A stretch of DNA of 64,000 nucleotides from Roseovarius mucosus DSM 17069 (lineage in GTDB: Bacteria > Pseudomonadota > Alphaproteobacteria > Rhodobacterales > Rhodobacteraceae). How positions within the stretch are numbered: position 1 is the stretch's first letter; the number at the start of each line of letters is the position of its first letter. This document shows positions 1-64,000 of this stretch, one piece after another. The notes below the pieces were generated by a model. The model saw only the letters and a list, made by a program, of their open reading frames with translations. It made no database searches and was not told where the DNA came from. Where the stretch lies: contig NZ_KN293980.1 of assembly GCF_000768555.3 (NCBI RefSeq), positions 344,947-408,946 on the forward strand, read 5' to 3'. The position numbers and the translations under genes were made by a program.

Positions 1-433
1 GCGTGGTCTGGTCGGGTTGGTCACCGGGACGCTCGGTGATTTGCAGGAGGGGCAGATCGAGGCCGATCACGAGCCAGTCGGGTTCGGCTTCGGGATCTGT
101 GCCGCCTGCGGCCACGCGCAGCCGCCCGCAAGAGGCCCCGTTGAGGCGGATGCCGCCCGACCATTCCAGTTGCACCGCCACCTCGGGCGGGGCGAGCGCA
201 CCAAAGGCGTTCTGAAAGCCGACGCCGCAGGTGGGCAGCATCACCATCGCCTCGGCCAGCGGCACCTCGGGGGCGAGGACAATGGCGGCCATCAGGTGAT
301 TGGCGGTGACATTATGCACGATGAGGCCCGCGTCGCAGCCCTCAGCGGCCAGATCGCGGGCCACATCAAAGGGATGGGTCGCGCCGGTGACGGCGCGCCC
401 CGACATCAGGGGTGGAAAGCTGGGCGCGGTCAT
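1..433 (-). CDS. DUF4444-type, biotin/lipoate ligase-like protein (3' end beyond window)
   Basis: The frame opens at the ATG ending at 433 and stays open for 144 codons to the window edge, so the C-terminus is missing. The protein begins MTAPSFPPLMSGRAVTGA and contains CGVGFQNAFGALAPPEVAV. From memory this matches the roseobacter protein annotated as biotin/lipoate A/B ligase family with a DUF4444 tail. The ATG overlaps the stop of the mrp gene in an ATGA junction, so the two are probably translationally coupled. I see no metal-binding or membrane motif in the visible part. Assignment of the family is fairly good; the enzymatic role is not established from what is visible. Confidence 0.7.
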   Translation of the reverse strand, partial: MTAPSFPPLMSGRAVTGATHPFDVARDLAAEGCDAGLIVHNVTANHLMAAIVLAPEVPLAEAMVMLPTCGVGFQNAFGALAPPEVAVQLEWSGGIRLNGASCGRLRVAAGGTDPEAEPDWLVIGLDLPLLQITERPGDQPDQTT

Positions 434-1494
434 GCCAGCCCTGCGTTGATGAGGTGGCGGGCCACCTCGCGGAAGGCCTGCGCCTGTGGGCTGTCGGGTT
501 TCGAGACCACGATGGGCGCGCCGCCATCCGAGGCCACGCGAATGTCGAGATGGAGCGGTATTTCCGCCAAGAGCGGCACGCCCAGTTTCTCGGCCTCTGC
601 CCGCACGCCGCCATGGCCAAAGACATGCTCTTCATGGCCGCAGTTGGAGCAGATATGCGTGCTCATGTTCTCGATCATGCCCAGCACCGGCACATGAAGC
701 TGGTTGAACATATCAATCCCCTTGCGGGCATCGAGAAGCGCCACATCCTGCGGTGTCGAGACGATGATCGCGCCATCCACCTGCGCCTTTTGCGCCAGTG
801 TCATCTGCACGTCACCGGTGCCGGGCGGCAGGTCCACCAAGAGCACATCGAGCGCGCCCCATTGCACCTGCATCAGCATCTGTTGCAGCGCGCCCATCAG
901 CATCGGGCCGCGCCAGACCACGGCCTGACCTTCGTTGGTCATGAGGCCGATGGACATCATCGTCACGCCGTGATTGCGCATGGGCAGGATGGTCTTGCCA
1001 TCGGGGCTGGCGGGGCGGCCCGAGACGCCCAGCATGCGCGGCTGGCTGGGGCCATAGACATCGGCATCCAAGAGGCCCACGCGCCGCCCCTCAGCGGCAA
1101 GGGCACAGGCGAGATTGGCAGAGACGGTGGATTTGCCGACCCCGCCCTTGCCAGAGGCGATGGCGATCAGGTGATTGACGCCGGGCACTTTTTCCGGCCC
1201 CTTCGGCTCTGCCTTGCGGGAGGGTTTGAGATCGGGCGGCGCCTTGGTCGAATGACCGGTCAGCACGACCGACACAGACTCCGCGCCTGAGAGCGCCTTG
1301 ACCGCCGCCTCGGCGGCATCGCGCACCGGGGTATAGGCCTGCGCCTTGGCCGGGTCGATTTCCAGCACGAAGCGCACGGTGCCGCCGTCGACCGTGAGGG
1401 CGCGCATCACGCCTGCGGCCACGATGTCCGATCCGCTGACCGGATCGGTGATATTTTTGAGCGCCTCAAGGACGCTCTCTCTTGTCAATGCCAC
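430..1494 (-). CDS. apbC: Mrp/NBP35-family P-loop ATPase, Fe-S cluster carrier (ApbC)
   Basis: This 354-residue protein is a cytoplasmic Fe-S cluster carrier that delivers [4Fe-4S] clusters to apo-enzymes. Residues 1-85 form a MIP18/DUF59-like domain, followed by a charged Pro/Lys linker. The deviant Walker A motif GKGGVGKST lies at residues 115-123, with the DADVYGPSQPRMLG switch region after it. The CSNCGHEEHVFG segment near residue 280 supplies the CxxC cluster ligands. Length is normal for the family. The start is GTG, just after the stop of the DUF6494 gene, and the 3' end overlaps the next gene by 4 bp, so the three form a leftward operon. A link to maturation of the nearby Fe-S-rich formate dehydrogenase is only inferred from location. 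Confidence 0.92.
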   Translation of the reverse strand: MALTRESVLEALKNITDPVSGSDIVAAGVMRALTVDGGTVRFVLEIDPAKAQAYTPVRDAAEAAVKALSGAESVSVVLTGHSTKAPPDLKPSRKAEPKGPEKVPGVNHLIAIASGKGGVGKSTVSANLACALAAEGRRVGLLDADVYGPSQPRMLGVSGRPASPDGKTILPMRNHGVTMMSIGLMTNEGQAVVWRGPMLMGALQQMLMQVQWGALDVLLVDLPPGTGDVQMTLAQKAQVDGAIIVSTPQDVALLDARKGIDMFNQLHVPVLGMIENMSTHICSNCGHEEHVFGHGGVRAEAEKLGVPLLAEIPLHLDIRVASDGGAPIVVSKPDSPQAQAFREVARHLINAGLA

Positions 1495-1495
1495 G

Positions 1496-1690
1496 TCAGT
1501 CCTGCCCTTTGATGATGCCGGTCACGGTATGCTCGATCTCCAGCCCCTCGACGGTCAGAACCACCTTGGCGGTGAATTCCTGTCCGGCGGTGGCCCCCTT
1601 CTTGCGCAGGCCGTCTTCGATGGCCTGTTGCGAGGTGACGCCCACCTGTTTGAGGAATTTGCGCATCGACATGTTGAAATCGTCACTCAT
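1496..1690 (-). CDS. DUF6494 family small protein
   Basis: This is a 64-residue acidic/basic soluble protein that starts MSDDFNMSMRKFLKQVG. It contains the conserved-looking block TSQQAIEDGLRKKG and ends TVTGIIKGQD. I recognise it as the alphaproteobacterial DUF6494 type. It has no signal peptide, no cysteines and no membrane segment. An AGGGAGAA-like ribosome site (GGGAGAAACC on the minus strand) lies just upstream of the ATG. It is the first gene of the leftward DUF6494-mrp-DUF4444 cluster and its stop lies 1 bp before the GTG of mrp. Its function is unknown; constant association with mrp would suggest a helper role, but that is inference. Confidence 0.8.
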   Translation of the reverse strand: MSDDFNMSMRKFLKQVGVTSQQAIEDGLRKKGATAGQEFTAKVVLTVEGLEIEHTVTGIIKGQD

Positions 1691-1753
1691 CGGTTTCTCC
1701 CTTTGCTGATCTGAATGCTTGACGCCGATATAGGCGGTTTTCTAGGCTTGGGT

Positions 1754-2533
1754 ATGCGCCTGTTGATGACCCTCTGCGATCGGCTGTCCCGGACCGCGAT
1801 GCTGTGGCTTGCGGTGGTCCTGTTGCTGCTGCCCGGCATGGGCCGCGCCGATGACAAGCGGTTTCGCCTGAGCGCGCCCGAGGCCTTGGTGCAGAGCGGG
1901 CTCTTGCAGTATATCGTGCCGCGTTTTGCGCTCAAGGTCGGGGTGCGGGTCGAGGTGGTGGACGAGGGGACCGAGGCCGAGATCACGTTGGGCCAACACG
2001 AGGGCCGCGCGGTATTCGAAGGGGCGGGCGCAGTCTGGCGCATGGGCGTGAGCGGCACGCATCCGGGGGCGGCACGGTTTGCCGACTGGCTGACATCCGA
2101 GATCGGGCAGCGCACGGTGACAAGCTATGAGGTGGCCGGAGTGGCCCCGTTTCGCCTGCCGCAGGTTGTGGAAGAGGCCGAGGCGACGGTGGTCTTTGAG
2201 GGCGATCCCGCCGTGGGCAAGCGGGTGTCCTTGCTGCAATGTGGACGCTGTCACGTGGTGGCCCCCGAGAACCGGATGGGGGCTATCGGTTCGACCCCGT
2301 CCTTCGCCGTGTTGCGGACCTTTGCCGATTGGGATGCGCGTTTCCAGAGCTTTTTTGCGCTCAAGCCGCATCCTGCCTTTACCCAAGTGGCCGGTGTGAC
2401 CCAGCCCTTTGCCCACCATCTGCCCTCGCCGATTTCGCCCATCGAGGTCACGCTCGATGAGTTGGAGGCGATCATCGCCTATGTGGCGGGGCTGGCCCCC
2501 GCCGATCTGGGCGCGCCGATCCAAGTTCAATGA
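1754..2533 (+). CDS. TupA-like periplasmic binding lobe fused to class I cytochrome c
   Basis: Using the ATG at 1754 gives 259 residues beginning with a signal peptide (hydrophobic core TAMLWLAVVLLLLPG, cleavage near GRADD). A longer start at 1715 is possible but would put extra residues before the signal. Residues 33-135 (RFRLSAPEALVQSGLLQYI... VGVRVEVVDEGTEAEI... ARFADWLTSEIGQ) resemble part of a tungstate/molybdate binding protein of TupA type. The C-terminal part has one heme c motif, CGRCH, at residues 163-167. A later MGAIGS/HPAF region could supply the distal Met, but this is not certain. The gene converges with the poly-ferredoxin gene, overlapping its 3' end by 7 bp. A role in passing electrons from formate oxidation, or in sensing Mo/W, is inference. 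Confidence 0.72.
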   Translation: MRLLMTLCDRLSRTAMLWLAVVLLLLPGMGRADDKRFRLSAPEALVQSGLLQYIVPRFALKVGVRVEVVDEGTEAEITLGQHEGRAVFEGAGAVWRMGVSGTHPGAARFADWLTSEIGQRTVTSYEVAGVAPFRLPQVVEEAEATVVFEGDPAVGKRVSLLQCGRCHVVAPENRMGAIGSTPSFAVLRTFADWDARFQSFFALKPHPAFTQVAGVTQPFAHHLPSPISPIEVTLDELEAIIAYVAGLAPADLGAPIQVQ

Positions 2534-4482
2534 TCCTTGCGCTTGGTCAGGTAATCCTCGGTACGGCGCACGCGCGGCCGCTGACCCAGGGCAAAGGGAT
2601 TGTCGGCCGAGTTGAACTGCGCGTTGATGCGGCAACCCTCGCACATCTGGATCATGCGCGCCGCATCTGACGTGGCAAACATCGCGTGCTTGCCCGCGAG
2701 TTTCTCGGTGATGCGCTCAATCGTGGCCTTGGAGCCAAAGAGCGTGCCGCACTCGATGCAGGCAAAGGGTTCTTCTTCGTTCAACACCACTTGGGTGAGC
2801 GCCGTGTCGTCGAGGTTCATGCGCGGCTCCAGCGTAATCGCCTTTTCCGGGCAGATCGTGGCGCAGATGCCGCATTGCAGGCAGGCATCCTCTTGAAAGC
2901 GCAATTGCGGTTTGTCCTCGTTGTCCATCAACGCGCCCGAGGGGCAAAGCGAGACGCACGACAGGCAGAGCGTGCAGGCGTCGGTATTGACCAGCACTGC
3001 GCCGTATGGTGCGGTGGCGGGAAGGGGCAGGGTGCCGCCCGAGGGATTGAGGGATTTGGCGGCGAGGCGCGCCACCTGCCTGCGGCTGCCCATGGGTAGA
3101 ACCGGGGTCGCAATGGGGGCGGGTGGTGTGGCACCGTATAGCGCATCGCAGAGCGCGTCGGGGTCGCCGAGGTCAAGAAGATGCACAGTGTCCGCCCCTG
3201 ACATGGCCTGTGCCAGCGGCACCTCTTGATCGAGCGCGTCGCGTTCTGTGGTGGGGGCGAGCAGGATCGCCACATCGGCAAAGCCCGAGGCGAGAGCTGC
3301 GAGGATTTCGGCATGGCCAAAGCCCGCAAGCGCCGAAACCTCCAGCGGGATCACATCGGCGGGCAACCCGCGCCCGTGGCGGGCGGCAAGGCGGATCATC
3401 TCGGCCCCGTGGGTGGCGTCATGGACCAACAGGCGAGGGGCGGTGCCGCCAGCCTTGCGATAGGCCTGCGCCAACGTTTGAATGCGGCGAAAGATCATGT
3501 CAGGCGGCGGCGAGTCATAGGTGATGGCCCCCGAGGGACAGCGTGCGGCGCAGGCCCCGCAACCCGCGCAGATCATCGGATCAATGCTGACGTGATCGCC
3601 ATCCGGGCTTATCGCGCCAGTGGGGCAGATATCGAGACATTTGCTACACCCGGTCTGTTCGGCGCGGGAATGGGCGCAAATGAGCGGCTCAAGCGCCACG
3701 TAAAGCGGCTTTTCGAAGGTGCCGATCATCTGGGCGGCCTGAAAGACCGCGTCGGAGACCGCATTCAGGCTGCCGGGATCGGCGCGCAGGTAGCCTTCGC
3801 GCTTTTCCGGGGCGGGAAAGAGCGGCGTGCCGCCGCGCAGGTCAAGCAGGACGTCGCATTGCGTCTGTCCACCGTCGCGCGGCGCAGTCCAACGCAGCGC
3901 GCCGCGCCCGGCGGGATTGACTTGTTGCAGCGCGTCGATGCGCAGCTCGAACTGGCCGAGCGTGCCGCTGGCCTGCGTGATCCGGCCCCGGATCGCGTCG
4001 AAATCGCGGCTCTCGGGCGGGTCGGTCTCGTCCGTCAAAAGCACCGTGACCCCAAGGAGTGGGGCCAGTTTTTCGGCGGCAGGCAGCGCGACATCCGAGG
4101 CCCCAAGGATCAGGCACAGTCCCTCGGAAATGACATCCACGGTCTTTTGCGGCGGGCTGGGCAGGCTGGCTTCGGCCAGGAGAGCGGCCATTTTGGGTAG
4201 TTTTGAGGCCGGATCATCCGACCAACCGGCCCTGTCGCGCAGGTCGATGAGGGGGGGGCTGTCCACCTCCAGATCGGCGGCCAGATCCTCGAACATGCGG
4301 GCCTCTTGGGTGCAGCAAATAATTGCCTCGCCGGTAGCAATGGCCTTGGCTGCGGCCTCGATTTCATCGGTGCAGAGCGCACTATGCCGCCGCGAACAGC
4401 CCAAGCCGGTGGCCTTGGAGAGCCCCTCTGGGTCGAGCGTTTGGGTTGCGGAACAATCGCACAAAATCAGGTGTTTAGGCAT
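2527..4482 (-). CDS. Poly-[4Fe-4S] ferredoxin-domain protein of formate dehydrogenase locus
   Basis: Starting from the ATG at 4482 (MPKHLILCDC; a GTG at 4503 would add 7 residues) this is about 651 residues with no signal peptide, so cytoplasmic. Two ferredoxin modules are visible. One carries CSKCLDICPTGAI and CAGCGACAARCPSGAI near residues 290-330. The other carries CTLCLSCVSLCPSGAL and CLQCGICATICPEKAI near residues 510-560, giving four [4Fe-4S] sites. A later CIECG and a CEGCR pair near the C-terminus may bind metal. The same family sits beside DUF3305/DUF3306/TorD and fdh genes in other Rhodobacteraceae, which fits a redox or Fe-S assembly role for formate dehydrogenase. The exact electron partners are unknown. 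It is divergent from the DUF3305 gene. Confidence 0.85.
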   Translation of the reverse strand: MPKHLILCDCSATQTLDPEGLSKATGLGCSRRHSALCTDEIEAAAKAIATGEAIICCTQEARMFEDLAADLEVDSPPLIDLRDRAGWSDDPASKLPKMAALLAEASLPSPPQKTVDVISEGLCLILGASDVALPAAEKLAPLLGVTVLLTDETDPPESRDFDAIRGRITQASGTLGQFELRIDALQQVNPAGRGALRWTAPRDGGQTQCDVLLDLRGGTPLFPAPEKREGYLRADPGSLNAVSDAVFQAAQMIGTFEKPLYVALEPLICAHSRAEQTGCSKCLDICPTGAISPDGDHVSIDPMICAGCGACAARCPSGAITYDSPPPDMIFRRIQTLAQAYRKAGGTAPRLLVHDATHGAEMIRLAARHGRGLPADVIPLEVSALAGFGHAEILAALASGFADVAILLAPTTERDALDQEVPLAQAMSGADTVHLLDLGDPDALCDALYGATPPAPIATPVLPMGSRRQVARLAAKSLNPSGGTLPLPATAPYGAVLVNTDACTLCLSCVSLCPSGALMDNEDKPQLRFQEDACLQCGICATICPEKAITLEPRMNLDDTALTQVVLNEEEPFACIECGTLFGSKATIERITEKLAGKHAMFATSDAARMIQMCEGCRINAQFNSADNPFALGQRPRVRRTEDYLTKRKDH

Positions 4483-4503
4483 GTTTACCCCGGTGTTTGA
4501 CAC

Positions 4504-4830
4504 GTCTGGGAAGCGGACCGCACGGGCCAGTTTGGTCAGAGATTAGGCATGATTCGAAGCCCCCGTAAACCGCTATTCGAATCGTTTCATCCGCGAGGAT
4601 GGGGTGTTTGGGCGCGGATTTAAACCCGATTGATTCTATTTGTTTTCAGTGTCTTGTCATGCGGCAGTGCAGCATCGAAAAGGGCCAAGTGGACATTCTG
4701 TCCATCGGTGCCGCTTGCGCGTTTCGGGGTGGTTCAAAATGTCCGGTTCGGACTTTTTGTGGACGGTTGCACACAAAAAAGGCTTTGCGCGGTCAGGAAA
4801 CCAAACCAATCTGGCACTACGCAGCAAAGG
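4504..4830. promoter_or_regulatory. Divergent intergenic region with 8-bp inverted repeat
   Basis: This 327-bp gap separates the leftward ferredoxin gene from the rightward DUF3305-fdh cluster, so it should hold promoters for both. It is clearly more AT-rich than its surroundings. The arms GATTCGAA (4551-4558) and TTCGAATC (4576-4583) form an inverted repeat with a 17-bp spacer, which could bind a dimeric regulator. I could not assign convincing -35/-10 boxes. Reading frames here carry no family resemblance. Confidence 0.4.
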
Positions 4831-5437
4831 ATGCACCATCGCGTGACCTATCGCCACGAACCAAAGACGCTGGACAAGCAGATGATTGTGCCTTTGGGCA
4901 TTGTCGTGCGCCGCACGCCGGGCGTGACGCGCTGGGCGGCTTGGGCTTGGCGGGCGGTGGCCGTGCTGCCGGGGGGCGCCGCAGGCGGATTGGCGCGAAT
5001 TGCGGCGCGATGGGGAGGCCGTGGATTTCCACGCCGCAACCGTTCTTCTCGATCTGCATCACACCCAGACAGAGGCGTATTTGCAGGGGCTTTCGGCGCG
5101 CGTGCCGTCGGTCTTTGTGATCCTGCGCAACCGGCCCAATGCAGATGCGGAACGCGCGCCCTATGAGGTGGTGCTGGTCACGGCCTCGCCATTCGAGGCG
5201 CAGGACTATGCCGACAATGGCGATGATATCGTGGAAAAGGTGCCGATGCCCGAGGGTCTGGTAGCGCTGATCCGCGATTTCGTCGAGGCGCATCATGAGG
5301 AAGAGGCGTTTCACAAGCGCCGCCGCGACAAGCAGGCCGACGGACCGGCGCAAGATGGGATCGGGGACGCGCGCATCGTTCAGCCGCGTGACGTCTTTGC
5401 CACGCCCGAACGGATGCGCCGGGGGAGGCTAAATTGA
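4831..5437 (+). pseudogene. DUF3305 protein, frameshifted by one G (possible base-call error)
   Basis: The N-terminal half is read in one frame from ATG 4831 (or ATG 4882, MIVPLGIVVRRTPG). The C-terminal half is read in another frame (VDFHAATVLLDLHHTQTEAY to the TGA at 5435-5437). The frames meet at a run of six G at 4971-4976. Removing one G gives a continuous protein through VLPGAPQADWRELRRDGEA, as expected for DUF3305. The family is always found with DUF3306 and TorD beside formate dehydrogenase. It is presumed to help cofactor insertion or maturation, but its role is unproven. The C-terminus is Arg/Lys-rich. Two other genes in the window have the same kind of lesion, so an error in the sequence is likelier than true loss. 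Confidence 0.75.
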
Positions 5438-6051
5438 GCCGGGGTGCAGATTTCTGGTCCCGTCGCAAAGCACGGGTCGAGGCGGAGGCGCGGGAAGAGG
5501 CGCGGCTTGAGGAAGAGCGTGCGCTTGCGGCTCGTGAGGCCGAGCTTGAGGAAAAGACCGACGCCGAGTTGTGCGAGGAACTGGGTCTGCCTGATCCCGA
5601 CGCGTTGCAGATGGGCGATGATTTTCGCGCCTTCATGGACAAGGCCGTGCCCGAGCGTTTGCGGCGGCGGGCGCTGCGGCGGCTCTGGGTCAGCAATCCG
5701 GTTCTGGCCAATCTCGACGGTTTGGTCGATTACGCCGAGGACTACACCGATGCCGCCATGGTGGTGCCTGATATGAAGACCGCTTATCAGGTGGGTAAGG
5801 GTATGCTGGCGCATGTGCAGGAAATGGCGCGCCAAGCCGAAGCGCTGGCCAAGGGCCCCGAAGAGGCGGAGGCGGTAGCCGAAGCCGTGGTCGAAGAACC
5901 CGACAGCGCAGAGGTTGAAGCTGAGGCCTCGCAAGAGATGGCCGTTGCCGAGGTCGAGGTCGAGACAAATACGGCGCAGGACGATACCTCGCTGCCGCCA
6001 CGCCGCAGGATGCGGTTTCAATTCGATGATCAGCCCGGAGTATCCGCATGA
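5434..6051 (+). CDS. DUF3306 protein of formate dehydrogenase maturation locus
   Basis: This 205-residue cytoplasmic protein starts with TTG at 5434, overlapping the DUF3305 stop. A strong GGGGGAGG ribosome site 5 bp upstream decides this start. It opens MSRGADFWSRRKARVEAEA and continues as a highly charged helical segment. A globular core around LCEELGLPDPDALQMGDDF and WVSNPVLANLDGLVDYAEDY is typical of DUF3306. The C-terminal third is Glu/Ala-rich low-complexity sequence. The next gene (TorD-like) overlaps its stop by 4 bp. The family is known only by association with formate dehydrogenase; its function is unproven. Confidence 0.88.
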   Translation: MSRGADFWSRRKARVEAEAREEARLEEERALAAREAELEEKTDAELCEELGLPDPDALQMGDDFRAFMDKAVPERLRRRALRRLWVSNPVLANLDGLVDYAEDYTDAAMVVPDMKTAYQVGKGMLAHVQEMARQAEALAKGPEEAEAVAEAVVEEPDSAEVEAEASQEMAVAEVEVETNTAQDDTSLPPRRRMRFQFDDQPGVSA

Positions 6052-6677
6052 CCCAATCTGAGGCGCTCATGACCCAAGAGGCCGTCTTGCCCGAGATTGC
6101 CGCAGAGGACGCGCTGCGCGCTGATCTCTACGATTTTCTCGCGGCCATTCTGGCCCGCCCGCCGGGCGAGGCGCTGTTGGCGCAGACGGCCGCGCTGAGC
6201 GGTGATGCCACAAGATTGGGTGAGGCTGTCACCGCTCTGGCCCGCGTGGCTGGGGTGAGCAAGCCTGCCGGGGTCGAGCGCGAGTTCAACGCGCTCTTTA
6301 TTGGCCTCGGTCGGGGCGAATTGCTGCCCTATGCGAGCTATTATCTTACCGGGTTTCTCAATGAGAAGCCTTTAGCCGGGTTGCGCCGCGACATGGCCGC
6401 GCGTGGCATGACCCGCGCGCAGAATGTCTATGAGCCCGAGGACAACATTGCCTCGCTCATGGAAATGATGGCGGGGATGATCCGGGGGCGCTTTGGCAAG
6501 CCCGCGACGCTGATCGAACAACAGGCGTTCTTTGGCAAGCATATCGGCCCTTGGGCCGGGCATTTTTTCACGGATTTGGAGGCTGCGAACAGTTCGGTTC
6601 TCTATGCCTCGGTCGGCGCGGTCGGTCGGGTGTTCATGGAGATCGAGGCGCAGGGCTTTCGAATGAGCGGGGCGTAA
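6048..6677 (+). CDS. TorD/DmsD-type molybdoenzyme chaperone
   Basis: This is a 209-residue, all-helical cytoplasmic protein with the TorD family signature blocks: a central VEREFNALFIGLGRGELLPYASYYLTG and later YEPEDNIASLMEMMAGMI. The EPEDNI-like motif is the known hallmark of these redox-enzyme maturation proteins. It should bind the twin-arginine leader of the formate dehydrogenase catalytic subunit and hold export until the molybdopterin cofactor is in place. Its ATG overlaps the DUF3306 stop. It is followed 54 bp later by the small Tat peptide gene and then fdhA, which supports this pairing. Confidence 0.9.
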   Translation: MTQSEALMTQEAVLPEIAAEDALRADLYDFLAAILARPPGEALLAQTAALSGDATRLGEAVTALARVAGVSKPAGVEREFNALFIGLGRGELLPYASYYLTGFLNEKPLAGLRRDMAARGMTRAQNVYEPEDNIASLMEMMAGMIRGRFGKPATLIEQQAFFGKHIGPWAGHFFTDLEAANSSVLYASVGAVGRVFMEIEAQGFRMSGA

Positions 6678-6731
6678 GCCCGTATCGCAACCGGCGGAGC
6701 GATCCGTCACAACGAGGGGAGGGAGACCTTC

Positions 6732-6923
6732 ATGACCCGGAAGACCGAGGCTGGCAGCAGCCGCCGTGATTTCCTTAAACTGGCCGCCACCGGTGCGCCC
6801 GCTGTCGCGGTCGCGACCGTGGTCTCGGCTGGCGACGCGCAGGCCGCAGAGCCTGACCTGACATCGGATCGGATGCAGGACACCGCGCATACCCGCGCCT
6901 ATTTCGAGAGCGCCCGCTTCTAG
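6732..6923 (+). CDS. Small Tat-signal peptide of formate dehydrogenase region
   Basis: This 63-residue peptide has a twin-arginine leader (SSRRDFLKLAATGAPAVAVA, residues 9-28) with an AQA cleavage site near residue 38. It leaves a mature tail of only about 25 residues, ending YFESARF. A GGGAGGGAGA ribosome site precedes the ATG. It matches the short formate-dehydrogenase-region Tat-target family that lies directly before the catalytic subunit gene in many proteobacteria. It may be a small periplasmic accessory subunit of the complex. What it does is not known. Confidence 0.85.
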   Translation: MTRKTEAGSSRRDFLKLAATGAPAVAVATVVSAGDAQAAEPDLTSDRMQDTAHTRAYFESARF

Positions 6924-7022
6924 GACCGGACGCCCGTCAACACTGGCACGGGGCATAGTGCCCGCAATGTCAGGGACAATCGCAGTACCCAGCCCAAGAG
7001 GGCCCAGGGAGGAGAGAGAAAC

Positions 7023-9908
7023 ATGTTGAGGAAAAAGACCAACGGGGTTGCACGTCGCCCCCAGCGGACCAGTATCCTGTCCGAGGTCGCCGGAACCTCG
7101 GTTGACCGTCGCGCGTTCCTGCGCGGCAGCGGGTTGGCCATCGGTGGCCTTGCCGCGATCGGTGCCATGGGTGGCACTGTCACCCGTGCCAATGCGCAGA
7201 GCGCGGCCAGTGCGGCGGTTCAGACGGTGAAATCTGTCTGCACGCATTGCTCGGTCGGTTGCACGGTCGTGGCCGAGGTGCAGAACGGTGTCTGGACGGG
7301 GCAGGAACCCGGCTGGGACAGCCCGTTCAACCTGGGTTCGCATTGCGCCAAAGGGGCCGCCGTGCGCGAGCATGCCCATGGCGAGCGCCGCCTGAAATAC
7401 CCGATGAAGAAAGAGGGTGGCGAGTGGAAGCGCATCAGCTGGGAGCAGGCGATCAACGAGATCGGCGACGGCATGATGAAGATCCGCGAAGAGAGCGGCC
7501 CGGATTCGGTCTATTGGCTGGGCTCTGCCAAGCACAATAACGAACAGGCGTATCTGTTCCGCAAGTTCGCTGCCTATTGGGGCACGAACAACGTCGACCA
7601 TCAGGCGCGGATCTGTCACTCGACCACAGTGGCCGGTGTGGCGAACACATGGGGCTACGGCGCCATGACCAACAGCTACAACGACATTCACAATTCCAAG
7701 GCGATTTTCATCATTGGCGGCAACCCCGCAGAGGCGCATCCCGTGTCGCTGCTTCATGTGCTGAAAGCCAAGGAAGAGAACAACGCGCCGCTGATCGTTT
7801 GCGACCCGCGCTTTACCCGTACCGCAGCGCATGCCGACGAGTATGTGCGGTTCCGTCCGGGTTCGGACGTGGCGCTGGTCTGGGGCATCCTGTGGCACAT
7901 CTTCGAGAATGGCTGGGAGGACAAGGAATTCATCCGCACCCGCGTCTGGGGCATGGACCAGATCAAGGACGAGGTGAAGAAGTGGACGCCGGAAGAGACC
8001 GAGCGCGTGACCGGCGTGCCGGGCGAGCAACTGCGCCGCGTGGCGCGCACGCTGGCCAATAGCCGTCCGGGCACAGTGATCTGGTGCATGGGTGGCACAC
8101 AGCACACCAACGGCAACAACAACACCCGCGCCTATTGCATCCTGCAACTGGCATTGGGCAACATGGGCACCTCCGGTGGCGGTACCAATATCTTCCGTGG
8201 CCATGACAACGTGCAGGGCGCGACGGATCTTGGGGTTCTGGCCGATACGCTGCCCGGCTACTACGGTCTGGCGGAAGGGTCCTGGGCCCATTGGGCGCGC
8301 GTCTGGGGTGAGGATCTGGACTGGCTCAAGAGCCGGTTCTCGGATGCGTCCTATGGCGACAAGAAGATGATGAACCTCAACGGCATCACCGTGTCGCGTT
8401 GGATTGACGGTGTGCTTGAGGACAACGAGAACATGGATCAGCCCAATAATGTGCGGGCCATGGTTCTCTGGGGGCATGCGCCCAACAGCCAGACACGCGG
8501 CAAGGAAATGAAAACCGCGATGGAAAAGCTGGACATGCTGGTTGTGGTCGATCCGTTCCCGACGGTTTCTGCCGTCATGAACGACCGTACCGACGGCGTG
8601 TATCTGCTGCCTGCGACCACGCAATTCGAGACGCGCGGCTCTGTCACCGCCTCGAACAGGTCACTGCAGTGGCGTGACAAGATCATGGACCCGCTCTTTG
8701 AATCCAAGGTCGATCACGAGATCCTCGCGCTCTTTGCGCAGAAGTTCGGGTTCCATGACCGGATCTTCCGCAATATCGCGATTGAAGAAAGCGGCGAGCC
8801 CAACGTCGAAGACATCACTCGCGAGTTCAACCGCGGCATGTGGACAATCGGCTATACGGGTCAGTCCCCGGAACGGCTCAAGCTGCATATGGCGAACCAG
8901 CATACCTTTGATCGCACCACGTTGCGCGCAAAGGGTGGCCCGGCCGATGGCGATTACTACGGTCTGCCCTGGCCCTGCTGGGGAACCGCCGAGATGAACC
9001 ATCCGGGCACGGCCAATCTCTATGACATGTCGCTGCCGGTTTCCAAAGGTGGTTTGACCTTCCGTGCGCGTTTCGGCGTGGAGCGGGATGGCGACAACCT
9101 TTTGGCCGAGGGTGTCTATTCGGCGGGGTCCGAAATTCAGGATGGTTATCCGGAATTCACCATGCAGATGCTGATGGACCTGGGCTGGGATGGCGATCTG
9201 ACCGCAGAAGAGCGCGCCGCTATCGACGCGGTGGGCGGTCCTGCGGCCAACTGGAAGATCGACCTTTCGGGCGGGATCCAGCGGGTGGCGATCAAGCACG
9301 AATGCGCGCCCTTCGGCAATGCCAAGGCGCGGGCTGTCGTGTGGACCTTCCCTGATCCGGTTCCGTTGCACCGCGAACCGCTCTACACGAGCCGTCGTGA
9401 TCTGGTGGCGGACTATCCGACCTACGAGGACCGCAAGGCTTGGCGTCTGCCGACCATGTATGCCTCGATCCAGAAGAATGACTTTTCTCAGGACTATCCG
9501 ATCATCCTGACCTCTGGCCGTCTGGTCGAATATGAGGGCGGCGGCGACGAGACCCGGTCAAACCCTTGGCTGGCCGAGTTGCAGCAGGATATGTTCGTCG
9601 AGATCAACCCGCGTGACGCCAACAACATCGGCGTGCGGGATGGCGCTCAGGTCTGGGTCGAAGGCCCAGAGGGAGGCAAGGTCAAGGTCATGGCGATGGT
9701 GACAGAGCGGGTGGCGGAAGGTGTGGCCTTCATGCCCTTCCACTTTGGCGGTCATTTCGAGGGGCGCGACCTGCGCGAGAACTATCCCGCCGGGGCCGAT
9801 CCCTATGTCTTGGGTGAGAGCACGAACACCGCTCAGACCTATGGCTATGACTCGGTCACGCAGATGCAGGAGACCAAGGCGACTCTCTGCAAGATCATGC
9901 CAGCGTAA
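7023..9908 (+). CDS. fdhA: Formate dehydrogenase, catalytic alpha subunit (Tat-exported, Mo/W-bis-MGD)
   Basis: This 961-residue protein oxidises formate to CO2 in the periplasm. Its Tat leader is DRRAFLRGSGLAIGG near residues 28-42, cleaved around NAQSA. A [4Fe-4S] cluster is bound by Cys73, Cys76, Cys80 and Cys108. The metal ligand is Cys198 in QARICHSTTV, a plain cysteine (TGT) where the E. coli enzymes use selenocysteine. The NIFRGHDNVQGATD and GHAPNSQTRG blocks and the C-terminal molybdopterin dinucleotide-binding domain are present. Length fits the FdnG/FdoG class of membrane-linked enzymes. The start follows an AGGAGAGAGAAAC ribosome site. It is followed at 12 bp by the beta subunit. 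Confidence 0.95.
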   Translation: MLRKKTNGVARRPQRTSILSEVAGTSVDRRAFLRGSGLAIGGLAAIGAMGGTVTRANAQSAASAAVQTVKSVCTHCSVGCTVVAEVQNGVWTGQEPGWDSPFNLGSHCAKGAAVREHAHGERRLKYPMKKEGGEWKRISWEQAINEIGDGMMKIREESGPDSVYWLGSAKHNNEQAYLFRKFAAYWGTNNVDHQARICHSTTVAGVANTWGYGAMTNSYNDIHNSKAIFIIGGNPAEAHPVSLLHVLKAKEENNAPLIVCDPRFTRTAAHADEYVRFRPGSDVALVWGILWHIFENGWEDKEFIRTRVWGMDQIKDEVKKWTPEETERVTGVPGEQLRRVARTLANSRPGTVIWCMGGTQHTNGNNNTRAYCILQLALGNMGTSGGGTNIFRGHDNVQGATDLGVLADTLPGYYGLAEGSWAHWARVWGEDLDWLKSRFSDASYGDKKMMNLNGITVSRWIDGVLEDNENMDQPNNVRAMVLWGHAPNSQTRGKEMKTAMEKLDMLVVVDPFPTVSAVMNDRTDGVYLLPATTQFETRGSVTASNRSLQWRDKIMDPLFESKVDHEILALFAQKFGFHDRIFRNIAIEESGEPNVEDITREFNRGMWTIGYTGQSPERLKLHMANQHTFDRTTLRAKGGPADGDYYGLPWPCWGTAEMNHPGTANLYDMSLPVSKGGLTFRARFGVERDGDNLLAEGVYSAGSEIQDGYPEFTMQMLMDLGWDGDLTAEERAAIDAVGGPAANWKIDLSGGIQRVAIKHECAPFGNAKARAVVWTFPDPVPLHREPLYTSRRDLVADYPTYEDRKAWRLPTMYASIQKNDFSQDYPIILTSGRLVEYEGGGDETRSNPWLAELQQDMFVEINPRDANNIGVRDGAQVWVEGPEGGKVKVMAMVTERVAEGVAFMPFHFGGHFEGRDLRENYPAGADPYVLGESTNTAQTYGYDSVTQMQETKATLCKIMPA

Positions 9909-9920
9909 GGAGGAAAGAGA

Positions 9921-10517
9921 ATGGCAAGAGCAAAGTTTCTCTGCGACGCCGAGCGCTGCATCGAATGCAACGCCTGTGTCACGGCCTGTAAGAACGAGCA
10001 CGAGGTGCCGTGGGGGATCAACCGCCGCAAGGTGGTGACGATCAACGACGGCAGCCCCGGTGAACGCTCGATCTCGGTGGCCTGCATGCATTGTTCGGAT
10101 GCGCCCTGCATGGCCGTCTGCCCGGTGGATTGCTTCTATCAGAACGAGGAGGGCATCGTGTTGCACTCCAAGGATCTGTGCATCGGTTGTGGCTATTGCT
10201 TCTATGCGTGCCCGTTCGGTGCGCCGCAATTCCCGCAGGCGGGCAATTTCGGCAGCCGGGGCAAGATGGACAAGTGCACCTTCTGCGCCGGTGGTCCGGA
10301 AGAGAACCACTCGGAGGCCGAGTTCCAGAAGTACGGGCGCAACCGGATCGCTGAGGGCAAGCTGCCCATCTGCGCCGAAATGTGCTCGACCAAGGCGCTC
10401 TTGGCGGGGGATGGCGACGTGGTGTCGGCCATCTACCGCGAGCGCGTCGTGGCCCGCGGCTTTGGCTCGGGCGCTTGGGGCTGGGGTTCTGCTTACGGCC
10501 AGCAGAGCGGCGGCTGA
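9921..10517 (+). CDS. fdhB: Formate dehydrogenase, iron-sulfur beta subunit
   Basis: This 198-residue protein carries electrons from the alpha subunit to the membrane cytochrome. Four cysteine clusters of the DMSO-reductase-family beta type are visible: CIECNACVTACKNEHE at the N-terminus, CMHCSDAPCMAVCPVDC, CIGCGYCFYACPFGAPQ, and a last set KCTFCAGG with CAEMC. Together these give four [4Fe-4S] centres. It has no C-terminal membrane helix, unlike E. coli FdnH. The ribosome site AAGGAGGAAAGAGA precedes the ATG. It lies between the alpha and gamma genes. Confidence 0.95.
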   Translation: MARAKFLCDAERCIECNACVTACKNEHEVPWGINRRKVVTINDGSPGERSISVACMHCSDAPCMAVCPVDCFYQNEEGIVLHSKDLCIGCGYCFYACPFGAPQFPQAGNFGSRGKMDKCTFCAGGPEENHSEAEFQKYGRNRIAEGKLPICAEMCSTKALLAGDGDVVSAIYRERVVARGFGSGAWGWGSAYGQQSGG

Positions 10518-10634
10518 GATCGGGGTGGGGTGACACCCACCCTACGGATCGCTGCGGGGATCACACCCGCGCAATGCACAGGGTGGGCGGCTGACAGGCC
10601 GCCCACAGCGACGTATAGACATTTTCCAGACAGG
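10518..10634. repeat. Paired palindromic (REP-like) element between fdhB and fdhC
   Basis: Two GC-rich hairpins fill this 117-bp gap. The first has arms GGTGGG and CCCACC around a GTGACA loop near 10524-10541. The second has perfect 9-bp arms GTGGGCGGC (10583-10591) and GCCGCCCAC (10598-10606) around TGACAG. The form is that of a repetitive extragenic palindrome. It may lower read-through or protect the upstream mRNA, but this is inference. Confidence 0.55.
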
Positions 10635-11855
10635 ATGACCGCCATGCCCCGCATGATCATGACGCTGTTGCTTTCCTTGTTCCTTGCAGCGCCCCTGGCG
10701 GCGCAAGAAGCCACGGGGGCCGCCGGGATTGACCGCTCTGCCACAGGTGGCGCGCAGACATTGGAGGATATCCTGGCCCGGCAACGCGGCGAAGTCGTTG
10801 CCCCAAAGGGCGGCGATGCCGCCTCGGACGGGGAAGGTGCCGCTGCCATGGCCGGACAGTTGGGCACTCTGGGCGGGGCATCGGATGCCGAGGTGTGGCG
10901 CGCGCTGCGCTATGGGCTGGACGATGTAAAGGTTTCTGCCGGAGGCCCGGAAGCGCGCGTTCTCATTCAGGATGGTGGCATGACCTGGCTTGAGTTCCGC
11001 AAGGGGCCGCTGGCCACTTACGGGGCCGGGCTGTTGGGGGGCACGCTGGCGCTCTTGGCGCTGTTCTACCTGGTCCGGGGCAAAATCCGGATCGACGGGG
11101 CCAAGACAGGCCGCACCGTCACACGATTTCAAGCGGTTGAGCGGTTTGGTCATTGGCTGATGGCGGGGTCGTTCGTGGTGCTGGCGATCACGGGGCTTGT
11201 GGTGCTCTTTGGCCGGATGGTGGTGATCCCGCTCTTGGGGCACGAGGCCTTCTCGACCATCGCTGTCGCCTCGAAATGGGTGCATAACAACATCTCTTGG
11301 GCCTTCATGCTGGGGCTTGTGATGGTGTTCTTCATGTGGGTGCTGCACAATATTCCCAATCGGACGGACCTGAAATGGCTGGCTGTGGGGGGCGGAATTT
11401 TCACCAAGGGCGTGCATCCACCTGCCAAGAAATTCAACGCCGGGCAAAAGATGATCTTTTGGTCGGTGATCGTGTTTGGTGCGTCTATCTCGGCCTCGGG
11501 CCTGTCGCTGCTCTTTCCGTTCGAATTGCCGATGTTCGCCAAGACCTTTGCCATTCTCAACCAGACGGGATTGCCGCAGGCGGTGGGTTTCGGCGAGTTG
11601 CCGGTAATGCTGGCCCCACATGAGGAAATGCAACTGGCGACGCTTTGGCATTCGATCATGGCCTTTGTTCTGACGGCAATCATTCTGGCGCATATCTACA
11701 TCGGCTCGGTCGGTATGGAGGGTGCGTTCGATGCCATGGGGTCGGGCGAGGTCGAAGAACAATGGGCGCGCGAGCATCATGGCCTGTGGCTCAAGGAGTT
11801 GCAGGAAAAGGGCCACGCACCCGATCCCGGCAAGGCCGCGCATCCCGCGGAGTAG
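10635..11855 (+). CDS. fdhC: Formate dehydrogenase, membrane cytochrome b gamma subunit
   Basis: From ATG 10635 (MTAMPRMIMTLLLSLFLAAP) this is 406 residues. It has an N-terminal signal-like segment and a periplasmic stretch of about 100 residues. A transmembrane helix follows (YGAGLLGGTLALLALFYLV), then a cytochrome b561-type core with helices around FGHWLMAGSFVVLAITGLVV, NNISWAFMLGLVMVFFMWV, MIFWSVIVFGASISASGLSL and LWHSIMAFVLTAIILAHIYI. His residues in these helices can bind heme b. It should anchor the complex and pass electrons to quinone or another carrier. The N-terminal extension is longer than in E. coli FdnI, as in other FdoI/FdhC-type gammas. The next gene starts 3 bp after its stop. 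Confidence 0.9.
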   Translation: MTAMPRMIMTLLLSLFLAAPLAAQEATGAAGIDRSATGGAQTLEDILARQRGEVVAPKGGDAASDGEGAAAMAGQLGTLGGASDAEVWRALRYGLDDVKVSAGGPEARVLIQDGGMTWLEFRKGPLATYGAGLLGGTLALLALFYLVRGKIRIDGAKTGRTVTRFQAVERFGHWLMAGSFVVLAITGLVVLFGRMVVIPLLGHEAFSTIAVASKWVHNNISWAFMLGLVMVFFMWVLHNIPNRTDLKWLAVGGGIFTKGVHPPAKKFNAGQKMIFWSVIVFGASISASGLSLLFPFELPMFAKTFAILNQTGLPQAVGFGELPVMLAPHEEMQLATLWHSIMAFVLTAIILAHIYIGSVGMEGAFDAMGSGEVEEQWAREHHGLWLKELQEKGHAPDPGKAAHPAE

Positions 11856-11857
11856 TC

Positions 11858-13168
11858 ATGGGGGCGCGTGCCTTTGGTCTCTGGCTCTGGGCGCTGGTGG
11901 GGACAAGCCCGCTGGCGGCCCAAGAGTTTACCACGCTCAAGGGACATGGTGGGCCTGTCATGGGCTTATGCGTGCTGCAGACGAGTGGCGAGGTGGTTTC
12001 GGCCAGTTTCGACAATTCCGTCGGTGTCTGGCAGGGGCGCATGCCACGCTGGTTTGAAGGGCATGCGGCCGCAGTGATCGCGGTGGCAGAGCTGGGCGAG
12101 GGGCGACTGGTGTCGGGGGGCGATGATTTCGCGCTGATCGTCTGGAACCGCGCGACCGGGCAGGGCACGCGGCGCGAAGGACACAAAGGCAAGGTTGCGG
12201 CGCTGGATGTGTCGCCGGATGGAGACTGGATCGCGTCAGCGAGTTGGGACGGGTCGATTGGCATCTGGCCTGTCGCGGGAGGGGCCGCGCGGTTTTTGAC
12301 GGGCCATGACGCGGCGGTGAGCGATGTTGCGTTCAACCACGATGGCACGCTTTTGTATTCTTCCTCTGCCGATGGGACGTTGCGCGAATGGCGCTGGCAA
12401 GAGGTGGATGCCCCGCCGCGTGAATTGCTCAATCAGGGGTTTGGCATAAACCGGATTGTGCTGGGGCCTGAGGATGCGTGGCTCGCCTATGGTGCGGTCG
12501 ATGGGGCGACGCGGGTGATTGACCCGGCAAGCGGTCGGCAGATTGCCGATTTCACGCTGGAGCGCCGCCCGGTGCTGTCGCTGGTTCATCACGCGGAGAC
12601 CGCGCAGTTGGCCGCCGGGGATGGGCAGGGCTATATCATGGTGATCGACACGCAGGAGTGGCGGATCACCCGCGATTTTCAGGCCATGGCGCGCGGCCCG
12701 GTCTGGGCGTTGGATTTTTCACCCGACGGGCGTATGATTTACGCTGGTGGGCTAAGCGAGGTCGTCTATGGCTGGCCGGTCGAGATGCTGGGCGACTATG
12801 ACCCGGCGGGTGAGACAGAGCATAGTTTCCTGCGCCCGCCCGAAGAGATGGAGAATGGCGAGCGGCAATTCATGCGCAAATGCTCGATCTGCCATGCACT
12901 GACACCGCCGCCCTCGCGCAAGGCCGGGCCAACGCTCTATGGGCTGTTTGGGCGTCAGGCGGGAACGGTGCCGGGCTATCCCTATTCCGAAATCCTCGAT
13001 GGATCGGGTATCGTGTGGAATGACACAACGATTGACGCGCTCTTCGACCTTGGGCCGGATCACTATATCCCCGGCTCCAAGATGCCAATGCAACGGATCA
13101 CAGCGGCAAAGGATCGGCAGGATATGATCGACTATCTGCGTCGGGCCACCGCAACAGAAGGGAACTGA
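11858..13168 (+). CDS. Periplasmic WD40 beta-propeller fused to cytochrome c
   Basis: This 436-residue protein starts at ATG 11858 after a CGGAG ribosome site and opens with a signal peptide (FGLWLWALVGTSPLAAQ). Residues 20-320 contain about seven WD40-like repeats (e.g. GHGGPVMGL...SFDNSVGVW, EGHKGKVAALDVSPDGDWI, TGHDAAVSDVAFNHDGTLL). The C-terminal 100 residues are a class I cytochrome c with heme motif CSICH, a GPTLYGLFGRQAG segment and likely Met ligand in GSKMPMQ. It sits inside the formate dehydrogenase operon directly after the gamma subunit. An electron-transfer or docking role for formate oxidation in the periplasm is therefore plausible, though not known. Confidence 0.8.
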   Translation: MGARAFGLWLWALVGTSPLAAQEFTTLKGHGGPVMGLCVLQTSGEVVSASFDNSVGVWQGRMPRWFEGHAAAVIAVAELGEGRLVSGGDDFALIVWNRATGQGTRREGHKGKVAALDVSPDGDWIASASWDGSIGIWPVAGGAARFLTGHDAAVSDVAFNHDGTLLYSSSADGTLREWRWQEVDAPPRELLNQGFGINRIVLGPEDAWLAYGAVDGATRVIDPASGRQIADFTLERRPVLSLVHHAETAQLAAGDGQGYIMVIDTQEWRITRDFQAMARGPVWALDFSPDGRMIYAGGLSEVVYGWPVEMLGDYDPAGETEHSFLRPPEEMENGERQFMRKCSICHALTPPPSRKAGPTLYGLFGRQAGTVPGYPYSEILDGSGIVWNDTTIDALFDLGPDHYIPGSKMPMQRITAAKDRQDMIDYLRRATATEGN

Positions 13169-13172
13169 GAGA

Positions 13173-13310
13173 ATGAAAGCGATGATTGCGGCCTTTGTGG
13201 CCTGTGCGGTGATTGCCGCCGCTGCCCCCACCGTGTTGCGCGAATTGGGCTATACCTCAGAGGCCAAGCGCGCGGGTGATGCTGTTCGGCTGGGTGACGC
13301 GGCCGAATGA
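13173..13310 (+). CDS. 45-residue small secreted or membrane peptide
   Basis: This short open frame (MKAMIAAFVACAVIAAAAP then TVLRELGYTSEAKRAGDAV) begins 5 bp after the WD40-cytochrome stop. It ends in an ATGA overlap with the response regulator gene. The first 19 residues form a hydrophobic helix that could be a signal peptide or anchor. The tight fit between two co-directional genes supports it as real, though there is no family I recognise and no clear function. Confidence 0.55.
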   Translation: MKAMIAAFVACAVIAAAAPTVLRELGYTSEAKRAGDAVRLGDAAE

Positions 13311-14668
13311 CGCCGCAACCCGCGCCCGAAGAGACAGCTGAGGACTATGGCCAGAACCTCGCGCATGCGTCGGTGCTCATCATCGACGATGAGCCAGGGA
13401 TGCGCAATTTCCTCATCAAGACGCTGGGCGCGCGGTGCCGTCATGTTGAGCAGGCGCGCACCTGTGAAGAAGGGGCGATGATCCTCGATCAGGTGCATTT
13501 CGATCTGGTCATTCTTGACAATATCATGCCGGGCAAGACGGGTCTGGATTGGCTGGAGGAGCAGCGGCGCGTCGGCCTCTTTGCTGATACGATCCTGATC
13601 ACCGCCTATGCCGATCTGGATACTGCGATCAAGGCGCTGCGGGCGGGGGTCACGGATTTCGTGCTCAAGCCGTTTCGCGCCAATCAAATCCTCAATTCTG
13701 TGGCGCGGGCGCTCGACCGCAAGTATCTGGCGCGCGAGAATTACCTGTTGCGGCATGAATTGTCTGCGGGAGGGCAGGCGGCGCGTGGGCGGCTGCTGGG
13801 CCATTCCCCGGCAATCCAGAGCGTGCGCGCGATGCTGGGCAAGCTGGCCCCTGCGCCCACGTCGGTTCTGTTCACCGGGGCAAGCGGGACCGGCAAAGAG
13901 ATTGCCGCGCGCACGCTGCATGGCCTGTCGAACCGGGTTGAGAAACCCTTTGTCGCGGTCAATTGCGCCGCGATTTCAGCGGATAGGATCGCCGAGGAAT
14001 TGTTTGGCGTGGTCGAGGATGGGCGCGCACGAAAGGATGGGCTGTTGCTGCATGCCGATGGCGGCACGCTCTTGCTCGACGAGGTGGCGCAACTGCCCGA
14101 GCATGTGCAGGCGGCGCTGCTGCGCGTGTTGGAGGACAAGCGCATTCGACCTATCGGATCCGAACGGGAAATCCCACTGAACCTGCGGTTTCTCTTTGCC
14201 ACCAATGCCGATTTGAAGGCGGCGGTGAGCGAGGGGCGGTTCCGCGCTGACCTCTACCACCGGATCAATATCGTCAACGTGGAAATGCCCAATCTCAAGG
14301 AGCGTCAGGAGGATATTGTCGAACTGGCGGCGCTCTTCATGAGCGAATTCGCCGGGGCGTTGGGGATGCCCGCGCTGGATCTCGATGCGGATGTCCTGCT
14401 CAAGCTGAGCCGCTACGACTGGCCCGGCAATGTGCGGGAGTTGCGCAATCTGATTGAACGATCGGTGATCCTTGGGGCCTTTCCAGAAGAATTCGCAGGC
14501 TCTGGCCGGGGCGGAGGCGAGGCCGCACTGGAGACGCTCGAATATGTGGAGCAGCGCCATATCATGGCGGTGCTTGATGCCTGTGGCGGCAACCGGGCCG
14601 AAGCGGCGCGGCGTCTGGGCGTGGCGCGCAAGACGATTGACCGCAAGTGCGCGGCTTGGGGTGTCTGA
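13307..14668 (+). CDS. NtrC-like response regulator lacking the sigma-54 GAFTGA loop
   Basis: This 453-residue regulator has a receiver domain at residues 20-135 with acidic pair Asp27/Asp28, phosphorylation site Asp71 and Lys121. An AAA+ domain follows (Walker A GASGTGKE at 191-198, Walker B GTLLLDEV at 253-260). The Fis-type helix-turn-helix at the end is NRAEAARRLGVARKTIDRK. Where a sigma-54 activator has GAFTGA, this protein reads ELFGVVEDGRARKDG, so the contact loop is absent and shortened. Rhodobacter capsulatus NtrC and HupR are known to lack this loop, and R. capsulatus NtrC activates the sigma-70 holoenzyme. As last gene of the formate dehydrogenase cluster it probably controls it. 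No sensor kinase is next to it. Confidence 0.88.
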   Translation: MTPQPAPEETAEDYGQNLAHASVLIIDDEPGMRNFLIKTLGARCRHVEQARTCEEGAMILDQVHFDLVILDNIMPGKTGLDWLEEQRRVGLFADTILITAYADLDTAIKALRAGVTDFVLKPFRANQILNSVARALDRKYLARENYLLRHELSAGGQAARGRLLGHSPAIQSVRAMLGKLAPAPTSVLFTGASGTGKEIAARTLHGLSNRVEKPFVAVNCAAISADRIAEELFGVVEDGRARKDGLLLHADGGTLLLDEVAQLPEHVQAALLRVLEDKRIRPIGSEREIPLNLRFLFATNADLKAAVSEGRFRADLYHRINIVNVEMPNLKERQEDIVELAALFMSEFAGALGMPALDLDADVLLKLSRYDWPGNVRELRNLIERSVILGAFPEEFAGSGRGGGEAALETLEYVEQRHIMAVLDACGGNRAEAARRLGVARKTIDRKCAAWGV

Positions 14669-14674
14669 GATCAG

Positions 14675-15403
14675 CTATTTCGGCGCACGCGCAGCCATGA
14701 CATCGCGGCCGAGGGTCAACGTGTAAGCCTCCAGCTCGGTCAGGGCGGTTTGCGCGGCTTCCGCATCCGAACTGGAAAGCGCATCGGCGATACGGGTGTG
14801 AAAACCCACGATGGCCTCGCGCGAGCGGGCGGTGAAAGTGATCATGTTCATCAAGGGCTGCATGGCCTCGACCGCGCCCGCGAGTTGATAGCTGAGCACC
14901 GGGTTGCCGGCGCTATCCACCAAGGCCCGGTGAAAGGCCACGTCGGAGGCGCAAAAGCTTTCGTCCGTCAGTCCCGGTTGCCCCTGGCGATGGATTTCTG
15001 CGCGCATCGTGGCCAGCGTGTCGGGTGTGCGGCGCAGGGCGGCAAGCGGCGTGCAGGCGCGTTCCAGCGCGTAGCGCGCCTCGCAGGCGACATCAAAGCT
15101 GATGGCGTTCATGCTGAGGAGGAGTGTGGCGGTGGTGATCTGCTGGCCATAGGCCTCGGGATAGCTGAGGCGGTTGACGAAGGCCCCGCCAAAGGCCCCG
15201 CGCTGGGTGCGGATGAGCGATTGCGCGGCAAGGCGTTTCAGCGCCTCTCGCACCGTGGGGCGCGACACCGCGAAGTGATCCGCCAGTTCCGCCTCGGAGG
15301 GCAGGCGTTCATCGACAATGAGTTGGCCTGAGACAATCGCGTCGCGGATCGCCTCGGCTATCTGGGCCGAAAGATCGGCCTTGTTATCCGGATCAATTTT
15401 CAT
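14675..15403 (-). CDS. GntR-family (FadR/FCD) transcriptional regulator, probable regulator of the dmdA operon
   Basis: This 242-residue protein has an N-terminal winged helix (residues 5-75, LPSEAELADHFAVSRPTVREALKRLAAQSL) and an all-helical FCD ligand domain typical of the FadR subfamily. The FCD domain has metal/ligand residues in CASDVAFHRALVDSAGNPV and FHTRIADAL. It is transcribed away from the DUF2182-DUF1326-dinB-dmdA-acuI genes. A 26-bp palindrome begins immediately upstream of its start codon. Control of itself and of the divergent DMSP genes is the simplest reading. The ligand is unknown; acrylate, DMSP or a breakdown product are candidates by context only. Confidence 0.88.
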   Translation of the reverse strand: MKIDPDNKADLSAQIAEAIRDAIVSGQLIVDERLPSEAELADHFAVSRPTVREALKRLAAQSLIRTQRGAFGGAFVNRLSYPEAYGQQITTATLLLSMNAISFDVACEARYALERACTPLAALRRTPDTLATMRAEIHRQGQPGLTDESFCASDVAFHRALVDSAGNPVLSYQLAGAVEAMQPLMNMITFTARSREAIVGFHTRIADALSSSDAEAAQTALTELEAYTLTLGRDVMAARAPK

Positions 15404-15429
15404 TTGTCTTACATTTAAATGTCTGACAA
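15404..15429. promoter_or_regulatory. 26-bp palindrome, likely GntR operator
   Basis: Outer arms TTGTC (15404-15408) and GACAA (15425-15429) flank a perfect 12-bp core palindrome ACATTTAAATGT (15411-15422). Only the two bases between core and arm on each side fail to match. It lies directly against the GntR start codon and about 15-35 bp before the DUF2182 start, so one bound dimer could control both directions. It also contains AT-rich promoter-like sequence. Confidence 0.7.
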
Positions 15430-15464
15430 TTTAAACGCAAGAGGTGAGTCGCGGGGATGAGGCG

Positions 15465-16223
15465 ATGATTGCGGCACAGGTCAGGCGAATGGGTGGGGGG
15501 CACTGGTTGGTGCTGTTTTGCCTTATTCTCGGGGCTTGGGGTCTGCTTTACGCCATGGCGCTGCCGCAGGACTTGCGCGATGGCGCGGTGATTTTCGGGG
15601 CCGATTTCCTGCAAAGCCTGTGCATCGTGACCCCTGATGCGGCCGGATTTGGCCGGATCATCTTGATGTGGGCGCTGATGTCGGCGGCGATGATGGCACC
15701 CACGGCGCTTCCGGCCTTTGCCACTTATGAGGAGTTGAGCCACACTGGCGAGACGCGTTTCGGGTCATTGGTGGCGGGGTATCTGACGGTCTGGCTCGGG
15801 TTTTCGATCCTTGCGGCGGGGGCGCAAATGGCGCTCTTTCAGGCGGGGATGCTGACGGCATTTGGCGATAGCCGCTCTGGCGTTTTGTCGGCGGTGTTGC
15901 TGGCCGTGGCGGGGGTGTATCAGTTCAGCCCGGTCAAGGAGGCATGCCTGTCGAAATGCCGCCGCCCGCTGTCGTTCTTCATGCAGCATTGGGATGAAGG
16001 TGCGCTGCGTAACGGCGTGCGGTTGGGGTTGGTTTGTCTTGGCTGCTGTTGGGCGCTGATGGCGCTGGCCTTTGTCGGCGGGGTCATGAACCTTGCCTTC
16101 ATGGGGCTTGCGACTGTGATCATGGTCCTGGAGAAACTGCCTGATCTGGGCCGTTATCTGACCCGGCCCTTAGGGGGTGTGTTGATGGTGGCGTCGGTGT
16201 GGGTTCTGTTCACGTCAATCTGA
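15465..16223 (+). CDS. DUF2182 integral membrane protein
   Basis: From ATG 15465 (an in-frame GTG at 15444 would add 7 residues) the protein has 252 residues with about six or seven transmembrane helices. The first is HWLVLFCLILGAWGLLYAMA. The family signature MWALMSAAMMAPTALPAF is present, as is the YQFSPVKEACLSKCRRP motif with paired cysteines. DUF2182 proteins are described as predicted metal-binding membrane proteins of unknown function and often sit beside DUF1326, as here. It heads the operon that leads into dmdA, 16 bp before the DUF1326 gene. Confidence 0.88.
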   Translation: MIAAQVRRMGGGHWLVLFCLILGAWGLLYAMALPQDLRDGAVIFGADFLQSLCIVTPDAAGFGRIILMWALMSAAMMAPTALPAFATYEELSHTGETRFGSLVAGYLTVWLGFSILAAGAQMALFQAGMLTAFGDSRSGVLSAVLLAVAGVYQFSPVKEACLSKCRRPLSFFMQHWDEGALRNGVRLGLVCLGCCWALMALAFVGGVMNLAFMGLATVIMVLEKLPDLGRYLTRPLGGVLMVASVWVLFTSI

Positions 16224-16239
16224 GAGAGGAGGCCGTAAC

Positions 16240-16869
16240 ATGGCTCTGGATACATTGGGCACAGTGCCCTGGGCGATCAAGGGGGAGTTGATCCTCAACT
16301 GCAACTGCACGGTATTCTGCCCCTGCGTGGTCTCTTTGGGCAAACATGCGCCCACTGAGGGCTATTGTCAGGCATGGTCGGGCGTGCGCATCGACGAGGG
16401 CCATTATGGCGATGAGGATCTGAGCGGCCTCAACGTGGGTCTCATGCTGGAAATCCCCGGCCTGATGGCGCGTGGCAACTGGAAGGCGGCGGCCTTTATC
16501 GACGAGCGCGCGAGCGAGGATGCCTATGAGGCGCTGGTCAATATCTTTTCGGGCAAGGCACGCGGCACGACCGGCCTGTTCGGCGTGCTGGTCAGCGAGT
16601 TTCTGGGGGCAGAGCGCGCGCCGGTCATCTTCGAGACCGAAGGCAACGCGCGCCGCCTGATGGTGGGCAAGAAGATCCAAGGCGAGGTGGTGCCGGTGCC
16701 GGGCCACAAGGGCGAGGACATTGTCGTCACCAACACCGAATACTGGATGGGTCCGGATATCACCGTCGCCACCGCCACCAAGGGCCGGGTGCGCGCCTTT
16801 GGCCGGGTGTGGGATTTCGACGGGCGCAGCGCGGAAATCTGCCAGATTGATTGGAAAGGCCCGCGCTGA
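16240..16869 (+). CDS. DUF1326 domain protein
   Basis: This 209-residue soluble protein has the DUF1326 hallmark near its N-terminus, ILNCNCTVFCPCVVSLG (Cys at about residues 21, 23, 27 and 29), which could bind a metal. Conserved blocks such as GNWKAAAFIDERASEDAYEAL and NTEYWMGPDITVA follow. It has no signal peptide. It shares the operon with DUF2182 and its TGA overlaps the ATG of the DinB gene. The pair is widespread, but no biochemical role is known to me. Its place before dmdA makes a link to DMSP or methyl-group metabolism possible but unproven. Confidence 0.88.
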   Translation: MALDTLGTVPWAIKGELILNCNCTVFCPCVVSLGKHAPTEGYCQAWSGVRIDEGHYGDEDLSGLNVGLMLEIPGLMARGNWKAAAFIDERASEDAYEALVNIFSGKARGTTGLFGVLVSEFLGAERAPVIFETEGNARRLMVGKKIQGEVVPVPGHKGEDIVVTNTEYWMGPDITVATATKGRVRAFGRVWDFDGRSAEICQIDWKGPR

Positions 16870-17384
16870 TGCTCTTGGCGGCGGATCATGTGCGCCTGTT
16901 GGCGCGCTATAATGCGTGGCAGAACGCGCAAGTGATGCGCGCGGTGGATGGTGTGAGCCTGAAGCTCTTGACCGAGGATCACGGGGCCTTCTTCGGCTCG
17001 ATCCTCGGCACGCTCAATCACATCCTTTGGGCCGACCGTCTCTGGCTTCATCGGTTCGGGGCCAAGGTGGCTACCCCCGAGGGGAGCATGGAGGCGAGCA
17101 CCACGCTCACCCCAACAGGGGCCGCGTGGAGCGCGGAGCGGTTCGCCACCGATGGCGCGCTCCGTCTTTGGGCGCGCGATCTGCACAGCATTGACCTCAC
17201 CGGCGACCTCAGATGGTTTTCCGCCGTCAAGGGTGCGGAGGTCAGCCGCCCGATGGCGCTTTGCGTCACCCATTTTTTCAACCACCAGACCCATCACCGG
17301 GGGCAGGTCCACGCGATGCTGACGCGCGCAGGCCTTCCTGCGCCTGTCACCGACCTTGTATTCATGCCTGAGGAGGCCCAATGA
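16869..17384 (+). CDS. DinB/YfiT-like four-helix metalloprotein
   Basis: This 171-residue protein starts at ATG 16869 in a TGATG overlap with the DUF1326 stop. The DinB fold is shown by LLARYNAWQNAQVM at the N-terminus, the first metal His in GTLNHILWADRLWLHRF, and HFFNHQTHHRGQVHAML near the C-terminus, which together supply the His triad. DinB proteins are a large superfamily that includes thiol-dependent transferases (for example mycothiol- or bacillithiol-linked), so the exact activity cannot be read from sequence. The stop overlaps dmdA in ATGA, so it is coupled to the DMSP demethylase. Confidence 0.87.
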   Translation: MLLAADHVRLLARYNAWQNAQVMRAVDGVSLKLLTEDHGAFFGSILGTLNHILWADRLWLHRFGAKVATPEGSMEASTTLTPTGAAWSAERFATDGALRLWARDLHSIDLTGDLRWFSAVKGAEVSRPMALCVTHFFNHQTHHRGQVHAMLTRAGLPAPVTDLVFMPEEAQ

Positions 17385-18493
17385 ACGCTCCGCTTCTGTC
17401 CCCGTCGCGCCGGTTGCGCCGCACGCCATTTTCCCAAGGGGTCGAGGCGGCGGGTGTCAAGGCCTATACGGTCTATAACCACATGCTCTTGCCGACCGTA
17501 TTCCGCTCGGTCGAGGAGGATTATCGCCATTTGAAAGAGGCGGTGCAGGTCTGGGACGTGGCCTGCGAACGGCAGGTCGAACTGCGCGGTCCGGATGCAG
17601 GCCGGCTGATGCAGATGCTGACGCCGCGAGACCTGCGGGGTATGACGGCGGGCCAGTGTTTCTATGTGCCCATCGTCGATGAGACAGGCGGCATGCTCAA
17701 CGATCCGGTGGCGGTAAAACTGGCCGAGGATCGCTGGTGGATTTCGATTGCCGACAGTGACCTGCTCTATTGGGTCAAGGGTATCGTGCAGGGCTGGCGC
17801 CTGGATGTTCTGGTGGATGAGCCGGACGTGAGCCCGCTGGCCATTCAAGGTCCGCGCGCCGATGACCTGATGGCGGCGGTCTTTGGCGATGCGGTGCGCG
17901 ATGTGCGATTCTTCCGCTTTGGGCACTTTGATTTCCAAGGCCGGGATATGGTGATTGCGCGCTCTGGCTATTCCAAGCAAGGTGGGTTCGAGATCTATGT
18001 CGAGGGTGGCGAAATCGGCATGCCGCTCTGGAATGCGCTGATGGAGGCCGGCAAGAGCATGGATGTCCATGCAGGATGCCCCAATCTGATCGAGCGGATC
18101 GAGGGCGGATTGCTGAGCTATGGCAATGACATGACCGATGACAACACGCCGCATGAATGTGGTTTGGGCAAGTTTTGCAACACCCACACGGCGATTGGCT
18201 GTATCGGGCGCGATGCGCTGCTCCGTGTGGCCAAGGAAGGGCCGGTGCAGCAAATCCGTGCCATTGCCATCGAGGGGACAGCGGTGCCACCCTGTCGCGA
18301 GTGGTGGCCGGTTCTGTCCGACAAGGGGGATCGCGTCGGCAGGGTGAGTTCGGCAACATGGTCGCCGGATTTCGCCACCAACGTGGCCATTGGCATGGTG
18401 CGTATGACCCACTGGGATGCGGGCACGCAGTTGCGGGTGGTGACGCCCGAGGGAGAGCGGCGCGGCGTGGTGCAGGCGGGGTTCTGGGCCTGA
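17381..18493 (+). CDS. dmdA: Dimethylsulfoniopropionate (DMSP) demethylase
   Basis: This 370-residue enzyme of the GcvT/aminomethyltransferase fold moves a methyl group from DMSP to tetrahydrofolate, giving methylmercaptopropionate, the first step of the DMSP demethylation route. It closely follows the known roseobacter DmdA pattern. The N-terminus is RRTPFSQGVEAAGVKAYTVYNHMLLPT; then come VQVWDVACERQVE, GGMLNDPVAVKLA, SPLAIQGPRADDLMA, SKQGGFEIYVEG, IEGGLLSYGNDMT and HECGLGKFC. These blocks separate DmdA from ordinary glycine-cleavage T proteins. The next gene is acuI, the same pairing as in Ruegeria pomeroyi. The start overlaps the DinB stop. Confidence 0.93.
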   Translation: MNAPLLSPSRRLRRTPFSQGVEAAGVKAYTVYNHMLLPTVFRSVEEDYRHLKEAVQVWDVACERQVELRGPDAGRLMQMLTPRDLRGMTAGQCFYVPIVDETGGMLNDPVAVKLAEDRWWISIADSDLLYWVKGIVQGWRLDVLVDEPDVSPLAIQGPRADDLMAAVFGDAVRDVRFFRFGHFDFQGRDMVIARSGYSKQGGFEIYVEGGEIGMPLWNALMEAGKSMDVHAGCPNLIERIEGGLLSYGNDMTDDNTPHECGLGKFCNTHTAIGCIGRDALLRVAKEGPVQQIRAIAIEGTAVPPCREWWPVLSDKGDRVGRVSSATWSPDFATNVAIGMVRMTHWDAGTQLRVVTPEGERRGVVQAGFWA

Positions 18494-18500
18494 GAAGCGT

Positions 18501-18563
18501 GGGGGCGCTGCCCCCGCCGCCCGTGCCGGGCGGCCCCCCCGAGGTATTTTGGGCCAGATGAAG
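18501..18563. repeat. Hairpin pair plus conserved tail (intergenic repeat element)
   Basis: Between dmdA and acuI lie two perfect hairpins. The first has GGGGGC (18501-18506) with GCCCCC (18510-18515). The second has GCCGCCCG (18516-18523) with CGGGCGGC (18527-18534). They are followed by a tail at 18541-18563 containing GAGGTATTTTGGGCC. A variant of the tail occurs at 42035-42057 before fmt. It looks like an extragenic repeat family of this genome and may also attenuate transcription into acuI. Confidence 0.6.
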
Positions 18564-18601
18564 CGGGGCGTGGGCGTCCTGCAGGAAAGAGGAGTAGAGA
18601 A

Positions 18602-19594
18602 ATGTTCAAGGCATTGGTCGTCGAGAAGGACGCGGAGAGCGGCAAGACGCAGGCGGGGGTCAAGACCCTGACGCTGGACGATTTGCCCGAGGCCGAGGTG
18701 ACGGTAGCGGTCGAATATTCCACGGTGAATTACAAGGATGGCCTTTGCATCGGGCCGGGTGGCGGTCTGGTGCGCACCTATCCCCATGTGCCGGGAATTG
18801 ATTTCGCGGGCACGGTCGAGGCGAGCAATGATGCCCGCTACAAGCCGGGTGACAAGGTGGTCTTGACAGGCTGGCGCGTGGGTGAGGCGCATTGGGGCGG
18901 CTATTCCCAGAAGGCGCGGGTCAAAGCCGATTGGTTGGTGCCTTTGCCGGAGGGGCTGGATACGCGGGCCGCGATGGCGGTGGGCACCGCCGGGTTTACC
19001 GCGATGCTGGCGGTGATGGCGCTGGAGGATCACGGGCTGAAACCGGGGCATGGCGAGGTGCTGGTCACGGGCGCTGCAGGTGGTGTCGGATCAGTAGCCA
19101 CGGCCATTCTCGCGCATCTCGGGCATGAGGTGGCCGCCGTGACAGGGCGACCCGAGCAGGAGGGGTATCTGCGCGGGCTTGGGGCGAGCCGCATCGTGCC
19201 GCGCGAGGATCTCGCCGAGACGGTCAAGCGACCACTCGAGAGCGAGAACTGGACAGGCTGTGTCGATGCTGTTGGCGGCGCGATGCTGGCGCGGGTGCTG
19301 GGCCAGATGAAATACGGCGCAAGCGTCGCAGCCGTGGGCCTGGCGGGTGGCGCGAACCTGCCTGCCACGGTCATTCCGTTCCTGTTGCGCGGTGTCAACC
19401 TCCTAGGGATCGACAGTGTGATGCAGCCCTATGCCAACCGGCTTCGCGCATGGGAACGTATTGCTACGGATTTGCCGATGGACAAGCTGGAGGCGATGAT
19501 CACACCCGCCAAGCTGGAGGATCTGCCGCGCTTGGGCGCGGATATTCTCAAAGGACAGGTCAAAGGCCGGGTTGTGGTCGATCTGAACGCCTGA
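18602..19594 (+). CDS. acuI: Acrylyl-CoA reductase (NADPH)
   Basis: This 330-residue zinc-independent MDR-family oxidoreductase (YhdH type) reduces acryloyl-CoA to propanoyl-CoA, which clears the toxic acrylate branch of DMSP catabolism. The N-terminal block is YSTVNYKDGLCIGPGGG. HVPGIDFAGTV and GWRVGEAHWGGYSQKARV follow. The NADPH-binding loop is VTGAAGGVGSVATAIL, and GVNLLGIDSVM comes near the end. It follows dmdA by about 108 bp with its own GAGGAG ribosome site. The dmdA-acuI order is the classical roseobacter arrangement. Confidence 0.92.
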   Translation: MFKALVVEKDAESGKTQAGVKTLTLDDLPEAEVTVAVEYSTVNYKDGLCIGPGGGLVRTYPHVPGIDFAGTVEASNDARYKPGDKVVLTGWRVGEAHWGGYSQKARVKADWLVPLPEGLDTRAAMAVGTAGFTAMLAVMALEDHGLKPGHGEVLVTGAAGGVGSVATAILAHLGHEVAAVTGRPEQEGYLRGLGASRIVPREDLAETVKRPLESENWTGCVDAVGGAMLARVLGQMKYGASVAAVGLAGGANLPATVIPFLLRGVNLLGIDSVMQPYANRLRAWERIATDLPMDKLEAMITPAKLEDLPRLGADILKGQVKGRVVVDLNA

Positions 19595-19647
19595 GACTTG
19601 CCAAAGGCGGCGCCCCCCGCTAGCCATGGCTGGCGGGGGAGTGTGCT

Positions 19648-20163
19648 ATGACAGAACAGGCGGGCATCACCATCAGGCTGGCGCGCGAGGCGGATTTCGC
19701 AACGCTCTGGCCCATCGTGCGCGATGTGATCCGGGCGGGTGACACCTATGCCATCGAGCCGGGGCTGACCCGCGAAGCGGTGCGCGCGCTCTGGATGGAG
19801 GCGCCGCGCGCCACCTATGTGGCCGAACGTGGCGGCGAGGTTCTGGGCACCTACTATCTCAAGACCAATCAGGCCGGGGGTGGGGCGCATGTGTGCAACG
19901 CCGGGTACATGGTCGCCGAGGCCGCGCGCGGGCAGGGGATCGCACGGGCCATGTGCCTGCATTCGCAGGACGAGGCGCGCGAATTGGGCTATCTTGCGAT
20001 GCAGTTCAATTTCGTGGTCGAAACCAACCGGGGGGCGATCGCGCTATGGCAGAGCCTTGGGTTTGAAACCGTGGGACATCTGCCGCGCGCCTTTCGCCAT
20101 CCGCAGGCCGGATTGGTGGATGCGCGGGTCATGTATAAATGGTTGGGCGAGGCACCTGCGTAA
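19648..20163 (+). CDS. GNAT-family N-acetyltransferase
   Basis: This 171-residue GNAT protein has the acetyl-CoA-binding motif VAEAARGQGIARAMC (Q/RxxGxG/A pattern) near residues 88-102. The beta-strand NAGYMVAE comes before it and VVETNRGAIALWQSLGFETVG after it. The N-terminus ITIRLAREADFATLWPIVRD is typical. The substrate cannot be told from sequence. It lies 53 bp after acuI on the same strand and converges with the alpha/beta hydrolase gene, ending only 2 bp before that gene's stop. Confidence 0.88.
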   Translation: MTEQAGITIRLAREADFATLWPIVRDVIRAGDTYAIEPGLTREAVRALWMEAPRATYVAERGGEVLGTYYLKTNQAGGGAHVCNAGYMVAEAARGQGIARAMCLHSQDEARELGYLAMQFNFVVETNRGAIALWQSLGFETVGHLPRAFRHPQAGLVDARVMYKWLGEAPA

Positions 20164-20165
20164 GG

Positions 20166-20961
20166 TCACGCATGCAGGCTGAGAAACTGTGTGAGCCTGC
20201 CCGCAAAGCTCTGCGGGGCCTCGATGAGGCCCAGGTGGCGCAAACCGGGCAGGATGTGGCACTGGCTGCGGGTGATTTCCGAGGCGATGGCCTGAGCCAT
20301 GGCGGGGGTAGAGCCGCTGTCGTTTTCGCAGGTGACCACGAGGGCGGGCAGCGTCAGGGGCGGCTTGGGCCGGATCAATTCGGTCACACCCTCTGCCAAT
20401 ACCCGCCGATGCGCCGCATAGCTGGCGGGGTCGGTGGCGAGGACGGTTGCGCGGATGGACTCGACCTTTTCGGGGCTTGAGGCGCGGAACTCGGGGGGTG
20501 AACCACCGCTCCAGCGCAGCGTCTATCGTGGCAACCGGGCCGCCCGCTGCGGCATCGCGGGCCTGCGTCGCAACCCGCGCCTGAAGGTCGGGCGCGCGTT
20601 CATGGGGCGAGTTGAGAATGGCCAAGGCCGAGACACGGGCCGGGTGATCGAGCGCCGCGCGCCGGTTGATCATGCCGCCAAGCGAAAACCCCACGAGGGC
20701 CGCGTGCGGCAGGGCCAACCGGTCCATAAGGGTGACGAGTTGCTCTGACAGGATAGTCAGGGTGAGTGGGCGGATGTGCGGCGCGCTCTGACCATGGCCC
20801 GGCAGATCGTAGCTGAGCACGCGAAAATGACGCGCCAGAAGCGGCGCGATCACGCCCCATGTGCTGTGCCGTGATAGGCCAAGACCGTGGATCAGCACCA
20901 CGGCGGGGGCCTCCTCGGGGCCGCTCAGGTCATAGGCCGTACCCTCGGGCGTCCGCGCCAT
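20166..20961 (-). pseudogene. Alpha/beta hydrolase, frameshifted by one base (possible base-call error)
   Basis: The 5' part reads VVLIHGLGLSRHSTW (oxyanion His-Gly), then YDLPGHGQS and the nucleophile elbow VGFSLGGM, up to LERWFTP. The frame then changes. The C-terminal part, from LAEGVTELIRPKPPLTLPAL to GLRHLGLIEAPQSFAG (acidic and His catalytic residues), lies in another frame and ends at the TGA at 20166-20168. The switch is at a run of six G on the plus strand (20493-20498). Removing one base restores TPEFRASSPEKVESIRAT and an ordinary 260-residue hydrolase related to 3-oxoadipate enol-lactonases. It is 1 bp from the upstream amino acid synthesis family gene, with which it probably forms an operon. 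Confidence 0.75.
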
Positions 20962-21558
20962 TCAAACGCCCGCCGGATTGTCGACGTCATGGCCCATATC
21001 GCGCAGGTCCTCGTAGCGGTTGCCGATGCGGTGATGCGGATGGCCGCCAACCGACGCGCCGAGGGCGAGGATGATTTCATCCTCGGCGGGCGCGTCCGGC
21101 ACGGTGGTATGGATCGTCTGGTAATGCGAGCGCCGCCCGGCGTCGTCCTTGTCCATCAGGGGGATCATCAGGGATGTGCCCGCAGCACCGCGCGTATTGG
21201 TGAAGGCGAGATAGGTCTTGGCCTTGACCGCATCGCGGAACTGGTTGCCGAACCAGAGTGTATGCGTCAGCGCCATCGCATGTTCCAGCTCGCCCCCCAT
21301 GCCGACGACGCTGGCCTTGCCATAGCCTTCCAGACGGTCGCCGGTGACATCGAGGATCATGTCGGTCAGCAGACGGCCCAGAACCGGGCCCTGAGCGCGA
21401 ATTTCGGGGCCGAGGTCCTCGACATGGCCGCGCCCGAACCAGGGGTTGCGGATGATCGCCATGGCGGCGACGAGCAGCGTGGGATCGGCCACATCCTTGC
21501 CGCCTTCGCGGTGGGTGCGTTGCACGAGGGTGAGGCTGCGGCGAAGCTCTAGGGTCAT
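20962..21558 (-). CDS. Amino acid synthesis family protein (DUF1185 type)
   Basis: This 198-residue protein matches the family called amino acid synthesis (formerly DUF1185). Key blocks are AMAIIRNPWFGRGHVEDLG, KASVVGMGGELEHAMALTH, TKAYLAF-like KTYLAFTNTRGAAG and the end ALGASVGGHPHHRIGNRYEDL. The family's function is poorly defined despite its name. It is the first gene of a leftward pair with the alpha/beta hydrolase. It is divergent from a LysR regulator, which suggests that the regulator controls the pair. Confidence 0.82.
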   Translation of the reverse strand: MTLELRRSLTLVQRTHREGGKDVADPTLLVAAMAIIRNPWFGRGHVEDLGPEIRAQGPVLGRLLTDMILDVTGDRLEGYGKASVVGMGGELEHAMALTHTLWFGNQFRDAVKAKTYLAFTNTRGAAGTSLMIPLMDKDDAGRRSHYQTIHTTVPDAPAEDEIILALGASVGGHPHHRIGNRYEDLRDMGHDVDNPAGV

Positions 21559-21671
21559 GGGCTGTCCTTGGTTATCTGAGGCGGGCCGGGGGAAAGTGAC
21601 ACAAAGGGAGCATTCTTGAAAACGAATTGTTTTGCTGCAAACATGCGGAAAATTCGAATTGAGAGGGCTCG
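21559..21671. promoter_or_regulatory. LysR intergenic region with candidate LysR box
   Basis: This 113-bp divergent space contains ATTC...GAAT with an 8-bp spacer (21612-21627), which fits the T-N11-A LysR binding pattern. AT-rich sequence follows toward the LysR start. The gene order and spacing are those of a LysR gene facing its target operon. Confidence 0.4.
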
Positions 21672-22559
21672 ATGAACATCACCGCCTTGCAGACCTTTCT
21701 TGCCATCGTCGACACCGGCAATCTGGTGCGCGCCTCGCAAAAGTTGAACGTGACGCAGTCGACGGTCACGGCGCGCCTCAAGTCGCTGGAGGATGAGCTG
21801 GGTCAGCAGCTTCTCAATCGGCAGAAATCTGGCACGACCCTGACGCCGGCGGGCACCAAGCTGTTGCGCTATGCGCGGATCATGACCGGGCTGTGGCGGC
21901 AGGCGCGCTATGAGACGGGGTTGCCGGCGGGCCTCAGTTCGGTCTGCACATTCGGCTGTGATCGCGAGTTGTGGCACGGGCCGGGGCGGGCGTTTTTCGA
22001 CGGTGTTGTCCAGGGCCATCCCGATATGGCTGTCTCGGTGCAACAGGGCGGCGGGCGCGAGTTGGAGGAATGGTTGGCGGCGGGGTTGGTGGATGTGATC
22101 CTGACCTACGGAGCCTCGGCGCGGGGCAATCAGACGGTCTATGCGTTGCCGCCGGAAGAGTTGGTGCTTTACTCCGACCGCGAAGTGACCTCGATCCGGG
22201 CTGATCCCAAGTATATTTTCGTGGATCATGGCGAGGAGTATCGCCGCGCCCATGGTGAGACCTACCACGATGCAGGCATCGCGCGGGTGAGTTTCGACAG
22301 TTCATTTTGGGCGCTGCAATTCCTGCTGGAGCGGGGGGGATCGGCCTATCTGCCGCGTGCCCTCGCGGCGCCACTGGTGGCGGAGGGACGGCTTTATGAG
22401 TTGTGCGAGGCGCCGATCTATAGCCGCAAGAAGATGCTGGTGGTCAATGACAGTGCTGCGGCCAATTGGGACTGGTTCGCGCCCTTGGTGGGGGCGCTCA
22501 GGGCACGGTCGGCGGATTGGCTGGACCGTCCTGATCGCCGGTTTGTGATTCCGGGGTAG
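21672..22559 (+). CDS. LysR-family transcriptional regulator
   Basis: This 295-residue regulator has a winged helix-turn-helix at residues 1-62 (LQTFLAIVDTGNLVRASQKLNVTQSTVTARLKSLEDELG, given here only as the overall span). The usual LTPAGTKLLRYA linker helix follows, then a periplasmic-binding-like effector domain. It is divergent from the amino acid synthesis family gene and the frameshifted hydrolase, the probable targets. The effector is unknown. Its stop lies 25 bp before the convergent anti-sigma factor gene. Confidence 0.9.
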   Translation: MNITALQTFLAIVDTGNLVRASQKLNVTQSTVTARLKSLEDELGQQLLNRQKSGTTLTPAGTKLLRYARIMTGLWRQARYETGLPAGLSSVCTFGCDRELWHGPGRAFFDGVVQGHPDMAVSVQQGGGRELEEWLAAGLVDVILTYGASARGNQTVYALPPEELVLYSDREVTSIRADPKYIFVDHGEEYRRAHGETYHDAGIARVSFDSSFWALQFLLERGGSAYLPRALAAPLVAEGRLYELCEAPIYSRKKMLVVNDSAAANWDWFAPLVGALRARSADWLDRPDRRFVIPG

Positions 22560-22583
22560 GGACCTTGCCCCCGACGCGGCGCG

Positions 22584-23318
22584 CTATTTCAGCAAGGCGC
22601 GCTCCTCCTCGGGTGTCATCGGCTGGCCTGCGCCCGTGGAGGTGTAGAAGGCATCCAGCATTTCGAGGGATGAGGCGGGCGCGTATCCGGCCTCGGCCCC
22701 GGCGTTACCGGCCTGCGCCACGGCGAACTGCAACTGCCAATCGTCCTCCGCGCGACAGGCCACAGCGACATAGCTGCCGCCTGCGGGGTTTGACGCCTCA
22801 TATTCCCGGCAAAACTGGCCGGCTGCATCAGTAAAGGACGCCACCACCGTCAGGGCGGTGCCATTCGGCAATTGCGTGGCCTTGCCCGACGGCAAACTGT
22901 CCAATTGTTCTGTCATGGCCGTGTTGAAGGGCGCGCCAAGCGGGGCCTCGGCCCCGCCCGACAGCATCAGCCCCGCGCCCAGACCCACGGCAAGCGCAAG
23001 ACTGGCGGCAAGCGCCATCGGCTGCCAGCGTTTCGGTTCGGCGGGGGCGGGGGCGGCGCGAAGGGGCACGACATTGGTGATCTCTGGCGGCGCGCTGGCC
23101 TCGCCCATCGCGCGGATGCGCGCAACCAGCGCGTCGGACACTTGCGCCTCTGGCATATCCTGCATCGCCTGCCGTGCCAGATCTGCGGTCTCGACAAAAA
23201 GCGCGTAGCGTTCGGCCAAATCCACATCGGCGGCAATGCGCGCATACAGCGCCTCGGCCTGGGGTCCGGTGATCTCGCCATCGGCGAGGGCCATCAATCT
23301 GTCGTCGTCAATGTGCAT
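22584..23318 (-). CDS. Membrane anti-sigma factor of the adjacent ECF sigma
   Basis: This 244-residue protein opens with an anti-sigma-like helical domain (DDDRLMALADGEITGPQAEAL). It has one transmembrane helix near residues 100-122 (MALAASLALAVGLGAGLML) and a periplasmic C-terminal domain with two cysteines in FCREYEA and VACRAEDDW. This is the standard layout of a single-pass anti-sigma factor. It is the second gene of a leftward pair, 27 bp after the ECF sigma gene, and probably holds that sigma at the membrane until a cell-envelope signal arrives. Confidence 0.85.
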   Translation of the reverse strand: MHIDDDRLMALADGEITGPQAEALYARIAADVDLAERYALFVETADLARQAMQDMPEAQVSDALVARIRAMGEASAPPEITNVVPLRAAPAPAEPKRWQPMALAASLALAVGLGAGLMLSGGAEAPLGAPFNTAMTEQLDSLPSGKATQLPNGTALTVVASFTDAAGQFCREYEASNPAGGSYVAVACRAEDDWQLQFAVAQAGNAGAEAGYAPASSLEMLDAFYTSTGAGQPMTPEEERALLK

Positions 23319-23345
23319 CTGTTCGATCCTTCCCCTGACATGGGG

Positions 23346-23852
23346 TTAACGGCTGGAGACGCGATCTATTCCCACGGATTTTGCAAGCGCGAGACGGGCG
23401 CGGCTGAGGCGGCTCATCACGGTGCCTTGGGGAATGTCGAGCGTGGTGGCGGTTTCGGCATAGCTGAGCCCTTCTATGCAGACCAGATGCAGCACCATGC
23501 GCTGATCTTCGGGCAAGTGGTTCATGGCGTTGCGCACCGCGTTGAGGGTCAGGCGATCATCGGTCTGGGCGGCGCTGTCGATGGGGTCAGGTTGCGGGCT
23601 TTCGTGGATGTCCACCACCTCGCCGCGGGTGGCATCGCGGCGCAGCGTGTCGATCCAGGCATTGCGCAGGATGCGAAAGAGCCAAGATTGCAATTGGGTT
23701 GCGGGGTCAAACCGGTCGCGGGCGCGAAATGCCCGTTCTGCGGTGATCTGCACGAGGTCTTCGGCAAGATCGCCTTGACGGCACAGTGAGAGGGCAAATC
23801 GCTTGAGTGCGGGCAGCAGGGCCAAGACATCCTCGGTAAACTGGTCAGACAT
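23346..23852 (-). CDS. ECF-type RNA polymerase sigma factor
   Basis: This 168-residue sigma-70 family protein has region 2 (LLPALKRFALSLC ... DLAEDLVQITAERAF ... SWLFRILRNAWIDTLRR) and region 4 (LNHLPEDQRMVLHLV-like segment, YAETATTLDIPQGTVMSRLSRARLAL). There is no sigma 1 or 3 region, as expected for an ECF factor. It is co-directional with a membrane anti-sigma factor and divergent from a subtilisin-like protease, the likely first target. A GGAAT...CGTT promoter candidate faces the protease. Confidence 0.9.
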   Translation of the reverse strand: MSDQFTEDVLALLPALKRFALSLCRQGDLAEDLVQITAERAFRARDRFDPATQLQSWLFRILRNAWIDTLRRDATRGEVVDIHESPQPDPIDSAAQTDDRLTLNAVRNAMNHLPEDQRMVLHLVCIEGLSYAETATTLDIPQGTVMSRLSRARLALAKSVGIDRVSSR

Positions 23853-23880
23853 CGGTGAAAGGCCCTTGAAACAATCTACG

Positions 23881-23905
23881 GGAATAAAACCGGGGTTACA
23901 GCGTT
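23881..23905 (+). promoter_or_regulatory. Candidate ECF-type promoter of the protease gene
   Basis: GGAAT (23881-23885) and CGTT (23902-23905) are separated by exactly 16 bp. This resembles the GGAAC-N16/17-CGTT form of alphaproteobacterial ECF promoters. Start of transcription would fall near 23912, giving a leader of about 40 bases before the GTG at 23953. No experimental support. Confidence 0.4.
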
Positions 23906-23952
23906 TCCTCTAGCATGGCATGTTGATGCAGGGCGACAAAAGGAGAATTTCC

Positions 23953-25506
23953 GTGCGCGTGTTACGAGCGATACTGGTGTGGGTTCTGATCCTTGGGATC
24001 GTGCCGCTTGGACCATGGCCCGAGGGGACAAACCCAGCGAGCATGGCCTGGGCGCGCGGCGGCGACGGCGGCGGTGATGGCGGAAGCGATGGCGGCAGTG
24101 ATGGCGGCAGTGATGGGGATGGCGGAAGCGATAGCGACGGGGCCGGTGACGATGGAGGCAGCAGCAGTAGTAGCGACGGTAGTAGCAGCAGCAGCGACCA
24201 AGACAGCAGCGAGGCTGGGGGTGTTGGAGGCGGCGAGGCCAAAGGTCGCGAATTTCGTCGCAGCCTGCGCACGATCTTCGGTCGGCCTTCGCCTGAGCCT
24301 GCCCCCCGTGCGGCTCGCGCCCGCACCCCCGCCCCACGTCCTGCTCCGCGACCGACTGAAGCCCCCCGCGAAATCATCGCGCGCGGTTTGAACGAGGCGG
24401 ATGCGGCCGCATTGGTGGCGCAGGGCTATGGCGTGATCGACCGGATTGATCTGGCCAGCCTCGGTGTGAATATTCAGCGCCTCTCGGTGCCCGAAGGCAC
24501 AACGCTGGCAGAGGCGCGCGCGGCGGTGCAGGCGCTGCCCACCGGCGAGACGGCGGATTTCAACCATTATTACCGTGCCGAGGCTGAGAAAATCGCCGAC
24601 GCGACCGAGGACGCGGCCCCTACGGTCCCCTGCGAGGGGCTGCATTGCCCGGCGAGGGCGCAGATTGGCTGGCCAGATATGCTTGGGCCGCAGGGATGCG
24701 GTGCGCCTGTGACCATCGGAATGATCGACACAGGGATCAACACCGATCACACCGCTCTTGCCGCCGCGCAGGTGACGCTGACGCGGGTGGCACCCGAGGA
24801 CTACAGCGCGTCGGGTGCCATTCACGGCACGGCGGTGGCTGCGATCTTGGTGGGCGATGCAGGATCACGTACGCCGGGGCTTTTGCCGGGGGTGCCACTG
24901 GTGGCGGTGGATGCGTTTCACAAGGCGTCGGGCGATGAGCGCGCCGATGTCTATACGCTCGTGCAGGGCTTGGATCAGTTGATCGGTGCCGGGGCGACGG
25001 TGATCAACCTTAGCCTTTCAGGGCCGCCAAACACGGTGCTTGAGGATACGCTGGCGGCCATCGAGGCGGCCGAGACGGCCGTGGTGGTGGCTGCGGCGGG
25101 CAATGGCGGGCCAAGCGCGCCGCCCGCCTATCCCGCCGCCTATGACAGCGTGATCGCCGTGACGGCGGTGGACAAGGCAAGCGGGGTGTATCGTCGCGCC
25201 GGGCGGGGGCCGCATGTGGATCTGGCAGCACCGGGGGTCGAGGTCTGGACCGCGGCCTCGGTCGAGGGGGCAAAGTGGAAAACCGGCACCTCCTTTGCCG
25301 CGCCCTATGTCACGGCGGCGGCGGCGCTCTGGCGACAGGCCAATCCCGTCATGACTCCGGCGCAGATCCGCGCTGCCCTCACCCAGAGCGCGGCCGACCT
25401 GGGCGCGCCGGGGCCGGATGAGATCTTTGGTTACGGATTGCTTGATCTGGGGGGGCGCTGCCCGGTGATCGAAGAGGCGGCAATCCTGCCGGTGGCGGCC
25501 GAGTAG
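23953..25506 (+). CDS. Secreted S8 (subtilisin-like) serine protease with Gly/Ser/Asp-rich linker
   Basis: The GTG at 23953 is chosen because AAAGGAG lies 7 bp upstream; ATGs at 23920 and 23926 are in frame but poorly placed. This gives 517 residues with a signal or anchor segment (LRAILVWVLILGIVPLG). A low-complexity stretch of Gly/Asp then Ser follows (about residues 36-85), and then an Arg/Pro-rich segment. The S8 catalytic triad is Asp259 (MIDTGIN), His291 (IHGTAVAAIL) and Ser447 (GTSFAAPYVTAA). It faces an ECF sigma/anti-sigma pair and is probably part of that envelope-response circuit. The substrate is unknown. Confidence 0.88.
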   Translation: MRVLRAILVWVLILGIVPLGPWPEGTNPASMAWARGGDGGGDGGSDGGSDGGSDGDGGSDSDGAGDDGGSSSSSDGSSSSSDQDSSEAGGVGGGEAKGREFRRSLRTIFGRPSPEPAPRAARARTPAPRPAPRPTEAPREIIARGLNEADAAALVAQGYGVIDRIDLASLGVNIQRLSVPEGTTLAEARAAVQALPTGETADFNHYYRAEAEKIADATEDAAPTVPCEGLHCPARAQIGWPDMLGPQGCGAPVTIGMIDTGINTDHTALAAAQVTLTRVAPEDYSASGAIHGTAVAAILVGDAGSRTPGLLPGVPLVAVDAFHKASGDERADVYTLVQGLDQLIGAGATVINLSLSGPPNTVLEDTLAAIEAAETAVVVAAAGNGGPSAPPAYPAAYDSVIAVTAVDKASGVYRRAGRGPHVDLAAPGVEVWTAASVEGAKWKTGTSFAAPYVTAAAALWRQANPVMTPAQIRAALTQSAADLGAPGPDEIFGYGLLDLGGRCPVIEEAAILPVAAE

Positions 25507-25515
25507 GCCCAAGCT

Positions 25516-26838
25516 TCAGCGGTAGCGTTCGAGCTGCGGGCGCAAGGCGACGCGCGCCCGCAGCTTGCTGGCCAAAAGGTAAATTCCGCCAATCTTGCGG
25601 TGCAAAAACAGCGTGGCGGGAGGCGGAACATGGGTCAGCTCCCGCTCGGAGCCCATGGCAAGTCCCATGTCGCGCAGGGTCTTGACCATGTCGGAGCTGC
25701 CGAAATCGTAGGGCGTGCTCTGGCGCAACGGCGCCATGGCGGTATCAAACATCTGATGGATCAGTGCTTGATGCCGGGGCGTGGTGGCGGCATTGAAATA
25801 GCCGATGCGCTGCATGGCGGCGCGGGTGGCGGCGGTATCCTCGTCTAGCGCCGCGTTGAGCAGGCTTCGAAAATCGGAGGTGAGCGCCGGGTCAATCTCC
25901 ATCACCGCCCCGAAATCCAAGAGCACGATTTGCCCAGTTTCGGGATCATAGCGGTAATTGGCCAGATTGGGATCAGTTTGCATCAGGCCAAACGTGAAGA
26001 GCTCCCGCAAGGTCAGCTCGATCAGATGCTGCGCCACGTGATCACGCAGCTCTTGGGGCGCGTCGGTCAGTGTGTCGATCGGCTGGCTGTCGATATAGGT
26101 CATGGCCAGCACCTCGGGCGTGCTGAGATCGGGATGCAACGCGGGCAGGCGAAACGCCTCTGACCCGGCGAGCAGGCGGCGAAAGGCGCTCAGGTGGCGC
26201 GCCTCGGCGATATAATCCGCCTCTTGATGCAATTGCGCCTTGGCCTCGCGCAGTATCGGGCCGAGGTCCGTGTCGCGTGGGATGAGGCCCGGCACGCGCA
26301 GGAGGGTCGCCAGATTGTCGATGTCGCTGTCGATGCTGGCGCGCACGCCGGGGTATTGCACCTTGATCGCCAGATCGCGGCCATCGGGCGTTTGCGCGCG
26401 GTGGACCTGCCCGATCGAGGCGGCGGCGAAGGGGCGCAGATCAAAGCGTTTGAAACGTCCATACCATCCGCAGCCCCAGGCGGTGTTGAGCACCGATTGC
26501 AATTGCTTGGGCGGCATATGCGGCGCCTCGGCGCGCAGGGCGGCCATGATCGTGGTCATCTCGGGCGGCAGGACAAGGCCCGTATCCATCGAGAGCATCT
26601 GCCCCAGTTTCATCGCCGCCCCGCGCATCTGGCCCAGATCGCGGGTTACGCGCCGCGCGGTGGCGGGGGTCAGCAGCAGGCCGGGCAGGTGCGGGCGCTG
26701 GCCTTGGGCCATCTGGCGCAGGCCACCAGCGAGCATGTCGCCCATGATGCCAGTGGTCATGCCGCCCAGACGCAGCATGCGGCCAAGGCGGCGGCCGGGC
26801 ACGGGGACGGTGCGGGTTTGGTCGTTATGTTCAGTCAT
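25516..26838 (-). CDS. ABC1/AarF/UbiB-family atypical kinase
   Basis: This 440-residue protein carries the UbiB-family hallmarks: the KLGQMLSMD motif (KxGQ), an Ala-rich nucleotide loop AAASIGQVHRAQ, the invariant lysine in LAIKVQYPGV, and the acidic motifs QTDPNLANYRY and VLLDFGAVME. These are atypical protein-kinase-like ATPases tied to ubiquinone or membrane lipid metabolism. It is not in an obvious operon. The C-terminus ends with a basic tail and no transmembrane helix pair is evident. It converges with the S8 protease gene, ending 9 bp from it. Confidence 0.9.
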   Translation of the reverse strand: MTEHNDQTRTVPVPGRRLGRMLRLGGMTTGIMGDMLAGGLRQMAQGQRPHLPGLLLTPATARRVTRDLGQMRGAAMKLGQMLSMDTGLVLPPEMTTIMAALRAEAPHMPPKQLQSVLNTAWGCGWYGRFKRFDLRPFAAASIGQVHRAQTPDGRDLAIKVQYPGVRASIDSDIDNLATLLRVPGLIPRDTDLGPILREAKAQLHQEADYIAEARHLSAFRRLLAGSEAFRLPALHPDLSTPEVLAMTYIDSQPIDTLTDAPQELRDHVAQHLIELTLRELFTFGLMQTDPNLANYRYDPETGQIVLLDFGAVMEIDPALTSDFRSLLNAALDEDTAATRAAMQRIGYFNAATTPRHQALIHQMFDTAMAPLRQSTPYDFGSSDMVKTLRDMGLAMGSERELTHVPPPATLFLHRKIGGIYLLASKLRARVALRPQLERYR

Positions 26839-26902
26839 GCCGCCTGCCTCTGCTCAGCGTTGGTGAGGGGCAAGATGGGGCGCGCCGACGTGATTGCCAG
26901 CC

Positions 26903-27928
26903 TCAGGCCGTGGAGCCGGGCAAGAGGCGAAAGTCGATCTGCGTGATCCGGGATGGGCGTTCACCCTTGAGACGGCGCAAGATGTGGTCGGCGGCGACAA
27001 AGCCGATGCGTTCACGGTTCGAGGCGATGGTGGTCAGCGGCGTTGGCAGCGCCTGCCCGATGCTAAGCCCGTTGAAGCCCGCGAGGGCGATGTCATGGGG
27101 CAGCGAGAGACCGGCGGTCTGGCAATGGAAGACCCCGCCCACGGCCATATCGTCATTGGAAAAGAAAACCGCCTCGGGCCTTGGCGTCGTGCGGTCCAGC
27201 ATCCGTGCCAACCCTTCCCGCCCCAAGGGAACCGAGGACGGGCCATCCAGAATCAGCGTATCGGACAGGATGTGGCCTGCGTCGGTCAGCCCGTCCTTGA
27301 AGCCGTCGAGCCGGGCAAGAGCGCGGAAATCGGTGGCGATGTCATGCCCAATATAGGCCATCCGGCGATAGCCGCGCCCAATGAGATAATGCGCCATGGC
27401 GCGGCCCGCGGCGCGGTGCGAAAAGCCGACAGCCATGTCGGCGGCGTCGGGATCGGTGTCCATCACCTCGACCACCGGCAGTTCGGCGGCCTGCAACAGC
27501 GCACGCGTCGCCGCATTGCCAGACGTCGGGGCCAGAACGAGACCGGCAGGCCGCCACGACAAAAGATCGTGCAGGAGGTGTTCTTCGCGGGTGGCGTCGT
27601 AATGGGAAATACCGAGGATCGGATGATAGCCATCATCCTCCAGCCGGGTTTCCAGCCCCTTGAGCACATCGGCAAAGACGATATTGGAGAGGGAGGGCAG
27701 GATCACCGCCACCTGACGCGAGGCCCCGCCGGCGAGCGTTCCGGCAAGACGGTTCGGCACGTAATTGAGGGCCTGCGCGGCACGCTCGACCTTTTGGCGG
27801 GTGGTCTTGGCGACGGCGCTGCCACCGCGCAGCGCACGGCTGGCGGTGATCTCACTGACGCCTGCGGCCTTGGCGACCTGTGAGAGGGTCGGGCGACGAG
27901 AAGGGGGATCGGGGGCGTTTTGGTCCAT
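26903..27928 (-). CDS. LacI-family repressor of the erythronate/threonate cluster
   Basis: This 341-residue LacI-type regulator has a helix-turn-helix at residues 13-60 (TLSQVAKAAGVSEITASRAL and the hinge LNYVPNRLAGTL). A periplasmic-binding-like sugar domain follows, of the E. coli GntR subgroup. It is divergent from denD, the first gene of the four-carbon acid-sugar operon. One palindromic operator lies about 20 bp before its own start and a better one lies before denD, so self-control and operon repression are likely. The inducer is probably erythronate, threonate or an oxo-intermediate (inference). Confidence 0.9.
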   Translation of the reverse strand: MDQNAPDPPSRRPTLSQVAKAAGVSEITASRALRGGSAVAKTTRQKVERAAQALNYVPNRLAGTLAGGASRQVAVILPSLSNIVFADVLKGLETRLEDDGYHPILGISHYDATREEHLLHDLLSWRPAGLVLAPTSGNAATRALLQAAELPVVEVMDTDPDAADMAVGFSHRAAGRAMAHYLIGRGYRRMAYIGHDIATDFRALARLDGFKDGLTDAGHILSDTLILDGPSSVPLGREGLARMLDRTTPRPEAVFFSNDDMAVGGVFHCQTAGLSLPHDIALAGFNGLSIGQALPTPLTTIASNRERIGFVAADHILRRLKGERPSRITQIDFRLLPGSTA

Positions 27929-27947
27929 ACTCCCAGATTGCGCAAAA

Positions 27948-27961
27948 TGATGGCGCTGTCA
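27948..27961. promoter_or_regulatory. LacI operator candidate O2 (upstream of lacI)
   Basis: TGATGGCGCTGTCA differs at two positions from the perfect palindrome TGACAGCGCTGTCA found before denD. Its place 20 bp upstream of the LacI-family start fits autoregulation. Confidence 0.65.
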
Positions 27962-28084
27962 TTGAAAATCTGTGCGCGAAGGGGTGCGAAGCCGCGCGGT
28001 GAGGGGATAGACACCTTATCCAACTCATAAACGCGTGCTTTAACGCGCCACCCTTACCCTGGGGCCCTTCGAGGAGAACCTTAT

Positions 28085-28098
28085 TGACAGCGCTGTCA
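28085..28098. promoter_or_regulatory. LacI operator candidate O1 (upstream of denD)
   Basis: TGACAGCGCTGTCA is a perfect 14-bp palindrome with the central GC step usual in LacI/PurR-family operators. It overlaps a TTGACA -35-like element at 28084-28089, so binding would block RNA polymerase. It is 35 bp before the denD start. Confidence 0.75.
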
Positions 28099-28133
28099 TT
28101 ACTTGCTTCAGTCCGGGGCGAGGGGGACTTGGC

Positions 28134-29117
28134 GTGCGTATTCTAGTTACAGGAGCGGCGGGGTTCATTGGCCAACGCGTTGTGCGCGCGCTGTCGGAGC
28201 GCGATAGCCTGATTGTGGACGGGCAGGAGCGCCGGATCGCGGCCATCCTTGCCACCGATATTGCCGAGGCTGCGTTGCAGGGTCTGGCGCAGTCCTGCCG
28301 CCGTGTGCATGCGGTGCCGGGGCCTTTGGACAGTCCTGCGATTTTGGCGCGCATCGTCGAGGACGCGCCAGAACTGGTGATTCATCTGGCCGGTGTCGTT
28401 TCGGGTCAGGCGGAAGAGGATTACGCGCTGGGCATGGCGGTCAACCTGCAATCCACCATTGCCCTGATCGACGCTTGCCGCAGCCTGCGCAAACCGCCGG
28501 TCTTTGTCTTTTCCTCGTCGGTCGCGGTGTTTTCCTGCGCCGACAATGACACGATTTCCGAAGACACCTTGCCCGCGCCCTTGTCATCCTATGGCACGCA
28601 AAAGCTGATGGGGGAACTGCTGGTGCGCGATGCCAGCCGCAAGGGATTCATCAAGGGGCGCGCGCTGCGCTATCCGACGATCGCGGTGCGGGCGGGCAAG
28701 CCCAATCGCGCGGCATCGGGCTTTGCCAGTGGGATCATCCGCGAACCGCTGGCCGGGATGGCAGCAGAGCTGCCGGTTGGGCGTGATCTGCGGATGCATC
28801 TGGCCTCGCCGGCCAAGGCGCAAGACTATACGATGACCGCCATTGCGCTGGCGCAATCCGATCTGGGGTTGGAGACCACCGTCACCTTGCCGGGCATTTC
28901 GGTGACGGTGGGTGCGATGCTGACGGCGCTGGAGGCGCTTGCCGGGTCCGAGGTGGCGGCGCGGGTGACAGAGCAGCCCGATGCCGCGATCGAGCGGATC
29001 GTGACCACATGGCCGGGGCAGATCATCACACCACGCGCCGAGGCGCTGGGATTTGCGCCCAACCGGGATTTTTCCGAGATCGTGCGCGAATATATGGAGA
29101 GTTTGACGACAGACTAA
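28134..29117 (+). CDS. denD: D-erythronate dehydrogenase (NAD-dependent, SDR epimerase fold)
   Basis: This 327-residue extended short-chain dehydrogenase has the N-terminal dinucleotide loop GAAGFIGQRV and the active-site YGTQK. It also has the DenD-type blocks FVFSSSVAVF and GRALRYPTIAVRAGKPN. Together with otnK, otnC and otnI it should oxidise D-erythronate to 2-oxo-erythronate. The start is GTG at 28134 after a GAGGGGG ribosome site. It is the first gene of the TRAP/ltnD/otnKCI operon and lies behind the LacI operators. Assignment rests on sequence type and on the DUF1537-kinase pathway context. Confidence 0.87.
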   Translation: MRILVTGAAGFIGQRVVRALSERDSLIVDGQERRIAAILATDIAEAALQGLAQSCRRVHAVPGPLDSPAILARIVEDAPELVIHLAGVVSGQAEEDYALGMAVNLQSTIALIDACRSLRKPPVFVFSSSVAVFSCADNDTISEDTLPAPLSSYGTQKLMGELLVRDASRKGFIKGRALRYPTIAVRAGKPNRAASGFASGIIREPLAGMAAELPVGRDLRMHLASPAKAQDYTMTAIALAQSDLGLETTVTLPGISVTVGAMLTALEALAGSEVAARVTEQPDAAIERIVTTWPGQIITPRAEALGFAPNRDFSEIVREYMESLTTD

Positions 29118-29173
29118 CGGGGCACGGGAGGCCCCGGACGGCGGAAATAACAATCAACAAGGAGGAGGATCAC

Positions 29174-30142
29174 ATGAGACATTTTGCACTGGGTGCGCTT
29201 GCCGCGCTGGGTCTGGCCACGGCGGCCGGGGCGCAACAGAATATCGTGGTGGGGCATGCGCTGTCGCCCACGTCGCATTACGGGGTGGGGGCGCAGGCCT
29301 TTATCGACACGCTGACTGAATTGTCTGGCGGCACCTTTACCGGAGAGCAGGCCCCGGCCGGACAGTTGGGCGGCGAGCGGGACATGATCGAGGGGTTGCA
29401 GATCGGATCGCTCGACGTGGTCATCACCTCGACGGGACCCTTGGGCAATTTCGTGCCGCAGGTCTATGCGCTGGATCTGCCCTTCCTCTTCCGCGACTAT
29501 GATCATGCCCGCAAAGTCCTAGATGGCGAGATCGGGCAAGAGTTGCTGGATGAGATCAGCAAGAACAACCTTGTGGCGCTGGCCTGGTCCGAAAACGGAT
29601 TTCGCCATGTGACCAATTCGCAGCGCGCCGTGCGCACGCCCGAGGATCTGGCGGGGCTCAAGTTGCGGACCATGGAAAACAAGGTGCACATGGCGGCGTT
29701 CGAGGGTATGGGTGCAGCCCCCACACCGATGGCCTTCCCGGAGCTGTTTTCCGCTTTGCAACAAGGGGTTGTTGATGGGCAGGAAAACCCAGTCACGGTG
29801 ATCACCGCGTCGAAATTCTGGGAGGTGCAGAAATATGTCTCGCTCACTGGGCATGTCTATTCGCCTGCCGCTGTTCTGGCCTCGCCGGTCCTGCTCGATA
29901 GTCTGACCGAAGAGCAGCGCGGCTGGTTTGCCGAGGCGGCCAAGGCATCGGCGGCGGCAACGCGGGCCGAGGTCAACCGTCTGGAAGAGGCGGGCGTCGC
30001 GCTCTTGCGCGAAAACGGCATGGAGGTGATCTCCGACATCGACAAGGCCCCGTTTGCGGCCCTTGCCGAAGAGGCGTCTTATTCCGTCTACACCGACCAG
30101 TACGGTGGCGAGATGATTGAGCGGATCAAGGCTGTCGAGTGA
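29174..30142 (+). CDS. TRAP transporter substrate-binding protein (DctP family)
   Basis: Starting at ATG 29174, after a GGAGGAGGAT ribosome site, this is 322 residues with a signal peptide (FALGALAALGLATAAGA). The DctP fold is shown by LSPTSHYGVGAQAF, the PAGQLGGERDMIEG segment, and GLKLRTMENKVHMAAFEGMGA, whose Arg binds the substrate carboxylate. ELFSALQQGVVDGQENP is the strongly conserved helix. It should bind a four-carbon sugar acid in the periplasm and deliver it to the DctQM permease encoded directly downstream. Confidence 0.93.
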   Translation: MRHFALGALAALGLATAAGAQQNIVVGHALSPTSHYGVGAQAFIDTLTELSGGTFTGEQAPAGQLGGERDMIEGLQIGSLDVVITSTGPLGNFVPQVYALDLPFLFRDYDHARKVLDGEIGQELLDEISKNNLVALAWSENGFRHVTNSQRAVRTPEDLAGLKLRTMENKVHMAAFEGMGAAPTPMAFPELFSALQQGVVDGQENPVTVITASKFWEVQKYVSLTGHVYSPAAVLASPVLLDSLTEEQRGWFAEAAKASAAATRAEVNRLEEAGVALLRENGMEVISDIDKAPFAALAEEASYSVYTDQYGGEMIERIKAVE

Positions 30143-30203
30143 TCCAAGGCAAAAACCGGCCCCCGGCGCAGGGATCGCGCCGGGGACTGACGGAAGGGCA
30201 AAG

Positions 30204-30704
30204 ATGTCGTTGTTTCTGAAATTCGAAGCCATGGCCACGCAACTGGCCCTGAGGTTGGCAATCGGCTTTTTGCTGATTGCGGTCGGTCTTGCGCTCTATC
30301 AGGTGACGACGCGTTTCGTGTTTGGGCATCCCTCGACATGGTCCGAGGTGATCACCCGCTCGGCGATGATCTGGTGCGTGTTTCTGGCCGTGGCCCCGGC
30401 ATTTCGCGAAGGGGCGATGATTGCCGTCGAAATCGTGCAAAGATTGCTGCCGCCGCGTCTGGGCTTTGCGCTCTACCTTCTGTCGATGAGCCTGTCGGTG
30501 GTGTTTTTCTGTATTCTCTTTTGGCAGGGTTGGGCGATGACCGAACGGGTCATGTCGCAAAAGCTGGCGGCGCTGGAAATCTCGATCGCATGGGTCTACG
30601 CGGCGCTGCCTGTGGGGTCGGTTTTTATCCTACTGGCTATTTTGGGCTGTATGATCCGGGCGGTTCAAAAGGGCGCGATTGCGTTTTCGGCGGGTTTGCA
30701 ATGA
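30204..30704 (+). CDS. TRAP transporter small permease (DctQ family)
   Basis: This 166-residue membrane protein starts at ATG 30204 after AAGGGCAAAG. It has four transmembrane helices (ALRLAIGFLLIAVGLALYQV, SAMIWCVFLAVAPAF, YLLSMSLSVVFFCILFW and WVYAALPVGSVFILLAILGC). The TWSEVITRSAMIW motif is typical of DctQ. It partners the large DctM subunit, whose ATG overlaps its stop. It belongs to the erythronate/threonate operon. Confidence 0.9.
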   Translation: MSLFLKFEAMATQLALRLAIGFLLIAVGLALYQVTTRFVFGHPSTWSEVITRSAMIWCVFLAVAPAFREGAMIAVEIVQRLLPPRLGFALYLLSMSLSVVFFCILFWQGWAMTERVMSQKLAALEISIAWVYAALPVGSVFILLAILGCMIRAVQKGAIAFSAGLQ

Positions 30705-31987
30705 ACGCGGCACTGGCGCTGTCCCTTGCGATATTCTTTTTGGCTGGCGTGCCGATTGCGGTGGCGATTGGTTTGGCTTCGGTCATCGGGATCGAGGCCA
30801 ATGGGCGCTTGCCGCTGCTCTTGGTGGCGCAACGGATGTTCACGGGCATCGACAGTTTTCCGCTCATGGCGATTCCGCTCTTTATTCTTGCGGGCAATCT
30901 CATGTCTGCGGGCGGCATTTCGCATCGTTTGGTGGAATTGGCGAAATCCATCGTGGGCGGCATCCAAGGGGGGTTGGCGGCGTCCTGCGTGCTGACCTGC
31001 ATGATGTTTGCCTCGGTTTCTGGATCGTCGGTGGCCACGACCTTTGCCATTGGCGCGATCCTCATTCCGGCGATGGTGAAACACGGATACCCCGCGCCGA
31101 TGGCGGCCTCGGTTCAGGCAAGCTCTGCCGAATTGGGTGTGCTTATTCCGCCGTCGATCCCACTGATCCTCTATGGGGTCTCTACGGATACTTCGATTGG
31201 CCAGTTGTTCCTTGCGGGGATTGGGCCGGGGTTTCTGGTGGCGGGGTCGCTGATGGCCTTGGTGCTGATCCTGTGCCGGGTGCGGGGCATTGGCCTTGAG
31301 GATGGGCGGGATCGGCCAAGGGTAGGCCCGGCGCTCTGGTCTGCCTTGCCCGCGTTGATCGTGCCTGTAGTGATCTTGGGCGGCATCTATTCGGGCGTTT
31401 TCACGCCCACAGAAGCGAGTGCGGCCGCCGTGGCCGCAGCCGTGGTCGTGGGCATGGTGTTCTACCGGGAATTGCGCTTTGCGGACCTGCCCGAAATCCT
31501 GAAAAAGACGGTTTTGGCGACGGCGGCGATCATGCTCATCATTGCGGCGGCGGCGCTTTTCTCGTTCCTGATCACGCGCTCAGGCCTGCCCAATGAAATC
31601 GCGGCATGGTTCAAGGATATTTTCGAGAGCCGCTTTGCGTTTCTCCTGGTCGTGAACCTGATGCTGCTGGTGGTGGGCATGTTCATCGAGACCTCGGCGG
31701 CGATCCTCGTGCTGGCGCCGATATTGGCGCCGATTGCGGTGTCTTACGGGGTTGATCCGGTGCATTTCGGACTGATCCTCGTGGTCAATCTGGCGCTTGG
31801 GATGATTACGCCGCCACTCGGGGTCAATCTCTTCGCCGCCTGTGCCGTGGCCAATCTCTCTATTGAGAAGGTCATTCCGCATCTTTTCTGGTTCGTGCTG
31901 ACCGTGTTCGGGGCGCTGATGCTGATCACCTATATTCCGGCGATCACGCTCTGGCCGATGCAGATCATTCTTTCGGTGGGACAATGA
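30701..31987 (+). CDS. TRAP transporter large permease (DctM family)
   Basis: This 428-residue protein starts at ATG 30701, overlapping the DctQ stop. It has about twelve helices and the DctM marks: PLFILAGNLMSAGGIS, FASVSGSSVATTFAIGAIL, ASSAELGVLIPPSIPLILYG, GVFTPTEASAAAV and LGMITPPLGVNLF. It is the Na+/H+-coupled transport channel for the sugar acid bound by DctP. Its stop overlaps the ltnD start by 4 bp. Confidence 0.95.
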   Translation: MNAALALSLAIFFLAGVPIAVAIGLASVIGIEANGRLPLLLVAQRMFTGIDSFPLMAIPLFILAGNLMSAGGISHRLVELAKSIVGGIQGGLAASCVLTCMMFASVSGSSVATTFAIGAILIPAMVKHGYPAPMAASVQASSAELGVLIPPSIPLILYGVSTDTSIGQLFLAGIGPGFLVAGSLMALVLILCRVRGIGLEDGRDRPRVGPALWSALPALIVPVVILGGIYSGVFTPTEASAAAVAAAVVVGMVFYRELRFADLPEILKKTVLATAAIMLIIAAAALFSFLITRSGLPNEIAAWFKDIFESRFAFLLVVNLMLLVVGMFIETSAAILVLAPILAPIAVSYGVDPVHFGLILVVNLALGMITPPLGVNLFAACAVANLSIEKVIPHLFWFVLTVFGALMLITYIPAITLWPMQIILSVGQ

Positions 31988-32874
31988 CAGAGATCGTGCA
32001 TTTCGTGGGGCTGGGGTCGATGGGCCTTGGCATGGCGCAATCGGCCCTGCGGGCCGGGTTCGAGACATACGGTCATGATCCGGACGCGGGGCGTCGGGAT
32101 ATGCTGGTTGCGGCGGGTGGGCGCGTGCTGGACCGGGCATCGCCCAAGGCGGGGGTGCTGGTCTGTGTTGTGCTCAATGCCGCGCAGACGCGCGATGCTC
32201 TCTTTGGGGCGCAAGGCTGGGCCGAAGGGGTGCAAGCGGGCGGTGTGATCCTTGGCTGTGCCACGGTCGCGCCGGAATTTGCCCGCGAGATGGAAGCAGA
32301 GGCAGCACGCCGGGGGCTGCTCTATCTCGATGCGCCCATTTCAGGCGGGGCCGTCAAGGCGGCAGAGGGGCGGCTTTCGGTGATGGCATCGGGCCGGGCC
32401 GAGGCGTTTGGGCGGGCAGAGGCGGTGCTGGCGGCACTGGCCGAGACAGTGCATCGCTTGGGCGATTGCGCCGGGCCGGGATCGGCGATGAAGGCGGTCA
32501 ACCAATTGCTCGCGGGCGTGCATATCGCGGCGATGGGTGAAGCGCTGTGTTTTGCCACCTCTCAAGGGCTTGATCTGGCCCGTGTGTTGGAGGTGATCAA
32601 GGTGTCGGCGGGCAATTCGTGGATGTTCGAGAACCGCGCGCCGCATGTGATCGAGGCGGATTATGCCCCGCGTTCGGCCATCGACATCTGGCCCAAGGAC
32701 CTGGGCATCGTCAGGGATATTGCGGCACGCGCAGCCCTGCCCCTGCCGCTGGTCGAGGCGGCGCTGACCGAGTATCGCGCGGCCTCTGCGGCGGGGCTGG
32801 GGCGCGCCGATGACGCAGCTATCACTAAGCATATCGCCGCGCGCGCAGGTCTGCGGTTGCCGGGGGACGACTGA
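31984..32874 (+). CDS. ltnD: L-threonate dehydrogenase (beta-hydroxyacid dehydrogenase family)
   Basis: This 296-residue NAD(P)-dependent oxidoreductase has the N-terminal Rossmann loop GLGSMGLGMAQSAL. The family active-site block is DAPISGGAVKAAEGRLSVM, the lysine helix is GSAMKAVNQLLAGVHIA, and the C-terminal part is IWPKDLGIVRDIA. LtnD enzymes oxidise L-threonate at C2 to the 2-oxo acid. Position between the TRAP permease and otnK supports this over the related 2-hydroxy-3-oxopropionate reductase reading. It overlaps otnK by one base. Confidence 0.87.
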   Translation: MTEIVHFVGLGSMGLGMAQSALRAGFETYGHDPDAGRRDMLVAAGGRVLDRASPKAGVLVCVVLNAAQTRDALFGAQGWAEGVQAGGVILGCATVAPEFAREMEAEAARRGLLYLDAPISGGAVKAAEGRLSVMASGRAEAFGRAEAVLAALAETVHRLGDCAGPGSAMKAVNQLLAGVHIAAMGEALCFATSQGLDLARVLEVIKVSAGNSWMFENRAPHVIEADYAPRSAIDIWPKDLGIVRDIAARAALPLPLVEAALTEYRAASAAGLGRADDAAITKHIAARAGLRLPGDD

Positions 32875-34118
32875 TGCTGTTGGGCTGTATCGGCGATGAT
32901 TTCACCGGGTCGAGCGATCTGGCCAATACGCTGACCAAGGCGGGCATGCGGTCGGTGCAATATGTGGGTGTGCCCAAAACGCCCGCCAAGGCGGGTGTTG
33001 AGGCGGGCGTGGTCGCGCTCAAATCCCGCTCGATCTCGGTGGCCGAGGCTGTGGCGCAATCGCTGGCGGCGCTTGAGTGGTTGCGCGCGCAGGGGTGCCG
33101 GCAGTTCCTGTTCAAATATTGCTCGACGTTTGATTCAACGCCCGAGGGCAATATCGGCCCGGTGGCCGAGGCCTTGGCCGATGCCTTGGGCGCGCGGCAG
33201 GTGATGGTTTGCCCGGCCTTTCCGGGGGCGGGGCGGACGGTCTATCAAGGGCATCTCTTTGTGCAGGACCGGCTCTTGAGCGAGAGCGGGATGCAGCATC
33301 ATCCGCTGACCCCGATGACCGATCCGGATATTCGCCGCTGGCTGGCGTTGCAGGTGGGTGGGCCGGTTGGTCATCTGGGCGCGCAGGTCGTTCGGCAGGG
33401 ACCGGGGGCGATCCGGGCGGCACTGGCGGCGCAAGAGCATCGCTTGATCGTCGCGGATGCGATCAGCGATGCGGATCTGGTGGCCTTGGGTCATGCTGCG
33501 GCGGATTTGCCGCTGATTACAGGGGGCTCGGGCATTGCCATGGGCCTGCCAGATAACTTCCGGGCGCAGGGGGAACTGGCAGGACAGGCAGGCGTTTGGC
33601 GCGGTCAGGCTGGTCCTGCCGTGGTTCTCTCGGGGTCTTGTTCGGTGGCCACGCGTGGACAGGTGGCGCGGCATGCGGCCTCTCATCCAGCGCGGGAAAT
33701 CTCTGCGGCTGACGTCATGGCGGGTCGGGTTGCACCAGAGGATCTGGCGGATTGGGCCTTGGCGCAGGTCGGGATTCCGATGATCTATTCCTCGGCTGAG
33801 CCCGCCCGTGTGGCGCAGGATCAGGCGCAGTTCGGGGCCGGGGCGGTCGCGGCGGCGATCGAGACGCTCTTTGCGAAACTGGCGCGGGCGCTGGTCGCGC
33901 GCGGTGTCACGCGGCTGATCAGCGCGGGTGGTGAGACCTCGGGCGCAGTGGTCGAGGGTCTGGGCCTGACACAGCTTGAGATCGGGCCAGAGATTGCCCC
34001 CGGCGTGCCTGTGATGCGCGCGGGCGATAATCTTGTTGTGGCCCTCAAATCGGGGAATTTCGGGGGCCCGGATTTCTTTGTCGAAGCCGCGCAGAGGATG
34101 GAGCAGTCCGATGAGTGA
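32874..34118 (+). CDS. otnK: 3-oxo-tetronate kinase (DUF1537 family)
   Basis: This 414-residue protein of the four-carbon acid-sugar kinase family has N-terminal IGDDFTGSSDLANTL (substrate domain) and YCSTFDSTPEGNIGPV. The C-terminal nucleotide domain has VLSGSCSVATRGQV, the catalytic loop SAGGETSGAVVEGLGL, and the KSGNFGG end. It phosphorylates 3-oxo-tetronates at O4. Its family was once DUF1537. It overlaps both neighbours: ltnD by 1 bp and otnC by 8 bp. Confidence 0.93.
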   Translation: MLLGCIGDDFTGSSDLANTLTKAGMRSVQYVGVPKTPAKAGVEAGVVALKSRSISVAEAVAQSLAALEWLRAQGCRQFLFKYCSTFDSTPEGNIGPVAEALADALGARQVMVCPAFPGAGRTVYQGHLFVQDRLLSESGMQHHPLTPMTDPDIRRWLALQVGGPVGHLGAQVVRQGPGAIRAALAAQEHRLIVADAISDADLVALGHAAADLPLITGGSGIAMGLPDNFRAQGELAGQAGVWRGQAGPAVVLSGSCSVATRGQVARHAASHPAREISAADVMAGRVAPEDLADWALAQVGIPMIYSSAEPARVAQDQAQFGAGAVAAAIETLFAKLARALVARGVTRLISAGGETSGAVVEGLGLTQLEIGPEIAPGVPVMRAGDNLVVALKSGNFGGPDFFVEAAQRMEQSDE

Positions 34119-34755
34119 AAGCCGTCTGCGTGAGGATCTGTGCTTTTGGGCGAAGTCGATGTTTGACCGGGGGCTGACCGGAGGAGCCTCTGGCAATATC
34201 TCGGTTCGGACCGAGGATGGCGGGATGTTGGTCACGCCCACCGGTGTCAGCATGGGGCGACTTGATCCCGCGCGGCTCAGCCGGTTCGATGCGGGCGGGC
34301 GGCTGATTTCGGGCGATCCCCCGACCAAGGAAATGCCGCTGCATGCCGCGTTTTACGAGACGCGGCAGGGCGCGGGGGCGGTGGTGCATCTGCATTCCAC
34401 CCATTCCGTTGCCCTCTCGATCCTGCCCGATACCGATCCTGACAACGCGGTGCCGCCGCTCACGGCCTATGCGGTGATGCGGGTGGGCAAGGTGGCGCTC
34501 TTGCCCTTCTATGTGCCCGGTGACGCGGCGATGGCCGAGGCGATCCGGGGGCTGGCGGGGCGGCGGTCTTCGGTGTTGCTGGCCCATCACGGCCCCGTGG
34601 TGGCGGGCAAGGATCTGGAGGCGGCTGTTTTCGCGATGGAAGAGCTGGAAGAGACCGCGAAGTTGGCGCTGATCCTGCGCGGCACCGGGGCGCGTCCTTT
34701 GGATGCGGGGCAGATTGCGCAGGTGGTGCGCAAGTTCGAGGTGGATTGGGACTGA
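34111..34755 (+). CDS. otnC: 3-oxo-tetronate 4-phosphate decarboxylase (class II aldolase family)
   Basis: This 214-residue protein starts at ATG 34111 and has the aldolase II/adducin fold. The phosphate-binding loop is TGGASGNISVR, the catalytic acid is in PTKEMPLHAAFYE, and the metal-binding HLHSTHS and HHGPVVAG supply the histidines. It decarboxylates 3-oxo-tetronate 4-phosphate to dihydroxyacetone phosphate. It sits between otnK and otnI with overlaps on both sides. Confidence 0.92.
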   Translation: MSESRLREDLCFWAKSMFDRGLTGGASGNISVRTEDGGMLVTPTGVSMGRLDPARLSRFDAGGRLISGDPPTKEMPLHAAFYETRQGAGAVVHLHSTHSVALSILPDTDPDNAVPPLTAYAVMRVGKVALLPFYVPGDAAMAEAIRGLAGRRSSVLLAHHGPVVAGKDLEAAVFAMEELEETAKLALILRGTGARPLDAGQIAQVVRKFEVDWD

Positions 34756-35534
34756 TGCGCTTTTCTGCCAATCTTGGCTTTCTCTTTACCGACCTGCCCT
34801 TGCCCGATGCTGTTCGCGCGGCAGCGCGGGCGGGATTTGCGGCGGTGGAATGCCATTTTCCTTACGATTTTGCTGCGGCAGAGGTGCGCGCGGCGCTAGA
34901 GGAAACCGGCCTGCCGATGCTGGGGCTGAACACATGGCCGGGCGACAGGGCGGCGGGCGATTTCGGGCTGGCCGCCCTGACCGGCCGCGAAGAAGAGGCG
35001 CGCGCAGCAATCCGGCAGGCGGTGGACTATGCGCAGGCCATTGGTGCAGGCGCGGTGCATGTCATGGCCGGATGCACCAATGGCGGGCCAGAGGCGGAGG
35101 CGGTATTTCGCGCCAATCTGGTCTACGCCTGTGATCTGGCCGCGCCCTTGGGGCTGACGATCCTGATCGAGCCGATCAATACCCGTGATGTGCCGGCGTA
35201 TCACCTGTCGTCAACGGCCCATGCGGCCTCTGTCATTGCGGCGCTCAGGCGGGACAATTTGCGGATGATGTTCGACTGCTATCATCTGCAGATCATGGAG
35301 GGCGATCTGCTGCGCCGCTTCGCCCGCTATCAGCCCATCATCGGCCATGTGCAATTCGCGGGCGTGCCGGATCGTGGCGCGCCGGACCAAGGCGAGGTGG
35401 ATTATAGCTGGCTCTTGCCGCAGTTTGCGGCGCTCGGCTGGCAGGCGCCGTTTGGGGCAGAATACCGCCCCGGCGAGGCGGGCACAGAGGCCAGCTTGGC
35501 GTGGATGACGCGGTTCGGGGCAACGGCGGATTGA
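34755..35534 (+). CDS. otnI: 2-oxo-tetronate isomerase (hydroxypyruvate isomerase family)
   Basis: This 259-residue TIM-barrel protein starts at ATG 34755 in a TGATG overlap with otnC. It resembles hydroxypyruvate isomerase: FSANLGFLFTDLPLPD at the N-terminus, metal/active residues in ILIEPINTRDVPAYHLSS, MMFDCYHLQIMEGDL and GHVQFAGVPDRGAP. In this context it converts the 2-oxo acid made by denD or ltnD to the 3-oxo acid used by otnK. It is the last gene of the operon; the next gene is on the other strand 27 bp away. Confidence 0.92.
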   Translation: MRFSANLGFLFTDLPLPDAVRAAARAGFAAVECHFPYDFAAAEVRAALEETGLPMLGLNTWPGDRAAGDFGLAALTGREEEARAAIRQAVDYAQAIGAGAVHVMAGCTNGGPEAEAVFRANLVYACDLAAPLGLTILIEPINTRDVPAYHLSSTAHAASVIAALRRDNLRMMFDCYHLQIMEGDLLRRFARYQPIIGHVQFAGVPDRGAPDQGEVDYSWLLPQFAALGWQAPFGAEYRPGEAGTEASLAWMTRFGATAD

Positions 35535-35561
35535 CGACACTCTGCACCGGCAAGTTCAGGC

Positions 35562-37478
35562 CTATCGCGGTGCTGGCGTGGCCCGAAGTTCGCGCCAAAC
35601 CTGTTCAAATGCTGCGTCAAAATAGCTGGCGTTGCAGTGAATATCCCAGATATTGCGATGCGCGGCATAGACATTCTTCGAGAAACCGCTGGCTTCGGAC
35701 AGGCTGTCGGTTGGGTGGCAGACGAACCTAACCTTGCCGGCTGTGCCGAGTGCCTTTTGAAAGGCGGCAAGATAGGCTGCCCGATGATGCGGAAAGGCAG
35801 CAGAGTCGACAAACTCATCGCCCAGTCTGAAGCGGGCCACGGCCTCGGTCATGTCGGGTGAGGCAATCCAGAACACTTGATCGAAATCGCAAAATTCCTC
35901 GATCTTGCGCGCATATTGGACGATGGCGCCGGCGCTTTTTGCGTAGGTCTTGACCAGAGCGTCGGTAACGGAACTGACAATCGGCATTGTTGGTGAAATC
36001 TTTCGTCCGTCGCAGCCGGGTGCGCCGGCGCGCAATTCACCGTGAACCCGCACGATGCCATCCCCCATAAAGCCGCAGCCGACGATGATCAGCGTGCGGG
36101 CGTCCTTGGCTGTGAAATCGGCGAACTTGTCATCAAGCCCCGCGCGGAACGAAAACTCGCGAAAGCGCCGTTGTTTGATGGTGGCAAAGGGGTCTGGTTT
36201 CAGGAAGTTGAGCATGGCGAATTGCACGGCCTGCCCAAAGGGATTGCCCTCTGCATGAGTTCGTGCACCGGCAAGATGGCTGTTGCCCACCACCAGAAGG
36301 GGGGTGTTGTCTACCTTGCCGGATATGACGGCAGGGGTCGCGAAGGCGTCAAGCAAGGCATCTTCGCAGTCAACATCGCCGATGCCTGCGGATGTCACGC
36401 CGCTGTCCTCTGCGGATTGCAGGCACAGGCGTTCAAAGCAGGACATGACCATGGCCACGGCGTCGGGTTTGACGGACCGAAGATTATCCTCGAAATGGGC
36501 CGATTTCGCCGCCGGGTTGTTGACCAGTTCGAAAGAGGGAAAGTAATCCGCGAAAGGGTGATCCGCGCAGAAATCACCAGCCACAGCGCGCAGCACCGAT
36601 TTGGAATAGGTTGAGGCCGAGAGCACGTGGTTCTGGGACGCGGTGGCGGTCAGCGGCACCGGCGACACGGTCAGCAACATGCGAAAGGCGCGCCCGCCGC
36701 GCAGCGCGAGAATACCTTCGTGGAGCGCGCAGAGATCGGCCAAAACCTCATTATATCGGAAATTGACGAATTCATGGCGATTGTCGTCAATCTGTCCTGC
36801 GATCACGCCGGGGGCCATGGGCAGGATGCTGCCACAGGCAATCACGCGCCAAGCCTCGGTCAGGCCGAGGGTGAAGACCAGCACGTCAAGCTGGCTAAGG
36901 GCGGTGTGAACCGCCTTTAGGTGATCTGTCCGGGCGGCTTGCAGGCGGGCTTCGCTTGGAAAGGGCGTGTTGAATTGTGCGGGTCTCAACGGATCGACAA
37001 ATCCGCCGTCGACAGGCCAAGCCGGTTCGGAGCAGCGCCACATCCCGCGCGCCTCTTGCACCAGTTGGACGGCTTGGCGCACCGTGTAGACATTGCCGTA
37101 ATTCGCGGAAAAGGATTTTGCGCGGATATGGTCGGTGGTGTCGTAAAACGGCACATTGAAATTGCGCGCGCGCAACCAGTTCGCGATGTGTTGGGCAAAG
37201 CAGCTGCCCATCGTTACGATGGTGTCGTCAGCGGTTATCAGGAATTTCGGGCTGTGAATCCCGGGCATGACGGCGGGGTCGGACTGTTGTACGCCGCTGC
37301 GCCAGAATCGATCGGCTGGCAGGGCATCATAGGGGTTCTGGCCTATTTGCGTGCGGGCAGCCGGAGGTGGTGCAGGGGGCGTTTGCGCGGGTTTCTCGGG
37401 TTTCCGCAGGCGTTCAAAAATACGGCGCAAGATTTGTTTCCTTCGAAGTCCACATCCTAATGGAAGCGCAAATGCCAT
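35562..37478 (-). CDS. GSCFA-domain protein with second SGNH-like module
   Basis: This 638-residue protein has the family-naming motif in VTMGSCFAQHIANWL near residue 90. The other GSCFA-domain blocks, YGNVYTVRQAVQLVQEA and VFTLGLTEAW, follow up to about residue 350. From about residue 385 a second module begins with LLVVGNSHLAGARTHAEGN, a Gly-Asn-Ser-His start of the SGNH-hydrolase kind, and continues to the C-terminus. There is no clear signal peptide; the N-terminus is basic. GSCFA proteins are linked to surface polysaccharide modification. No polysaccharide cluster is beside it, only an epimerase 1.2 kb away. Confidence 0.85.
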   Translation of the reverse strand: MAFALPLGCGLRRKQILRRIFERLRKPEKPAQTPPAPPPAARTQIGQNPYDALPADRFWRSGVQQSDPAVMPGIHSPKFLITADDTIVTMGSCFAQHIANWLRARNFNVPFYDTTDHIRAKSFSANYGNVYTVRQAVQLVQEARGMWRCSEPAWPVDGGFVDPLRPAQFNTPFPSEARLQAARTDHLKAVHTALSQLDVLVFTLGLTEAWRVIACGSILPMAPGVIAGQIDDNRHEFVNFRYNEVLADLCALHEGILALRGGRAFRMLLTVSPVPLTATASQNHVLSASTYSKSVLRAVAGDFCADHPFADYFPSFELVNNPAAKSAHFEDNLRSVKPDAVAMVMSCFERLCLQSAEDSGVTSAGIGDVDCEDALLDAFATPAVISGKVDNTPLLVVGNSHLAGARTHAEGNPFGQAVQFAMLNFLKPDPFATIKQRRFREFSFRAGLDDKFADFTAKDARTLIIVGCGFMGDGIVRVHGELRAGAPGCDGRKISPTMPIVSSVTDALVKTYAKSAGAIVQYARKIEEFCDFDQVFWIASPDMTEAVARFRLGDEFVDSAAFPHHRAAYLAAFQKALGTAGKVRFVCHPTDSLSEASGFSKNVYAAHRNIWDIHCNASYFDAAFEQVWRELRATPAPR

Positions 37479-37535
37479 CTGCGTTCAACGCCCAATTGCC
37501 GCGGTGTTCCCGCTGGCGGGGCGATTGGCAAGCCC

Positions 37536-38579
37536 TCAGCCTTGGTGTTCGGCCCCGATTCCCTGAAACATCGCGCGTAGGTCAATTGTGCTCTCTTTGC
37601 CAATACGGTCGTAATTGGCGTCGAGCCAAGCTGCCGCCGTGTCGCGCCCGATGTCGCGCAGCCGGGTGAGAAAGGCCCATTCGACATTCATCTTGGACGA
37701 CGCCCCCATCGGTTTCAGAGCGGCCTCATTCTCGATCAGATGCACCTTGACCGGGCGATAGTGTTCGGTCGAAAGCTTGTCTTGGGCAATCAGCCGATCG
37801 ACGAAATCAATTGCGCGCAATTCCTTGAGCAGGCTGGCGTTGAAACTGATTTCGTTCATCCTGTTCTGGATGTCCTGTGCCGAGCGCGGCGCGCCCTTGC
37901 GTTCGATCGGGTTGATCTGGATGACCACGATGTCATCGGTGCCGGTCTTGCCATAAAGAGGGAACAGCGCGGGGTTGCCCATATAGCCGCCATCCCAATA
38001 GGGCACGCCGTCGATCTCGACCGCTTGATAGAGCTGAGGCAGGCAGGCCGAGGCCATCACCATATCTGCGGTCAATTCCTCACGGGCAAAGACCTTGACC
38101 CGGCCTGTTTCGACATTGGTGGCCGAGACAAAGAGCTCGAACGCCGTGCATTTGCGCACCATGTCGAAATCAATGCTCTCTTCCACCAGATCGCGCAGAG
38201 GATTGATGTTCATCGGGTTGAGTTGATAGGGCGAGGCGACACCCGTGAGCGCGTTCATGAAATGGTAAAAGGGGTTGTTTTCCAGCCCCCAGTTGCCGGT
38301 CAGCCGGTCCAGCGGCGTGCGCTGCATGGGGGAGTTTTTGACGCTGCCGCTCATGCAGCGCCAAAAGTGATCAAGCGCCGCGCGTGCGCCGTTGGGCCCG
38401 GCGCGGGTAAACCCATCTGCCAGGGCCACGGCGTTCATGGCTCCGGCTGATGTGCCAGAGACCCCCGCGATACGCAGGCGCCCATCCTCAAGCAGGTAAT
38501 CCAGCACGCCCCAGCTAAAGGCACCATGCGCGCCGCCGCCCTGAAGCGCCAGATTGATCGGTTTGCCGGTCTTGCTCAT
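37536..38579 (-). CDS. Patatin-like phospholipase
   Basis: This 347-residue protein has the patatin hallmarks. The oxyanion loop is LALQGGGAHGAFSWGVLDYL, and the nucleophile elbow is GVSGTSAGAMNA (GxSxG), near residue 44. The catalytic aspartate is in the YWDGGYMGNPALFPLYG motif (DGG). It should hydrolyse membrane or storage lipid acyl esters. No signal peptide is visible, so it acts in the cytoplasm or is exported by another route. It is a lone gene between GSCFA and the epimerase, all leftward. Confidence 0.92.
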   Translation of the reverse strand: MSKTGKPINLALQGGGAHGAFSWGVLDYLLEDGRLRIAGVSGTSAGAMNAVALADGFTRAGPNGARAALDHFWRCMSGSVKNSPMQRTPLDRLTGNWGLENNPFYHFMNALTGVASPYQLNPMNINPLRDLVEESIDFDMVRKCTAFELFVSATNVETGRVKVFAREELTADMVMASACLPQLYQAVEIDGVPYWDGGYMGNPALFPLYGKTGTDDIVVIQINPIERKGAPRSAQDIQNRMNEISFNASLLKELRAIDFVDRLIAQDKLSTEHYRPVKVHLIENEAALKPMGASSKMNVEWAFLTRLRDIGRDTAAAWLDANYDRIGKESTIDLRAMFQGIGAEHQG

Positions 38580-38689
38580 GGGCGGGCTGCCTCCGTCATT
38601 GCGGCGGGTGTCTCGGGTTCAGCCGCAAGCTATCAGCGCAAGTCGCCCGACGCCATGGCTGTTGCTGTCCTCTGGCATCACATTCCCGC

Positions 38690-39703
38690 TCAGACCTGAT
38701 AATAGGCGCGATACCAGCGCACGAATTGGGCAATCCCGTCGCGCACGCTGGTTTGCGGGCGGTATCCGGTCAATCTTTCGAGCAGGCGGGCATCCGCCCA
38801 GGTGGCGGGCACATCGCCTTTTTGCATCTCCATCATGTTGCGGATGGCGGGGCGTTCCAGCGCCTCTTCGATGGCGGCCACGAAATCCAAGAGGCGCACC
38901 TTGTCGGAATTGCCGATGTTGACGATCCGGTAGGGGGCAACGGGCGAGAGGCTGTCACCAGGCAGGATGCTTTCGGGGCTATCGGGCCTCACGGGGGGCG
39001 CGTCCATCAACAGGCGGATGCCGCGCACCAGATCGCCCACATAGGTGAAATCGCGATACATCTCGCCGTGATTGTAGATGTCGATGGGGCGGCCTGCCAG
39101 AATGGCCTCGACGAATTTGAAATAGGCCATGTCGGGGCGGCCCCATGGCCCATAGACGGTAAAGAACCGAAACATCGTGGTGGGCAGGTTCCACAGATGG
39201 GCATGGGCGTGGCCCATCGCCTCGGTCGCCTTTTTGGTGGCGGCGTAGATCGTCATCGGGCTGTCGGCCTTCATCGTTTCGGCATAGGGCATTTCGGTAT
39301 TCGCGCCGTAAACCGAGGAAGTGGAGGCCATGAGCAGATGGCGCACCGCATGGCGTTTGGCCGCCTCCATCACGGTGAAGGTGCCGACGATATTGGCGTC
39401 GATATAGGCGCGCGGGTTCTCGAGGCTGTAGCGCACGCCCGCCTGTGCCGCGAGATGCACGATGATGTCGGGTGCGCAGGCGTCAATTGCAGCATCCACC
39501 GCGGTCTGATCCTCGAGCATGGCCTCGGTCGCGGTGAACCCCGGCTTTTGCAGCAGCATCTGGTGGCGGCGCTGTTTCAGGCTGACGTCGTAATAGTCCG
39601 TCATGCCGTCTAGGCCATGCACGATCATGCCCTCATCGAGCAACAGGTCGGCCAGATGATAGCCGATAAACCCGGCGGTTCCGGTGATGAAGACCCGCGT
39701 CAT
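38690..39703 (-). CDS. UDP-glucuronate 4-epimerase-type NAD-dependent epimerase
   Basis: With the ATG at 39703 this is 337 residues. The NAD loop GTAGFIGYHLADLLLDEG, the active-site YAATKKATE (YxxxK), and the MFRFFTVYGPWGRPDMAYFKF block are those of the UDP-glucuronate epimerase group. AAQAGVRYSLENP is a further mark. It makes UDP-galacturonate for surface polysaccharide. Its start is 19 bp from the end of the next leftward gene, so the two are probably cotranscribed. No signal peptide. Confidence 0.88.
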   Translation of the reverse strand: MTRVFITGTAGFIGYHLADLLLDEGMIVHGLDGMTDYYDVSLKQRRHQMLLQKPGFTATEAMLEDQTAVDAAIDACAPDIIVHLAAQAGVRYSLENPRAYIDANIVGTFTVMEAAKRHAVRHLLMASTSSVYGANTEMPYAETMKADSPMTIYAATKKATEAMGHAHAHLWNLPTTMFRFFTVYGPWGRPDMAYFKFVEAILAGRPIDIYNHGEMYRDFTYVGDLVRGIRLLMDAPPVRPDSPESILPGDSLSPVAPYRIVNIGNSDKVRLLDFVAAIEEALERPAIRNMMEMQKGDVPATWADARLLERLTGYRPQTSVRDGIAQFVRWYRAYYQV

Positions 39704-39722
39704 TCGCTCGCGTCCGTGACGG

Positions 39723-40892
39723 TCATTGCAGATCGGCAAAGGCGGTCTGGATGCGCGCGACCGCCTCTTGAACACGGGTGCGCGGTGTGGCGATGTTGAA
39801 CCGAAGGAAGGTCTCGCCGCCGGTGCCAAAGGTGGGGCCGTGGTTGGCCACGACCCGCGCGTCCCGCTCGACCCGGCCGGTATATTCCGCCGCCGACATG
39901 CCGGTGCCGGCAAAGTCGATCCACGTCAGATAGGTCGCTTCGAGTGGCATGGCGCGCACGCCGGGAATGTCCTGCATTCCGCTCTCAAAGAGTTGCCGGT
40001 TGCCATCCAGATAGGCGCAGAGCGCATCGACCCATGCGGCCCCCTCGGGGCTATAAGCGGCCTCGGCCATGAAGAGACCAAAGGAATTGGGCGAAATCCC
40101 CATCGCCCCCATGCGGGCGGCAAATTGCGCGCGCAGTTTGACATCGGGCACGATCACATTGCCCAGATGCGCGCCCGCGATGTTGAAGGTCTTGGTGGTG
40201 GCGGTCATCATCACCAGCCGGTCGGCGATGCCCTCGATATGGGCCATGGCGATATGGCGCTGTCCGGGCATGACCAGATCATGGTGGATTTCATCCGACA
40301 CGAGAATGAGGTTGTGACGCCGGGCGAAATCGGCCACGCCCTCCAGCTCTGCCTTGGTCCAGACCCGACCACCGGGATTATGCGGCGAGCAGAGGACGAG
40401 CATCTTCTCATTGCCCGTCATCAATGCGTCATAGGCGTCGAAATCCATCTCGTAGCGGCCCGCATTATTCACAAGCGGGCATTCGCGCACCTCGCGCCCG
40501 GCGGCGCGGATCACACGGGCAAAGGCGTGATAGACCGGGGTGAAGAGTACCACCGCATCGCCTGGCGCGGTCCAGGTGTCGACGCACATTGACGTGCCGT
40601 TGACGAGGCCATGGGTGGTAAAGATCGCATCTGTCTCGATTGCCCAGCCATGGCGTTCCTGCATCCACCACTGGATCGCGGCGCGGTAGGCGGCATCGTC
40701 GCCGTAATAGCCATAGACGCCATGCTGCGTCATACCGATCAGCGCCTCTGTGACACAGGTGGGGGGGCGGAAATCCATATCCGCCACCCACATCGGAATC
40801 CCATCTTCCGGCGAGACGCCATATTTTGCCTGCATCATGTCCCATTTGTCGGAATGGGTGCCGCGGCGGTCGATGATCTCGTCAAAATTCAT
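39723..40892 (-). CDS. patB: PatB/MalY-family PLP-dependent C-S lyase
   Basis: From ATG 40892 this is 389 residues of fold-type I PLP enzyme. N-terminal WVADMDFRPPTCVTEAL is typical of the MalY/PatB group. LCSPHNPGGRVW, SDEIHHDLVMPG and the PLP lysine in TATTKTFNIAGAHLGN follow. These enzymes cleave cystathionine or cysteine conjugates to a thiol, pyruvate and ammonia. A purine-rich GGAGAG site precedes the ATG. A longer start at 40949 would add residues without family match. Confidence 0.9.
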   Translation of the reverse strand: MNFDEIIDRRGTHSDKWDMMQAKYGVSPEDGIPMWVADMDFRPPTCVTEALIGMTQHGVYGYYGDDAAYRAAIQWWMQERHGWAIETDAIFTTHGLVNGTSMCVDTWTAPGDAVVLFTPVYHAFARVIRAAGREVRECPLVNNAGRYEMDFDAYDALMTGNEKMLVLCSPHNPGGRVWTKAELEGVADFARRHNLILVSDEIHHDLVMPGQRHIAMAHIEGIADRLVMMTATTKTFNIAGAHLGNVIVPDVKLRAQFAARMGAMGISPNSFGLFMAEAAYSPEGAAWVDALCAYLDGNRQLFESGMQDIPGVRAMPLEATYLTWIDFAGTGMSAAEYTGRVERDARVVANHGPTFGTGGETFLRFNIATPRTRVQEAVARIQTAFADLQ

Positions 40893-40990
40893 GGGGCTCT
40901 CCGGGGTGGTGATCGCGGCGCAGGCTAAACGATCACAGCCCAAGCGCAAGGGGCGTTGCAGAATGCCCGGCCATCGCCTAAATAGCCGCC

Positions 40991-41509
40991 ATGAAACGGC
41001 CTATTCTGATCCATCCCGACCCGCGCCTGAGAAAGGTCTGCACGCCCGTAAAGGACGTGTCCGATGCCTTGCGCAAACTCTCGCAGGACATGCTCGAGAC
41101 CATGTATGACGCGCCGGGCATCGGCCTTGCCGCGCCGCAAGTGGGGGTGATGGACCGGCTGATCGTGCTGGATTGCGTCAAGGACGAAGGAGCCACGCCG
41201 CGCCCCATCGTGATGCTCAACCCCGAAATCACGGCCTTTTCCGACGAGAAAAGCGTCTATGAGGAAGGATGCCTGTCGATCCCCGACCAGTTCGCCGATG
41301 TCACGCGGCCAGCCGAGGTTGAGGTGCGGTGGCTGGACCTTGACGGTGTGGAACACAAGGAAGGGTTCGGCGGCCTTTGGGCCACCTGTGTGCAGCACGA
41401 GATCGACCATCTCGATGGCAAGCTTTTCATCGACTATCTGGGGGCGATGAAGCGCCAGCTCATCACCCGGCGCATGCAAAAGCTCAAGCGCGAATTGGCG
41501 CGGGGTTAA
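40991..41509 (+). CDS. def: Peptide deformylase
   Basis: This 172-residue enzyme removes the formyl group from nascent peptides. All three family motifs are intact: GIGLAAPQVG (residues 44-53), EEGCLSIP (metal Cys94), and QHEIDHLDG with His136, catalytic Glu137 and His140. Length is normal for a type I bacterial deformylase. It is the first gene of def-def2-fmt, the usual initiator-Met processing cluster. The next gene starts 3 bp after its stop. Confidence 0.96.
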   Translation: MKRPILIHPDPRLRKVCTPVKDVSDALRKLSQDMLETMYDAPGIGLAAPQVGVMDRLIVLDCVKDEGATPRPIVMLNPEITAFSDEKSVYEEGCLSIPDQFADVTRPAEVEVRWLDLDGVEHKEGFGGLWATCVQHEIDHLDGKLFIDYLGAMKRQLITRRMQKLKRELARG

Positions 41510-41512
41510 GCG

Positions 41513-42007
41513 GTGGCGCCGCGCCCCTGTCTGCGCTGGCCTGACAAGCGGTTGCGTCAGCCTGCCGCGCCGGTCTCGGAGATCACGGATGCGACGCGCG
41601 CCCTCTGGGACGAGATGATCGCGGTCATGGAGGCGATGCCGGGTGTGGGGCTTGCCGCCACGCAACTGGGCGAGATGCAGGCGCTTGCGGTGGTCGATGC
41701 CAGCACAGCACGGGGACAGGCGGTGCGCATGGCCAACCCCGAAATCCTGCATGCCAGTGTGCAATTGCGCCCCCATGACGAGGCGAGCCCCTGCTTGCCC
41801 GGTGTCTCTGCGGTGATCGAGCGGCCGCGCGCCGTGACAGTGCGGTTTCTGAACGCGGCAGGAGAGGTCGAAGAGCGCGATTTTGTCGGTCTCTGGGCCA
41901 CGAGTGTGCAGCATCAGATCGACCATTTGCAGGGGCGGATGTATTTCGATCACCTCAGCAAGGTCAAACGCGACATGCTCTTGCGGCGCGCGCGCAAGAT
42001 CGGCTGA
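41513..42007 (+). CDS. Peptide deformylase-like protein with altered catalytic motif
   Basis: This 164-residue paralogue of deformylase starts with GTG 3 bp after def. Motif 1 is [10 protein letters not shown] (residues 44-53). Motif 2 reads EASPCLPGV with Cys94 kept but Gly and Ser lost. Motif 3 reads QHQIDH, so His134 and His138 remain while the catalytic Glu is replaced by Gln135. Metal binding may survive but normal deformylation should be badly reduced. Such divergent second copies between def and fmt are seen in other Rhodobacteraceae annotations, as I recall. Its actual role is unknown. Confidence 0.87.
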
Positions 42008-42034
42008 GGCGGTGCCGGGGGCGGCGTCGGATTT

Positions 42035-42057
42035 GAGTATTTTGGGAACAATGAAAG
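42035..42057. repeat. Variant of intergenic repeat tail before fmt
   Basis: The sequence around 42035-42057 (GAGTATTTTGGGAACA...) matches, with a few changes, the tail at 18541-18563 in the dmdA-acuI gap. No hairpin as strong as the first copy is seen next to it. It overlaps the ATG 42051, an unlikely alternative fmt start. Confidence 0.45.
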
Positions 42058-42065
42058 GCGCGGGC

Positions 42066-42974
42066 ATGCGAGTGATCTTCATGGGAACGCCCGATTTCTC
42101 GGTGCCGGTGCTCGACGCGCTGGTGACAGCGGGGCATGAGGTGGCCGCCGTTTACTGCCAGCCGCCGCGTCCCGCGGGGCGTGGCAAAAAGGCCCGCCCC
42201 AGCCCGGTGCAGGCGCGGGCCGAGGCGCTTGGCTTGCCGGTGCGCCATCCGGTCAGTCTGAAAGATGAGGTGGCGCAGGCGGATTTTGCAGCGCTCAAGG
42301 CCGATGTGGCGGTGGTGGTGGCCTATGGCCTCATTCTGCCGCAGGCGGTGCTGGATGCGCCCAAGCGCGGCTGTCTGAATATCCATGCAAGCCTCTTGCC
42401 CCGGTGGCGGGGGGCGGCGCCCATTCATCGCGCCATCATGGCCGGGGATGCGGAGACAGGGGTCTGCATCATGCAGATGGAGGCGGGGCTGGATACCGGG
42501 CCGGTTCTGCTGCGCGAGGCACTGACGATTGGCCCCCAGGAAACCACAGGGGAATTGCATGACCGATTGTCTGCCCTTGGTGCGCGGTTGATCGTCGAGG
42601 CATTGGAGCGGCTCGACGCCTTGACGCCAGAGCCGCAACCCGAGGCGGGCGTGACCTATGCCGCCAAGATCGACAAATCCGAGGCGCGGGTGAATTGGGC
42701 ACGCCCCGCCGCAGAGGTGGATCGGCTGATCCGGGGGCTGTCGCCCTTTCCGGGGGCCTGGTGCGAGGCGGGCGGCGAGCGGATCAAGTTGCTGTGTTCG
42801 GCTGTAGCCGAAGGGCAGGGTGCGCCCGGTGCCGTGCTCGATGCAGACCTGACTGTGGGATGCGGCACTGGCGCGGTGCGGCTTTTGCGCTTGCAACGCG
42901 CCGGGCGCGCGGCGCAGGATGTGGATGAGTTTCTGCGCGGCATGCCCTTGCCGCGTGGCACGCAGCTGGGGTGA
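42066..42974 (+). CDS. fmt: Methionyl-tRNA formyltransferase
   Basis: The ATG at 42066 is chosen for AAAGG placed 7 bp upstream; 302 residues result. The fold is clear: [15 protein letters not shown] at the N-terminus, the folate-site block [22 protein letters not shown] with catalytic Asn/His and the HASLLP motif, [13 protein letters not shown] with catalytic Asp, and a C-terminal tRNA-binding barrel. It formylates initiator Met-tRNA, the step undone later by def. It is cotranscribed with the two deformylase genes. Confidence 0.95.
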
Positions 42975-42978
42975 CGCG

Positions 42979-43221
42979 ATGTTCATGCAACTCTTTGGCA
43001 CGGTGGTGATCGCGGGCATCGTCGGCTATGCGAGCGAGAAAACCGGCTTTACCCGCAACGGCTATTTGCCGTCGATCATCATCTGCATCGGCGGTGCGTT
43101 TCTGTTTTACTTCGTCCGGATCATGTTCGGTATCCGCTTTGGCGCGCCGGGGATTGATGCGATCCTGTCCTCGGTAGGGGCGCTGATCATCGTGCCGACC
43201 CATTGGCGCAAGAGGAGGTAA
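42979..43221 (+). CDS. Small membrane protein of fmt operon
   Basis: This 80-residue protein starts at ATG 42979, 4 bp after fmt. It has three hydrophobic segments (MQLFGTVVIAGIVGYA, LPSIIICIGGAFLFYFV and ILSSVGALIIV) and the basic end HWRKRR. Its outline resembles the transglycosylase-associated (GlsB/YeaQ) small membrane proteins, but the match is weak. The next gene, 3 bp later, is a clearer member. Function unknown. Confidence 0.7.
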   Translation: MFMQLFGTVVIAGIVGYASEKTGFTRNGYLPSIIICIGGAFLFYFVRIMFGIRFGAPGIDAILSSVGALIIVPTHWRKRR

Positions 43222-43224
43222 GGC

Positions 43225-43464
43225 ATGGGCATTATCGGACTCTTGATCGTGGGGATTGCAGCGGGCTTTCTGGCGACGCGGCTGATGCGGGTCGAGATGG
43301 GCGTGGTACCCACCATCCTGATCGGGATAGCGGGCACGTTGATCGGGGCGGTGGTCATTCGCATGGTGCTGATGATCACCGGATTTCTTGGCGGGCTTGT
43401 CGGTGCGGTTCTGGGCGCGATGCTGCTTGTCTGGCTGTGGAAGATGATCGGCGAACGACGCTAA
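43225..43464 (+). CDS. GlsB/YeaQ/YmgE-family small membrane protein
   Basis: This 79-residue Gly-rich membrane protein has two or three helices (MGIIGLLIVGIAAGFLA, TILIGIAGTLIGAVVI and FLGGLVGAVLGAMLLVWLW). It keeps the transglycosylase-associated-family pattern of an N-terminal helix with GxxAGxxA spacing. Such proteins are linked to stress response, with no known activity. It is the last gene of the def-fmt run. Confidence 0.78.
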   Translation: MGIIGLLIVGIAAGFLATRLMRVEMGVVPTILIGIAGTLIGAVVIRMVLMITGFLGGLVGAVLGAMLLVWLWKMIGERR

Positions 43465-43532
43465 AGCAATTTCAGAAAAAGTTGATAGAATTTTCCGGTT
43501 CGAAATGGCGCCAATTTAAAAAGTTAAAGATG

Positions 43533-43557
43533 TTTGGCGTTTCAGCGAAATGCCAAA
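43533..43557 (+). terminator. Hairpin after the def-fmt operon
   Basis: Arms TTTGGCGTTTC (43533-43543) and GAAATGCCAAA (43547-43557) form an 11-bp stem with one G-U wobble and a 3-base loop. It lies between convergent genes in an AT-rich gap. There is no clear U-run after it on the plus strand, so termination is possible but not certain. Confidence 0.4.
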
Positions 43558-43562
43558 AAGCT

Positions 43563-44192
43563 TTAAGAACGGTTGCGCGGCGGGCGTGCGCGGTAGACCG
43601 GCAGCCGCCAGCCAAAGCCGAGCGAGCCCGCGCGCAACGCCCATGTCAGGGCCGCACAGGTGCCCAGGATGACGAGTGGGTCATCGCTGAGCATCGCCGC
43701 GCCCATGGCACCAAGCGCCCCGGCAAAAGCGGCGGTGACGTAAAGCTCGCCCTGTTTGAGGACCAAGGGCACCTCATTGCAGACGACATCGCGCATGAGC
43801 CCGCCCATGCAGCCCGTCACCATCCCCATAAGCACCACGATTACCGGGCTTTGTGCCATCAACATCGCGGCACTCACCCCCGCGGGCACTGCCACGGCAA
43901 GTGCGAAACTGTCGAGCCAGAGCAAGAGGCGATAGCGGCTCTCGACCAGATGGGCGGTGAAAAACACCACAAGGGCGGCGACGCAGGCAATCAGGATATA
44001 GTTGGGATTGCCCAGCCAAAAGACCGGGTTGCGATCCAGAAGCACATCGCGCAGCGTGCCGCCACCCACGGCCGTCAGGCAGGCGATAAAGGCAAAGCCT
44101 ACGATGTCGAGTTGCTGGCGCGAGGCGACAAGCGCGCCGGTCAGGGCAAAGATCAGCACCGAGGCATAGTCAAGCAGGGTGAGCGCGCTCAT
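43563..44192 (-). CDS. Trimeric intracellular cation (TRIC) channel family protein
   Basis: This 209-residue membrane protein (formerly UPF0126, YicG/YadS type) has about seven helices in two repeated halves of three. Marks are [37 protein letters not shown] and its repeat [19 protein letters not shown]; the GGxxRD pattern occurs in both halves. It is expected to conduct K+ or other monovalent cations. Its start overlaps the rnhA stop by 4 bp, so rnhA, TRIC and DUF3429 are a leftward operon. Confidence 0.9.
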
Positions 44193-44656
44193 CCTTTGGC
44201 CTTACCCGGTTTGAAGGGGGCCATGCCCGCACGGGCCAATTCATCGGCGCGCTCGTTTTCGGGGTGTCCGGCGTGGCCCTTGACCCATTCCCAGGTGACG
44301 GTGTGGCGTTTCTGCGCCTCGTCCAGACGCTGCCAAAGCTCGACATTCTTGACCGGCTTTTTGTCGGCTGTGCGCCAGCCATTGCGCTTCCATCCGTGCA
44401 TCCAGCCGGTCACGCCATTTTTGACATAGGCGCTGTCGGTGACAATGGTGATGGTCGAGGGGCGCGAGAGCGCCTCGAGCGCGGCAATGGCGGCGCAAAG
44501 TTCCATCCGGTTGTTGGTGGTGTCGGCCTCGCCCCCTGAGAGTTCCCGCTCTTTGAGCACGGTATCGCCCTCCATGGCGCGCATCAGCACGCCCCAGCCG
44601 CCGGGGCCGGGATTGCCGGAACAGGCCCCGTCGGTATAGGCATAGAGCGCGGGCAT
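44189..44656 (-). CDS. rnhA: Ribonuclease HI
   Basis: This 155-residue enzyme cuts RNA in RNA-DNA hybrids. The catalytic carboxylates are all visible: Asp9 in [11 protein letters not shown], Glu52 in NNRMELCAA, Asp74 in VTDSAYV and the last Asp in [12 protein letters not shown]. The basic handle [15 protein letters not shown] and VEWVKGHAG-like EWVKGHAGH are also there. The ATG at 44656 overlaps the DUF3429 stop. Longer frames to 45196 are not needed. Confidence 0.95.
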
Positions 44657-45108
44657 CAGAGCAGCACCCCCACGGCAAGACAACCGATCACCACCGCCGT
44701 CAGAAGCATCCGCAGCGCCATCCACCACGGCGGTGTCAGGCCCCACCGCCAGAACTGCCAATCGAGCGCTAAGAGGCCTGCAAACCCGAAGATAAGGCTC
44801 ATTCCCGCCGAGGTTGGCCCGCCGCCGGTCATGAAAAACGCCCAGAGAGCCGGGATGACTGAGAGGCCGTAGCAGACACCTGCCATCGTGCCCGTCGCCC
44901 GCGTGGCGAACCCCCAGAGCACGCCCGACATGAACGACAGGATCACCGCGCCGTAAAACAGCATCACATAAGGCCCGGCAAAGCGCGGCCCGATGGTCTG
45001 CGCGGTCCAGAGGCCGAGGTCGGGCAAGACCACGGTCAGTGCCCCCCAAAGGAAGGGCAAGAGACCGGCAAGGCCAAGAAACAGGGGGGCGCGGGGGATC
45101 ATCTGCAT
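44656..45108 (-). CDS. DUF3429 membrane protein
   Basis: From ATG 45108 ([20 protein letters not shown]) this is 150 residues with five hydrophobic helices. DUF3429 marks are [35 protein letters not shown] and [20 protein letters not shown] at 45174 would extend it by a basic segment but has no ribosome site, so the ATG is preferred. Function unknown. It is the first gene of the DUF3429-rnhA-TRIC run, divergent from the FAD-linked dehydrogenase. Confidence 0.82.
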
Positions 45109-45213
45109 GGCGCGCAAAATGGCCCGAGGGGCGCGCAGAGACAAGAGGGAAAGCCACACTTGCGCGCGCGACAAAGGGCTGGACCGCTACAGGCAACGTG
45201 ATAGGTAAATTCC

Positions 45214-46626
45214 ATGAGCCTGAACCCCGCCACCCCCGATTTCATCGACGCGCTGCGTGCGCGCCTGCCTGCGCCCGCGTTTCGCGACGCAACCCCCGGA
45301 TATTTCGAGGAACCACGCGGCCGATGGCAGGGGCAGGGCGTGGTTCTGGCCCCCGGCAGTACTGAAGAGGTGGCCGAGATCGTGCGTGCCTGTGCCGCGG
45401 CGCGCGTGCCTGTGGTGCCTTATGGTGGTGGCACGGGGCTTGTCGGCGGGCAAATCGCACCCGAGGGGCCGCGCCCCGTGATCCTGAGCCTTGAACGAAT
45501 GCGCGCGGTGCGGGGCATTTATCCGGCCGAGAATGTGATCGTGGTCGAGGCAGGGGCAATCCTGCAGGATATTCACGAGGCCGCCGCCGAGGTGGACCGG
45601 CTCTTCCCTCTCAGCATCGCAGCCAAGGGATCGGCGCGGATCGGTGGAAACCTTGCCACCAATGCGGGCGGCGTAAACGTGTTGCGTTATGGCAATGCGC
45701 GTGATCTCTGTCTGGGGCTAGAGGCGGTGATGCCCGATGGACGCATCTGGCATGGCCTCAAACGCCTGCGCAAGGACAACACCGGCTATGATCTGCGTAA
45801 TCTCCTGATCGGGTCCGAGGGCACGCTCGGGGTGATCACCGCCGCTGCGCTCAAGCTTTCTCCGCGTCCCACGGGCGAGGGCACAGCGCTCATGGTGGTG
45901 GACAGCCCGCGCGCCGCGCTTGATCTCTTGGCACTGGCACGCGACCGGATGGGCGAGGGGGTGAGTGCGTTCGAGATCATGCACCGGGCCGGGCTAGAGT
46001 TTCTGGCCGAGGCCTTGCCCGACATTCGCCAGCCCTTCGCCGAGATGCCGGAATGGTTTGTGTTGATTGATGTGGGGCTGGCCAGTGGGCTTGATCCGGC
46101 CTTGGCGCTCGAGGGGCTATTTGCTGAGGCATTCGACGCGGGGCTGGTCAGCGATGGGATCATTGCGCAATCCGAGACGCAGCGCCATCAGTTCTGGGAG
46201 GTGCGCGAGCAGATTCCCGAGGCGAACCGGCGTGTCGGGTCGATCAGTTCACATGATATTTCGCTGCCGATGTCCGAAATCCCTGACTTCATTGTGAAAG
46301 GCGCCGAAGTGATTGCCCGGATCGGGGCGTTCCGGATCAACTGTTTCGGGCATTTGGGCGATGGCAACCTGCATTACAACATCTTTCCCATGCCGGGGCG
46401 CAGCCGTGCGGACCACGTGGCAGAGCGCGACGCGATCAAGCGCGCGGTGCATAATCTGGTGCATGAGATGGGCGGGTCTGTCAGTGCTGAGCATGGTATC
46501 GGGCGGCTCAAGGTCGAGGACCTGGAGCGCTATGGCGATCCGGTAAAGCTGGACGCGATGCGCGCGATCAAGGCGGCGCTCGATCCTTTGGGGATCATGA
46601 ATCCGGGGGCGGTGTTGCGGGGGTAG
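45214..46626 (+). CDS. FAD-linked D-2-hydroxyacid dehydrogenase (GlcD/D2HGDH type)
   Basis: This 470-residue flavoprotein has the FAD PCMH domain: [39 protein letters not shown], and [20 protein letters not shown]. The GlcD-type C-terminal domain has [16 protein letters not shown] (metal His) and [17 protein letters not shown]. It oxidises a D-2-hydroxyacid such as D-2-hydroxyglutarate, D-lactate or glycolate; the lack of GlcE/GlcF partners nearby argues against glycolate oxidase. The exact substrate cannot be read. It is a single gene, divergent from DUF3429. Confidence 0.9.
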
Positions 46627-46638
46627 CGCCCGGCCCGG

Positions 46639-47604
46639 TTACGCGTCGCCGTGAGACCGCCCTTGCCACAGAGGGTGCGGCACCGGGTCCTTGGCGCGCC
46701 AGAGATGGGCGCGGAATATCTCTGCATAGGAGCGATAGACATAGCCATCGTTGCGGCGCAGGTAATGATCGCGCCGTGCCGCATAGAGCGCGGGCAACTG
46801 ATACCACGGCACCTCGGGGTGCATGTGATGCACCACATGCAGGTTGTTGTTCAGGAACAGCCATGCGAGCGGGCCGCGATCCTCGATCACCACGGTGCGG
46901 CCACTGGCGCGCTCATGGGCGCGATGCTCCAGAAAGGTGCGGATTTTCAGAACCGCCAATCCGATCCAGACCGCCAGCAGATAGGCCCAGACCGGCATCG
47001 GCACGAACCAGAGCCATAGCAGCACGAGGCCAACCGCCGGAATATGCCAGAGCCAGGCGTCGCGCACCGCGCGGTCACCAGCACGGATCGCCTGCCAATC
47101 GGCACGTAGGAACGTCACCTGTGCCACCAACGGGCCGATCAACATCCGCCCCGCCAGCGTATTGTTGAGCCGCAGGACCAGCCGCACCGCGCGCGGCAGG
47201 CGCGCCCAGACGGCAGGGTCCAGGTAGTTCGCCTCGGGATCGTCATAGGGGTCGGTGAGAAATTCCTCGCGGTGATGCGCAAGATGGCTGTCGCGGAAGC
47301 GCACATAGGGGATCACGAGGCAAAGACAGGGAAAGATCAGCGTTTCATTCAGCGGGCGGGAGCGGAAGGGGTGTCCATGCAGCACCTCGTGGCAGAGCGA
47401 AGAATGGAGCGCGATGGCAAGGGCAGTCACGACAATGCCAAGTGGCAGCGCCAAGGTGGAGGCCGCAGTGGTACCAAAAACCCAGGTCGCATAGCAGAGC
47501 GCCAAGAGCCCGAGCGTGGGCCATTCCACGCGGACATCCTGCCGCGTCTTGGGTGGCAGTCCGGTGGTTTCGGTGAGAGCTGCGGGCTGCGAATGGGCGC
47601 GCAT
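46639..47604 (-). CDS. Fatty acid desaturase-family membrane di-iron enzyme
   Basis: This 321-residue membrane protein has the three His boxes of the desaturase/hydroxylase superfamily: HSSLCHEVLHGHP, DSHLAHHREEF and NLHVVHHMHPE. Hydrophobic pairs occur around GLLALCYATWVFGTTAAS and PAVGLVLLWLWFVPMPVWAYL. Length and His spacing could fit acyl desaturase or carotenoid hydroxylase/ketolase. No carotenoid genes are near, so the substrate is open. It is divergent from an XRE regulator that may control it. Confidence 0.88.
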   Translation of the reverse strand: MRAHSQPAALTETTGLPPKTRQDVRVEWPTLGLLALCYATWVFGTTAASTLALPLGIVVTALAIALHSSLCHEVLHGHPFRSRPLNETLIFPCLCLVIPYVRFRDSHLAHHREEFLTDPYDDPEANYLDPAVWARLPRAVRLVLRLNNTLAGRMLIGPLVAQVTFLRADWQAIRAGDRAVRDAWLWHIPAVGLVLLWLWFVPMPVWAYLLAVWIGLAVLKIRTFLEHRAHERASGRTVVIEDRGPLAWLFLNNNLHVVHHMHPEVPWYQLPALYAARRDHYLRRNDGYVYRSYAEIFRAHLWRAKDPVPHPLWQGRSHGDA

Positions 47605-47712
47605 TCAGTGTCCTTTTGATACGTAATATGGCGCGACATTCGTTTCTATTTCCTGAGCGCGCCATTTCGGAAATGGTTAACATTTCTCCGCATCTGTGAT
47701 AAAAATCATCAT

Positions 47713-48576
47713 ATGATAAAAAATATCGACAAACGCTTGCGCGCCAGCCTGTTCCGCACCCGGCTGGCTGAGGCGATGCGCCTGCGCGGCAGCAATCAGA
47801 GCGTCCTGGCGCGGACCATCGGCGTGGATCGCTCGACCGTGTCGCAACTGCTCAAGGACGATGCGGCGCGTCTGCCCAATGCGCAGGTAGTAGGGGAATG
47901 TGCCTCGGCCTTGGGCGTGTCGGCCGATTGGCTCTTGGGACTGACAGACCGGCCCGAGACGGCCGCCGACATGCTGGCCAACACGCTCTCGCTGACGGAG
48001 GCACCGCGCGCCTTGGTGGATGAACAGATTTTCGCCTGGCACAAGGAAGCGGCGGGCTACAAGATCCGGCATGTGCCGGCTGCCTTGCCGGATATGCTGA
48101 AAACCCGCGCGATGCTGGAATGGGAATACGCGCCACACCTTGGCCGCTCGACCGATCAGGCTATTGGGGCGTCCGAAGATCGCATGGCCTGGATGCGGGC
48201 GGCGCGGTCGGATTACGAAATTGCCCTGCCGCTTTATGAGATCGAGAGCTTCGCGCGGGGTGAAGGCTATTACCGCGGGTTGCCAACGGCGCTGAGGCGG
48301 GCGCAGTTGGATCATCTGATTGCCACCACGACGCAGCTTTATCCGCGTCTGCGGCTTTACCTCTATGATGCGCGGCGGGTTTATTCGGCACCAATCACGA
48401 TCTTTGGACCGCTGTTGGCGGTGCTTTATCTGGGGCGCAATTACATGGTCTTTCGCGATACCGAGCGGATACAGGCAATGACGCTGCATTTCGATGGGCT
48501 GGTCCGCGAGGCGGGCGTTACGGCGCGGGCCATTCCGGAGCATCTGCGCGGCGTGCGCGACGGGTTGGTGCGGTAG
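47713..48576 (+). CDS. XRE-family regulator with C-terminal effector domain
   Basis: This 287-residue protein starts with a helix-turn-helix of Cro/C1 type (residues 17-80; LARTIGVDRSTVSQLLKDD and ALGVSADWLLGLTDRP). A domain of about 190 residues follows, with EWEYAPHLGRSTDQAIG, YEIALPLYEIESFARGEG and YLGRNYMVFRDTERI. The layout is common in roseobacters, but its ligand is not known. Divergence from the desaturase gene over 108 bp suggests control of membrane lipid composition, though this is only inference from position. Confidence 0.85.
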   Translation: MIKNIDKRLRASLFRTRLAEAMRLRGSNQSVLARTIGVDRSTVSQLLKDDAARLPNAQVVGECASALGVSADWLLGLTDRPETAADMLANTLSLTEAPRALVDEQIFAWHKEAAGYKIRHVPAALPDMLKTRAMLEWEYAPHLGRSTDQAIGASEDRMAWMRAARSDYEIALPLYEIESFARGEGYYRGLPTALRRAQLDHLIATTTQLYPRLRLYLYDARRVYSAPITIFGPLLAVLYLGRNYMVFRDTERIQAMTLHFDGLVREAGVTARAIPEHLRGVRDGLVR

Positions 48577-48605
48577 GGCACCTTGCGTCTGATCGTGTTT
48601 ACGTC

Positions 48606-48668
48606 GCCCCGGCTCCCAAGCTGGGGCCTCCAAGTTGCCTCGACGAGGTCCCGGGTCAAGCCCGGGAC
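48606..48668. repeat. REP-like palindromes after the XRE gene
   Basis: This gap before the convergent fliJ-like gene has a perfect hairpin GTCCCGGG (48648-48655), loop TCAAG, CCCGGGAC (48661-48668). A weaker one built from CCCCGGCT and AGCTGGGG lies at 48606-48626. It could serve as a bidirectional terminator or be a dispersed repeat. Confidence 0.5.
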
Positions 48669-48698
48669 GGGTGTGGTTTCGATGGGGCGCAACACGCC

Positions 48699-49115
48699 CT
48701 AGCGCGTGCGCCGGGGCAGGGTGGCGTTGTCTTCTGCCTCGGCGCGGGCCACATGCAGGGCGCGGCGGCTAAGGTCGGCGCGCTCTTGCAGGATCTGTTG
48801 GCGGCGCTGGTGCTGCGAGAGGTCCTGTTCCACCGCGGCGCGTTCCTGACGTGTGCGGGCCATCTGGCTGCGCGTCGCCTCAAGCTGTTGCACGAGGGTG
48901 CGGCCCATGAAATGTGCGGTGCTCAGTTGTCCGGGGGTCATCGGTTCGGCCGGGGCCTGTGCACTCTGATCGAGCATTTGACCCAGACGGTCGGCCATGT
49001 CGAATTGCTGCATTTCCTGTTGGCGCAGATGGCCAAGCTGCATCGAGAGATGCCCCAACTCGCGGTTTTCCTGCCGCGCCATCAAGGTCAGGAGGCGGTG
49101 CTGACGCGCGCTCAT
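48699..49115 (-). CDS. fliJ: Flagellar FliJ-like coiled-coil protein
   Basis: From ATG 49115, in an ATGA overlap with fliI, this is 138 residues of nearly pure helical, Gln/Arg-rich coiled coil. Examples are LLTLMARQENRELGHLSMQL and LVQQLEATRSQMARTRQERA. FliJ sequences are poorly conserved, so the call rests on position after fliI plus size and coiled-coil nature. FliJ links the FliI ATPase to the export gate. It is the last gene of the leftward operon. Confidence 0.75.
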   Translation of the reverse strand: MSARQHRLLTLMARQENRELGHLSMQLGHLRQQEMQQFDMADRLGQMLDQSAQAPAEPMTPGQLSTAHFMGRTLVQQLEATRSQMARTRQERAAVEQDLSQHQRRQQILQERADLSRRALHVARAEAEDNATLPRRTR

Positions 49116-50446
49116 GCGGCACCGCCAGTCAGCGCGCAAAGGGCGCTGATGCTGTCCTCGAGGCTGGCGGGTTCGTGGATGTCTTGCCGGATGAAGTTCT
49201 CGATCCGGGGCCATAGGGCAACGGCCTCGTCAAGCGTGGCGTCCTGACCGGGGGAATAGGCACCCATCAGCATCATGTCGCGGTTCTCCATATATAGGGC
49301 AATGAGGCGGCGCAGGCGCAGCGCGGCTGCGTGGTGGGGTTTCTCGGCGATGTCCTTCATCACACGGCTCACCGATTGGGTAAGGTCGATGGCCGGATAG
49401 ATGCCCATCTGCGCCTGATTGCGCGAAAGCACGAAATGCCCGTCGAGAATGGCGCGGGCGGTGTCGACCACGGGGTCATTGGTGGTGTCGTCGCCATCGG
49501 CCAGAATGGTATAGAATGCGGTGATGCTGCCCTGACCGGGCAGACCCGGACCGGCGCGCTCGATCAGGCCCGGAATCATCGAGATGACCGAGGGGGTATA
49601 GCCCTTGGCGGTGGGTTGTTCGCCAAGCGCCAGACCGATTTCGCGGCGGGCATGGGCCACGCGGGTGAGGCTGTCCATGATCAGCATGACCTGTTTGCCC
49701 TGATCGCGGAAATATTCGGCAATGGCGGTGGCGCGATGCGCCGCGCGCAGGCGCAGGAGCGGCGAGCGGTCGGCGGGCACGGCCACGACGCAGGTCTTGG
49801 CGCGGTTGTCGCCGGTCATCACCTTGGCGACGAAATCGCCCACTTCGCGGGCACGCTCGCCGATGAGACCAACCACGATCACATCGGCAGAGGTATAGCG
49901 GGTCATCATCTCGATGAGCACGGATTTACCGACGCCAGAGCCTGCGATGATGCCCACGCGCTGACCGCGTCCCACGGTGAGGGCCGCGTTGATCACGCGC
50001 ACGCCCACATCGAGCGGGGCATCCACGGGTTGCCGCGCGAGCGGGTTTTGTTCGCGCCCCGAGAGCGAGCGGGTGTCCGGGCAATCAGGTGGACCAAAGC
50101 CGTCGAGCGGCGCGCCTTCGGCGTCGAGCACGCGGCCCAAGAGGGCGTCGCCCATGGCGGCATTGTGGCCTCCGCGCATTTTATGTACCTGACAGCCATG
50201 GGTAATCCGCGCGCCGGGTTGATCGAGAAAGAGCAGGTTGCGGCCATTGGCAAAGCCCACGATTTCACCTGTGGCACCCTTGCCATCCTCGGTATCTATC
50301 CGGCAGCGGGTGCCGGGGCTGGCGGGAAAGCCAGCACATTCGAGAATGAGACCATCATAGCGCAACACCTGGCCCGAATAGCCGGGCGGCGGTACTTCGG
50401 TCATGGCGTCGGTTGCCTGCGTGAGACGTGCTAGTAGGTCGGTCAT
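49112..50446 (-). CDS. fliI: Flagellum-specific ATPase FliI
   Basis: This 444-residue ATPase powers or regulates flagellar type III export at the cell membrane. The F1-beta-like core has Walker A AGSGVGKSVLIEMM near residue 170, VGLIGERAREVGDF, and LIMDSLTRVAHARREIGLALGE, with ARDAPPATRGY-like EQPTAKGYTPSV. Length is normal. Its start overlaps fliH and its stop overlaps the fliJ-like gene, 4 bp each. Confidence 0.95.
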   Translation of the reverse strand: MTDLLARLTQATDAMTEVPPPGYSGQVLRYDGLILECAGFPASPGTRCRIDTEDGKGATGEIVGFANGRNLLFLDQPGARITHGCQVHKMRGGHNAAMGDALLGRVLDAEGAPLDGFGPPDCPDTRSLSGREQNPLARQPVDAPLDVGVRVINAALTVGRGQRVGIIAGSGVGKSVLIEMMTRYTSADVIVVGLIGERAREVGDFVAKVMTGDNRAKTCVVAVPADRSPLLRLRAAHRATAIAEYFRDQGKQVMLIMDSLTRVAHARREIGLALGEQPTAKGYTPSVISMIPGLIERAGPGLPGQGSITAFYTILADGDDTTNDPVVDTARAILDGHFVLSRNQAQMGIYPAIDLTQSVSRVMKDIAEKPHHAAALRLRRLIALYMENRDMMLMGAYSPGQDATLDEAVALWPRIENFIRQDIHEPASLEDSISALCALTGGAA

Positions 50447-51231
50447 GCCAGCCCCCCGTTGCGTTCGCCGATCGCGTCGGCAAAGGTGATCTCGTCCATG
50501 CGGATGCGTAAATCACCGCGACCGAGCGTTGTGTCGGGCGAGAGCCGACCTTTGGCCAGTGGGCTGAAATCCTTGATATGCGGCTTGATCGCCAAGAGGT
50601 CGGCGGGGTTCATCAGCACGACGGTTCCTTCGGCCCCGGCGGCAATCTGATGGGTGATCTTTTCGATCCGGCGCAGAAAGGGACGAGGAGCCTCGTCAAT
50701 CTTCTGCCCAGCGCGCTGGGTGGCCAAATTGCGCACGGCCAATTCCAGCTTTGTGGTCAGGTCCGCGAGACGCTCGTTTTCCGCGCTGGTGAGGCGGGTG
50801 ACGGCGGCGGTGAAGGCGTCGCGCGCCTCGGCGATGTCTTGTGCCGCAGTGGCGCGGGCCTCGTCCAAGGCTTCGGCGCGCGCTTTGGCGCGGGCGGCCT
50901 CGATCTCCTGCATCGCGGCAGCGTGGCCCTCGGCCCAGGCGACGCGGCGCTCGGCCTCGATGTCGAAAGTGGGCGGTGGCGGTGCGGGGGTGAAGGTGGC
51001 GGCGGTGGGTTCGGGCGCTGTGTCGACGGGCGCGGGCGCGGGCTCTGACGTCTGCGCGCGCAGGGGACGCACCACGGCCTGCGGGGCAAAGCCGCTCTCG
51101 GACTGTGCCACAGGCTTGGCGGGGTCACGGCGCTGGAATTGCTGAGAGGAGCGGCGCACGAGGGCCAGCAGATCCTCAGGCGTGAGCGCGCCGGGCTCAG
51201 GGGGGAGGTCAGGGGCGGGCATGGCGGTCAT
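50443..51231 (-). CDS. fliH: Flagellar assembly protein FliH-like
   Basis: This 262-residue protein has a Pro-rich N-terminal half. A long Ala/Glu helical stretch follows (WAEGHAAAMQEIEAARAKARAEA, cut here to the overall range near residues 100-155). The FliH/HrpE-type C-terminal domain has VVLMNPADLLAIKPHI and LGRGDLRIRMDEITFADAIGE. FliH binds and holds the FliI ATPase. Position between fliG and fliI supports the call though sequence identity in this family is low. Confidence 0.85.
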   Translation of the reverse strand: MTAMPAPDLPPEPGALTPEDLLALVRRSSQQFQRRDPAKPVAQSESGFAPQAVVRPLRAQTSEPAPAPVDTAPEPTAATFTPAPPPPTFDIEAERRVAWAEGHAAAMQEIEAARAKARAEALDEARATAAQDIAEARDAFTAAVTRLTSAENERLADLTTKLELAVRNLATQRAGQKIDEAPRPFLRRIEKITHQIAAGAEGTVVLMNPADLLAIKPHIKDFSPLAKGRLSPDTTLGRGDLRIRMDEITFADAIGERNGGLA

Positions 51232-51235
51232 GGTC

Positions 51236-52273
51236 TCAGACCATCTTTTCGCCGCCGCGTCCGGCGAGCGTTATCTTGCCCTCGTCCGAGAGGCGGCGGG
51301 CGACGGTGATGACCTGCTTCTGGGCCTCTTGCACCTGGCTTAGGCGCACCGGGCCCATGGCCTCCATTTCGTCCATGATATTGGCGGCGGCGCGGGCCGA
51401 AACACAGCCCAGAAGCTTGTCGCGTAGGGTGGGATTGGCCCCCTTGAGGGCGAGAATCAGAATGTCGCTCTCGATCTCGCGCAGCACGGTTTGCAGAGCG
51501 CGCTCGTCGGATTTGATGAGGTAATCGAACACAAAGAGGTTGTCCTGAATATCCTCGGATAGCGTTTTGTCATCCTTGCGGATGTCCTTCATGATCCGCT
51601 CTTCCATGTCCTGACGGGTGAAGTTCATGATCCGAGCAGCGGCCTTGACGCCGCCGATCTGCGAGGCGCGCAGGGTGGTGTTGGCCTTGAACTTGGCGCG
51701 CATCACCTCTTCGAGGTCGCGCAGCGCCTCGGGTTGCACGGTGTTGAGCGTGGCGATGCGGCGGATGATTTCGGGCTGTGCCTCGGGCGGCAGCAGTTTG
51801 AGCACTTCTGCCCCCTGGGCATAGTCGAGCGAGGCGATGACCAGCGCCATGATCTGGGGATGTTCATCCTGGATCAGTTCGGCTACGGCAGAGGGGTCCA
51901 TCCAGTCGAGGATTTCAATCGGGCGTTCGCTGTTGGAGGGCACGATGCGCGAGAGCACTGATTGCGCCTTGTGCGCGCCAAGTGCCTGATCGAGCACGTG
52001 CCGCACATAATTACCCGCGCCAATGCCGATTCCGGTCTGATTGCTGACCAGTCCGAGAAATTCGTTGAGCACGGCATCGACCGTGTCATGGTCGACACCC
52101 TGCACGGTGAACATCGCCTCACCCAACACCTGCACTTCGGACGGGGAGAGGGCGCGCAGAATCTGGGCGGCGGTCTCTTCGCCAAAGACCATCATCAGGA
52201 TGGCGGCCTTTTGTACCGGGGTCAGGTCGGCACCGGGGCGGGCACCGGCAGGGGCAGGCAGCGCGAGGGTCAT
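51236..52273 (-). CDS. fliG: Flagellar motor switch protein FliG
   Basis: This 345-residue rotor protein has the FliG order: N-terminal LTPVQKAAILMMVFGEETAAQI, the EHPQ motif in IQDEHPQIMALVIASLDY, and GGVKAAARIMNFTRQDMEERI. The C-terminal torque domain has FVFDYLIKSDERALQTVLREI and LLGCVSARAAANIMDEMEAMGPV. It joins FliF and turns the motor by contact with MotA. The start overlaps the fliF stop. Confidence 0.95.
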   Translation of the reverse strand: MTLALPAPAGARPGADLTPVQKAAILMMVFGEETAAQILRALSPSEVQVLGEAMFTVQGVDHDTVDAVLNEFLGLVSNQTGIGIGAGNYVRHVLDQALGAHKAQSVLSRIVPSNSERPIEILDWMDPSAVAELIQDEHPQIMALVIASLDYAQGAEVLKLLPPEAQPEIIRRIATLNTVQPEALRDLEEVMRAKFKANTTLRASQIGGVKAAARIMNFTRQDMEERIMKDIRKDDKTLSEDIQDNLFVFDYLIKSDERALQTVLREIESDILILALKGANPTLRDKLLGCVSARAAANIMDEMEAMGPVRLSQVQEAQKQVITVARRLSDEGKITLAGRGGEKMV

Positions 52274-53964
52274 GGACGGTCCTCACCAGTGGGGGCTATC
52301 ATGGATTTGAAGACGCCTGCGATACGGTTGGTCTCGGCCCCTGCCATCTGGCGCAGGAGGTCGATCTTTTCCTCATATGTGATGGCCCCGTTGAGATCTT
52401 CGGCGTTGGGCGCTGCGGTCTCAAGGCGCTGGCGCAGGGCAGACAGGCTCTCGCCGCGGGGTACTTCGATGGCGTCGCCATAGGTCATGCCGGTGGTGGC
52501 GGTGGTGGCCCCGACAGGCGGGAGCAGGCGGTTGAGGATCGGACGCACGACACCCAGCACGATGATGCCAAAGAGCGCCAGTTGTGCGAGGGTTCGACCC
52601 AAAGTGGGCAGCCAGGCAGCGTCGTACCAGCGTTCGGCAGAGATCATCGACGGGGCAACGACAAAGGGCGCACTTGCCACGGTGACGATATCGCCGCGGG
52701 TCTCGTCAAAGCCGATGGCGGAGCGGGTCAACGCCTCGATTTCCGCGAGCGGCACGCCCTCGGGGGCTGGTGCCGCGTCACCTTCGGCTGGGGCTGCGGG
52801 CGTGGGCAGGCGGTGCAAGAGCACGGCGGCATGCACGCGGTTGATCTGGGCGGTCTGGGGCTGGCGGGTTTCTACCCGGCGGCTGACCTCGTAATTGCGG
52901 GTCGAGGATCTGGCGCTGTTGGTGGTGCCGTTCTTGGCCGCTTGGCTGGCGGCGTCGGCCATCTGCGCCTCATTGGGGGGCGTGTTGGCGACAGCACCGG
53001 GAATGCCGCCAGCTTGAGCGCCGGAGGTTTGCTGGCTGCTGCTCTGCTCGCTGCGTAGGGCGGTGTCGGGCAGGTATTCTTCGCTGGTGATTTCAGAGCG
53101 GGTGAAATCCATATCCAGCGTCACCTCCACGGCGGCATTGCCTGCGCCCACGATGGGCGTGAGGAGCGCCAGCACCCGGTCGCGGTAAACGGCTTCCAGT
53201 CTTCGCTGATGCTGCATCTGGCGGTCGGCTTCGGCCTGCACCGGGTCTTCTTCGGGGCTGGTCAGGAGCGTGCCTGTCTGGTCCACGACCGAGACATTGC
53301 CGCGCGGCATGTCGGGCACGGCGGCGGCAACAAGGCTGACAATGGCACGCACCTGTGACTGATCGAGGGTCATGCCGGGGGCAAGTTCCAGGAAAACGGA
53401 CGCGCGCGGCGGCTGACTGTCGCGGACAAAGGCGCTGCGTTCCGGCAAGGCCAGATGCACGCGGGCGGCGCGCACCGGGCGTAACTCCTGGATCGAGCGG
53501 GCAAGGTCCAGTTCCTGCATCCGGCGCAGGCGCGCGGATTCAATCTGGCGCGAGGTGCCCATAGGCATCTCGTCAATTGCCGACATGCCGTCGGTTGCCC
53601 CTGCGGGCAGGCCCTGGGTGGCCAAGAGCATCCGGGCGCTGTGAAACTGATCGGCGGCCACGGTGAGAGCGCCAGAGGAGGGGTCAAGCTGCGCGTCCAT
53701 ACCAGCGGCGGTCAGCGCGTCGAGAGCACGGGATTTCTCGGCCTCGGGCAGACCTGCATGCAGGGTTACGCGGTCGGCAGGGGCCAGAAGCAGCCATGCC
53801 GCCAGCCCAAGTGTCACGACCAGCAGCACGCCAATCGCGGGCAGGGCGCGGCGCAAGGCCGGCTGGGCCATGAACCCATCCATGCCCGAGAGAGCGAGGC
53901 GCGCACGCTGCACAAGCGACGTGGCGCCAGCCTGAGCCGGGAGAGTGGTTTGCTGTCCGTCCAT
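52270..53964 (-). CDS. fliF: Flagellar MS-ring protein FliF
   Basis: This 564-residue MS-ring protein has a first membrane helix ALPAIGVLLVVTLGLAAWLLL and the ring-building secretin-like domain with YHSAR-like FHSARMLLATQGLPAG. RVHLALPERSAFVRDSQPPRASV is strongly conserved. A Ser/Thr/Gly-rich loop follows, then the second helix LAQLALFGIIVLGVV and the C-terminal FliG-binding tail. Length and layout are normal. Confidence 0.95.
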   Translation of the reverse strand: MDGQQTTLPAQAGATSLVQRARLALSGMDGFMAQPALRRALPAIGVLLVVTLGLAAWLLLAPADRVTLHAGLPEAEKSRALDALTAAGMDAQLDPSSGALTVAADQFHSARMLLATQGLPAGATDGMSAIDEMPMGTSRQIESARLRRMQELDLARSIQELRPVRAARVHLALPERSAFVRDSQPPRASVFLELAPGMTLDQSQVRAIVSLVAAAVPDMPRGNVSVVDQTGTLLTSPEEDPVQAEADRQMQHQRRLEAVYRDRVLALLTPIVGAGNAAVEVTLDMDFTRSEITSEEYLPDTALRSEQSSSQQTSGAQAGGIPGAVANTPPNEAQMADAASQAAKNGTTNSARSSTRNYEVSRRVETRQPQTAQINRVHAAVLLHRLPTPAAPAEGDAAPAPEGVPLAEIEALTRSAIGFDETRGDIVTVASAPFVVAPSMISAERWYDAAWLPTLGRTLAQLALFGIIVLGVVRPILNRLLPPVGATTATTGMTYGDAIEVPRGESLSALRQRLETAAPNAEDLNGAITYEEKIDLLRQMAGAETNRIAGVFKSMIAPTGEDRP

Positions 53965-53995
53965 AGTCTCTACTTCCGTGGTTCTCGTCTGGGCC

Positions 53996-54322
53996 TCAGA
54001 CCGGCATATTCATGATGTCGCGATAGGCGGTGAGCGCCTTGTTGCGGACCTGCATCGTCATCTGGAACCCAAGCGACGCGACCTGTTGTTCGACCATCAC
54101 GGCAGCGAGGTTCTCGGTGCGCCCGGTCTCAAAATCGCGGGCGGCCTGTGCGGCCTTGCCCTGTTGGGCATTCACGCTCTCGACCGCCTTGCCCAACCGT
54201 TCGGCAAAGCCCGGCCCCTGCGCGTCGGCCATGGCGGTCGGGCGCTGAATAGGGTCAGGGCGAGATGCCGCCTGCGAGGCGTGCATCATGCTGACAGAAG
54301 AGGAGATGCCGGTCAGGCTCAT
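53996..54322 (-). CDS. fliE: Flagellar hook-basal body protein FliE
   Basis: This 108-residue rod-junction protein has the FliE mark near its end: VEQQVASLGFQMTMQVRNKALTAYRDIMNM, shown in pieces as SLGFQMTMQVRNKALTAY. The upstream helix is FAERLGKAVESVNAQQGKA. It joins the MS ring to the rod. It lies between the fleT-like regulator and fliF in the leftward operon. Confidence 0.92.
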   Translation of the reverse strand: MSLTGISSSVSMMHASQAASRPDPIQRPTAMADAQGPGFAERLGKAVESVNAQQGKAAQAARDFETGRTENLAAVMVEQQVASLGFQMTMQVRNKALTAYRDIMNMPV

Positions 54323-54334
54323 GGCAGGTCAGGA

Positions 54335-55471
54335 TCAGGCGGCGAGAGAGGCGAAAACCGCGGTGGGGCGGGCGGCGGACAGAGAGGTGGGGCGGGCAAC
54401 AAGCATGATGTGTTCAGGTGCAATCACCATGCCATCGGCCAGAACCAGCGCGCGCTGCATGACGTTTTCCAGTTCGCGCACATTGCCGGGCCAGGAATGG
54501 CCGGCAAGGATGTCGCAAGCCTCGGGTGACAAAAGCGGCGTGGGCAGGCCCTCGGGTGTGTGGCGGCGCAGCATCGCTTGGGCCAGCACCGGCACGTCCT
54601 GCGGACGCGCAGAGAGGGCCAGCGTTTCCAGCGGGAACACGTTGAGGCGATAGTAGAGGTCTTCGCGGAAGGTGCCGCGCGCGATTTCGGCCTCCATATC
54701 GCGGTTGGAGGTGGCGAGGATGCGGACATCGACTGGGGCTTCGGTTTGGCTACCGAGTGGGGTCACGACCTTTTCCTGAATGACGCGCAGGAGTTTGGCC
54801 TGAAGCGCCATCGGCATTTCGGAAATCTCGTCAAGGAGCAGCGTGCCGCCATCTGCGGCGCGCAGATAGCCCTTGTTGGCGGTGTTGGCACCGGTGAAGG
54901 CCCCTTTTTCATGGCCGAAGAGCAGCGCTTCGAGCATGTTCTCGGGGATTGCGGCGCAGTTGATGGCGACAAAGGGCTTGTCAGCGCGGGGCGAAGCCGC
55001 ATGGATCAGGCGCGACAGCACTTCCTTGCCGCTGCCGGTGGGGCCGTTGATAAAGACGCTGACGTCAAAGCGGGCAACGCGGCGGGCCATGTCGATGAGA
55101 GCGCCCGAGTTCGGATCGGCGGCGACCATAGTGCCAAAAGGGGCTGCCAAGAGATCGGCCACGGCCATCAGAGCTGCATCGCGCAGAGCGGGCAGGCCGC
55201 TGTCGGGCAGCGATACGGTCAGCATGCGTCCGCCCAGATCCTCGCGCAGGGCAAATTCTGCGGCCTGACCCTCGATCACCACGATGCGTTTCGCCCCCAG
55301 CTTGCGGGCCAGTTCCACCAGCGCGCGCTGGTCGGTCACGGGTGCGCCCTGAACAAGCGTGTGACAGGTGGGCTGATAGCCGATGCGGACATTCAGACGG
55401 CGCCCGTCGAGCAGCGCCTTGAGGGCCTGTGCCTGAGGGAAATTCGCGGCGGTGATGCAGATGTCGGCCAT
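54335..55471 (-). CDS. fleT: Sigma-54 flagellar activator without DNA-binding domain (FleT-like)
   Basis: This 378-residue AAA+ activator has a degenerate N-terminal domain of about 120 residues with no clear phosphorylation Asp. The core is complete: Walker A GPTGSGKE (143-150), the sigma-54 loop GAFTGA (190-195), Walker B TLLLDE (210-215) and the WPGNVRELENVMQRA helix. After residue 340 it ends in VARPTSLSAARPTAVF with no Fis-type helix-turn-helix. Rhodobacter sphaeroides FleT, encoded just before fliEFGHIJ, is known for the same lack. It probably works with a FleQ-type partner outside this window. A sigma-54 promoter lies just upstream. Confidence 0.85.
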   Translation of the reverse strand: MADICITAANFPQAQALKALLDGRRLNVRIGYQPTCHTLVQGAPVTDQRALVELARKLGAKRIVVIEGQAAEFALREDLGGRMLTVSLPDSGLPALRDAALMAVADLLAAPFGTMVAADPNSGALIDMARRVARFDVSVFINGPTGSGKEVLSRLIHAASPRADKPFVAINCAAIPENMLEALLFGHEKGAFTGANTANKGYLRAADGGTLLLDEISEMPMALQAKLLRVIQEKVVTPLGSQTEAPVDVRILATSNRDMEAEIARGTFREDLYYRLNVFPLETLALSARPQDVPVLAQAMLRRHTPEGLPTPLLSPEACDILAGHSWPGNVRELENVMQRALVLADGMVIAPEHIMLVARPTSLSAARPTAVFASLAA

Positions 55472-55505
55472 GGGAAACCTCGTTGATTGCGATATGAAAT
55501 CTGTA

Positions 55506-55521
55506 AGCAGGGATCATGCCA
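55506..55521 (-). promoter_or_regulatory. Sigma-54 promoter of fleT-fliEFGHIJ
   Basis: On the minus strand TGGCATGATCCCTGCT matches the consensus TGGCACGN4TTGCW at all but two positions, with correct GG to GC spacing. The start of transcription would be near 55496, some 25 bp before the fleT ATG. Confidence 0.75.
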
Positions 55522-55835
55522 TGCGGGTTTTGGGGCCATTTGGACCGCAAAATTGGCCAATCGCGTGGGATTGCGAGGAAATTTGGCTCTCAGAACCGGG
55601 AAAACGTCGCAAATCCGACGAAAACGGGGAATGTCGATCGTTGCCTGTCGAAGCTTCGTCGCCCGGTGAGATGTTTGATGCTGTCCTTTGGGTCGCTTTG
55701 CACTTTCACCGCAGTTTCTCGCCAAAAGCGATCATCCTCGCTCCAAAGATACTCGGGAGATATGTCGCCGGGGCGCTCACATTTTTGAGCAAGGGTCCGT
55801 TTGGAAACTCAGAAGAGCTCAACTGGTAGGCAACA
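55522..55835. other. Divergent motility intergenic region, no assigned gene
   Basis: This space upstream of the sigma-54 promoter toward the 55836 gene is lower in GC than its neighbours. A 125-codon frame on the plus strand (55452-55829) overlaps the fleT 5' end and promoter and resembles nothing I know, so I do not call it. Activator (FleQ-type) sites could lie here. I found no convincing sigma-28 or sigma-54 promoter facing right. Confidence 0.35.
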
Positions 55836-56144
55836 ATGTTATCGAAAACGTATCATCTCAAGTTTCCAAGCCTCGATGCGGCACAGATCGCGGCCCCTTT
55901 CATCACGGAGATTCTGGGGAATGCGATTCCGGAATGCCGTATCTCAGGCTTGACCGTCATGATTGGCAAAGAGGGTGACATTTCCGTCAACTTGTTCTTT
56001 CCAAGTATCGCGGACCTCAAGAATTTCGAAAAGAAGCACGGGGGCTTTATCCAGACGATGAAGAAAACCTTTCTCTTTCGATCTACCGGCTTCGAGGGCG
56101 TCTGTATTTTCAATTTCGATGGGAATGCCGAAGATGCCGCCTGA
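55836..56144 (+). CDS. Unrecognised 102-residue protein before cheA
   Basis: This protein (MLSKTYHLKFPSLDAAQ... ending FNFDGNAEDAA) is soluble, mixed alpha/beta in look, with Phe-rich segments such as VNLFFPSIADLKNF and KKTFLFRSTGFEGV. No motif is known to me. Codon use is less GC-biased than in the neighbouring genes, which may mean transfer or a short regulatory protein. It lies between two sigma-54 promoters, 139 bp before cheA and on the same strand. A role in the chemosensory system is possible from position alone. Confidence 0.6.
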   Translation: MLSKTYHLKFPSLDAAQIAAPFITEILGNAIPECRISGLTVMIGKEGDISVNLFFPSIADLKNFEKKHGGFIQTMKKTFLFRSTGFEGVCIFNFDGNAEDAA

Positions 56145-56159
56145 CGGCGCTTCGTAGTC

Positions 56160-56175
56160 TGGCACGCCGGTTGCA
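56160..56175 (+). promoter_or_regulatory. Sigma-54 promoter of the cheA operon
   Basis: TGGCACGCCGGTTGCA matches the sigma-54 consensus exactly at every defined position. The start of transcription would be near 56186, leaving a leader of about 98 bases before cheA. It makes the chemotaxis genes part of the same sigma-54 hierarchy as fleT-fliEFGHIJ. Confidence 0.85.
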
Positions 56176-56283
56176 GTCCTGCGTGCAGATGTCACCGGCA
56201 ATCAAGCCGACAGTTTGAGAAAGACCTGATCACATGGCGAGTGTGTTCCCAAACAAACTGTGTCCTGAACGAGGGCCGCAGGC

Positions 56284-57495
56284 ATGACGGCGCGTGCAGA
56301 GCAGGTGCCCGAGCAGGCCTCGGGCGGCGCGTTGTTGCGCGTTTCGTCAGATAAGATCGGGCGCTTGATGGACCTCGTGGGAGAGTTGTCGCTGTCGGTA
56401 TCCGAAACTATCAACGCGCCGGAACTGGCCAATCTCGACCTTGTGGGGTTCGAGGCGGCCGCGCATCGCCTGTCGATGATCGTAGGCGAGGTGCAGGACG
56501 CCGCGAGTGAACTGCGGTTGGTGCCGGTGGATGAGGTGTTTCGCAGGCTCAAGCGCATGGTGCGCGAATTGCAGCGCGAGACTGGAAAACAGATCGACCT
56601 CGTGATGCGTGGCGAGGATACATCAATCGACAAGCTGGTGGCGGATCGGCTTTACGATCCGCTGCTGCACGTGGTGCGCAATTCCGCCGATCATGGGCTG
56701 GAGCCGCCGGCCGAGCGCGAGGCGGCGGGCAAATCGCCTGCGGGGCGTATTATCCTGTCGGCCGCGCAGGTGGGCAGCGAAGTGCGGATTCAGGTGATCG
56801 ACGACGGGCGCGGGCTGAACCGGGATAAAATCTTGTCCAAGGCGCGCGAGCGGGGTCTGTTTGGCCCGACCGAAGAGCCCGAAGATGCCGCCGTCTGGAA
56901 AGCGATCTTCGAACCTGGCTTTTCAACCGCCGAGTCGGTGACGACCCTGTCGGGGCGCGGCGTGGGTATGGATGTGCTCAATACCACGATGAAGGACCTG
57001 CGCGGGCGCATCGGGGTGCAGAGCGAAGAAGGCAAAGGCACAACCGTGTCGTTGCATATTCCGGTGTCGCTGGCGTTTCTAGATAGCGTGATCCTGCGGC
57101 TGGGCACGCAGCTCTATTGCGTGCCGATCGACGACATTGCCGAGATCGTCAAACCCGGCTTTGGGGATCATCTGGCCTTGGCCGCCGAGGGTGGGTGCGA
57201 AATGCTGCGGCAGCGGGATCGGTTCATTCCGGTCTGCCGGCTGGAAAAATTTTTCGACGGCATGCGCAGTGAACTGCCGCCGTTGTCGGAAATGGTCTTC
57301 ATCGTGTTCGAGTCGACCTCTGGACCGATTGCCGTGCCGGTCGATGAAATCCTTGATCGTCAGCAGGTGGTGATGAAGCCGCTTGAGGGCACGCTGACGC
57401 GGGTGCGCGCGAGCTGGGGCTTTGCGCTCTTGTCCTCGGGCGAGGTGGCGATGGTGCTTGATTGCGAGCGGCTGGCTAACGGAGGCGGGCGGTGA
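56284..57495 (+). CDS. cheA: CheA histidine kinase lacking P1 and P2 (CheA4-like)
   Basis: This 403-residue protein begins directly with the dimerisation domain P3 (LLRVSSDKIGRLMDLVGELS, residues 17-80). The ATPase domain P4 follows: N box LHVVRNSADHGLE, G1 IDDGRGLN, F box EPGFSTAES, and G2 SGRGVGMDVL with GKGTTVSL. It ends with the CheW-like P5 domain. No HPt histidine is present, so it cannot autophosphorylate in the usual way. It should phosphorylate the separate HPt protein encoded at 62419, as R. sphaeroides CheA4 does for CheA3. A sigma-54 promoter lies upstream, and cheR follows with an overlap. Confidence 0.92.
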   Translation: MTARAEQVPEQASGGALLRVSSDKIGRLMDLVGELSLSVSETINAPELANLDLVGFEAAAHRLSMIVGEVQDAASELRLVPVDEVFRRLKRMVRELQRETGKQIDLVMRGEDTSIDKLVADRLYDPLLHVVRNSADHGLEPPAEREAAGKSPAGRIILSAAQVGSEVRIQVIDDGRGLNRDKILSKARERGLFGPTEEPEDAAVWKAIFEPGFSTAESVTTLSGRGVGMDVLNTTMKDLRGRIGVQSEEGKGTTVSLHIPVSLAFLDSVILRLGTQLYCVPIDDIAEIVKPGFGDHLALAAEGGCEMLRQRDRFIPVCRLEKFFDGMRSELPPLSEMVFIVFESTSGPIAVPVDEILDRQQVVMKPLEGTLTRVRASWGFALLSSGEVAMVLDCERLANGGGR

Positions 57496-58304
57496 TGCAG
57501 GTCCACGCGGATCAGGCCGGATTCGAGCAGCTGCGCGATTGGTTGAGCCGCCGCTGCGGGATCACCTTTGGCCCGTCCAAGGCCAATTTGCTGCGGCAGC
57601 GTATGGAGCGCGTTTTGCGGCGGTTCGGACTGCCTGATCTGAACCATCTGGCACGTGAATTGGACCGCGCAGGCGCGCAGGACCTTCAGCTTGCGGTGCT
57701 GCATGCGGCCTCAATCAACCATACCTATTTCTTCCGCGAGATCGAGGTATTGGACAATTTTATGGATCTGGCCTTGCCCGAACTCAAGGAGCGCCCCGAA
57801 TTCCGGTTTTGGTCGGCTGCCTGTTCCAGTGGGGAGGAGGCCTATACGCTCGGGATCATGCTGGCCGAGCGGTTGGGGTCTGGCGTGCTCAACCGCACGC
57901 ATATTCTGGGCACCGATATCAGCGAGCCGGTGGTCGAGCGGGCCGAGTTGGGCATCTATTCCGCCCGTCAGTTTTCGCAGACCGACCCTGCGCGGGTGAA
58001 GCGCTGGTTCACGCCTGCGGGGCTGGATCAATATCGGGTGGCACCTGAATTGCGCGGGGCTTGTACCTTTCGACGCATGAACCTCAAGGCGACTCCCTAT
58101 CCGTTCAACCGCCCGTTTCAGGCCGTCTTCTGCCGCAACGTGCTCTACTATTTCGACCGGGCCGATCAGGTTGCCACGGTGAATGCCCTCTATGACGTGG
58201 TCGAGCCGGGTGGCTGGCTGATCACCTCTGTGACGGAGTCCGTGCGCCAACTGGGCACCCTCTGGGAGCCTGTCGCCACCGGTCTTTACCGAAGGAGGTC
58301 ATAA
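57495..58304 (+). CDS. cheR: CheR chemoreceptor methyltransferase
   Basis: This 269-residue enzyme methylates glutamates on chemoreceptors using S-adenosylmethionine. The N-terminal helical domain carries GITFGPSKANLLRQRMERVL. The SAM-binding motif FWSAACSSGEEAYTLGIML and the FCRNVLYYFDRA block are typical CheR. ATG 57495 is favoured (TGATG overlap with cheA), a GTG lies one codon before it. The stop overlaps cheB by one base. It pairs with cheB for adaptation. Confidence 0.94.
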   Translation: MQVHADQAGFEQLRDWLSRRCGITFGPSKANLLRQRMERVLRRFGLPDLNHLARELDRAGAQDLQLAVLHAASINHTYFFREIEVLDNFMDLALPELKERPEFRFWSAACSSGEEAYTLGIMLAERLGSGVLNRTHILGTDISEPVVERAELGIYSARQFSQTDPARVKRWFTPAGLDQYRVAPELRGACTFRRMNLKATPYPFNRPFQAVFCRNVLYYFDRADQVATVNALYDVVEPGGWLITSVTESVRQLGTLWEPVATGLYRRRS

Positions 58305-59432
58305 TGACCCGCTCTGCTGCACCCGTAACGGTGCTTGTTGTCGATGATTCAAGTTTCTTCCGGCGTTTCTTGACCCGGACCCTTGGCGCTGATCCTGGAA
58401 TCGAGGTGATCGGCGAGGCCGCGAGCGCCGAAGAGGCGTATGACTTTGTCATGGTGCGCCGCCCGGATGTGATCACGCTCGATCTGGAAATGCCGGGGCT
58501 TGGCGGTATGGAATTCCTGCGTCAGACCACGGCGCGGCTGCGTATCCCGACCATCGTGGTGTCCTCGACAACCCAGCTTGGGGCGCGGCGCAGTATCGAG
58601 GCGCTGGAGGCCGGGGCGGTCGATGTGATGCCCAAGCCGCAAGGCGTGGCACCGGGCATGATGGACACGATCGCACTGGCAACCATAGCTGCGCGTGTGC
58701 GGGCGGTGGCGCAGGTCGATATGCAGCGGATGCAGACCTCGGTCGCGGTTGCCGCGCCAGTGTCGTCGCCAGTCCTTGCGACACCTGTGCTGTCGCGTGA
58801 GTGGGTGATCGCGCTTGGGGCCTCGACGGGCGGGGTGCAGGCGCTGGGCACCGTCTTGCAGGCGTTGCCTGTCGATTGCCCGCCTGTCGTCATTGTTCAG
58901 CACATGCCCGCCGGCTTTACCGAGGCTTTTGCCCGACGGCTCAATGCGACCTGTGCCATCGAGGTGCGCGAGGCCCCGACAGGGCGACCGGCTCAGCCCC
59001 GGTCTGGCCCTCATTGCGCCGGGAGGTGAGCGGCATATGCGCCTGCGCCGTGCCGCTGCGGGTGGCTTGGCGGTCGAGGTGACGGCAGGCGATCCGGTTT
59101 GTTATTCGACGCCGTCGATCGACGTTCTGCTGACATCGGCCGCTAAAGTTGCTGCGCCGCGCCTGAGTGCCGCTGTGCTGACCGGTATGGGCAGCGACGG
59201 TGCCAACGGATTGCTGGCTGCGCGTCTCGCTGGGGCGCAGACCTTTGTTCAGGACGAGGCCACATCGCTGGTCTACGGCATGCCCGCGCGCGCGTGGGAG
59301 AGAGGGGCGGCGCTGGCACAAGTGCCGCTCGACCAGATGGCGGAGAAACTGCTGGCTTCGGTTGGCACGACATCTGCAACCCAGCGGGCAACTGCCGCCC
59401 CGGCCCCCCGAATGACCCATAGAGGAGTCTGA
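58304..59432 (+). pseudogene. cheB: CheB methylesterase, frameshifted by one C (possible base-call error)
   Basis: The receiver domain (VLVVDDSSFFRRFL, Asp60 in TLDLEMPGLGG) and the first half of the esterase domain (Ser in ALGASTGGVQAL, His in IVQHMPAGFTEAF) read in one frame up to VREAPTGR. The second half (DRLSPGLALIAPGG, and the catalytic Asp in LTGMGSDGANGLL) is in another frame, ending at 59432. Dropping one base from the C run at 58974-58977 gives EARQGDRLSPGLA and a normal CheB of about 375 residues. It follows cheR with its own AGGAGG site. As all other che genes are intact, a base-call error is likely. If real, receptor adaptation would be lost. Confidence 0.85.
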
Positions 59433-59434
59433 CC

Positions 59435-59956
59435 ATGACTAAAACCGCGTTAGCCGATACGCAGACACCACAGACCGAGCTCCAGGCCGAGCCGTCGGAT
59501 TCCATCGACACCATGTATCTGACCTTTCCGGTCGGATCGGAACTCTATGGGGTGTCGATCGGAGTTGTGACCGAGATTGTCGGGCTGCAACGTATCATGA
59601 GCGTGCCGGACGTGCCGCATTACATCAAGGGTGTGATCAACCTGCGTGGCAAGGTGATCCCGCTTATGGATGTGCGCCTGCGCTTTGGTATGCCGGACAA
59701 GGCCTATGATGACCGCACCGTGGTGATCGTGCTGCAAGTGAGCGATGCGCCGGTGGGTCTGATTGTTGATGGCGTCAACGAGGTGCTCGACATTCCGGCG
59801 AGCCAGATTGACCGGACACATAGTTTCTCGGGCTCCGAGGGCCGCAGCCTTGTGTTGGGGTTGGGTCGTCTGGAGGAGCGAGTGGCGATCCTGCTCAATG
59901 TCAACCTTCTGGTCGAGGATGACGCCCTCATCCCGCCGATGATGGCCGAGGCCTGA
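59435..59956 (+). CDS. cheW: CheW coupling protein
   Basis: This 173-residue adaptor has an N-terminal acidic tail of about 30 residues and one CheW SH3-like double barrel. Blocks are YLTFPVGSELYGVSIGVVTEI, IKGVINLRGKVIPLMDVRLRF and VGLIVDGVNEVLDIP. It links CheA to the receptor. A GGAG site precedes its ATG two bases after the cheB stop. It is placed directly before the soluble receptor gene. Confidence 0.95.
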   Translation: MTKTALADTQTPQTELQAEPSDSIDTMYLTFPVGSELYGVSIGVVTEIVGLQRIMSVPDVPHYIKGVINLRGKVIPLMDVRLRFGMPDKAYDDRTVVIVLQVSDAPVGLIVDGVNEVLDIPASQIDRTHSFSGSEGRSLVLGLGRLEERVAILLNVNLLVEDDALIPPMMAEA

Positions 59957-59959
59957 TCC

Positions 59960-61909
59960 ATGGCTACCCCAAAGTCCAATCCCCCGGAGATCGATGAGAA
60001 TCCCGTTTTCACGTCCCGGTCGGCCGCAACGCCGACGACGGAGACATCCCAACCCCAGCCCGCGCCGGACCAGCCCGCCGGCGACACCGAAAGGACAGAA
60101 CAGATGACCTCGCAATCCCCGCGCGACAGCAAACTCAAGGCCAACGACACCATGGACGATGTGAAGGAAACGGAATTCTCGAAGCGCGTGGTGGCCACCA
60201 CGCTGCTGGCGTCGCTTGGCAATCCCATCATGGTTGCGGATGAGGATTACAACATCCTCTATTGCAACGAGTCCGCGTTTCAGATGTTCGACCGGATCGA
60301 GAGCGACATTCGCCGCGATCTGCCGAATTTCCGGTCGCGCGACATCATCGGCAAGAATGTCGATGTGTTCCACAAGAACCCGCATTACCAGCGGCGGATC
60401 ATGGACAACATGACCGGCCCGCATGAAGGGGCGTTTGTTGTCGGTGGCATCTCGCTGGAATTTACCGCGACCCCCGTCGCCGGTGTCGAGCGTGGATCGC
60501 AATTCGTGCTGGTGGAATGGCGAGACGTGACCGAGATCAAGCGCGTCAAGGCTGAGAACGACCTCGCGCTCAATCAGTTCCAGCTTCTGACCTCAGAGAT
60601 AGAGAAAATGGCCGCCGCGCATGATGCCGGTGATATCGATGTCTTCGTCGACCATGACGCGTTCGAACGGATTGAAGTCCGCAGCTCAGCGGCGATGATG
60701 AATGCCATGGTTAAGGCGCATATCGACACCAAGAAGGCCGCGCTCGCCGTGGTCGAGGAGTTCGGCGAAGGCAATTTCGATGCGCCCTTCGCGACGCTGC
60801 CCGGCAAGAAGGTCTTCATCAACCGCGTCATCGAGAAGGTGCGCGGCAATTTCCGAGAAGTGGTCAGTGAAATTCGCACGCTGTCGGATTCCATCGTCGC
60901 GGGCAATCTTGACGTGCAGGCGGACCTGTCCAAGTTCAAGGGCGAATATCGCAGCGTGATCGAGTCCTTCGAGCAGGCGTTCAGCAGCCTCAACGGGGCC
61001 TTTGCGGTGATCTCCGAACAGGTGGATCAGGTCGCGACCACGGTGAACCAGGTGGCCCATTCGAGCCAGACCCTCTCGACTAGTTCCCAAGTCGCCTCGG
61101 CCTCGGTCGAAGAGGTGTCTGCGTCGGTCAACCAGACCGACCAGCAGGTGCGCGCAAATGCCGAGTCGACACAGAACGCGTCGAAATTCGCGAACAGCGC
61201 CGTGGGGCTGGCCGATCAGGGTGCCGCCAAGATCAAGGACATGGTCACAGCCATGCATGGCATCAAGACTTCGTCACAGGACATCGCCAAGATCATCAAG
61301 GTGATCGACGAAATCGCTTTCCAGACCAACCTTCTGGCGCTGAACGCGGCGGTCGAGGCGGCGCGGGCGGGACAGCACGGGCGCGGCTTTGCCGTGGTGG
61401 CACAAGAGGTGCGCAACCTTGCGGGACGGTCCGCCAAGGCGGCGCGCGAAACTTCGGATCTGATCGAGGACGCGTCGAACCGGGTTAATGCAGGTGTGCG
61501 GATCGCCGATGAAACCTCCGAAGCCTTTACCGGCATTTCCCAACAGATCACGCAGGTCAAGGAAATCGTCGAAGAGATCGACCGCTCGGGGGCCGAGCAA
61601 TCGCGCGGTGTTGCGCAGATTTCGATGGCCATGTCCGAAATCGCCAAATCTGCACTGGATACCAGCCAGCAGGCGGACGAACTCGCCGCCGGAGCCGCCG
61701 AGATGAGCGCGGCGACCCAGCAGATGAAAGAGGAAATCGGTCGCTTCAAGCTGCGTCGTACAGCTACGGCCATGCCGATGAGCGGGTTCAATGGTCTCAC
61801 GCCTGAGATGTTGGCGCAGATTCAGGCGATGATGAGCGGCAAGCCCAACGGGCGTGTCAACGGCGGTGGATCGCTCGATCTCGACGCACGCGGCTTTAAC
61901 GGCTTCTGA
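59960..61909 (+). CDS. Cytoplasmic PAS-domain chemoreceptor (TlpT-like)
   Basis: This 649-residue methyl-accepting protein has no transmembrane segment. Residues 1-60 are Pro/Thr-rich and probably disordered. A PAS domain follows ([20 protein letters not shown]), then helical and HAMP-like stretches. The signalling hairpin tip has [20 protein letters not shown] and [20 protein letters not shown]. An alternative start at ATG 60104, with AAAGGA upstream, would remove 48 residues. By gene order it corresponds to TlpT of the R. sphaeroides cytoplasmic cluster. The C-terminal tail ends in FNGF. Confidence 0.9.
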
Positions 61910-61979
61910 TGGGGCGGGGCAGGGGCGGCGCGGTGCCGCTTTCTGCTCGTTCAGTTCCAGATAATTCGGAGAAAAGACA

Positions 61980-62384
61980 ATGGTTTACAATGTGATGGTG
62001 GTGGACGATGCCGCAATGATGCGGCTCTACATCTCCAGCTTTCTGAAATCGCGCAAGGATTTCAAGCTGGTGGCACAGGCCGCCAATGGGCAAGAGGCGC
62101 TGGACAAGTTGCCAGATCTGCCGGACCTCGACCTGATCCTGCTCGACATCGAGATGCCGGTGATGGACGGGCTTGAGTTTCTGCGTCACGCCAAACTCAA
62201 GACGCGGGCCAAGATCTGCATGCTGTCGTCGGTTACAGTGCAAGGTTCGCCCCTGGCGGCCAAGGCACGCGAACTGGGTGCGGATGGGGTGGTTTCCAAG
62301 CCCTCCGGCACGGTGTCGCATGACCTTGAGGAAAAGACCGGAGACGAGTTGACGCGCGTGATGCGGGCGCTGGTCGGGGCCTGA
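61980..62384 (+). CDS. cheY: CheY response regulator (CheY6-like)
   Basis: This 134-residue single-domain receiver has acidic residues Asp9 and Asp10, phosphorylation site Asp56 (LILLDIEMPVMDG), switch Ser/Thr in MLSSVTVQGS, and Lys in VVSKPSG. The last helix is preceded by an extra charged loop (GTVSHDLEEKTGDELTRV), longer than in E. coli CheY; R. sphaeroides CheY6 is also longer here, from memory. It should bind the FliM switch and stop or reverse the motor. It lies between the receptor and HPt genes, with a GGAGAAAAG site. Confidence 0.92.
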   Translation: MVYNVMVVDDAAMMRLYISSFLKSRKDFKLVAQAANGQEALDKLPDLPDLDLILLDIEMPVMDGLEFLRHAKLKTRAKICMLSSVTVQGSPLAAKARELGADGVVSKPSGTVSHDLEEKTGDELTRVMRALVGA

Positions 62385-62418
62385 GGGCCACAATGCAACC
62401 CACTGGGCGGGTGACACC

Positions 62419-64000
62419 ATGATGGATGAGATGGACGAAATCTGGATGCTGTATGCCGATGACGGCGCGCAGTCCCTTGACGCGATGGAAGCGGCGCTGG
62501 ATGCCCTCGACGGGGGCGCAGGCGACATGGGTGCGCATATCGGCGCGCTGTTCCGGGCCGTCCATACCTTCAAGGGCAACTCTCGCGTGCTGGGATTGGC
62601 GCAGGTCGAGGGTTTGGCACATCTGGCCGAGGATCTGATCGGGCTGGTGCGTGACGAAGGTGTGCCGCTGAGTGCTGAGATCACCGATATTCTGATGCGC
62701 ACCGGCGATGCGCTGCGCGGCATGCTCGAAGAGACAGCCGACACCCGAGCCGATGTGGAGCCGGGCCCGACAGCTGGGCTCAAGCAGGATTTGCGCACGA
62801 TGATCGGGCGTTTGACAGGGGGAGAGACCGACGCGGTCGCGCCCGCGCCGCAGGACGAAGTTGTTCCACAGGTGGATGCCGCCGAAGAAGTGCCCGCACC
62901 GAAACCTGAACCTGAACCGGCCCCCATATCGGCGCCCAAAGCCAAGGCCCCGGTCTTTGACATGGGTCTGGCTGGTTTGCTGGATCAGTTGGACGGAGGC
63001 GACGGTGCGGATTTCGACGAATTCGAAGGCGATGATGACGAACCGGAGGACGAGTCAGAGCCCGAAGCCGAGCCTGAAGTCGAAGAGGCCTCAGCGCCCG
63101 AAGTTGAGCCGGAGGCGGGGCCCGAACCCGAACCCGCGCCGCAGGTCAAGACCGTGGCCGAGGTGACAGAGGGCAAGCTCTTGGCACCCGACCCGGAGCA
63201 TCACAAGATTTTCAACGAAATGGCCGAAAAGACCTGCGCCGCGCTCGATGCGCTGGTCGCGGATTGGGCCGATGACTCCGGCCCGAGCGCCGCGCGCAAG
63301 CAGGCGGACAACCTGCATTATGCCGCCGGGCAACTGAACTTTGCCGATTGGCTGGCCTTGTTGGAGCCGGTCCTGAGCGGAGATGCGCCGGACCTCGCCG
63401 CAACGCGAGACCTGAGTGCCGCGATCCGCCGCCTGTTGAGCGGGGAGAGCGCCGCGCCTGAGGTTGCCGAAGAGCCCGCCCCCGAACCACAGCCGATGCC
63501 AGAGCCCGCCGCCGATGTGGTCCCAGAACCGGTTGCAGAGCCCGAACCCGCACTGAAACCCGAAGCGGAAGCCAAAGCCGCGCCGGCCAAGAAGGCAGCG
63601 GCGCGGCCCAAGCCCGTGGTCGAGGTCACGGAAGGCAAGCTACGGGCCGATCAGACCTATCACCAGATCTTTGCCGATATGGTGGCCAAGACGCTTGAAA
63701 AACTGGACGCGCTCTGCGCGAATTGGTCGGAGGACTCCAGCCCCGCCGCCCTGCGCAAGGAGGCCGATGGTCTGCGCTATGCCGCGCAACAGCTTGATCT
63801 GGCCGGTTGGGTCGCGCTGCTCGATCCAATAGCCGAGGCCAAAGGCATTGGCCACGCCGCGGCAAAAGGCCATGTTGCGGCGGTGCGCGCGCGCGCAGCG
63901 CAAGATTTTGGCGGCGCTGACGCCGCCCCGGTGCAAACGCGCGGCCCAATTGATCCGGCCGCCGATGGCCGGGCTTTTTTCCAAGCTGTCGCAGAGCTTT
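62419..64000 (+). CDS. Separate HPt (CheA P1) protein, CheA3-like, 3' end beyond window
   Basis: The frame is open from ATG 62419 to the window edge (527 complete codons). Residues 1-105 are a CheA-type HPt domain with phospho-accepting His49 in RAVHTFKGNSRVLG. Acidic Pro/Glu-rich linkers follow. Two copies of a 70-residue unit come next (residues 249-320 and 403-474; both begin VTEGKL and share DALxAxW, RKxADxLxYAAxQL and WxALLxP). No P3, P4 or P5 domain is seen so far. It fits R. sphaeroides CheA3, which has P1, a long middle part with CheY6-phosphatase activity, and P5. The downstream P5 would have to be checked. Confidence 0.85.
   Translation, partial: MMDEMDEIWMLYADDGAQSLDAMEAALDALDGGAGDMGAHIGALFRAVHTFKGNSRVLGLAQVEGLAHLAEDLIGLVRDEGVPLSAEITDILMRTGDALRGMLEETADTRADVEPGPTAGLKQDLRTMIGRLTGGETDAVAPAPQDEVVPQVDAAEEVPAPKPEPEPAPISAPKAKAPVFDMGLAGLLDQLDGGDGADFDEFEGDDDEPEDESEPEAEPEVEEASAPEVEPEAGPEPEPAPQVKTVAEVTEGKLLAPDPEHHKIFNEMAEKTCAALDALVADWADDSGPSAARKQADNLHYAAGQLNFADWLALLEPVLSGDAPDLAATRDLSAAIRRLLSGESAAPEVAEEPAPEPQPMPEPAADVVPEPVAEPEPALKPEAEAKAAPAKKAAARPKPVVEVTEGKLRADQTYHQIFADMVAKTLEKLDALCANWSEDSSPAALRKEADGLRYAAQQLDLAGWVALLDPIAEAKGIGHAAAKGHVAAVRARAAQDFGGADAAPVQTRGPIDPAADGRAFFQAVAEL

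Follow-up and report, generated by a model that had tools for sequence, protein, structure and literature searches.

The gene at 1754..2533 (+ strand) of the window (the whole 64,000-nucleotide stretch of Roseovarius mucosus DSM 17069 DNA that was analyzed) encodes part of the binding protein TupA joined to a mono-heme cytochrome c. As judged from sequence comparison, the N-terminal domain corresponds to TupA lobe A, with lobe B absent. The favored reading, held with moderate confidence, is that the product is a periplasmic cytochrome of the adjacent formate dehydrogenase cluster in which the TupA-derived lobe A serves as a docking module. Computed results cover homology, the predicted fold, the loss of the known ligand motifs, the gene neighborhood, purifying selection and the existence of un-fused relatives; the docking partner, the direction in which electrons flow and the bis-His ligation are inferences. 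A single lobe was rebuilt from the two ends of a chain and kept, as a predicted stand-alone domain, under purifying selection. The fusion offers a natural setting in which to study the capabilities of one lobe left without its ligand site and its partner lobe, and it draws attention to a cytochrome that has received little notice in the TupA-linked formate dehydrogenase clusters of marine bacteria.

Homologue sets and protein layout

A scan of named genomes yielded 291 confirmed stretches, of which the best 80 were retained (Stappia and Roseibium are represented among them); because of this selection, the 80 named loci lean toward close relatives. Motifs were counted in 80 proteins, i.e. 79 loci and the window; L073 was left out because it had been translated in the wrong frame. 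One family alignment comprised 62 of the 80 loci plus the window, and another comprised 57 loci plus the window. Within the best 80 of the 291 loci, the closest to the window protein were a Roseovarius metagenome-assembled genome (88% identity) and Roseovarius sp. 217 (82%). In the five plasmid records that carry the fusion, it is annotated as “hypothetical protein” in four and as “c-type cytochrome” in one.

The reading frame extends from the ATG at 1754 to the stop codon at 2533 (259 residues); an in-frame ATG upstream, at 1715, would lengthen the product to 272 residues. All of the following features lie on the + strand. A signal peptide (residues 1-32, 1754..1849), featuring a hydrophobic stretch up to ...GMGRA, was assigned by eye. 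Residues 33-82 (1850..1999) were equated with the TupA N-terminus using the first hhalign block and the alignments to 3muq and 3lr1, and residues 104-135 (2063..2158) with the TupA C-terminus using the second hhalign block and the alignment to 5my5. The junction of 21 residues (2000..2062) was defined as the gap between the two blocks and stands at TupA model positions 75-239. The TupA-like part as a whole spans approximately residues 34-138 (ca. 105 residues) and is followed by a short linker and then by the mono-heme class I-type cytochrome c domain (residues 146-259, 2189..2530), which was delimited using PF00034 and VIA. The heme-binding CGRCH (C163-H167, with C163, C166 and H167; 2240..2254) was read from the sequence, and His206 (2369..2371) was proposed as the distal heme ligand from its conservation in 80/80 proteins.

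Sequence relationship to TupA

An earlier note, made from the letters of the window, had held the N-terminal ca. 100 residues to be TupA-like, and profile-profile comparison bore this out. The window protein taken singly matched the NCBIfam TupA model (NF041772) at E = 0.034 and 13.5 bits, short of the curated cut-off of 400 bits, although this was the sole family reported in the NCBIfam search. At E ≤ 0.1, the same model matched 32 of the 63 family members (best, 1.7e-4). Against TupA structures the single protein gave weak alignments, with 3muq aligned as two separate pieces, one at each end of TupA. When a family profile of 63 homologues was compared to PDB sequences, the top matches were 3muq (1.5e-5), 3lr1 (5.5e-4) and 5my5 (1.1e-3); in this comparison the C-terminal piece by itself was not significant against 3muq, so the homology case for that piece is carried by the second hhalign block and by 5my5.

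For the hhalign comparison, the TupA side was built from 38 TupA sequences. Family columns 2-50 were aligned with TupA 26-74 (score 61.9, E = 1.5e-9), and family columns 73-104 with TupA 240-271 (score 59.0, E = 4.7e-9). Twenty column shuffles reached scores of at most 19.4, which rules out chance similarity to TupA. In whole-genome profile searches, a number of TupA frames were likewise matched as separate pieces (profile positions ca. 3-77 and 87-121). The 21 junction residues occupy the place of ca. 165 in TupA, and the profile alignment does not place them. In the Desulfovibrio TupA structure, lobe A is given as residues 2-76 and 201-251 and lobe B as residues 91-200 (PMC5517513); by these borders, the fusion is missing lobe B together with the central strand and adjacent portions of lobe A.

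Two further resemblances were treated as chance. A Pfam match to DUF5300 (E = 0.03) fell below the cut-off and occurred in 2 of 63 members. In a five-sequence alignment, an SGTH of the window protein was placed opposite the SGTH of TupA lobe B; most homologues do not have SGTH at that place, and the equivalence was discarded for this reason.

Predicted structure of the N-terminal domain

In an AlphaFold2 model, pLDDT was ca. 89-95 across the first 100 residues of the lobe; the overall pTM was 0.49, so the relative placement of the domains is unsure. The top five Foldseek matches were all TupA-type chains, with E-values of 0.004-0.02 and none below 0.001. In VIA, model residues 2-106 best matched TupA 5my5 (Z = 14.9; 104 residues, 2.0 Å), followed by 3muq (12.9), the putative metal-binding protein 3cvg (12.5) and ModA (at most 12.0). 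The earlier note had named a predicted fold unrelated to type II binding proteins as a refutation, and such a fold was not seen. Nearly the whole domain of the model superposes on TupA, even though the junction residues were left unplaced by the profile.

Oxyanion-binding residues

Binding proteins work by the closing of two lobes on a ligand. The fusion has neither two lobes nor a binding cleft: lobe B is deleted. The TTTS oxyanion motif corresponds to Thr9-Ser12 of Desulfovibrio TupA, and the ligands R118, T124 and D170 sit in lobe B, according to the structural report (PMC5517513); the positions of the latter three were deleted with that lobe. At the TTTS position (residues 41-44) the window protein reads APEA, and nearly all homologues read A/V-P-x-x there (81 rows, including the wrong-frame L073). 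Neither a TTTS-like motif nor SRGDxSGT was found in any of the 80 proteins (79 loci and the window). In the TupA comparison set, TTS was present within the first 60 residues in 37/38 and SRGDxSGTH in 35/38. The homologue in L100 does contain a TTS, at an unrelated place. The check on conservation of the oxyanion-binding residues that the earlier note had called for thus came out negative, and the remaining folded lobe A, as read from these motifs, can probably no longer close over or hold tungstate.

Cytochrome domain

That the C-terminus is a mono-heme cytochrome, as had been claimed from the sequence, was upheld by the presence of exactly one CXXCH in each of the 80 proteins (79 loci and the window) and by PF00034, which matched 49 of the 63 family members with E ≤ 0.1 (best, 7.5e-6). 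The window protein itself scored 13.3 bits (E = 0.22), under the PF00034 cut-off of 21.3 bits. The heme-free model of this domain was of middling confidence (pLDDT 77). Its best Foldseek match had an E-value of 0.42, and the 50 rows shown by VIA were all c-type cytochromes with a top Z of 7.0; given these weak scores, the assignment to the class I fold leans on the sequence.

The usual distal ligand of class I cytochromes c is a Met. No Met column after the CXXCH was conserved at 90% in the 80 proteins, i.e. the distal Met of class I was not found. H206, present in 80/80, stands alone among the His, Met, Lys, Tyr and Cys residues beyond the CXXCH in being conserved at 90% or more, and its equivalent was kept in all 12 un-fused relatives inspected by eye. 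In the short un-fused relatives of L146 and L151, this His precedes an aromatic residue in the C-terminal helix by 18 residues; for the Met of KMPM in the window's WD40-linked cytochrome, the distance to the corresponding aromatic is 17 residues (counted by eye). From the conservation of H206 and its spacing relative to the KMPM Met, the heme of the fusion is probably ligated by two histidines (H167/H206) rather than by His/Met. Bis-His hemes have lower potentials than His/Met hemes, and the heme of the fusion is probably of lower potential than that of a His/Met cytochrome.

Genomic neighborhood

The fusion gene sits beside formate dehydrogenase, as the earlier note had stated, and belongs to the same cluster. 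Upstream on the - strand lie an ApbC/Mrp iron-sulfur carrier gene (430..1494), a conserved neighbor present in 80/80 loci, and, between it and the fusion, a gene for a DUF6494 protein of 64 residues (1496-1690; 8.7e-27), which is divergent from the fusion. Downstream, a gene for a 4Fe-4S polyferredoxin-like protein (2527..4503, - strand), also present in 80/80 loci, converges on the fusion gene and overlaps it by 7 bases. The genes for DUF3305, DUF3306 and a TorD/DmsD-like chaperone follow on the + strand (5000..6677), with the 5' part of the DUF3305 gene apparently in another frame. Two frames seem to share the DUF3305 gene (ca. 4840-5437), with the break near 4970-5000, which may be a genuine frameshift or an error in sequencing: in the downstream frame the Pfam match begins at profile position 38, and the upstream frame resembles, by eye, the N-terminus of DUF3305.

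The catalytic subunit of formate dehydrogenase type, fdhA (7023..9908, + strand; TIGR01591 and PF00384, with a Tat motif noted by eye), starts 4.5 kb downstream of the fusion gene; its TIGR01591 score was 490 bits, below the model cut-off of 666. It is succeeded on the same strand by genes for a 4Fe-4S subunit (fdhB) and a cytochrome b561-type subunit (fdhC) at 9921..11855 and, directly after fdhC, by a gene whose product joins a WD40 propeller to a second cytochrome c (11858..13168, + strand; PF00400, 1.2e-37; PF00034, 2.1e-6). Relatives of this WD40-cytochrome gene also follow fdhC in L141, L143 and L146.

Among the best 80 of 291 loci, the order apbC, fusion, polyferredoxin was found in 80/80 (with a gap sometimes exceeding 1 kb, as in L069), and fdhA in 73/80 (several loci are not long enough to include it). 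Operons that combine formate dehydrogenase with DUF3305/3306 and a DmsD-type chaperone have been described (PMC4464133); the term “cytochrome c” does not occur in that text. Tungstate transporters are often collocated with tungsten-using operons, according to PMC13197769.

Distribution

Within the genus, 44 of the 60 genomes gave strong matches to the fusion, one of them (G015) in two pieces; a wider tally of 47/100 includes one TupA cross-hit and two partial matches from other families. In six genomes of the genus, apbC adjoins the polyferredoxin gene with no related cytochrome between them. In a sample of the order (E ≤ 1e-12), 80 of 244 genomes matched, 78 with both parts and two with the cytochrome alone; one of the 78 (G636) is partial, has an internal stop and is without the polyferredoxin. 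At the same threshold, the 129 polyferredoxin-positive genomes of this sample comprised 77 with the fusion, two with the bare cytochrome and 50 with neither.

The cluster is almost confined to genomes having TupA, with a TupA match present in 128 of these 129 genomes. The match was found in all 78 fusion genomes, in 49 of the 50 with neither form and in both bare-cytochrome genomes; since TupA is equally common without the fusion, it is tied to the formate dehydrogenase cluster and not to the fusion. Of 68 fusion genomes in which both positions were available, 44 had TupA within 25 kb on the same contig (at 3-5 kb in 23 of the 44). In L190 and L193 the order is tupB-tupC-tupA, apbC, fusion; in the genome of the window, tupABC is on a different contig than the fusion.

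PADLOC gave no match, and a single-protein search of viral contigs, which finds close relatives only, returned no relative. Judged by title, none of the open-license papers listed for TupA together with cytochromes, formate dehydrogenase or fusions, or for formate dehydrogenase of Roseovarius/Rhodobacteraceae, described this protein.

Un-fused relatives, selection and origin

Formate dehydrogenase clusters of other families contain un-fused cytochromes related to the C-terminal domain. In L143, from another family, a cytochrome that is 64% identical lies between apbC and the polyferredoxin gene, and tupB-tupC-tupA comes after the WD40-cytochrome gene of the same cluster. The un-fused cytochrome, TupA and formate dehydrogenase genes occur within 20 kb in L141, L142, L146 and L147. 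In L150 the cytochrome accompanies the cluster and TupA is absent from the stretch; L145 has the cytochrome, the polyferredoxin and tup genes, and fdhA is absent from the stretch. In the stretches taken from L148, L149 and L151 (other families), no cluster genes were found near the un-fused cytochrome. In two members of the family itself (L191 and L192, from G545 and G659), the cytochrome stands without the lobe, at a distance from formate dehydrogenase genes and beside patatin-like and metalloprotease-like genes (by eye).

Other genes were noted near these cytochromes or near tup genes. A multicopper oxidase, possibly another electron acceptor, is encoded beside or near the un-fused cytochrome and tup genes at L142:11901-13289 (Pfam) and L145:8321-9742 (by eye). 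A regulator with HTH_17 and PBP_like domains (Pfam in L152) is encoded beside tupABC at L152:4226-5095, and such a regulator is also encoded at L141:8430-9425, where it separates tupA from the un-fused cytochrome.

Across 10 pairs of closely related sequences, dN/dS (Nei-Gojobori) ranged over 0.13-0.27 in the lobe and 0.10-0.29 in the cytochrome; the pairs share sequences and hence are not independent. Both parts of the fusion are under purifying selection of about equal strength. These values and the 80/80 synteny rule out a recent pseudogene or an assembly artifact. R57 of the lobe is near-invariant (80 of 81 rows, including the wrong-frame L073); the TupA of the window's genome has Ile there.

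A tree of 114 columns did not place the fusions on one clean side, with three un-fused rows falling inside the group, and a single fusion clade was not rejected (p-AU 0.436). This tree included L143 and omitted L141, L145, L146 and L150, which have long branches, as well as L154 and L155, which are the same proteins as L116 and L117; an earlier tree had contained neither L143 nor L151. The tree neither shows nor rejects one origin and is compatible with a single origin with loss as well as with other histories. The simplest history would be that the resident tupA was copied, and that the copy was stripped of lobe B and fused to the cytochrome gene.

Functional interpretation

In the favored mechanism, a copy of tupA would have lost lobe B by internal deletion and become the N-terminal domain of the fusion. 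Lobe A would then act as a docking module for the cytochrome. Its partner would most likely be the formate dehydrogenase of the periplasm, or an assembly intermediate of this enzyme, and the docked heme would exchange electrons with that partner. The docking role is favored by analogy to XoxGJ. A XoxG-XoxJ fusion of Methylacidiphilum is described as the redox partner of XoxF (PMC8498564), XoxJ as interacting with and perhaps activating XoxF1 (PMC7391723), and XoxJ/MxaJ as suggested binders of partially folded apo-dehydrogenase (PMC12997753). Against this reading, the fusion is dispensable, given that 50 of 129 polyferredoxin-positive genomes of the order have neither it nor an un-fused cytochrome, and the enzyme owns a cytochrome b subunit and in principle requires no cytochrome c. 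Also against it stand the six genomes of the genus without a related cytochrome at this spot, the two bare cytochromes away from the dehydrogenase, the un-fused relatives of L148, L149 and L151 without cluster genes in the stretches taken, and the middling confidence of the cytochrome model.

The earlier note had offered a choice between a redox-linked metal sensor and a reused scaffold. A sensor in which the lobe binds tungstate or molybdate and the heme reports or gates the binding would accord with the TupA ancestry of the lobe and with the presence of TupA in nearly all cluster genomes (128/129). It is nonetheless extremely improbable because lobe A alone is present, TTTS (in 0/80; the position is mostly A/V-P-x-x) is lost and lobe B has gone together with R118, T124 and D170 (numbering of PMC5517513); moreover, no sensor output domain was seen in the fusion. 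The scaffold alternative fits a single lobe A without an oxyanion site. Lobe A might instead dock on TupBC, the permease, where it would compete with TupA or modulate it, such that the redox state of the cytochrome tunes tungstate uptake. The TupA match in every one of the 78 order-sample genomes with the fusion, its location within 25 kb in 44 of 68 and the gene order of L190 and L193 agree with this, but TupA is as frequent without the fusion (49/50 and both bare-cytochrome genomes), so the co-occurrence is not specific and we regard the idea as distinctly unlikely. A combined version, in which lobe A docks the cytochrome on both the TupBC importer and formate dehydrogenase and tungstate uptake for that enzyme is tuned by how formate oxidation sets the redox state, is very improbable.

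The un-fused forms in other families and in two family members would be explained if the lobe were a spacer or solubility domain that folds but is neutral for function, with the cytochrome alone mattering. The purifying selection on the lobe, about equal to that on the cytochrome in the 10 pairs, and its near-invariant residues that are missing from TupA, such as R57, make this explanation rather unlikely. A role in maturation, in which a MxaJ/XoxJ-like lobe binds periplasmic formate dehydrogenase in its unfolded or apo state and the heme is a redox helper, would suit the assembly-type neighbors ApbC and TorD. Tat-type molybdo- and tungsto-enzymes receive their cofactor in the cytoplasm, however, which makes a periplasmic loading step unexpected, and we consider this role unlikely despite the XoxJ precedent (PMC12997753).

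Comparison with known systems

The favored docking role finds its nearest parallel in XoxGJ (cytochrome cGJ), which likewise unites a cytochrome c and a binding-protein module in one chain; the present fusion has a single lobe. XoxGJ serves a periplasmic PQQ methanol dehydrogenase, and its binding-protein part is XoxJ, whereas here it is TupA (PMC8498564). With the TupA of TupABC (5my5, 3lr1; NF041772), the fusion has in common the sequence and predicted fold of lobe A, drawn from both chain ends. TupA differs in having lobe B and the cleft, TTTS and the lobe-B ligands; the fusion is without these and carries a cytochrome. The cytochrome shares with class I cytochromes c (PF00034) a CXXCH near the N-terminus and a C-terminal helix, gives weak fold matches, and differs in that a conserved His, not a Met, is the likely distal ligand. 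The un-fused cytochromes of alphaproteobacterial formate dehydrogenase clusters (for example L143, L141, L142 and L147) are homologous to it and have the GSTPSF and PH motifs in common. Several of them also share cluster genes with the fusion; the difference is that the un-fused forms are without the TupA lobe.
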